IMG/VR virus record: IMGVR_UViG_3300035698_007126
Coordinates: 1-24,781 of that record
Origin: a virus
Length of the DNA stretch: 24,781 nucleotides
Direction: 5' to 3' (one strand)
A program made the translations under genes and the position numbers. The notes below the pieces were generated by a model. The model did no database searches and was not told the DNA's origin. It was given only the letters and a program-made list of their open reading frames with translations. This document shows positions 1 to 24,781 of this stretch, piece after piece (the stretch's first letter is position 1; the number at the start of each line of letters is the position of its first letter).

Positions 1-69
1 GCAACGGCTCCGGCTCCGGCTACGGCAACGGCTCCGGCTCCGGCGACGGCTACGGCAACGGCTCCGGCT
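1..69 (+). repeat. Direct repeats of a 15-bp GC-rich unit
   Basis: The unit GCAACGGCTCCGGCT occurs exactly three times, at 1-15, 25-39 and 55-69. The spacing is 24 then 30 bp, with short TCCGGC/GACGGC fillers. All spacings are multiples of three, so the repeats stay in frame and encode the Gly/Ser-rich tail. The array probably continues to the left, outside the window. Confidence 0.8.
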
Positions 70-71
70 GA
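3..71 (+). CDS. C-terminal end of a Gly/Ser-rich repeat protein (partial)
   Basis: The window opens inside a reading frame that ends at TGA 69-71 and encodes only Gly, Ser, Asn, Tyr and Asp in a GNGSGSGYG-type pattern. The start lies outside the window, so length and domain content are unknown. Glycine-rich low-complexity tails of this kind occur in phage hypothetical proteins. The DNA is a tandem repeat, and some of the pattern could reflect repeat expansion rather than selection on the protein. No function is proposed. Confidence 0.5.
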   Translation, partial: NGSGSGYGNGSGSGDGYGNGSG

Positions 72-121
72 GTAACGAAACCTTGGCCAAGGTAGAGGGC
101 GGCTCAAATAGCTAGGACGGG

Positions 122-427
122 TTGCAACCTAATCCCTGCAAGCCTGCCCTCGTTTTGGCGAACATAAGGTACTACAATGAGTTCAACAAAGAAGCGGCGG
201 CATGGCTCCAAGAGGCAATGAATGCCGGCTACATAGCGCGGGGTGAGATGGATATATACGAAATGAATGGTCTTTATCGTGAAGGGTGTCCCGTGAAAAA
301 AGCCACGGCAAGAATCATGAATGATCTGGATGACCGGAGTGTTTTTAATGGAATTGATGATGATATTGTCGTGGAAATATACGAAGCCGTTGAAACGCAT
401 ATTCGCGAGGAAATGATAGAGAAATGA
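122..427 (+). CDS. Small protein resembling the leader of phage C5-cytosine methyltransferases
   Basis: 101 codons from TTG 122, with AGGA four bases upstream. There is no ATG before residue 33, and an in-frame TAG lies at 113-115. Residues around 18-43, with core YYNEFNKEAAAWLQ followed by AGYIARGEMD, resemble from memory the segment before the catalytic domain of phage DNA cytosine methyltransferases (YYNE-D--AAAWLR--I--G-I--G-VD). The typical following motif (QCHFFAGIGGW) and the PCQ catalytic motif are absent, and the C-terminal half is an unrelated acidic helix-rich sequence. It could be a free-standing version of this leader, a remnant of a deleted methyltransferase, or a chance likeness. 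The reading frame is open and looks protein-like, but the weak start leaves the 5' end uncertain. Confidence 0.5.
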   Translation: MQPNPCKPALVLANIRYYNEFNKEAAAWLQEAMNAGYIARGEMDIYEMNGLYREGCPVKKATARIMNDLDDRSVFNGIDDDIVVEIYEAVETHIREEMIEK

Positions 428-480
428 CTTTGATATACACAAACGATAAACAACCAACCGGCGATGATGGGGGCGAGTAG
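424..480 (+). CDS. Possible 18-residue ATGA-coupled micro-ORF
   Basis: ATG 424-426 overlaps the TGA of the preceding gene in an ATGA junction and runs 18 codons to TAG 478-480. The peptide is short, polar and acidic at its end, with no signal or membrane segment. The coupling is the only argument for translation; it could equally be chance in a decaying region. Confidence 0.2.
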   Translation: MTLIYTNDKQPTGDDGGE

Positions 481-517
481 ATGCCAACTTGGTTCGCTAA
501 GTGAGTCTTCACGCTAG

Positions 518-625
518 GTTTCTCAGAATCATATAATTCTCGCCAACACCGGCGTTTTAACTGCGGATGACGGCGAGCGGGCTGGTAAATGGACGCGAGA
601 ACTTTTTATTAGGAAAGCAAGATGA
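518..625 (+). pseudogene. Startless C-terminal gene fragment before the 185-residue gene
   Basis: A frame open from 518 (after TAG 515-517) to TGA 623-625 encodes a plausible soluble protein end (core ILANTGVLTADDGER, then WTRELFIRKAR). Its stop overlaps the next ATG in an ATGA junction, as in a real coupled gene pair, but there is no ATG, GTG or TTG in the frame. This suggests the 3' remnant of a gene whose 5' part was lost or frameshifted. Together with the micro-ORF before it, this is all that the 194-bp stretch 428-621 holds. Confidence 0.3.
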
Positions 626-1179
626 CTGAACAGCTAAAACAGGTGCGCGAAGCAATAAACGGATTGCTATGCTACTTTCCGCAGCCGCCACACAAACATC
701 CGCACGTAACAGAGCAAATGCGGCTAGGCGGCCAAGCTATAGGCATTCTTGATGAGTTGATAGCACACCCCACACCGCGCTGCGGGTGCGATTCAGGGAA
801 AGGAATAGAGATGAAAACAACCATTGAGACTATTGGCGGGACGCTGTGTACGGTGATATGGGAAAGTGATCTTGGCTACAAATGGCATAAGAGGGTGAAT
901 AGTTGGCTGCCAGTCGGTGCTGGGTTTGTGGCGCACTTTAAGTGGACGGAAGAAGGAAAGATAGCCCATATAGCAACAGCCCTCCCAGCACTACCAAGGA
1001 ACCCAACAAAAGAGGATGCGCCGTTACTGTATCGGTACATGGCTGAGGGGTTGATGCCGCATTGCGGAGAACACAAGGCCATTGATGTTATCGACGATAC
1101 TATCAATGGGTGGGTTATTAATCGCGCCACCCACAACGGCCAGAGCGTGGAAGTGGCTATTATGGAGAACGAACTATGA
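622..1179 (+). CDS. Hypothetical phage protein, 185 aa
   Basis: Starts at ATG 622 after AGGAAA with good spacing and ends at TGA 1177-1179. The N-terminal part (residues 1-50) is helical with a His/Pro patch (PQPPHKHPH). A CGC motif follows near residue 54, then a mixed beta/alpha C-terminal part. I do not recognise a family. A second strong initiation site lies inside it: AAAGGA followed six bases later by an in-frame ATG at 811 (residue 64). The region may therefore encode two products, a 185-residue and a 122-residue form, or be a fusion of two small genes. It is transcribed toward the lysis cassette and converges with it. Confidence 0.7.
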   Translation: MTEQLKQVREAINGLLCYFPQPPHKHPHVTEQMRLGGQAIGILDELIAHPTPRCGCDSGKGIEMKTTIETIGGTLCTVIWESDLGYKWHKRVNSWLPVGAGFVAHFKWTEEGKIAHIATALPALPRNPTKEDAPLLYRYMAEGLMPHCGEHKAIDVIDDTINGWVINRATHNGQSVEVAIMENEL

Positions 1180-1259
1180 GACTATACACAGGTGACAATA
1201 TAGGCGGGTGGCGGGTATTTGGGTTTCGCATTGTCAACCCCCGCACCGGAGCTCAATAG
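1176..1259 (+). CDS. Possible 27-residue ATGA-coupled small protein
   Basis: ATG 1176-1178 overlaps the stop of the preceding gene (ATGA) and the frame runs to TAG 1257-1259. The product is basic and rich in Gly, Arg and aromatic residues (GGWRVFGFRIVNPRTG). Translational coupling and protein-like composition are the only support. Between its stop and the end of the convergent spanin gene (1289) there is a weak AGGTT/AACCT stem followed by TTTT (1259-1284), too weak to call a terminator with confidence. Confidence 0.3.
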   Translation: MRLYTGDNIGGWRVFGFRIVNPRTGAQ

Positions 1260-1288
1260 GTTACGAGGTGATTGTCAAACCTTTTGGG

Positions 1289-1528
1289 CTATTTCCTCAA
1301 CGCCTCTAGCCGTTGCTGCTGCTGGACAAACCCGCGTACAAATCGGTCAATGCAGCTATTAGGCTCCACCGTCTCCATGTACTCCACCATGCAGGGCTCA
1401 TGGCGCTGGATATTAATTGGGCAGCTATTTGTCGTTCGCGTTTTCGCGCATCCAGTCCAGAGCAGCGTCATGGCTAGGATATTCAACAGAATGAACCGCC
1501 GCAATATCGTCTTTTTCTGCAATCGCAT
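1289..1528 (-). CDS. Outer-membrane spanin lipoprotein (o-spanin, Rz1-like)
   Basis: Predicted product of 79 residues from ATG 1528, preceded by AAGGG at nine bases. The N-terminus has a basic start (MRLQKKTILRR), a hydrophobic stretch (FILLNILAMTLLW) and a lipobox ending in TGC, giving a lipidated Cys at about residue 27. This is the organisation of Rz1-type outer-membrane lipoproteins, which join the inner-membrane spanin to fuse the membranes at the end of lysis. The position -3 to Cys is Trp, which is unusual for a lipobox. The gene overlaps the inner-spanin gene by 104 bp in another frame and extends beyond it. A longer upstream frame exists (to 1606) but would bury the signal sequence. 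The mature part has several Cys, which might form disulfide-linked dimers (inference). Confidence 0.7.
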   Translation of the reverse strand: MRLQKKTILRRFILLNILAMTLLWTGCAKTRTTNSCPINIQRHEPCMVEYMETVEPNSCIDRFVRGFVQQQQRLEALRK

Positions 1529-1634
1529 CGTCTCTATCCCTTTCTGCCAGCATAATTCCCGCATCCTTGCGCCGTAGACGCTCATACAGCGCCCAAACAA
1601 CAGCAAGGAGCGTCACTATAGCCAGATAGACCAT
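1425..1634 (-). CDS. Inner-membrane spanin (i-spanin, Rz-like)
   Basis: 69 residues. The N-terminus is a membrane anchor (about residues 2-18, MVYLAIVTLLAVVWALY) followed directly by a charged, Arg/Glu/Asp-rich periplasmic helix. This is the usual layout of an i-spanin, although it is shorter than lambda Rz. Its start overlaps the holin stop in a TAATG junction. The o-spanin gene begins inside it in another frame, the classic nested or overlapping spanin arrangement, which supports both calls. No catalytic motifs are expected or seen. Confidence 0.7.
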   Translation of the reverse strand: MVYLAIVTLLAVVWALYERLRRKDAGIMLAERDRDDAIAEKDDIAAVHSVEYPSHDAALDWMRENANDK

Positions 1635-1825
1635 TATTGCTTCTTATAGAGGCTGAGGCGCTGCAACTTCTTAACCACCTTTGCAAGAAACTCATCGTCA
1701 CTTTTGGTTGGGGTCAGTGTAACAATGGTTGTGGCCAAAATAACCGCCGTACCAACAAAGGCCACAAATGCCTCTGCGATTGGCGTAATATTTTCAGCCA
1801 GCGTCGCTATAATTGCGAAATCCAT
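1634..1825 (-). CDS. Holin, single membrane segment
   Basis: 63 residues from ATG 1825. One hydrophobic segment (about residues 16-38, core AFVAFVGTAVILATTIV) is followed by a TPT-K-DD motif and a basic C-terminus ending KK. This pattern, transmembrane helix then TPT.KDD and a basic helix, resembles small phage holins that release endolysin through the inner membrane. The gene sits between the endolysin and the spanin genes. Two ATGs are available: 1831, in ATGA overlap with the endolysin stop but only one base after AGGAG, and 1825, six bases after AGGAGA. The second is chosen. The pair resembles a holin dual start, but the extra residues (Met-Ile) add no positive charge. Confidence 0.72.
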   Translation of the reverse strand: MDFAIIATLAENITPIAEAFVAFVGTAVILATTIVTLTPTKSDDEFLAKVVKKLQRLSLYKKQ

Positions 1826-1827
1826 AA

Positions 1828-2226
1828 TCATTCTCCTAAAAGTTCAAAATGTACTAAGTCGTTAAAACGCTGGTCATCTAAATCATTGTCAGAGTCCCAG
1901 TCACCGCCCCAGCGGATGTTAAGCCCCATCTGAGAGGCCACGCCCTTCACGATTCCCGCGAAGTGGTAGAAGCGTTTCGTATTATTCCAGCACACCGGAT
2001 ACGGTGCTGCATCAACCGCCATAGATGGCTTGCTATTATGCTTGCTATTCGGCCAGCTTGTTTTGCTGTTCCCAACCCGCACCGCATCCTCTTGCTCGCC
2101 CTTTGTGCGGTGGCCGCAAACGATAGAGCAATCAATATGCTTGATAACTTCATTGAATAAGTCCTGCAAATCTGGATGGCAGGTGCTAAGTCGCTCTTTT
2201 GACGTTTTCCCGTAGAAATAGGTCAC
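1828..2226 (-). CDS. Endolysin, peptidase M15 family (L-alanyl-D-glutamate/D-Ala-D-Ala type)
   Basis: 132 residues from GTG 2226, in a GTGA overlap with the upstream gene. It contains the metal-site signature of M15 peptidases: a His in SKHNSKPSMAVD (H63), the Asp of the same motif (D72) and a C-terminal His in FNDLVHFEL (H126), with D123 as likely catalytic acid. The IRWGGDWD segment is typical of phage T5-like endolysins. These zinc enzymes cut the peptide stems of peptidoglycan. The length is normal for a single-domain enzyme. No signal peptide is present, so release depends on the adjacent holin. Confidence in the family is high; the exact bond cut is inferred. Confidence 0.93.
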   Translation of the reverse strand: MTYFYGKTSKERLSTCHPDLQDLFNEVIKHIDCSIVCGHRTKGEQEDAVRVGNSKTSWPNSKHNSKPSMAVDAAPYPVCWNNTKRFYHFAGIVKGVASQMGLNIRWGGDWDSDNDLDDQRFNDLVHFELLGE

Positions 2227-2624
2227 TTCTGCAACACCTTCCTTAAATCTCCATATTCATCCTCAAGCCGCAAAATATCGCGCTCATTGCGTCTAGCGGA
2301 TTCAGATACCGGCTGGATGGCCACAGTCACTTCTCGAACAATATCATTCTTGAGCCGGTTCGCATTATCTGGTGTGAAGCGGGTATCTTCAATGCTTTGG
2401 ATGCGCTTTTCATTATTAGACACCGCTCCAAACAAGCCCTTTTGGCCAATAGAGAACACATCCATTTTATCAGCAAGCTGGTCAACGGAGCGAGACGTGG
2501 TCTCTACCTCGCTGGGCAGCAACGATATTTTAAAAAGAAACGCGAAAAAGGCGACAATCGCAACGCCCATAACGGTCGTAAAGACTGTTGTAGAATTAAA
2601 CGCCAGAAATTTCTTGTCGCTCAT
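2223..2624 (-). CDS. Membrane-anchored coiled-coil protein of the lysis region
   Basis: 133 residues from ATG 2624, with GAGGAG eight bases upstream. A hydrophobic membrane segment lies at about residues 17-36 (VMGVAIVAFFAFLFKISLL), followed by a long polar helical region with heptad-like Leu/Ile/Val spacing and many charged residues. It lies directly upstream of the endolysin and overlaps it by GTGA, so it is probably co-translated with the lysis genes. It could be a lysis accessory such as an antiholin, or a membrane protein acting in entry. The sequence gives topology but no family. Confidence 0.65.
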   Translation of the reverse strand: MSDKKFLAFNSTTVFTTVMGVAIVAFFAFLFKISLLPSEVETTSRSVDQLADKMDVFSIGQKGLFGAVSNNEKRIQSIEDTRFTPDNANRLKNDIVREVTVAIQPVSESARRNERDILRLEDEYGDLRKVLQK

Positions 2625-2626
2625 CC

Positions 2627-2908
2627 CTACAGCTCCTCGTTTGTGATTGACTTGTCATTCACAATGTCAATATCGCCGTTCTCTCGAACAATGCGATAAA
2701 CCGCCAGAATCTTAATCCGGCTCGCCCCGCTCGATGCCTTTAGCGCGGCAATGTCTGCCGTGCGCTGCCCTTTGTTCGTGTAGAATTTTGGCTTCTTCAA
2801 TTCTGAATCCTCCAGAATATCGCCCGTGCGCGGGTCAATCAGAACCCACTGCTTCACGCCTTTCGAAATATTGCCAGAACCCTCAGTCTCTAATTTTATC
2901 CGGCTCAT
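2627..2908 (-). CDS. Hypothetical protein, 93 aa
   Basis: The start ATG 2908 overlaps the stop of the LamG-like gene upstream (ATGA), with GGAG about nine bases before it. The product is soluble, mixed-charge and beta-rich, with a WVLIDPRTGDIL segment near residues 21-32. No membrane or signal segment and no recognised family. Its position suggests a tail/fibre accessory, chaperone or small structural protein, but that is context only. Confidence 0.65.
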   Translation of the reverse strand: MSRIKLETEGSGNISKGVKQWVLIDPRTGDILEDSELKKPKFYTNKGQRTADIAALKASSGASRIKILAVYRIVRENGDIDIVNDKSITNEEL

Positions 2909-3624
2909 AGCGCGTACTCCGTTGCTAAATGACTGCGAACCACGGACGCATTGCCAGCGCTCAATTTCTCAGAAAATGCGATAATGGCGTATATCGTACC
3001 GTCAAAATACAGCGACCCCGCCGCCCGATAGCGCCGCGCGATGCCGTTAAAATTAAATATGCCTGTTTTTGTGGCGGGCGTGACCTGCGAAACGCCATTG
3101 GTGAGCAGTTCCGTTAGGTTTTCGCCATCGCGGGTTGCTTCAAAGATAACAGGGGTGTCATTAGGTGTAGGCGTTGTGTCGATAAGGGTTTGATCTGTCT
3201 GTGTCTGCACACGGCAATCATTACCCGCAACCCAACCCTTAATAGAGCCAAACTGAGGCGCTGCATCAACAGCCGCACCCAAAATAGGGCAAAGCGTTTG
3301 ATCCACCGTCTCAGCCACAACAAACAAATGCATTTCACCCGCAAAAGAAAGGCCAGCGCCTGTCATGAACTCAGTATTTGATTGGTCAAACACAAGGCCA
3401 GCCTTGCCGTTCAACTTGTCAGCGGTTTGTAGCGGCCTGTCTGCATCCGTGGCTTGCGTGGCATGGTTGCCGTTACCGCTATAGTCATCCCACTGGCTAG
3501 CGCCCGCCCCTGTGGTTGTGACGCCTACATGCGAGCGAAGGTAGACCGTGTTTGTGCCGTAACTTCCAGGGATGAACACTCGTGGCGGCTGAGGATTCAT
3601 AAGCCGCGCGGGAGAAACAAACAT
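2905..3624 (-). CDS. LamG/concanavalin-like beta-sandwich protein, probable tail fibre or receptor-binding part
   Basis: 239 residues. Residues about 40-65 contain WDDYSGNGNHATQAT followed by an RPL strand, and residues 72-85 contain NGKAGLVFD. This W-D-SGNGNHATQ...RP...NG...V.FD pattern is typical of LamG-like jelly-roll domains on phage tail proteins. The C-terminal part keeps alternating strands (GSLYFDGTIYAIIAFSEKL). Such domains usually bind carbohydrate, so recognition of host surface glycans is a reasonable inference. The short first part (residues 1-30) may attach it to the virion. The gene abuts its upstream neighbour with no gap. No clear ribosome site precedes ATG 3624; ATG 3600 is an alternative start. 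Confidence 0.75.
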   Translation of the reverse strand: MFVSPARLMNPQPPRVFIPGSYGTNTVYLRSHVGVTTTGAGASQWDDYSGNGNHATQATDADRPLQTADKLNGKAGLVFDQSNTEFMTGAGLSFAGEMHLFVVAETVDQTLCPILGAAVDAAPQFGSIKGWVAGNDCRVQTQTDQTLIDTTPTPNDTPVIFEATRDGENLTELLTNGVSQVTPATKTGIFNFNGIARRYRAAGSLYFDGTIYAIIAFSEKLSAGNASVVRSHLATEYAL

Positions 3625-3927
3625 CTAAGCTGTAACCGCCGATATTTTATGGCCAGCCGGAACGCCTATAAACAGAGGTGTGTCAGCCGCAACGCGCATG
3701 CCGTTAGTGGTGGCTGTTGGGTCATCCCCCACCACGTAGTGAAACGCAGCATCTGAGGAAAACATGATATACTTAGTTCCCTCCCCAAACGCCGCGCTGT
3801 CACCCGCTGTTCCGGTAAACGAAAGGCGGGTTTGATCCGTTCCTGGTTCCATCGGAGCCTGAAGTTGATGTTTGCCCTTCAGGGTCTGCGGGATTTCCTT
3901 AAATTCTCGGATATACAAATATGCCAT
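3625..3927 (-). CDS. Small structural-type protein, 100 aa
   Basis: Starts at ATG 3927 with AGGGGG seven bases upstream. The product is beta-rich; its second half (AFHYVVGDDPTATTNGMRV, then PLFIGVPAGHKISA) matches the general look of small phage proteins reading 'F.V..dP.At..g..v.a'. These often form a compact beta barrel in virion appendages. No specific family is claimed. It lies between the LamG-like gene and another small beta-rich gene, which supports a virion role. Confidence 0.65.
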   Translation of the reverse strand: MAYLYIREFKEIPQTLKGKHQLQAPMEPGTDQTRLSFTGTAGDSAAFGEGTKYIMFSSDAAFHYVVGDDPTATTNGMRVAADTPLFIGVPAGHKISAVTA

Positions 3928-3938
3928 GGTTCAGCCCC

Positions 3939-4295
3939 CTAGTAACGGTTAACAACAAGCGTAACAAGCGCGTCAACATCATTAGAAGCGCCGTTGTTAC
4001 TTGTAATCGTCACAATTTGACCGGCTGTGGCGTAGTTGTTGTTTGTGAAATTTGCCGTATCCACCGTGCCAGCAGAAGAGCTGTTGGCAATAGTGAGTGT
4101 ATCAGTGGAAGCTGTGCCGCCAGCAACATCCATAGACAGCACAGAATCCGCGCCTGGGTCGCCCGTCACGTTGCTAATGAGCTTTTTCACTTTGCCGGTA
4201 AACGGCATAACAAACTTAGCCGTTGATGATCCTGTGTCGATTCCAGACACCGTTAAAGTGCCCAGAGAAATTTCTTTTTGAACATAGCTAGTCAT
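3939..4295 (-). CDS. Small Ser/Thr-rich beta protein, possible fibre or decoration protein
   Basis: 118 residues from ATG 4295, eight bases after AGGAG; a GTG two codons earlier is too close to that site. The sequence is low in charge and rich in Ser, Thr, Ala, Gly and Val in alternating strands (VSGIDTGSSTAKFVMPF near the start; VTGDPGADSVLSMDV mid-protein), typical of beta-structured virion surface proteins. It shares this character with the genes at 11864 and 13867. A 51-bp gap before it (4296-4346) holds a T-run but no convincing stem. Confidence 0.6.
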   Translation of the reverse strand: MTSYVQKEISLGTLTVSGIDTGSSTAKFVMPFTGKVKKLISNVTGDPGADSVLSMDVAGGTASTDTLTIANSSSAGTVDTANFTNNNYATAGQIVTITSNNGASNDVDALVTLVVNRY

Positions 4296-4346
4296 CGTCA
4301 CTACTCCTATAGTTACGTTAGGTTGGTTATAAAAAGGTTTGGTGGT

Positions 4347-6698
4347 TTAGGTTACTTTCTCAGAGAGAACGTCGATCACCTCGCCAACCGTGCGAGGGCG
4401 CTCACCGTCGTAGAAGATAGGCCGGTTTGCTTTTGCGGCTTTCGGCATTATGCTTTCTGCCACGCGGTTTTTATCTGAGCGCAGAAGCTTGATAGCGCCG
4501 CCTAATCCGGCGAAATGGGCGAGATACAACTCACCGCCTACCGGCTCGCGTTTTAGCGATCTTTTCAAGCCATTCCGATTCTCATTGGTGAGCTTTTCCA
4601 TCATATATTCCTGCGCTTCCGGCTTGTTCTTATCTTTAAAGCTGATACCCGCGTCCTTGCCATACTTCTTGACCATGCGTCGCCACGTCGAATCAATGAA
4701 CTGATACTGACCACTTGCACTGGATGTTTTGGCTCTGGCGTTCGGGTTGCCGCCGCTTTCTGCCATGGCGATTTTATGCAGCAAATCCTTAGTAACGGCG
4801 CTGCCCTGTTGCGGCTTTGCTTCTGGCTCTCCGAACCTTTTGCGATTTGGTGAATCTCCGTAAATATCGCGCAATTCGCGGATACTAGGGTAGCTGTTTC
4901 CTTGATCGTCCAGAATATCGCCCTGATTGCCGCCCTTGATTTCATCCATCGAAGCGCCGCCGCCTACGTTTTCACGCAGAGGATTAATCTCTATTCGGGT
5001 TGGCGCTCTGTTGGGCGCTGTGTATGCGTCATCAATGCCGTGTGCGCCAGCCGCGCCGGAGGGAATACCAAGAAGCGACTTTGCTGCCCCTCCCCCATTG
5101 GATCGTTTTAATGCGGCATCTACAACCCGTTGTGAGCTGTTGTAGCTCCGCTGGAATACCCTATTTGCCCCAAGACCAGCCGCTGTGCTGGCCGCCGCCC
5201 CCAAACCCGCCGCGGGATTGACAGCCGTTGTAACGGCAAGAGCCGCGCCGCCTGTTCCGAGCGCGCTTTTCTGGAAAGTATCCGAGCCGCCCTTCATCGG
5301 AAGCAACTGCTTGCCAATGCGCGCCAAATCAACCAGGTCATCATCACCTAGTGATTTCCTCGATGCTTTTGTGAATTTATTAGCTTTTACGCGGGAAAGA
5401 AGCGCTGTTGGATTAATAGACCCATCAACAGAACCCTCAAGCAACGGCTCCAATGTTTTAAAGTTGCGCCAATGGTTCCGCGCCTCACTCAAAGTTGCTC
5501 GCTCAGCCTTCGATAGAGCTGGCGCGATAGCTTTGTCAATCTCGCCAATCATGTCATAAATGTAAGGCCTAGCCGATGAATCAATAGAAGGAAGGCGCTT
5601 TACAAGGGCGCTGCGCAATGATGCCAGTTTCGCCCCGCTAATCTCCCCGCCTAAGAGGTCGTTTTTTACTTTTGTAATGTTTCGTCCGACAATATCAGCA
5701 GAATCCTGCGTAATATTGTCCATAGCTCCACTTACAATGCCATCAAGCCGCCGCATCGTCCCTTTGCCAATAGGCACGACCTTATCCTTAGCCATAATAT
5801 TGAATTTCTGACTAGATTGCTCAAGAAATCCTTGAACAACCTCTGGCGAAAGCTCATCCGCGTCCTGCCCAATGGTTTTGGCAACAGCCCGATTAAATGC
5901 TTTTCTTTGTATGGCTTCAAATTCGTCTGCGCCCGAAAATGGAAGCTCTTGGCTTACTTTCTGTATTGTTCCGCGAGAACGTGAAGGGCTTATCTGGTCA
6001 ACGCGCAGAGGAATGCCAAAATCACGCGCGCGCTTAGCAAGAGGTTTCAGCGCATCATCTATTTGGGGAATTACTGCTTTGCCTAGTTGGCGACCCGCAG
6101 CACCGACAGCAGGAATGGCCCCCCCAACAGCACCGCCATAAATAGCGCCCTGTCCCGCACCCTCAAGTCTACTTCCCGCTTCCGAGGTTCCCGCCCCATA
6201 AGCCGCGCCGGAAGATGCACCCGCAGCAACGCCCTTAATAGCACGCGCCGCGAGGTTGCCAGACCGAAGGCTATTACCAACAGCGGTTCCCGCTTTTGTT
6301 GTTGCTGCGGCTCCACCGGTGAGCAATCCTCCTGCCAGATTCGCTCCAATGGCAGTGACGGGATGCTGCTCCATCTGCCGCGCCATGCGCTCTTTAGAGT
6401 CATTATTAGCATATTTTAACAAATCATCATAGGATTCATCCGTTGCAAGCGAGGCGATACCCGCCCCGATCCGGTCTGTAATTTCATCAGCAAAGCCAAA
6501 AGTAGCGCCCTGCAAGCCCTGATCGAGCAATGTTCTGCCAATAGACTCTTGCGGCTCTTGCCCCCCTGCCTCCGGTTGCGCCTGCTCTGGCTCCACCTGA
6601 GATTGAGCATACGACAATACCTGCTCTTGCGTCGTGCCTTCTGGAACCTCAAAGCGCCCAATACGGCCATCAGGTAGCTGCACTCTTGCAATAGGCAT
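4347..6698 (-). CDS. Internal/ejection protein with C-terminal lytic transglycosylase domain
   Basis: 783 residues. The N-terminus (about residues 6-35) has the QLPDGRIGRFEVPEGTT segment seen at the start of many large phage internal proteins. Residues about 115-205 are Ala/Gly-rich with glycine-zipper-like stretches (GVAAGASSGAAYGAG, GAVGGAIPAVGAAG) that could insert in membranes. A long helical middle follows. Residues about 633-760 form an SLT-like lytic transglycosylase: IAMAESGGNPNA with the likely catalytic Glu at 647, then SGQYQFIDSTW, and LAHFAGLGGA. The enzyme would cut peptidoglycan glycan strands to let DNA cross the wall, as for P22- or T7-type ejection proteins (inference from family). 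The start overlaps the previous stop by one base (TAATG). Confidence 0.85.
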   Translation of the reverse strand: MPIARVQLPDGRIGRFEVPEGTTQEQVLSYAQSQVEPEQAQPEAGGQEPQESIGRTLLDQGLQGATFGFADEITDRIGAGIASLATDESYDDLLKYANNDSKERMARQMEQHPVTAIGANLAGGLLTGGAAATTKAGTAVGNSLRSGNLAARAIKGVAAGASSGAAYGAGTSEAGSRLEGAGQGAIYGGAVGGAIPAVGAAGRQLGKAVIPQIDDALKPLAKRARDFGIPLRVDQISPSRSRGTIQKVSQELPFSGADEFEAIQRKAFNRAVAKTIGQDADELSPEVVQGFLEQSSQKFNIMAKDKVVPIGKGTMRRLDGIVSGAMDNITQDSADIVGRNITKVKNDLLGGEISGAKLASLRSALVKRLPSIDSSARPYIYDMIGEIDKAIAPALSKAERATLSEARNHWRNFKTLEPLLEGSVDGSINPTALLSRVKANKFTKASRKSLGDDDLVDLARIGKQLLPMKGGSDTFQKSALGTGGAALAVTTAVNPAAGLGAAASTAAGLGANRVFQRSYNSSQRVVDAALKRSNGGGAAKSLLGIPSGAAGAHGIDDAYTAPNRAPTRIEINPLRENVGGGASMDEIKGGNQGDILDDQGNSYPSIRELRDIYGDSPNRKRFGEPEAKPQQGSAVTKDLLHKIAMAESGGNPNARAKTSSASGQYQFIDSTWRRMVKKYGKDAGISFKDKNKPEAQEYMMEKLTNENRNGLKRSLKREPVGGELYLAHFAGLGGAIKLLRSDKNRVAESIMPKAAKANRPIFYDGERPRTVGEVIDVLSEKVT

Positions 6699-7672
6699 TA
6701 CTCAAACCCTAAGAATTTGATTGCGCTGGCTTGTGGCGGCGATTCGCCGCCTCCATTAGGGTCGCCGCCAAAAACGGCATATAACCGATCAAGCTCATTA
6801 ATGAAGCCGCCATCGCCACGCAACTGGTCAATCCCACCGCCAGCAATATCACTCAATATTCTAATGTCCGTTTCACTAAGAACGCCAGTCATCATGTCAA
6901 GATTCTCTGCGGTAAGAATGCTGCGCAATTGACCGACCTTGTTATCAATCTCAGCAGAGTCGTCGGTAAAGGTTGGCAATTTACCCTGTATAGGGCCAAC
7001 GGCTGCCCTAACATCATCTTTACGCTCTCGCAGCTCTTTAACTAATCGCAGTGCTTCTGTTTTCAGCCCTCTGCCTTTTTCCAGCTTTGTCTCTGCCTCT
7101 TGCGCCTCAAGGTCTGCTTTACGCGCCGCCCTGTCCGACGACTCTTGCTGTAGTCTTAGGTTCTCTTTCTGGTAAGGTGTCATAGGCGAGGGGTTGTCGG
7201 CAATAGCCCTGTTTCTTGCGGCTTGCTCCAAATAAATCTGATCCGATTTTGGGTTGCCAGTAGACGGAGAGGCTGAAGGCGCGCCATTGGGCACCATAGG
7301 GTCGCCAATCGGCGCACCCTCAATTCTACCGTCATTATAAATCTTCTCATAGCCGCCGGTCACAGTATTTTGTTTGATCTTGAACGGCGCGGCTGGCTGT
7401 ATCTGCTTCATGTACCGTATAGCCAACTCAGCGCCCATCACTGGCTCAAGAATAGCAAACGCCTCTTGTGGTGATTTCCCCTGCACCCGTGCAAGAATGG
7501 CGGGCATCTGCTTGCGGGTTTCCTCTGCTTGCTTCTGTTGCTTATAATTCTGCGAGGTAGCCGCCGCCTGCGCCATAGACATGGGCTTGCTCTGACCGCC
7601 ATAAGCTTGAATCTCGCTATAGGCTTGCAGCGCTAAAGGACTCTGCATTAGTATTTCTTGAAAGGTTGCCAT
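6698..7672 (-). CDS. Putative internal/DNA-ejection protein, 324 aa
   Basis: Starts MATFQEILMQSPLALQAY. It is strongly helical: a Gln/Lys-rich region near residues 35-65, a charged coiled-coil region near residues 165-215 (KADLEAQEAETKLEKGRGLK) and a C-terminal part with VGQLRSILTAENLDMMTGVL then ILSDIAGGGIDQL. This C-terminal pattern recurs, from memory, in phage injection-type proteins. Co-translation with the transglycosylase protein (TAATG) and the similar layout of neighbouring genes make a cargo or channel protein likely. The exact family is not established. Confidence 0.65.
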   Translation of the reverse strand: MATFQEILMQSPLALQAYSEIQAYGGQSKPMSMAQAAATSQNYKQQKQAEETRKQMPAILARVQGKSPQEAFAILEPVMGAELAIRYMKQIQPAAPFKIKQNTVTGGYEKIYNDGRIEGAPIGDPMVPNGAPSASPSTGNPKSDQIYLEQAARNRAIADNPSPMTPYQKENLRLQQESSDRAARKADLEAQEAETKLEKGRGLKTEALRLVKELRERKDDVRAAVGPIQGKLPTFTDDSAEIDNKVGQLRSILTAENLDMMTGVLSETDIRILSDIAGGGIDQLRGDGGFINELDRLYAVFGGDPNGGGESPPQASAIKFLGFE

Positions 7673-7684
7673 TTATACGGCTCC

Positions 7685-8728
7685 TTAATAATATGGGCTG
7701 GGTTTAGCCGTTGGGGTGGGGACGTTGCTGTTACTAAATCCAACCGGATTTGTTGATCCAGAGCTTCCGTTCGCGCTGTTGTTATTATAGGTGTCATACA
7801 TCGAGCCGCCGACAGCAAGAAGATTGCCTATCCGGCTGGCCGCGTTTGGCTGTTGTGATACGGTTGCGCTTCCACCGGTTGCGAAGTTCTGAATCCCCTG
7901 CAACCAATTGCCAAGCTGGTTAATTTGATCTACGTCATATCCGTTTTGTGTGCCGAACTCCGTGCCAGCGGCGCTCAGCATGTTCTGATCCTGCTGCTGC
8001 ACATAGCCACCCGCTTTCAGAATATTCTCTATATCCTGCTGCTGCATGCCGTAGAGGCTTTGCCCCATACCCATAGCAACGCCTGGCAAATTCACCGCGG
8101 CATTAATGGCGGCAAATTCATTAGATTTATTTTGGTTCGTCTGATTTAGCGCCGCACTCGATGCGGTGTTATGCCCTGCGTAATTCAGGTTTGCCGATGT
8201 TTCTGCGATCTGCTTAAGCATGCTTTCATCCAACATACCCCCTTGCACCGCCGTTGCGGAATCACCCGTGCGGCCTATCTTGCCCTGCGCTGCGCTCAGC
8301 CGCGCCCTTGCCTGCGCTCCTGCATCGTCAATGCGCCCTACACTGGCATCCACAACATCCTGTTTGTATGGGTTGAATACGGCGTTATACCATTCGTCAT
8401 AATCGCCCGTAGTTGGCGCGGTTCCCGCTTGTTTAATCATGCCGGAAACATCATCAAGATACTGACCGGCTTTGTTGAAATATGTCTGACCCGCCGTGTT
8501 TGGCGCGGCAAGGTCGGTTAACCCCTGCTCCTGCCATGGAGAGAATGGTGCAACAAAGAGAGATTCCACGCCAGGATAATCCCTGTCAATAGCCGCGCTA
8601 TCGGTTGTGCCGTAGCCAGACATCAGGAAGTCATCATAACCACCATTTCCGAAAGGGCCGGTATATCCTCTATCTCTCGCTGTTTGCTCAGCTTCATTGC
8701 GCGGCGCGCCTGTGTATGGTGTTGCCAT
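7685..8728 (-). CDS. Putative internal/ejection protein, 347 aa
   Basis: The product is poor in Cys and rich in Gln, Asn, Ala and Gly. A characteristic segment near residues 112-135 (WYNAVFNPYKQDVVDASV) is followed by a helical region with AQARARLSAAQGKIGRTGDS. Phage internal proteins with 'NPY..DVVD...' followed by a long helix and GA..G..S are common in short-tailed marine phages, from memory. The C-terminus is a low-complexity Asn/Ser/Gly/Pro tail. Start ATG 8728 overlaps the upstream stop by one base. The role in ejection is inferred from position between the hub candidate and the transglycosylase. Confidence 0.65.
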   Translation of the reverse strand: MATPYTGAPRNEAEQTARDRGYTGPFGNGGYDDFLMSGYGTTDSAAIDRDYPGVESLFVAPFSPWQEQGLTDLAAPNTAGQTYFNKAGQYLDDVSGMIKQAGTAPTTGDYDEWYNAVFNPYKQDVVDASVGRIDDAGAQARARLSAAQGKIGRTGDSATAVQGGMLDESMLKQIAETSANLNYAGHNTASSAALNQTNQNKSNEFAAINAAVNLPGVAMGMGQSLYGMQQQDIENILKAGGYVQQQDQNMLSAAGTEFGTQNGYDVDQINQLGNWLQGIQNFATGGSATVSQQPNAASRIGNLLAVGGSMYDTYNNNSANGSSGSTNPVGFSNSNVPTPTAKPSPYY

Positions 8729-9357
8729 TAAGCGTACCCCGTCTGATTCATGATAGATTGCAGCACGTCTTTCTTGAACGGAATCTGGCCTATGTTATTC
8801 AGGTCTAACCCGTTCGTTAGCTCAGCAAATTTATTAACGTCCTGATTTGCCAACGCCATATCAAGTGGTGAGAGATTGCTCATGCGTCCCAGCAATGCAT
8901 AATCCTCTGAGCTTTGGGGGTTCAGCATGGTGTAATTGACAGAGTTACCCAGGCCTAATGGGTTGCCTGTGGCTGTCTGCCTACTGCGATCCATCGCAAA
9001 GCGCATTCCCGCCAATTCATCAGAAGATATATTAGGCGGCGGAGCCTCTACCGGCGCTTCTTCTGGCCTATCACCAAACAGCCCGCCCTCTCCTAGCGAA
9101 TCAGAGTAACGCTGCAAACGCTGTGATCCGCGCATTGCCAAAGGAGATTCAGCAAGAGAGGTGCGCCCCATAGGCGTGGGAACGCGCTCTTTGTCGAACG
9201 ACTCTAGTGCTGCCGGAAGGTATGTCTCTAAAATAGCATCCTGCACAGGTTTCGGCACAGTGTCCCACGTTTTGAACTCCGTAGACTTGCCTTCACTCCC
9301 GCCCTGACTACTAATAAGGCTGCCACCAATAGCAGCTGCAGCTCCTATCCACGCCAT
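8728..9357 (-). CDS. Putative internal/ejection protein with glycine-rich N-terminus, 209 aa
   Basis: Begins MAWIGAAAAIGGSLISSQGGS, a short glycine-zipper-like hydrophobic segment often found at the start of phage internal proteins. The rest is polar, with a Pro/Glu-rich hinge near residues 98-112 (RPEEAPVEAPPPN) and a helical C-terminal half. I do not recognise a named family. Gene order (before two larger internal-type proteins and with a one-base overlap to the next) suggests a role in the ejection complex. It could also be a tail accessory. Confidence 0.6.
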   Translation of the reverse strand: MAWIGAAAAIGGSLISSQGGSEGKSTEFKTWDTVPKPVQDAILETYLPAALESFDKERVPTPMGRTSLAESPLAMRGSQRLQRYSDSLGEGGLFGDRPEEAPVEAPPPNISSDELAGMRFAMDRSRQTATGNPLGLGNSVNYTMLNPQSSEDYALLGRMSNLSPLDMALANQDVNKFAELTNGLDLNNIGQIPFKKDVLQSIMNQTGYA

Positions 9358-9378
9358 AACTAATACCTTTCTTGAGAA

Positions 9379-9834
9379 TTAGGCTCCTGGGTCAATCCCA
9401 AAAGCCTCTAATGCGTCAATAATTTCACCAACCGCGGTTTGCAGGTCAGCGATAATGCTTGCATCTGTGCCAGACGGTGTGCCGGATACATCCGCAATAT
9501 GCGTAACAGGCGCGCCAATTGCCGCCGCCTCTGTCGGAAAATTCACCGTGTTGCCAATCAACGCCCATTTGAGCGTCCCCGCATCGTTCACCAGCCAGTA
9601 AATGCCGCCAGCCGAAACAATCACATCGCCTTCGCGGTCTTTGTCGTTCACTGAGTTGTAGGCAGATGGAACTGCCGCCCTATCAGAGCGAATGCGCCCC
9701 TTTAGAAACTGCGTATTTAATCCACCAATCTGCCTTGCTATCTCTGCCTGCGCTTGCGATGCCCGTTTGGCATAATCCGCCAGTGCATCAATGCTCTTCC
9801 CTGTCGGGGGAGCCGCCGCTTGTATGCGCCTCAT
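9379..9834 (-). CDS. Hypothetical tail/connector-region protein, 151 aa
   Basis: The start overlaps the stop of the 678-residue gene (ATGA). The N-terminal 45 residues are a predicted amphipathic helix (SIDALADYAKRASQAQAEIA). The middle is beta-rich (DREGDVIVSAGGIYWLVND), reminiscent of small phage proteins that report 'G D ... ... Y W ..', and the C-terminus is a short helical, acidic segment. A helix plus compact beta domain fits a fibre-attachment or hub accessory protein. No family is claimed. Confidence 0.6.
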   Translation of the reverse strand: MRRIQAAAPPTGKSIDALADYAKRASQAQAEIARQIGGLNTQFLKGRIRSDRAAVPSAYNSVNDKDREGDVIVSAGGIYWLVNDAGTLKWALIGNTVNFPTEAAAIGAPVTHIADVSGTPSGTDASIIADLQTAVGEIIDALEAFGIDPGA

Positions 9835-11867
9835 GGCGGCGTTCCCTCCACGACATCCTCAGCCCATGCCCCGCCACGATAAGAGCCGCCAAGCACATTG
9901 CCTGACCAACGATATTTAATGAGCACACCCTCTGCGCCTGGCGCGATAAACGCGGTGGTTGGTGAAATTGTGTAGGGGCCGAATGTGAATGTGTTCACGT
10001 CCTGCGGATACATCTTGGTATAGATGGTCAAACTGATGTCACCCGTCTGGATAGCATCAGGAATAATCTGTTCTATTTCTTGTGTCGTTTCGCCATTCGC
10101 CAACAGTCGCCAATGACTTTCTGCATGCCAGTCCATAGCAGCCGCACCGGCATCCACGCCGCTATTCTCTTGATACATTTCAGCCGCATCAGTGCCGTTT
10201 GAATAAACCGTAATGCGCGGTCTGCCAAGCGGTGCAACTTCAGCCGCCGTTAAGTCCCGTGTGCCAAGCGTGGCGGTCTTTGTTGCCAGATTGTAAATCA
10301 TCATTTCGTTTGGCTCAGACGATGTGCCAGTAGGAAAATGAAAGATTGCGTTGCCGTTTACTGCGTCATATTCCCAGAAGCATTTGTATTTCTGCGAAAC
10401 ATTAAGATTAGTAAAAATATAGTCATGACAGGTGATCCCCTGCAATTTGCTGATATTCGCACCATCAAAGAGGTAGAAGCTCTTCTGACCACACCAGATA
10501 ATAGCCTCTTCAATATCAATTCTTGCCATCGGCCCCAATAAGCCGTCTGATGTCATGATCGTGCGGTGGTAATAGCCCTCTGGCGCGCCTATAAACTCCT
10601 CAGCCACCACTGCATTTTCAGTGAATAGCAGCGATACATCTTTGCTGCCTGCCTGAGAGATAAACCGGCCTACCGGCTCCCATGTATCAAAATAAGCATT
10701 ATTAGCATCGCCAGGTGTCCATATCGTCACGTCATCAGTGTCGCTATGATGCACTTTATTGCCAACACCAGCCGCGCCAAGCACACCAATAGCATTATTC
10801 TTAGTATAGACCCATAAGGCGCTAGGAGCGTTTGCAACAGCAACCGGCGCGCTTTCTATATCTCCATCCCATGAATAGACGACACCGCTATCACCTGGCG
10901 TTAAAATCACATCATTGCCATATTTCCCATACGACCATATGCGCGGGTATGAAAAGGCTGTTGAAAATGTCGGATTGCTGTTGAAGAACCCCGCCCCAAA
11001 TAGCCCGCCGCCAAATCCCTCTAAACCCCCTTGGCTTACATTTCCCGCCTCAATTTCTTTAATGCGCTCAATGCTAGAGCCGCCGCCCGCGGCTAGGCTG
11101 GTAGGCGTGGTAGTGGTTGGGACAACATACGTATTGGCGGTCTCAACAATGCTAATCACATGCTCTTTATTAATCTCCGATGCCGGTATGCCCGCAATGG
11201 GGCCGGTCGCACTGTTCAAGGCAATCCTATCGCCAGCACTCAGGCCATGCGCCGTGTCAGTAACATTAATAGCCTTCATGGCTATGACGGTTCCTGATTC
11301 TGTGGGGAATCCGGTAGAATTAGCCGCTGTGGAAACAACAATCTCAAAATGAGTATCCGGCACATCCTGAACGGTATGCGTCGTGTTGATTTCCGCAACA
11401 GGCACACCGTTTAACAGTCCCGCCGTTCCGACAACACCGGATATTTCTACCCTATCGCCCTTCTTGATCTCATCCCATAAGAACGTGCCAACTGTAATAA
11501 CGCGGCTACCAGAAGTAAAACCAAAAGGCGTAACTTGAACAGAGTCATATCGCGTAGAAATTGGGTCACTACCAAGCACATCGCCACTTGTTTGTAAGGG
11601 TGTGATATTAGTTTCCACGCCATTAATGCCCGCATAAAGCTTGCTATGCGTTCCAATAAGGCGAATATTCTTTGTACCGTTATTGAAGCTAAATACAGAC
11701 CGCGCCACACCTGATAGCGTTGTCGTTAATGCGCCCCATCCCGGATAGGTGCAAAGCATCTCACCTTTAAAATAGACCTTATCAGTAGAGACATAGCGAA
11801 CGGTGCTTAGCGCAGTGGAATCCGGTTCTGGTTGAGTGCCTGGAACAACGGTTATTGGCTTTCTCAT
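9831..11867 (-). CDS. Large tail-hub/DNA-stabilisation candidate (P22 gp10-like role), 678 aa
   Basis: The largest beta-rich product of the connector region. Residues about 118-170 and 205-250 form two related modules with HGL-GDRI or KGDRVEISG, then a loop with GLLNGVP or IAGIPASEIN, then a TH-V/EHVISIV strand. Such modules recur in phage tail nozzle and packaged-DNA stabilisation proteins. Residues about 310-560 form repeated W/Y/F-containing strands suggestive of a propeller or barrel. The C-terminus (YRWSGNVLGGSYRGGAW) also looks structural. The gene lies after the adaptor, where P22-like phages place hub proteins. Specific homology to gp10 is not demonstrated here. Start and stop overlap the neighbours by ATGA. 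Confidence 0.65.
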   Translation of the reverse strand: MRKPITVVPGTQPEPDSTALSTVRYVSTDKVYFKGEMLCTYPGWGALTTTLSGVARSVFSFNNGTKNIRLIGTHSKLYAGINGVETNITPLQTSGDVLGSDPISTRYDSVQVTPFGFTSGSRVITVGTFLWDEIKKGDRVEISGVVGTAGLLNGVPVAEINTTHTVQDVPDTHFEIVVSTAANSTGFPTESGTVIAMKAINVTDTAHGLSAGDRIALNSATGPIAGIPASEINKEHVISIVETANTYVVPTTTTPTSLAAGGGSSIERIKEIEAGNVSQGGLEGFGGGLFGAGFFNSNPTFSTAFSYPRIWSYGKYGNDVILTPGDSGVVYSWDGDIESAPVAVANAPSALWVYTKNNAIGVLGAAGVGNKVHHSDTDDVTIWTPGDANNAYFDTWEPVGRFISQAGSKDVSLLFTENAVVAEEFIGAPEGYYHRTIMTSDGLLGPMARIDIEEAIIWCGQKSFYLFDGANISKLQGITCHDYIFTNLNVSQKYKCFWEYDAVNGNAIFHFPTGTSSEPNEMMIYNLATKTATLGTRDLTAAEVAPLGRPRITVYSNGTDAAEMYQENSGVDAGAAAMDWHAESHWRLLANGETTQEIEQIIPDAIQTGDISLTIYTKMYPQDVNTFTFGPYTISPTTAFIAPGAEGVLIKYRWSGNVLGGSYRGGAWAEDVVEGTPP

Positions 11868-12289
11868 GCGCTAGTTCGCACCCCATAAATCTGTGTGAAC
11901 AAATCAAGAGCCGATGCGCTTTCGCTAACGGTCATTGTGATTTTATCGCCCACAGCAAACGTGTTTGTTGTTGCGTGTGTTTGCGTTGAAATAGATGTTG
12001 TTGCGCTATTGGCTGTGCCACCTAGAGACACGCCGCCTATTTTTATCGTGACCGTACAGGTTCCGCTCGATGTTTGTGTGCGCACCTTTGTGATTGTTCC
12101 TGCGATTTCCGCATAAAGAACGATAATGTAGTCGCCGTTGGCAGCAACGGAAATATCACGCCCCGCACCCCAAACCGTCGCCCACGCTTCAATAATATCT
12201 GGATTTTCATTCAGGTAGTTTCCGTGCTGGTCTAAGTCGCCAGCAACGGTAGGCTTTTGAAGCCCCATAATAGCTGTCTGTGTTGGCAT
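11864..12289 (-). CDS. Small Thr/Ser-rich beta protein, 141 aa
   Basis: Starts MPTQTAIMGLQKPTVAGDLD, has an acidic first third with two Trp (EAWATVWGAG) and then a beta-rich Ser/Thr/Ala region (GTCTVTIKIGGVSLGG; FAVGDKITMTVSES). The style matches the beta-structured proteins at 3939 and 13867. A Val-Gly-Asp-Lys-Ile turn resembles carbohydrate-binding or fibre domains that read 'v..GD.i...v'. Probable virion surface or fibre protein; overlaps the hub candidate by ATGA. Confidence 0.6.
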   Translation of the reverse strand: MPTQTAIMGLQKPTVAGDLDQHGNYLNENPDIIEAWATVWGAGRDISVAANGDYIIVLYAEIAGTITKVRTQTSSGTCTVTIKIGGVSLGGTANSATTSISTQTHATTNTFAVGDKITMTVSESASALDLFTQIYGVRTSA

Positions 12290-12292
12290 TGC

Positions 12293-13222
12293 TTACCTCG
12301 AAATCTGAATATCGCCACCGAAACCGGCTGCAATCACGTAGCCTGCCCCGACGGTCAGTGTTCTAAAATTGGTCGTACCGATTGTTGTCTGCAAATCCCA
12401 CGAATCCGCATCCTCAGATGCCACAATCAAGCCGCTATTACCTGCGACGACAAAGTGTGATCCCGTCCATTCAGCGGCAAAGAAAGGGCCGCTCGCGTAA
12501 ACCATACTCCACGTTGCACCGCTGTTTGTTGATTTGGCAATTCCGCCAACTCCCGCCACGATCCACGTGCTATCGCCATCAAAGGCAAACGCCTCGATCT
12601 GCGTAATAGCAGAGGGATAGGTTCTGGATGTCCATGATGCCCTGTCCGGCGATGTGCCTAATGCACCAACACCACCAACCATCCACACACCGCCACCATA
12701 TCCGGCGGCTGTAAACTGCGTACCAGTTGCAAAGGTTCGCTCTGTGAATGTCACACCATTGCCGTCAAGAATAATGCCGCTACTCACTGAATCTACCGAC
12801 ACGGTGCCAACCACAATAAAATCACTGCCATCCGTGGCAATATCATTGAACTGCCCTCCATCTGCCGTGACGCTAATACTCACCGACGAAAAGGCTGTGC
12901 CGTTCGCGCTGCTTTGAATCGCGGGCATTGTTGTGCTATCAGCGCCAACCCCAACAAAGAGGCTATTGCCATAAGCCAGACCGAAAGTAGCCACCATTGC
13001 CGCCAAGTCCGTTTGATCCGCCCAGCCGTCAATGCCAGGCGCTATCTGTATAATACTAGTGCCGCCCGTTGTGCCGCCCAGCATGTAAGCAACGTTTGAA
13101 ACGTCCGAGCTGTATGCAGAGGCATGGAAATTCCCTGTGAACCCTGCATCCGCCGTTTTCTGCGCCCAGCTATCGCCTTTTGAGTCGCTACTGCCCCCGC
13201 CAACCACCGACATAAAAAACAC
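12293..13222 (-). CDS. Beta-propeller (BNR/Ycf48-like repeat) virion protein
   Basis: 309 residues built of repeats about 40-50 residues long that alternate a Gly-rich strand (FVGVG, FIVVGT, WMVGGVG, WIVAGVGG, FVVAGNSG, VIAAGFGG) with a Ser/Asp-box-like segment (SPDRASWTSRT, STNSGATWS, SEDADSWDLQT). Five to six blades can be counted. Asp-box propellers are found in sialidases, plant-photosystem assembly factors and some phage tail proteins. None of the sialidase catalytic residues were identified, so a binding or scaffold role is more likely than catalysis. The start is GTG 13222 (touching the adaptor's TAG) or ATG 13213; neither has a strong ribosome site. Confidence 0.75.
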   Translation of the reverse strand: MFFMSVVGGGSSDSKGDSWAQKTADAGFTGNFHASAYSSDVSNVAYMLGGTTGGTSIIQIAPGIDGWADQTDLAAMVATFGLAYGNSLFVGVGADSTTMPAIQSSANGTAFSSVSISVTADGGQFNDIATDGSDFIVVGTVSVDSVSSGIILDGNGVTFTERTFATGTQFTAAGYGGGVWMVGGVGALGTSPDRASWTSRTYPSAITQIEAFAFDGDSTWIVAGVGGIAKSTNSGATWSMVYASGPFFAAEWTGSHFVVAGNSGLIVASEDADSWDLQTTIGTTNFRTLTVGAGYVIAAGFGGDIQISR

Positions 13223-13851
13223 TACCGCAGCAATCCGCTGGTAAGTATTCGGGCGTTATGCTCAGTCGCTAGGTTGCTATAAGCAGACCGCGCCTTTCCT
13301 TCAAATTCATTGGCCTGATTGTAGGCCTTTAGCCTATCCCTAAGAAAGAACTCCATCGCCTTAAAGCGTATGGCATCCACGCCCTCTTCAAACCATACAG
13401 ATGTGTCGCTATCTCCCGTGGGTAGCGTGGCATCTTTCTTGTAGTAATCTATATCAAGCGTATAGGCTTTATCGGCTTTGCGGTTCACATAAATACGCTT
13501 ACCGAATATCGCCCATTTTGAGGGGGAGCCGGTAGCAGTGGAATCTGTGAAATCTCGCTTTAATTCTGTGTATGTAACGTGGTCGAAGCCGTATTTCTCC
13601 GCCAAATAGGTGTTATTTACTAACGCCCGTAATTGCCCGATGGCACCAAAATCCACGGGCAATGCCGTGTCACTATAGGTTGCCTCAAGCGTCACCGTGC
13701 TGTTGGTTTGTAAGAACCATAGTTTAGCAGGTCTATAGAAACGAATGGCAGACCGTATTGCATCATCGATAAAGCTCTCATACTCGGTGAATTGAGCTTT
13801 CTTAACCTCGGTCAGAATGCGATTCCGAACCGTCAATAATGTGTCTACCAT
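13222..13851 (-). CDS. Head-tail adaptor (connector) protein
   Basis: 209 residues. The N-terminal helix-rich part (LLTVRNRILTEVKKAQFTEYESFIDDAIRSAI is the first helix pair, quoted here only by its ends LLTV and RSAI), followed by KLWFLQTNS, a PVDFGAIGQL strand, a GSPSKWAIFGKRIYVNRKAD beta segment, and W-EEGVDAIRF near residue 165 with a long terminal helix. This order, helices then 'fwf...', 'lP.Df', 'G.P..w...g..i...p' and a 'W.....d.i...a' helix, matches the SU10-type phage adaptor family as I recall it. It would sit below the portal in the neck. The position between capsid and hub genes agrees. Confidence 0.72.
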   Translation of the reverse strand: MVDTLLTVRNRILTEVKKAQFTEYESFIDDAIRSAIRFYRPAKLWFLQTNSTVTLEATYSDTALPVDFGAIGQLRALVNNTYLAEKYGFDHVTYTELKRDFTDSTATGSPSKWAIFGKRIYVNRKADKAYTLDIDYYKKDATLPTGDSDTSVWFEEGVDAIRFKAMEFFLRDRLKAYNQANEFEGKARSAYSNLATEHNARILTSGLLR

Positions 13852-13866
13852 TCGTCAGCCTATAGC

Positions 13867-14313
13867 TTATGCGATACGTTCGCCATTGGTGCAGGTGTAG
13901 GTAACTTCCACAAAGAAATCACCAGACGATGCAGCTGTAGCTACCGTGCCGGCAATCGTAACCGTCACGTCACGACTGGCCGCATTTTCAGTGCCAAGCA
14001 GCGCGCCGTCAAATCCCAGCTTTAATTGCTGGTCAGCGCCGCCCGCCACCTTGGATACCAAGTAGCCGTCTGTGTCTGTGCCATCTCCGACAACCACGGT
14101 TCCCGTTGGGGTAGAGTCAGAGTCAAAGTCCACGCCAAACACGCGGCCTGAAACAGATGTGATCTTACGGTCTGGCAACAAGTCTGTTGCAGTCCATGAG
14201 TCGCCGGTTTCAATTGCTCCACCGATAGTGGCAGTTGCCAACACGGTGTAGGTTTTTCCTGCTGACCAACGCGGGGTTGTCAGAAGGGTCATTGCTAGAT
14301 TTTCAGCAGCCAT
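13867..14313 (-). CDS. Capsid-associated beta protein, possible head decoration protein
   Basis: 148 residues from ATG 14313, six bases after AAAGGAGA. The protein is rich in Gly, Thr, Val and Ala with many short strands (GTVVVGDGTDTDGYLVS; VTVTIAGTVATAASSG; FFVEVTYTC), no charge clusters and no membrane segment. It immediately follows the major capsid gene, where phages often place decoration or cement proteins. Beta-rich structure and place in the order are the evidence; no family is recognised. Confidence 0.65.
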   Translation of the reverse strand: MAAENLAMTLLTTPRWSAGKTYTVLATATIGGAIETGDSWTATDLLPDRKITSVSGRVFGVDFDSDSTPTGTVVVGDGTDTDGYLVSKVAGGADQQLKLGFDGALLGTENAASRDVTVTIAGTVATAASSGDFFVEVTYTCTNGERIA

Positions 14314-14325
14314 GATCTATCTCCT

Positions 14326-15450
14326 TTATGCTACGTAATTAACGGTGACGATACGACCATGATCGATGCCATTAAACACCGGCGCGGTCACACCCCAAAT
14401 CAGAGAACAACGGCTATCAACAACGGTCTTGACCTGTCGATACGCTTGCTCGAAAGAAAAGCCCGCAGCCGATTCCATGCCCGATGCTGAGAAGCCCTTA
14501 CCGAAAGCAACCCCCAAAGCATCACGGCCAACAAATAGCCCGCGTCGTGTGTTGGTTTGCTCTGCACCAGAGGAAGAGTGAACGCCGTAAGGCATCTTAT
14601 CGGTGGCAATGATTTCAGTTTGTGAGAACTGAATCGATTTACCAATAAGCGCCTCTTTCTTGCCGCCGTTACCAACCTGCTGCAATAGAATCTCTCGATA
14701 CTGATGCGGCGCAGTGGTGTCTTGCAATATCGCGTAATACTCATCGTAATGAATATAATAGCGGTAGTGGATGCCACCAATTCCGGTATTGAGGGCATCA
14801 ATATACGGGCGGCTTGTCATGGCTATCTTCTCGCAGTCCATGACTGTAACAAGCGTTGATGTGGCCGTTGTGTCAGCATTCACAGCCTCGTCCGTTGCCA
14901 GCGAGTTACCGCGAAGGATGCGGGTTGAGCTAGGAGCCGTCGGGGTGTTCATGCCCCAAATCTCTTGGCGCTCATCGCTTGCGTAAGACAGGCCATCCCA
15001 CGTGATGCTGGTCGCCGTGTTACCAGTAGCTTGGTTGAACAAAGAAAGCGTTTGGCGCTCCTTCATCCAGTTTACCAGCGAACGGTGATCCACTTCTTCA
15101 AGGTTGAAGTCCACGTTTTGCGTAGACATACTGCCTTTGTTGGCCGTTGTTGTGACCTGATGAAGAATGCCTAGTTTTAGGTCATCGGTTGAGTACTCGA
15201 CACGTTTTTCCAAACCTGTAAAAGATGCCTCACCGATAAATCCTTTTTCCTGCAAACGTTGCTCAAATCGCATCGTGACGTTATCGCCAGACCCTTTATT
15301 AAGCTCGTTTTGCTGCCTAATTGTGCCGTCTTTAATCATCGCGCCAAGGATTTGCTTGTCGCTAATAGAGTCTAAGTACGCCGATTGCGCTGATGCCCAT
15401 TTCTTTTGGGTAACAGCATCAGACGTACCGAAGGGTGTTTTTAGTCCCAT
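14326..15450 (-). CDS. Major capsid protein, N4-gp56-like family
   Basis: 374 residues from ATG 15450 with a strong AGGAGA site. The N-terminal 150 residues follow the N4-gp56/DUF4043-type capsid pattern as I know it: an early QKKWASAQSAYL helix, then GDNVTMRFEQRL, GFIGEASFTGLEKRV, a long strand region and SLVNWMKERQTLSLFN followed by ATGNTAT. The C-terminal half contains the expected two-domain HK97-like mix (IHYDEYYAILQD; LFVGRDALGVAFGKG; VVDSRCSLIWGV). It is expected to assemble on the adjacent scaffold. Family membership is by recalled pattern, not by search. Confidence 0.85.
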   Translation of the reverse strand: MGLKTPFGTSDAVTQKKWASAQSAYLDSISDKQILGAMIKDGTIRQQNELNKGSGDNVTMRFEQRLQEKGFIGEASFTGLEKRVEYSTDDLKLGILHQVTTTANKGSMSTQNVDFNLEEVDHRSLVNWMKERQTLSLFNQATGNTATSITWDGLSYASDERQEIWGMNTPTAPSSTRILRGNSLATDEAVNADTTATSTLVTVMDCEKIAMTSRPYIDALNTGIGGIHYRYYIHYDEYYAILQDTTAPHQYREILLQQVGNGGKKEALIGKSIQFSQTEIIATDKMPYGVHSSSGAEQTNTRRGLFVGRDALGVAFGKGFSASGMESAAGFSFEQAYRQVKTVVDSRCSLIWGVTAPVFNGIDHGRIVTVNYVA

Positions 15451-15463
15451 TGGAATATCTCCT

Positions 15464-15630
15464 GATGTTTCATTAAAAAAGTTGAGTGGGGAAACATCCT
15501 GTGCGGAGTCAGCACGAATAACGCCCGTGCAAGGGCGAGGGTGATTACGGCATCACCGGCGCAACTGTGACGTAGTTGATACGAATGCCCTGTAACGTAG
15601 GGCGAACGAATCGAGGGTTAACGCACCCTC
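15464..15630 (-). promoter_or_regulatory. Six consecutive stem-loops in the scaffold-capsid gap
   Basis: The 192-bp gap 15451-15642 contains six perfect inverted repeats in a row. In transcript order the arms are: 15625-15630/15613-15618 (6 bp, 6-nt loop), 15599-15603/15587-15591 (5 bp, 7-nt loop), 15552-15557/15540-15545 (6 bp, 6-nt loop), 15533-15537/15522-15526 (5 bp, 6-nt loop), 15512-15515/15501-15504 (4 bp, 7-nt loop) and 15491-15498/15464-15471 (8 bp, 19-nt loop). The last ends directly before the capsid AGGAGA site. No T-run follows the GC-rich ones, so this is not a simple terminator. It may stabilise or process the capsid mRNA, or control its translation (inference). Confidence 0.6.
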
Positions 15631-15642
15631 TACAGGAATTTC

Positions 15643-16677
15643 TTAATAGCGACTGGCGTTCTTATCGGCCTGTGCGTTAAGCTCATTGAGCTTCGCGTGG
15701 TTGATAGAACCGTCTTCATTTAATATGGCTTTGGCGAAGGCTGCTTTTGAGCTAAACGCCCCTTTGCCACTACCGCCAATTGCCGTTGAATTTAATTTGC
15801 CAATACCCTCAGACTTGGCGCGATTCTTCTTGATGGCTTTTAGGTTAATGCCCTCTTTTCGCGCCGGTGCTTTCTTCTGGTATCCGTAATTTTGTGCCGC
15901 TTCATAAATGGTTGCGGCTGAGTTTCGGCCTGACTTCATAGCCATTGCGCCAATACTAATGAGTGACTTCTGTGCGTAATCCTGCGCTTGCCCATCATCC
16001 GCGCCCTGCAACAACGCTTCTCTTTTTTTCACCGCAATAAGGTGCTGCGCCGCGTCGTTAAGGTCGGGATTCTCTCTTGTGTAGGCATCGCGCTCAGCAG
16101 ATAGTTTAGAAATGACATTGGCTGTTTGCGCCTGCGTTTTCACGCCGTCTGTGGTTTGCTTCAGCGCAGCAATATCATCGCGTAACGTCTTCATTTCTCT
16201 TGTGTAATAAACGTGCGTATCGGGATCAACAGGGTCAAGGTCATCTGCGGTAAACTCTTGCTCTGGCTGTTCTCCCTTGTCCATGGCAAGCACCTGCTCC
16301 AGCGCCCGTTTGTATTGGTCACGCTCAGACTCAATGACAATACGCTCATCGCGTTCTTTGCGGTGTTTCTCGCGCTCTTGCTTCAATGCCCCAAAAGGAA
16401 CAACGCGCTTGCCGTTTTCGTCGCGCTCTACTAACTCTACTGCCTCTTCCTCTTCCTCTTCTACAGGCTCTTCCTCTTCTACAGGCTCTTCCTCCTCAAG
16501 CTCCTCTTCAGGGGCTTCCTGCGCTTCACCCTCTTCTTGCTCATCGCCTTGGTCCTCTTCCTCTTCCTCTGCCCCAACCTCTAGCGCATCTTCCGCGCCT
16601 TCTTCATTTTCTTCTGGCGCTTCGTCGCCATCAACCTGACCCATTAAACGCGCAAAATTAGATTCGTCGCCGCTCAT
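15643..16677 (-). CDS. Scaffolding protein
   Basis: 344 residues. The first 85 residues are extremely acidic (long Glu runs with PVEEEEPVEEE-type repeats). A charged coiled-coil follows (about residues 95-130, KQEREKHRKERDERI), then a helical middle and a basic C-terminus (about 258-290, KKAPARKEGINLKAIKKNRA). This acidic-to-coiled-to-basic layout, the gene's place between portal and capsid, and the lack of enzyme motifs are typical of phage scaffolds, whose basic C-terminus binds the capsid shell. The start overlaps the portal stop (ATGA). No protease domain was seen, so this is probably not a fused maturation protease. Confidence 0.8.
   Translation of the reverse strand: MSGDESNFARLMGQVDGDEAPEENEEGAEDALEVGAEEEEEDQGDEQEEGEAQEAPEEELEEEEPVEEEEPVEEEEEEAVELVERDENGKRVVPFGALKQEREKHRKERDERIVIESERDQYKRALEQVLAMDKGEQPEQEFTADDLDPVDPDTHVYYTREMKTLRDDIAALKQTTDGVKTQAQTANVISKLSAERDAYTRENPDLNDAAQHLIAVKKREALLQGADDGQAQDYAQKSLISIGAMAMKSGRNSAATIYEAAQNYGYQKKAPARKEGINLKAIKKNRAKSEGIGKLNSTAIGGSGKGAFSSKAAFAKAILNEDGSINHAKLNELNAQADKNASRY
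16461..16496. repeat. 18-bp tandem duplication in the scaffold gene
   Basis: Two adjacent 18-bp copies (16461-16478 and 16479-16496, one mismatch) start CTACAGGCTCTTCC on the plus strand. They encode a repeated Glu-Glu-Glu-Pro-Val-Glu block in the acidic N-terminus. The in-frame unit and the surrounding TCCTCT-rich tract point to slippage-driven length change of the acidic arm. Confidence 0.7.
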
Positions 16678-18839
16678 ATTGATTCTCCATGATAGTGTTG
16701 TTGACGTTGTTTTTCCGCAAGCTCGCGCTCATTCAGGGCGTGGCGTTTCTTGTCTAAATCCAGACGTGCCGCATCCATCGCGAAGCCTTTGGCGTTTTTC
16801 TCTTCATCGGCTTCTTGTTTTCTGAGCTTCAGATGGTTGTCTGCCACCCTGTCAGCCAGCGCCAATGCGCGGCTTTCATCATCTGCACCGGTGTCCGTCA
16901 TGAACTCGCCGTTCTTGAGTTTTTCAATCTCTTGCAGTGTCAGAATTTTCTCTTTCTCAGCCCGCGCAACAGATAGCTGTGCATTGCCTGTCTTGGCGGC
17001 TGTCTCGGCCTCCACAAGCGCTTGCTCCATAGGGTTGGGCTGTGGCGCTGGCGGCGGTGTTACCGCTTCCTGTGCGCGTTTCTTCTGGTCAACAGTGAAC
17101 GGCGCAAAGTCCAGCGCAAGCGACGCAAGGGCTGGCATTTTCTCAGACATGGCCATGAGCTGCGCAAACATGCGCTCTTTCTCATCAACGGAGGTGGGAG
17201 CCTCACCAACAACCAAGTCATATTCATCAGCAATATCGTCACCGAATAGGCGGAAATAGCGATTTTCCTTATCTTGGTGGTTATAAATTTCACGGCCTTC
17301 GTTATTCTCAGCAAGAATACGTGCGGCATCGATGTAGAGACGGGCTTTCTCAATCATGAACAGGCGGCGCGCATTGGTCAGCCACGCAAGCACCATCATG
17401 CCTTGGCGCACCTTCTGGCGGAATAGGCTGCCAGATTCATCGCCGCTCTCTGCCATACCCATGAAGGCAGGCGTCACACCCTGCGTTTCAGGCAAGGCGC
17501 TGCCAGCAAAGCTCATCATCTCGATCATGCCTTGCGGCATCATGCTTGGAACTTTTGGCTGCACCTTTCCACCCACTAGAGCGCCCTCAGCAAAGACCGT
17601 AACGCCCTTCCCGCGTGATCGTGGATAGCTGTCTATGAATCCCTGCAAATCAGGAACGGCCTTTTCCTCAATATTCACGCCATTCACCACCATATTGTCC
17701 AAGAATCCTTGGAAGGTGCTAAGGCTGGTATTGAGCAAGCGTTGCGGTGACTTCATGGCGCGAGCCACGCCGTAGAACATGCGGTCAACAGGGCTATACT
17801 TGCCGGTCATGAACTTCTGAGAGAAGCCCTTGTCGCTCATGTTTTCTGCTTTTGTTACCAGCGTATCGCCGATAATCTCAGACCGATAATAGCGGTAGCG
17901 TTCCAGCTTGACGCTTTCGCATTCAATGCTGAAGAACTCCATATCCTTCTTGAACTTGCCATAATCGGCAACGCTCATATTCCAAATGAGCTCGTCAATC
18001 TTCACGCTATAAAGATTGTCCACCCCGCCCGCATAATTCAGAAACAGAGGGTTGTCCCTCTGATGCTCAAGTAAGCGCAGAAGCGGATTCTTCACCCTGT
18101 AGAATGACTCCAACTCACGCCACTGAAACAGAACAGCAACCTCTAAATCAGCCTCACAATCTGTGGTAAAATCAAAGAACTCGCTAAAGCGCGCCGCTGT
18201 CATCCCAGAGCTAGAAGCCCCTAATGCAGCAGGCTTTCCGCCCTTCGCCTTAATGCGCTTTTCTGCCACATCCCTACGAATCAGCTTTATGTGCCAGCAG
18301 AACTCTGCGTTCTCTAAATTCTTTTCTCTCGAATTCACGTCCCAACCACAAAAGCCAGGGAAGATGCGCGTCTCTTTCATATTGCCATCGTGCGGCGCTT
18401 CTGTGTAATCAAGCTCAAAGTCCACCGATCCAACGCCGCAAATAGCAACGTCACGCGTCATTTCTTCTTCGTGAAATTCTGCGTTATTGTCGTGATCGAA
18501 ATACTTCGCCACCGCGTCCATGCGGTCGGAGCGCTCTTCTTGCTGCTCATCCGCTATGACACGCGCAGAATAATCTACACGGCTTGCATTCTGTGACAGG
18601 AAACCAACAATCGAATCAATGACGGGTGATGTTTTATTGATCGAAAAGATAGGCATTCCGTCATGCTTGTGACGGTCATACGTCTCTTTATCCCACTGCC
18701 CGCCGCCATTATAAGCGCCATCAACCAGTGCATAATTCTCGAACACCTCGTAGGCCATCCAGTTTCGTATGCACTCAGAATCATAGAACTCGGACATGGC
18801 GGATTGCACCATCTGTACGACTTCCGAATCTTTAAGCAT
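16674..18839 (-). CDS. Portal protein, P22-like
   Basis: 721 residues, close to the P22 portal length. Near residues 61-85 it has GMPIFSINKTSPVIDSIVGF followed by LSQNAS, matching the 'g.P...iN.i.p.v....G...qN' start of P22-type portals; then VDYSARVI and a DRMDAVAKYF helix. The region about 430-470 (QGMIEMMSFAGSALPETQGV) and the C-terminal long coiled helix (residues about 610-715) fit the wing/stem and barrel parts of that family. Twelve copies would form the DNA channel at one capsid vertex. It starts directly after the terminase stop with no visible ribosome site, so translation is probably coupled. Confidence 0.88.
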   Translation of the reverse strand: MLKDSEVVQMVQSAMSEFYDSECIRNWMAYEVFENYALVDGAYNGGGQWDKETYDRHKHDGMPIFSINKTSPVIDSIVGFLSQNASRVDYSARVIADEQQEERSDRMDAVAKYFDHDNNAEFHEEEMTRDVAICGVGSVDFELDYTEAPHDGNMKETRIFPGFCGWDVNSREKNLENAEFCWHIKLIRRDVAEKRIKAKGGKPAALGASSSGMTAARFSEFFDFTTDCEADLEVAVLFQWRELESFYRVKNPLLRLLEHQRDNPLFLNYAGGVDNLYSVKIDELIWNMSVADYGKFKKDMEFFSIECESVKLERYRYYRSEIIGDTLVTKAENMSDKGFSQKFMTGKYSPVDRMFYGVARAMKSPQRLLNTSLSTFQGFLDNMVVNGVNIEEKAVPDLQGFIDSYPRSRGKGVTVFAEGALVGGKVQPKVPSMMPQGMIEMMSFAGSALPETQGVTPAFMGMAESGDESGSLFRQKVRQGMMVLAWLTNARRLFMIEKARLYIDAARILAENNEGREIYNHQDKENRYFRLFGDDIADEYDLVVGEAPTSVDEKERMFAQLMAMSEKMPALASLALDFAPFTVDQKKRAQEAVTPPPAPQPNPMEQALVEAETAAKTGNAQLSVARAEKEKILTLQEIEKLKNGEFMTDTGADDESRALALADRVADNHLKLRKQEADEEKNAKGFAMDAARLDLDKKRHALNERELAEKQRQQHYHGESI

Positions 18840-20351
18840 TTAAAAATATAACTCGCTGTAATTGATTTGATTGCTGCCAATAGGCACATCGGCAAATGTC
18901 AGAACAAACGCATCCGCTCTATCCGGCGAGCGGTTGAAATCCGTCTTGTATTCTTTCTTGTCCTGCATCAGCAGAAGCCCGTCTTTGTAACGATATTTCA
19001 AAGACCCTAGCTGCGCCTTTAGCTCTGGATCATTCGGTAAAGAGACTGGCATATCTTCAAGGTAATCTCTGGCATCTCGCCACATCTTGGCGCGCTTATT
19101 GTAATTCCGCCCGTCACTCAACCGTGCGCCGGTGTGAACGCCATGCACGGCATGCGCATAGCGCCCTAGATTAAGATGGTCGTAGCAAGAAACGCCTGGG
19201 CCATCTAATTCAATAATTATCGCTTCAATGGCTTCAACGCCATCATCGCCGCAAAGCTTGTCGCACTCCGCTTCAACGATAGATGCAAGCTGGTCGCCGC
19301 TCTTCTTCCTGAATGCTTCTTGCCATAAATTCAATCGCGCCTTGCGCATATGAATGATGCTCTCATCATTTCCCATATGCGCCGCATCAATACCAATACG
19401 CCATCGCCCAACCGCCTCAATATCAGCAGGGCCTATAAGTTGTGCGGCCTGTATAGACTCGCCACTTATCCACGCATCTGAAACAGACGCGTTATAATTA
19501 ATATCAATCTCTTGCGCAACGATGACGGGATCAAGCTGCGCTTTCTGCTTTTGATACCATTGCTCATCTTTGCGCGGGTCTTTTGTCCAGTGAAACGTAA
19601 ATACCGGAACCTTGCCGCTATGCCGCTTGCGATAGAATGGGTTTCCGTTACCATTCACCGTGCTTACATCAATTTTACAATTAGACGTTTGCGATAGCGC
19701 GGAATCAATCGCATCTGGCTTTTCGTAGAAAGCAGACTCATCCTTGAAATAGATAGAAGCCCGATTCCCTCGCCCGATATTGCTACCGGCCTCACCAACA
19801 ATAACAGCGCCGTTCTCAGGATTAATCACACGCATATGCGGCGCATGCTTACTCTCAAGATACCCTTTCGGCCTGAACTCAGTAGGCAGCATCTCTATGA
19901 ATTGACGTATCTTCCAAAATAAACTCTTGGGATCGCCAATCTTATCGACATATTCTTCCTTCCGGCTTCCGAATCCTATCACCGTCCCAGGGTAGTAAAG
20001 CCACATCCAAACAGCAATCGCCACACAGAGCCAAGAAACACCCATATCTCGTGACTTTTCAGCAAGGCCATCTTCACGCTTACGCCAGCGTTCATACACC
20101 CAATTGACGAACTCTTCCTGATGCTCGAACAGCAGAAAAGGAACCGTGGTCGCGATACCCACCTCGGCATTTCGCGGATCAACAGTCATTCCCCAATCGG
20201 TGATGAAAGCAACTGGATTCTCTTTGTAATATTCTTTCAAGCCAGACAGGATTGACCTGTCTTTTCTGATGGTCAGTAGGTGCTTCTGTCTCTTCTCGTA
20301 AACGGCGGTATAATCTGGGTTGCGGAAATCAAACCCATCAGTCAGAGCCAT
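18840..20351 (-). CDS. terL: Terminase large subunit (ATPase and nuclease)
   Basis: 503 residues from ATG 20351 (MALTDGFDF). An ATG eight codons earlier (20375) has no ribosome site, while GGA precedes 20351. ATPase: a variant Walker A KSRDMGVSW (about residues 99-107) and Walker B ASIYFKDESAF (D204, E205). Nuclease: IGIDAAHMGND (D322), IIIELDGPG (D383) and SPDRADAF (D480), the three acidic positions of the RNase-H-like fold. Length and order are normal for a phage packaging motor. It cuts and pumps DNA into the prohead through the portal encoded next. The Walker A lacks the usual GK[ST], as in other terminases with this deviant loop. Confidence 0.93.
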   Translation of the reverse strand: MALTDGFDFRNPDYTAVYEKRQKHLLTIRKDRSILSGLKEYYKENPVAFITDWGMTVDPRNAEVGIATTVPFLLFEHQEEFVNWVYERWRKREDGLAEKSRDMGVSWLCVAIAVWMWLYYPGTVIGFGSRKEEYVDKIGDPKSLFWKIRQFIEMLPTEFRPKGYLESKHAPHMRVINPENGAVIVGEAGSNIGRGNRASIYFKDESAFYEKPDAIDSALSQTSNCKIDVSTVNGNGNPFYRKRHSGKVPVFTFHWTKDPRKDEQWYQKQKAQLDPVIVAQEIDINYNASVSDAWISGESIQAAQLIGPADIEAVGRWRIGIDAAHMGNDESIIHMRKARLNLWQEAFRKKSGDQLASIVEAECDKLCGDDGVEAIEAIIIELDGPGVSCYDHLNLGRYAHAVHGVHTGARLSDGRNYNKRAKMWRDARDYLEDMPVSLPNDPELKAQLGSLKYRYKDGLLLMQDKKEYKTDFNRSPDRADAFVLTFADVPIGSNQINYSELYF

Positions 20352-20808
20352 TGAGCATCCGTAAATACGCTTCATCAGGTGTAAGCGTCACCGTTGAATG
20401 CGTCTCGATAGGGCTGTCCTTATCGCCTTTCAGTGTCGTCTCGCTCTTATCGCCGTAGCGAGTGCCAAATAGCTTGCCAGCCTTCCAGCGCCTATGCTTT
20501 GCGATATTCTCAGCAGCCGTGACAGCATGCGGCGGAATTTCACCATCAAGTGAACGACTAAGTATATCATCCTGAATTTGCTCTATTTCACCAAGCTGAT
20601 ATTCAACGCCACTCTCTCTCGCGTGTTGGCATTGTATCGCAAAATCAGCATCTTTTATCCAGCCGTTGCGCATTTCGTAGCATGGCAGACCATCAACCTC
20701 GGCAAGCTGTCGCTCGGTTTTTCCTAGAGCAAGCAGACGCAGATAAAGCTCTTTTGCCGCTTCCTGCCTCTCTTCCGTCCACTCTACTGGCCTGCCTTTC
20801 TTGGCCAT
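20338..20808 (-). CDS. terS: Terminase small subunit
   Basis: 156 residues, starting MAKKGRPVEW. An HTH-like segment (ERQLAEVDGLPCYEMRNGWI, about residues 32-51) is followed by helices with QIQDDILSRS and AAENIAKHRRWKAGKLFGTRYGDK, the typical oligomerisation and C-terminal pattern of phage small terminases that use 'rw.a..l.p..YGdk'. It binds DNA at the packaging start site and loads the large subunit. The gene lies directly upstream of terL and overlaps its start by 14 bp; a TGAGA site precedes its own ATG. Confidence 0.88.
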   Translation of the reverse strand: MAKKGRPVEWTEERQEAAKELYLRLLALGKTERQLAEVDGLPCYEMRNGWIKDADFAIQCQHARESGVEYQLGEIEQIQDDILSRSLDGEIPPHAVTAAENIAKHRRWKAGKLFGTRYGDKSETTLKGDKDSPIETHSTVTLTPDEAYLRMLNGSD

Positions 20809-20817
20809 AATCTCAGC

Positions 20818-21261
20818 CTAAAAGTTCCGCATGACAGAATGCTCATTAAAGCCACGCGAAATCAGCAAGCCGCGAATAGACACTTGCCGTGTGCGTTCAT
20901 TAATATCAAACTTTTGCCCTTTAAACTCGACACAAAGAATGTTATCAAACTCAGCGCTGCGCGTTACAATCGCGCCATGCGATGTCATGAATTTCCGTAG
21001 ATTGCTTGCGTCAACTGATGGCGGCGCAACTAGAATCTCTGGCTCTTTTTCTTCTTCAAGTTCTTTAGCCGCGTCATCCGGTTTTGCAATATTCGGCACG
21101 AGCGTTTCCATAAACAGCTTAACAAGCTTAGGTTCATTCACTTTGCCATCTTTGAGCTTTGCGAAAAGGCCGTTAAAATTAACCACTTTCGGATTGCCGT
21201 CTTTTGTGAGTTGGTGAAGGCGCAAGTCAAACACTTCGCCGGATTTATCCGATGGCAACAT
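20818..21261 (-). CDS. Hypothetical first gene of the late operon, 147 aa
   Basis: Starts at ATG 21261, six bases after AGGAGA. Another ATG two codons earlier abuts the ribosome site, and an apparent longer frame runs through the terminator hairpin, so both are rejected. The N-terminal half is basic (KDGNPKVVNFNGLFAKLKDG), the middle is an acidic Glu run (about residues 66-72), and the C-terminal half is beta/alpha (FDNILCVEFKGQKFDI; GLLISRGFNEHSV). It has no signal or membrane segment. It is the first gene after the promoter-terminator leader, directly before the small terminase; a regulatory or packaging accessory role is possible but not shown. Confidence 0.7.
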   Translation of the reverse strand: MLPSDKSGEVFDLRLHQLTKDGNPKVVNFNGLFAKLKDGKVNEPKLVKLFMETLVPNIAKPDDAAKELEEEKEPEILVAPPSVDASNLRKFMTSHGAIVTRSAEFDNILCVEFKGQKFDINERTRQVSIRGLLISRGFNEHSVMRNF

Positions 21262-21291
21262 AACCATTCTCCTGATTGAATTTTTGGCAAT

Positions 21292-21325
21292 AAAAAACCC
21301 CGCACGGCGCGAACCGGAACGGGGT
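21292..21325 (-). terminator. Intrinsic terminator hairpin in the late-operon leader
   Basis: In the minus-strand transcript an ACCCCG arm (21320-21325) pairs with CGGGGT (21297-21302). An inner three-base CCG/CGG stem (21314-21316/21305-21307) lies inside, and a run of six T (21292-21297) follows at once. This is a textbook rho-independent terminator for leftward transcription. It lies after the candidate promoter at 21.37-21.40 kb and before the first late gene. Confidence 0.75.
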
Positions 21326-21366
21326 ATTATCAACATGTAGCGTATAGAACGCCTATTATGTTTCTA

Positions 21367-21395
21367 TATATAGCATATTTTGTTAAAACTGTTAA
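21367..21395 (-). promoter_or_regulatory. Candidate sigma70-type promoter for the late operon
   Basis: The minus strand reads TTAACA (21395-21390), 17 bp, then TATATA (21372-21367), in an AT-rich region. The -35 matches TTGACA at five of six positions and the -10 matches TATAAT at four. A second TTAACA lies nine bases further (21386-21381), which may be an operator-like repeat. Transcription would start near 21360, about 35 bases before the terminator hairpin. No other promoter fits between the hairpin and the gene. Confidence 0.55.
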
Positions 21396-21412
21396 GGGGG
21401 ATGTTTCTATCG

Positions 21413-21712
21413 CTATTCATCGAACAAACCAGCCATCATCTCTGATGCCTCAGAAAGAGCGCGTTTTCTCGCATTAACGCCATCGGGAATCTCTATATTG
21501 CACTCGATAAACACACCCCATGCGCCATCATGAACGCGCTTTCCCATGCTTCTTAAGTATTTTACACACTCCGGAATGGCTGGAATTGTTATTCTATACC
21601 CCTGAAAGTACATAAAATAACCGCCACCCTTTCTTTCTGAAAACAATGAATAGGAATCAATGCTATTCATCACTATTCGCCTCTCAGCATCCGGCAACTC
21701 AACCAACACCAT
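21413..21712 (-). CDS. Hypothetical protein at the end of the right-hand operon, 99 aa
   Basis: Starts at ATG 21712 after AAAGGGG, overlapping the preceding gene by 14 bp; ATG 21670, with GAGAGG nine bases upstream, is an alternative. The product has a central beta-rich part (GGGYFMYFQGYRITIPAIPE) followed by AWGVFIECNIEIPDG and an acidic helical C-terminus. No family is recognised. The gene is the last of the right-hand cluster; the promoter for the late operon begins 18 bases after its stop. Confidence 0.65.
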   Translation of the reverse strand: MVLVELPDAERRIVMNSIDSYSLFSERKGGGYFMYFQGYRITIPAIPECVKYLRSMGKRVHDGAWGVFIECNIEIPDGVNARKRALSEASEMMAGLFDE

Positions 21713-22139
21713 CACATACCCCTTTCGGCATTTCAACCGTTTCAGCAAGATACACCAACGCTTCCAGATAGCGGTTTCGCGCAGTGCCATAAGAGCCGCC
21801 TGTGAGATAGGCAATCTTACGAAATGACATACCACACGCTTTTGACATTAACAGGCTTGTGTGCAGCCCGTGTGTGCGCGGAAAGCGCTTTGGCATCAAA
21901 TCCATCATCCAATCAATCGCCACCATGTTGGCAATGTCACAATCTTTCCGTGTTGGCTGGAATTTAGCGACAGCGTCACTCCAACCATAAGCATCCATGA
22001 ACGCCCTATGCACTTCCGGCCAGTTAGAGCCTTTGGTGCTTGGTAAAACCGATGGATCACAGCCTATCGTCTTCATGGCGATTTCAAGGCAAGACTCCAC
22101 ATACTCTATACGCTCTTTAAGCGTTTTCAGTTTTATCAT
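21699..22139 (-). CDS. HTH-type phage protein, possible DUF6362-like regulator
   Basis: 146 residues from ATG 22139, with AAGGAG six bases upstream. The C-terminal half has NMVAIDWMMDLMPKRFPRTH, then SLLMSKACGMSFRKIAYLTG and GSYGTARNRYLEALVYLAE: an HTH of the 'a..g.s.r.Ia...g.s..t...r...al..i' type. It resembles, from memory, the DUF6362 phage proteins with a W-phi..lMP HTH core. A DNA-binding regulator of the operon, or of the late promoter 0.3 kb away, is a reasonable inference. A 68-bp gap (22140-22207) before it has no clear promoter. Confidence 0.6.
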   Translation of the reverse strand: MIKLKTLKERIEYVESCLEIAMKTIGCDPSVLPSTKGSNWPEVHRAFMDAYGWSDAVAKFQPTRKDCDIANMVAIDWMMDLMPKRFPRTHGLHTSLLMSKACGMSFRKIAYLTGGSYGTARNRYLEALVYLAETVEMPKGVCDGVG

Positions 22140-22207
22140 AGGCGGCTCCTTAGGTTGTGAAAGCGATAGAACTGGAAATTTGATGAATATGCCTGCTCGC
22201 GTGATAT

Positions 22208-22558
22208 TTACGGCGATATTTTACGGCGCTTCCTCTGCTTTGCCCTTGCACGATTCTTGTAATTACTAACCAAGCCCCCATCCCTACAGCCTAGCTGCCA
22301 CTGCACATACTCACTCATGCCATGCCGGAATTTCTTCACCACGTCCTCCATAGGAACGCCAGCATTCAAGCATACCTCCATCAGGTCTCTGGATGGCCTT
22401 GATAACCAAAACAGCGCCTTGTTGCGTTCCGCATTGCTTGCATCACTAATCCCCGCCGCATCATCCATCGCCTGAATTAGCACCCGCTGCCAAAGAGACT
22501 GATACGCATCTGCATCGCTTGCGAACGTCTCTGCGATTGGCGGGTTTTGCAGGTTCAT
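22208..22558 (-). CDS. Conserved phage-type helical protein, 116 aa
   Basis: Starts at ATG 22558 in ATGA overlap with the upstream stop, with AGGGAGAGGG before it; a longer upstream frame is ignored. The core AYQSLWQRVLIQAMDDAAG, then ALFWLSRPSRDLMEVCLNAG, matches a widespread phage pattern 'lW..VL.qAi.Da.....a..Wl.s.d...vC.laG.....v' of unknown function. The C-terminus is strongly basic (NRARAKQRKRRK), suggesting nucleic-acid contact (inference). Its fixed place in replication/regulation operons is the main context. Confidence 0.7.
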   Translation of the reverse strand: MNLQNPPIAETFASDADAYQSLWQRVLIQAMDDAAGISDASNAERNKALFWLSRPSRDLMEVCLNAGVPMEDVVKKFRHGMSEYVQWQLGCRDGGLVSNYKNRARAKQRKRRKISP

Positions 22559-23124
22559 TGCGCCCTCTCCCTCTCTAAACACCACCAGCCATTACCTATG
22601 CGAAGGTTTTCTTCAACGGCTCGTAGATATTTGGCTTCATGAACCGAAACGCGCATTGCTTGCAGGGTGCGGATGCGCTCAATTGGCGGGTCTTTCTCGC
22701 CAAGCATGCAATGGCTCCATATATCGGCAATCACGTCATTGCTTTCGAGTGAATTGAACGGCACAACCATTGTTGCCCTATCGCGCAATGCATCTATTCT
22801 CTTGCTGTCTCGGATAACAGGGTAATTCTGGAAACCAAACGCATCGCTAAGGCTCCTATCCACATCAGTGGCGCTCCGGTCTATCAGCACAAGCGGCGCG
22901 TCTGGAAAGTCCTCTGTGAGAACTTCTGGAACATGAATCAGAGCGCTACTGCTATCGCCAACATATCGGGCAGGGTTGTCATGAAGAAGCTGGGTGTATC
23001 TTTCTCTGGAAGAAACATTCTGTACGGCATCGTGATAGCAAAAGCTTTCGCCACTGCTGAATAAGACAGAAAACCATGCGGTGCGGGATCGCGGTAGACC
23101 GGCGATGAAAAACTGCTTACTCAT
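22555..23124 (-). CDS. Sulfotransferase-like P-loop protein
   Basis: 189 residues from ATG 23124 (ATGA overlap with the upstream stop, AGGAGG seven bases before). Residues 5-17 read FFIAGLPRSRTAW, the PAPS-binding 'GxPRSGT' loop of sulfotransferases with Arg for Gly. Residues 54-60 (YVGDSSS) and 79-91 (VLIDRSATDVDRS) match the following strand and the 3'-phosphate-binding Arg...Ser motif. The product is shorter than cellular sulfotransferases (250-300 aa). It may move sulfate to an unknown acceptor, or be a nucleotide-binding protein that has lost activity. Similar genes occur in other phages, as I recall, but their role is not known to me. It lies among replication and regulatory genes, not among the capsid genes. 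Confidence 0.72.
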   Translation of the reverse strand: MSKQFFIAGLPRSRTAWFSVLFSSGESFCYHDAVQNVSSRERYTQLLHDNPARYVGDSSSALIHVPEVLTEDFPDAPLVLIDRSATDVDRSLSDAFGFQNYPVIRDSKRIDALRDRATMVVPFNSLESNDVIADIWSHCMLGEKDPPIERIRTLQAMRVSVHEAKYLRAVEENLRIGNGWWCLERERAQ

Positions 23125-23705
23125 GCCCTAGCCTCCTGATCGCCCACCCACTTTCGCACCACAACCGGATCAAGCCCGTGTATAGCCAGCCAGCGCGTTT
23201 GCACATTCTCATGATGTCCACATACAACCCGCCACACGTCATGCCGATGATTGTCGCCCATCCCGTTCCAGTCCATCTGCTCAATGGGCTGAGATACGGA
23301 TTCTTGCGGCATATCTGGCGAAGGAAGTGCCGCGCATTCATTTGCTACATTCTGCAAGCGCCGTTGCAACGACTGGTAGTGCTTTGTGTAACGCTTCGCC
23401 CGCAACAAAATCTCGCCAGATGGCGGCATGAACGGCTTGTCTTGCGTGGCCTCCCTGATTAGCTCTTTGCATGCCTCAATCAACCCCCCGATAGACACTG
23501 AATCCTCAGCCATCAATTCAGAAATATCGCTTAAGATGACAGCGTCCTTGGTGGCCTCCCTGCTTGGAAAATGCGCCAGCAGCCGCCCCACCCAATAGGT
23601 GCAATCGCTACGGTTCGCCGGATGGCTCAGCCAACCCAAGCTCTGCAAGACGCTCTTTGCTGAGAGGGGTGTATGTTTGATCTGCCATGGCGAGTTCGTA
23701 AGCAT
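23121..23705 (-). CDS. Replication-region protein, possible helicase-loader/partner of the O-like protein
   Basis: 194 residues if started at ATG 23705, which overlaps the replication gene by 98 bp in another frame. No start codon has a convincing ribosome site: TTG 23639 (after GAG) is an alternative that reduces the overlap, and the frame stays open to 23879, but there it would run over a conserved part of the other gene. The conserved-looking part begins near SVLQSLGWLSHP and holds WVGRLLAHFPSR, then GLIEACKELIREATQDKPFMPPSGEIL, which resembles phage proteins following an O-like initiator ('...P..p.P..gdi...a...'). A lambda-P-like role is possible but not established. Confidence 0.55.
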   Translation of the reverse strand: MLTNSPWQIKHTPLSAKSVLQSLGWLSHPANRSDCTYWVGRLLAHFPSREATKDAVILSDISELMAEDSVSIGGLIEACKELIREATQDKPFMPPSGEILLRAKRYTKHYQSLQRRLQNVANECAALPSPDMPQESVSQPIEQMDWNGMGDNHRHDVWRVVCGHHENVQTRWLAIHGLDPVVVRKWVGDQEARA

Positions 23706-24327
23706 CTGCGTGTGTATGACCGCCATTTCTGCGGTTTGCGGTCGTGGCTGGTTTGTCTGGAACGGTGTTGTCATCAAGCCAACCTTTGGCGTTGAGCCAT
23801 GAGCTGACATACTGGGTTTTGCTTTCGGTGCGCTCGCAGCACTGGCAATATTCGGCAGATGTTCGGATAAGCGTTGCATGGTCGGTCTCCTTGGTTGCCC
23901 TGGTGTAGCGGGTCATTGCGCAGCTTTTGCTGCCTTTGCGCATGTCGTATGGCTTCCACTGTCGCCAGAATTGCTCGAAGGCTTCCGAGTGATCGGGGGG
24001 GGGTGGAACCTTTTTGACCCCCGTAGGGGGGTTTTTGGAGGGAGAGGGGGGGGAAGTTAAGGAAGAAAGGGGTGTGGGGAAAGAAACCATTGAAGGGGGG
24101 GGAGAGGGATGTAACGCGTTACATGCGTTACATTGCGTTACATGCGTTACATTGTTTTCACGGAATTTACGCACACGTTCTCTGGTCAAAGCTCGCTTGT
24201 TCTCTAGCTTTTCTGCTTCTCTCAGCTTTTCTTTTTCATTGATATTCTTAACGACAGCAAGAATCTTGTCTGGCGTTACACCCGCCATTTCGAGCGCATC
24301 TATAATGTCGTTAAGGGCGATGCTCAT
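23608..24327 (-). CDS. Phage replication protein (O-like replisome organiser)
   Basis: 239 residues, ATGA-coupled to the upstream gene, with GGAGGGG before the ATG. Residues 1-58 are helical and charged (ENKRALTRERVRKFRENN); 59-73 are encoded by the iteron array; 74-112 form a Pro/Ser linker (the G-rich tract on the other strand). Residues about 115-186 hold the conserved EAFEQFWRQWKPYDMRKGSK...YVSSWLNAKGWLDD pattern ('F..fW..yp.r..K..A......i....Yi.....W L....W.d') seen in many phage replication/helicase-loading proteins. A typical winged-helix N-terminus is not seen, so the DNA-binding part may be short or lie in the basic helix. Role as origin binder is inferred from the iterons in the gene. 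Confidence 0.75.
   Translation of the reverse strand: MSIALNDIIDALEMAGVTPDKILAVVKNINEKEKLREAEKLENKRALTRERVRKFRENNVTHVTQCNACNALHPSPPPSMVSFPTPLSSLTSPPSPSKNPPTGVKKVPPPPDHSEAFEQFWRQWKPYDMRKGSKSCAMTRYTRATKETDHATLIRTSAEYCQCCERTESKTQYVSSWLNAKGWLDDNTVPDKPATTANRRNGGHTHADAYELAMADQTYTPLSKERLAELGLAEPSGEP
23995..24108 (+). other. G-rich purine tract next to the iterons
   Basis: The plus strand carries at least seven G runs of 3-9 (for example 23995-24003, 24026-24031, 24046-24053, 24076-24079 and 24095-24102) with few C. The minus strand codes the Pro/Ser linker of the replication protein. The tract could fold into G-quadruplex structures or ease local unwinding, but the amino-acid bias alone could also explain it. 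It abuts the inverted iteron at 24109. Confidence 0.6.
24109..24152 (-). repeat. Iteron array: five copies of GCGTTACAT inside the replication gene
   Basis: Plus-strand copies of GCGTTACAT lie at 24116-24124, 24125-24133, 24135-24143 and 24144-24152, all identical, spaced 9, 10 and 9 bp. A fifth copy lies inverted at 24109-24117, sharing two bases and forming the palindrome GTAACGCGTTAC. In-gene direct repeats of a short unit are the arrangement of the lambda origin in gene O. The array encodes residues 59-73 of the replication protein. Confidence 0.85.
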
Positions 24328-24641
24328 CCCTCACCCCTCCCGTCCACGTCCACGTCAAAATCTACGGCAAAATCCACACCAAAAACACCGTTAGAAGCCG
24401 TAATAATGTCCCCCTCCTTAATACCCATCGGGTTAGATAAGGGCATTTCATTAACATTAACGATGGTCGCTTTAATGGGAATATCAGCCGGCCAGAAATC
24501 CTCCGGAACATGATCGCTGCAATAGTGGTTGCCATGCGTCCCAAAATTGCCGTCTTTGTTGCAGCCCTTGGCATCACATGGCGGAACGCCCTTTGTTGCC
24601 TGTGGGGGCTTCTGTGTGGTTGGTGGTGGTAGTTTCATCAT
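24324..24641 (-). CDS. Small protein with a possible zinc-binding motif
   Basis: 105 residues. Cys22, Cys27, His36/His39, Cys41 and His44 sit in CDAKGCNKDGNFGTHGNHYC followed by SDH, a compact C-x4-C...H/C-x2-H arrangement that could bind one zinc ion. The N-terminus is Pro/Gln-rich; the C-terminus is an alternating Asp/Val/Phe segment (VDFAVDFDVDVDG). It is ATGA-coupled to the replication gene and would be made with it. An adaptor or DNA-binding role is possible; no family is claimed. Confidence 0.65.
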   Translation of the reverse strand: MMKLPPPTTQKPPQATKGVPPCDAKGCNKDGNFGTHGNHYCSDHVPEDFWPADIPIKATIVNVNEMPLSNPMGIKEGDIITASNGVFGVDFAVDFDVDVDGRGEG

Positions 24642-24654
24642 TGCCGCCGGCCCC

Positions 24655-24687
24655 TTATTTAAAATCTTTTGTTCTAATTTTCATCAT
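24655..24687 (-). CDS. Possible 10-residue leader peptide
   Basis: ATG 24687, with GAGGAG nine bases upstream, starts a ten-codon frame rich in Lys (MMKIRTKDFK) that ends at TAA 24655, 13 bases before the next ATG. The good ribosome site followed by such a short frame suggests a leader peptide that couples translation into the zinc-motif gene, or the ribosome site of a lost gene. Too short for coding statistics. Confidence 0.3.
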   Translation of the reverse strand: MMKIRTKDFK

Positions 24688-24700
24688 CGCTTAACACTCC

Positions 24701-24781
24701 TCAATTGCGCCCCGCGCCTATCCAAGCAAAAGTTGGTATAGCGCGCCGCTCTGTTACGGGTTGTTTTGATTTGTTCATTGA
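24701..24781 (-). CDS. C-terminal end of an upstream gene (partial)
   Basis: A minus-strand frame open to the right edge ends at TGA 24701-24703. At least 26 residues are visible, ending FAWIGAGRN. An in-frame ATG at 24778 exists, but the codon before it (TCA) is also open, so the true start may lie outside the window. It shows that the right-hand operon probably continues beyond the window. Confidence 0.35.
   Translation of the reverse strand, partial: SMNKSKQPVTERRAIPTFAWIGAGRN

Follow-up and report, generated by a model that had tools for sequence, protein, structure and literature searches.

What is a cluster of short, identical repeats doing inside the coding sequence of a phage replication gene, and which protein reads it? 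The question is raised by a viral DNA record of 24,781 bases, analysed here over its whole length and referred to as the window. The record derives from a tailed phage and is possibly a fragment; terminase genes are present, and the large terminase is closest to those of Bordetella, Vibrio and enterobacterial phages. Sequence comparison makes it quite probable, in our judgement, that the repeats are initiator-binding iterons located in the codons of a disordered linker, most likely forming the core of the origin, and that they are probably read by the adjacent RVRKFREN helix and not by a winged helix.

The initiator gene and its repeats

The gene encodes a protein of 239 residues, here called P0001. 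The features of the locus, in gene order, are as follows.

23608–24327, minus strand: initiator gene P0001, 239 aa, with profile matches to phrog_270 and phrog_9327
24273–24281, plus strand: additional near copy of the repeat, GCGTTACAC, core CGTTACA, codons 16–18 of the initiator gene
24154–24177, minus strand: codons for RVRKFREN, the basic motif (residues 51–58) and proposed iteron-reading helix, within predicted helix 19–72
24144–24152, plus strand: iteron copy 1, counted in gene order (coding strand ATGTAACGC)
24135–24143, plus strand: iteron copy 2
24125–24133, plus strand: iteron copy 3
24116–24124, plus strand: iteron copy 4
24109–24117, minus strand: inverted iteron copy, forming the palindrome ATGTAACGCGTTACAT with copy 4
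23995–24108, plus strand: G-rich purine tract, coding for a Pro/Ser-rich linker on the minus strand; a role in the origin is unsupported
23728–23991, minus strand: C-terminal domain, about residues 113–200, FEQFWRQWKPY...SSWLNAKGWLDD, common to other phage initiators

Four exact copies of GCGTTACAT start at 24116, 24125, 24135 and 24144 on the plus strand, with steps of 9, 10 and 9 bp. The fifth copy is inverted and has two bases in common with the first direct copy, which creates ATGTAACGCGTTACAT. No further exact copy was found in the whole 24,781-base window, while the near copy at 24273–24281, the sixth in all, lies in the same gene and has the CGTTACA core in common with the array. None of 300 first-order Markov shuffles produced four or more identical 9-mers within 45 bp. 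Thus, the four in-phase direct copies and the inverted fifth reported inside the replication gene by the first-pass annotation are confirmed, with exact coordinates.

The array occupies residues 59–73 of the open reading frame 23608–24327 (peptide NVTHVTQCNACNALH). Its coding strand, AAT GTA ACG CAT GTA ACG CAA TGT AAC GCA TGT AAC GCG TTA CAT, is translated as N V T H V T Q C N A C N A L H, and the inverted copy adds a further orientation. Because the 10-bp step shifts the reading frame, one and the same 9-mer is translated first as VTH/VTQ and then, in a second frame, as CNA/CNA. What is repeated is therefore the DNA and not the peptide.

P0001 consists of a short helical N-terminus, the basic motif, the iteron-coded linker, a Pro/Ser linker and the C-terminal domain, in that order. 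Among PHROGs profiles it matched phrog_270, “replication initiation protein” (E = 1.1e-14, 55.6 bits, residues 40–200), in a region that covers the motif, linker and C-terminal domain, followed by phrog_9327, “primosomal protein” (E = 6e-7). No Pfam domain was found at E values up to 0.1, and PF09681 was not matched in Pfam. The single-sequence model contained one helix, residues 19–72, with a pLDDT of about 70–92 over residues 11–60 and low confidence elsewhere; on this model, a winged helix appears to be missing from P0001. Single-sequence searches of viral contigs and 369 sampled genomes yielded no close homologues. A candidate relative, L247, was a chance match inside a terminase. Likewise, a PDB TALE-repeat match to residues 13–41 (window 24205–24291) was a phmmer sum of many weak repeat matches in which no single stretch passes, and is probably an artefact.

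Repeats and the basic motif in other phage initiators

Viral contigs contained 10 loci with three exact units and at least 119 stretches with three copies of TGTAACG. About 20–30 of the TGTAACG matches listed were in frame within initiators, right after a motif resembling (T/A)xRVR(K/R)x(R)E. Many others among the matches listed were outside initiator ORFs, which counts against the reading preferred here. The carriers of TGTAACG differ in their N-terminal domain, which may be Phage_rep_org_N (PF09681), DUF1376 or one of two or more domains that Pfam does not name, and PF09681 relatives with an RVxxHR motif carry GTAACG iterons. In genome contigs, three copies of CGTTACA turned up in few prophage initiators only (L154, L157); most matches were unrelated short tandem arrays in Microcoleus, other Oscillatoriales and Bacteroidales. 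The phrog_270 loci sampled from genomes were mostly weak matches without the motif, which was present in L257 only, and none of these sampled loci had a TGTAACG linker.

Some of the arrays in viral contigs lay outside long ORFs (L004, L007, L009, L011 and L016), a few with inverted copies, and are possibly intergenic origins; the array sequence of L009 is the same as that of Paracoccus L142. In cyanobacterial genomes, many tandem arrays of the 9-mer ATGTAACGG are scattered about (L130, L132, L133, L161, L198 and other Oscillatoriales loci), with no apparent relation to phage initiators.

Eighty loci were fetched by their N-terminal domain for each of three sets, A2, A4 and A5, and the repeats were not used in the selection. 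Only for A2 did the query extend over the motif as well. Repeated hexamers were then called de novo in the 180 nt following the motif. We write the motif as R-X-x-x-Z-R, with Z three residues after X. In 120 of the 121 genes with called iterons, all fetched by N-domain only, the repeats were not confined to a single codon phase and orientation. Steps between same-strand copies in these genes peaked at 10 bp (136 steps) and 11 bp (71 steps), which corresponds to one turn of the helix, a phasing that several initiators binding to one face of the DNA would select. The steps of 9, 10 and 9 bp in the window are at the short edge of this distribution, which counts against the preferred reading.

The de novo hexamers fell into one type per motif class, and A2, A4 and A5 initiators with the same N-domain but a different motif had different repeats. 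A valine at X was accompanied by GTAACG in 41 of 44 cases, asparagine by GTGACG in 24 of 28 (four ties), and lysine by GTCACG in 21 of 27, the other six being without repeats. GTGACG was also found with threonine (4/5), GCAACG with serine (6/6) and CGAACG with alanine, class A(W) (14/18). There were exceptions: glutamine occurred with GTAACG in A4 and with GTCACG in A5, L624 pairs valine with GCAACG, and L257, with the motif RVRKYR, has no repeats. The rule derived from A2 for V, K and N was correct in 25 of 26 callable cases in A4 and A5 combined. In the opposite direction, starting from the DNA, 28 of 31 ORFs with GTAACG arrays had a valine at X, compared to 1 of about 57 with CGTGACG arrays.

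In within-set permutations, the observed mutual information was reached in 0 of 2000 permutations in A2 and likewise in A5; in A4, which is dominated by one class, it was reached in 282 of 2000 and was not significant. In alignments of N-domain plus motif, X outranked every other column in its mutual information with iteron type, at 1.53 of 1.53 bits in A2 and 2.11 of 2.21 bits in A5 (1.02 of 1.02 and 2.05 of 2.20 bits, respectively, with redundancy removed). Z came second or third in both sets, and the N-domain columns were much lower. Both arginines of the motif are invariant in 24 A5 proteins. AlphaFold prediction on the A5 alignment placed the motif in a separate helix (residues 100–119 in L620), between the confidently folded N-domain and a disordered linker. 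A fold search with the L620 model gave no match at E ≤ 0.001, in a list rich in winged-helix regulators.

P0001 belongs to the same group: its R-X-x-x-Z-R motif lies directly upstream of GTNACG-type repeats in mixed phases, and its valine at X goes with GTAACG, as the rule predicts. Named phages also conform. E. coli phage Evi (RKRAQR) and Pseudomonas phage 5399 (RKREQR) have GTCACG, Listeria phage LP-LmcIH1-8 (RVEKHR) has GTAACG, and cyanophage Cy-LDV1 (RSRAFR) has GCAACG. In S. aureus phi11, RQQRYR is found with GTAACG/GTTACG. Taken together, these sequence correlations suggest that one amino acid, X, of a small basic helix encoded beside the repeats decides which repeat is used. We found no description of such a motif–iteron rule in the literature, in a search that covered few subscription journals, and an earlier one may exist.

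Three further loci (L444, L402 and L423) are P0001-like in having a basic motif, a short N-terminus and no evident winged helix; their motifs RAARYR, RSWRYR and RARAYR occur with GTCACG/GTGACG repeats. In many A5-like and related initiators, a second cluster of the same iteron is located in N-terminal-domain codons, making two arrays per gene (L440, L435, L369, L381 and L473; in L650 and L651, codons 42–64).

The motif might follow the iteron for a different reason, namely that the repeats are read by the N-terminal domain, a partner or a host protein, and that motif and array are inherited together as one short cassette. The two adjoin in the gene, and at a distance of 10–100 bp such inheritance could produce part of the association. 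On the N-domain trees, the iteron changes seven times in A2 and 11 times in A5, and the motif eight and 11 times. The well-supported independent switch pairs that were readable were concordant or neutral, with none opposed, but they number only two or three per contrast, so that no sign test reaches 0.05. Nevertheless, one iteron occurs with unrelated N-domains, similar N-domains (about 60–70% identity to the query) carry different iterons, X is far more informative than any N-domain column, and P0001 itself shows no winged helix. Moreover, the transfer of the rule between families with unrelated N-domains (the 25 of 26 cases above) speaks against inheritance as a cassette being the whole explanation. 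We therefore regard a reader elsewhere as unlikely, and the adjacent basic helix as the most likely reader of the iterons, on the strength of this covariation.

More generally, we lean towards the view that diverse tailed-phage initiators share a portable and exchangeable cassette, consisting of a basic helix, R-X-x-x-Z-R, in which X, together with Z, would specify the variable bases of GTNACG-type iterons written in the codons that follow. Its residue spacing may make it a convergent bacterial-virus counterpart of the bZIP basic region. The latter has the signature N-x-x-A-A/V-x-x-S/C-R, in which changes at the A/V position alter the target sequence. The residue spacing of [S/T/N]-x-x-R-X-x-x-Z-R is that of the bZIP signature, and the sequence GTGACGTCAC of N-class arrays includes the CRE palindrome TGACGTCA. 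With the P0001 N-terminus and four other initiators as queries, Pfam gave no bZIP match at E values up to 5, and, unlike in bZIP proteins, a leucine zipper was not seen in the phage initiators here; we do not claim homology.

Only a few initiator-embedded phage origins are known, and the repeats differ from case to case. With a short helix that follows a readable residue-to-base rule, origins and initiator specificity could be predicted from sequence in many temperate phages and prophages, and the exchange of origin specificity inside a single gene would be accounted for. Such a rule would also offer a compact test case for the coding of protein–DNA recognition, since reader and site are only a few codons apart.

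Relationship to known origins

Iterons inside an initiator gene are the hallmark of the lambda origin in gene O. In lambdoid phages the iterons sit mid-gene, and test plasmids no longer transform when the iterons are altered without a change to the O protein (PMC7466680). The window has the same layout, with the iterons placed centrally in the gene and flanked by the codons of the N-terminal part and the C-terminal domain. In other respects it differs from lambda: the unit is 9 bp instead of the long lambda iteron, the 114-nt flank is GC-rich (60% G+C) where an AT-rich unwinding region would be expected, and the proposed reader in P0001 is a short basic helix. No O-type or Phage_rep_O domain was matched in Pfam, and we rejected membership of the lambda O family. 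Of the earlier description as “lambda-like”, only the layout is retained.

The arrangement also resembles that of the replisome organisers of the P335 lactococcal phages, TP901-1 ORF13 and Tuc2009 Rep2009, which reportedly bind direct repeats located inside the genes encoding them and acting as ori (PMC8965321). Phage_rep_org_N (PF09681) initiators also have direct repeats in their own gene, as does P0001, although P0001 is without the PF09681 domain. For ORF20 of 80α, complementation in trans failed, which points to an ori within the gene (PMC5499656), and in the 80α gp20 record the gene is annotated as containing a putative origin; gp20 was rejected as a case of the same type, being a different type of initiator without the motif.

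Origin activity is here deduced from position and sequence, and some arrays in other contigs are intergenic. The array could be an operator through which the replication operon regulates itself, or a site with some other task in the phage, e.g., packaging. We consider this improbable: the location in the linker of an initiator gene matches that of the characterised lambdoid O and TP901-1/Tuc2009 origins (PMC7466680, PMC8965321), and the type of array follows the motif of the initiator. Selection for the linker peptide, which the first-pass annotation had allowed for, or recent functionless slippage is hardly credible: slippage can create tandem repeats and the linker is of low complexity, but a single array codes for both VTH and CNA, phases or orientations are mixed in 120 of 121 relatives, the unit is identical across very diverged phages, and inverted copies cannot arise by simple slippage.

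The proposal that iterons inside the initiator gene form a candidate origin has gained from their recurrence in many unrelated initiators, the mixed codon phases, the helical phasing and the motif–iteron covariation. From these comparisons and the precedents, we consider that the initiator gene holds a genuine iteron cluster, which very likely belongs to the replication origin. The initiator would recognise the GCGTTACAT/ATGTAACGC array through the stand-alone basic helix RVRKFREN (residues 51–58), encoded immediately upstream. Copies on roughly one face of the DNA would gather several initiators, which may then recruit the helicase or helicase loader via the C-terminal domain. We infer each of these steps, from motif binding through opening of the DNA and helicase recruitment to use as a replication start.

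The G-rich tract and the surrounding region

The tract at 23995–24108, next to the array, had been put forward as a component of the origin. It is 76% purine, 53% G and 60% G+C, with 27 pyrimidines; no other 114-nt stretch of the window is as rich in purines. A role in G-quadruplex formation was rejected: the tract contains no canonical four-run motif with loops of up to 7. In relatives, the coding strand following the array is mildly purine-rich (0.64 vs. 0.56), while the corresponding value for the coding strand of the window is 0.20, i.e., the opposite strand is the purine-rich one. The tract is not supported as a part of the origin, nor is any role beyond coding for the linker.

The next ORF upstream of the initiator gene, with a C-terminus of the FAVDFDVDVDG type, contains short tandem repeats of 6 and 12 bp at 24341–24384. 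At the edge of the contig, positions 1–69 form a tandem repeat with periods of 6, 24 and 30 bp. Between the replication and packaging genes, the ORF at 22555–23124 (minus strand) has a weak sulfotransferase likeness in Pfam, below cut-off, and matches phrog_10855, “hydrolase” (E = 3e-13). The ORF at 21699–22139 (minus strand) matches DUF6362, with weak sigma-70 region 4 and antiterminator Q-like matches, and is likely a late regulator.
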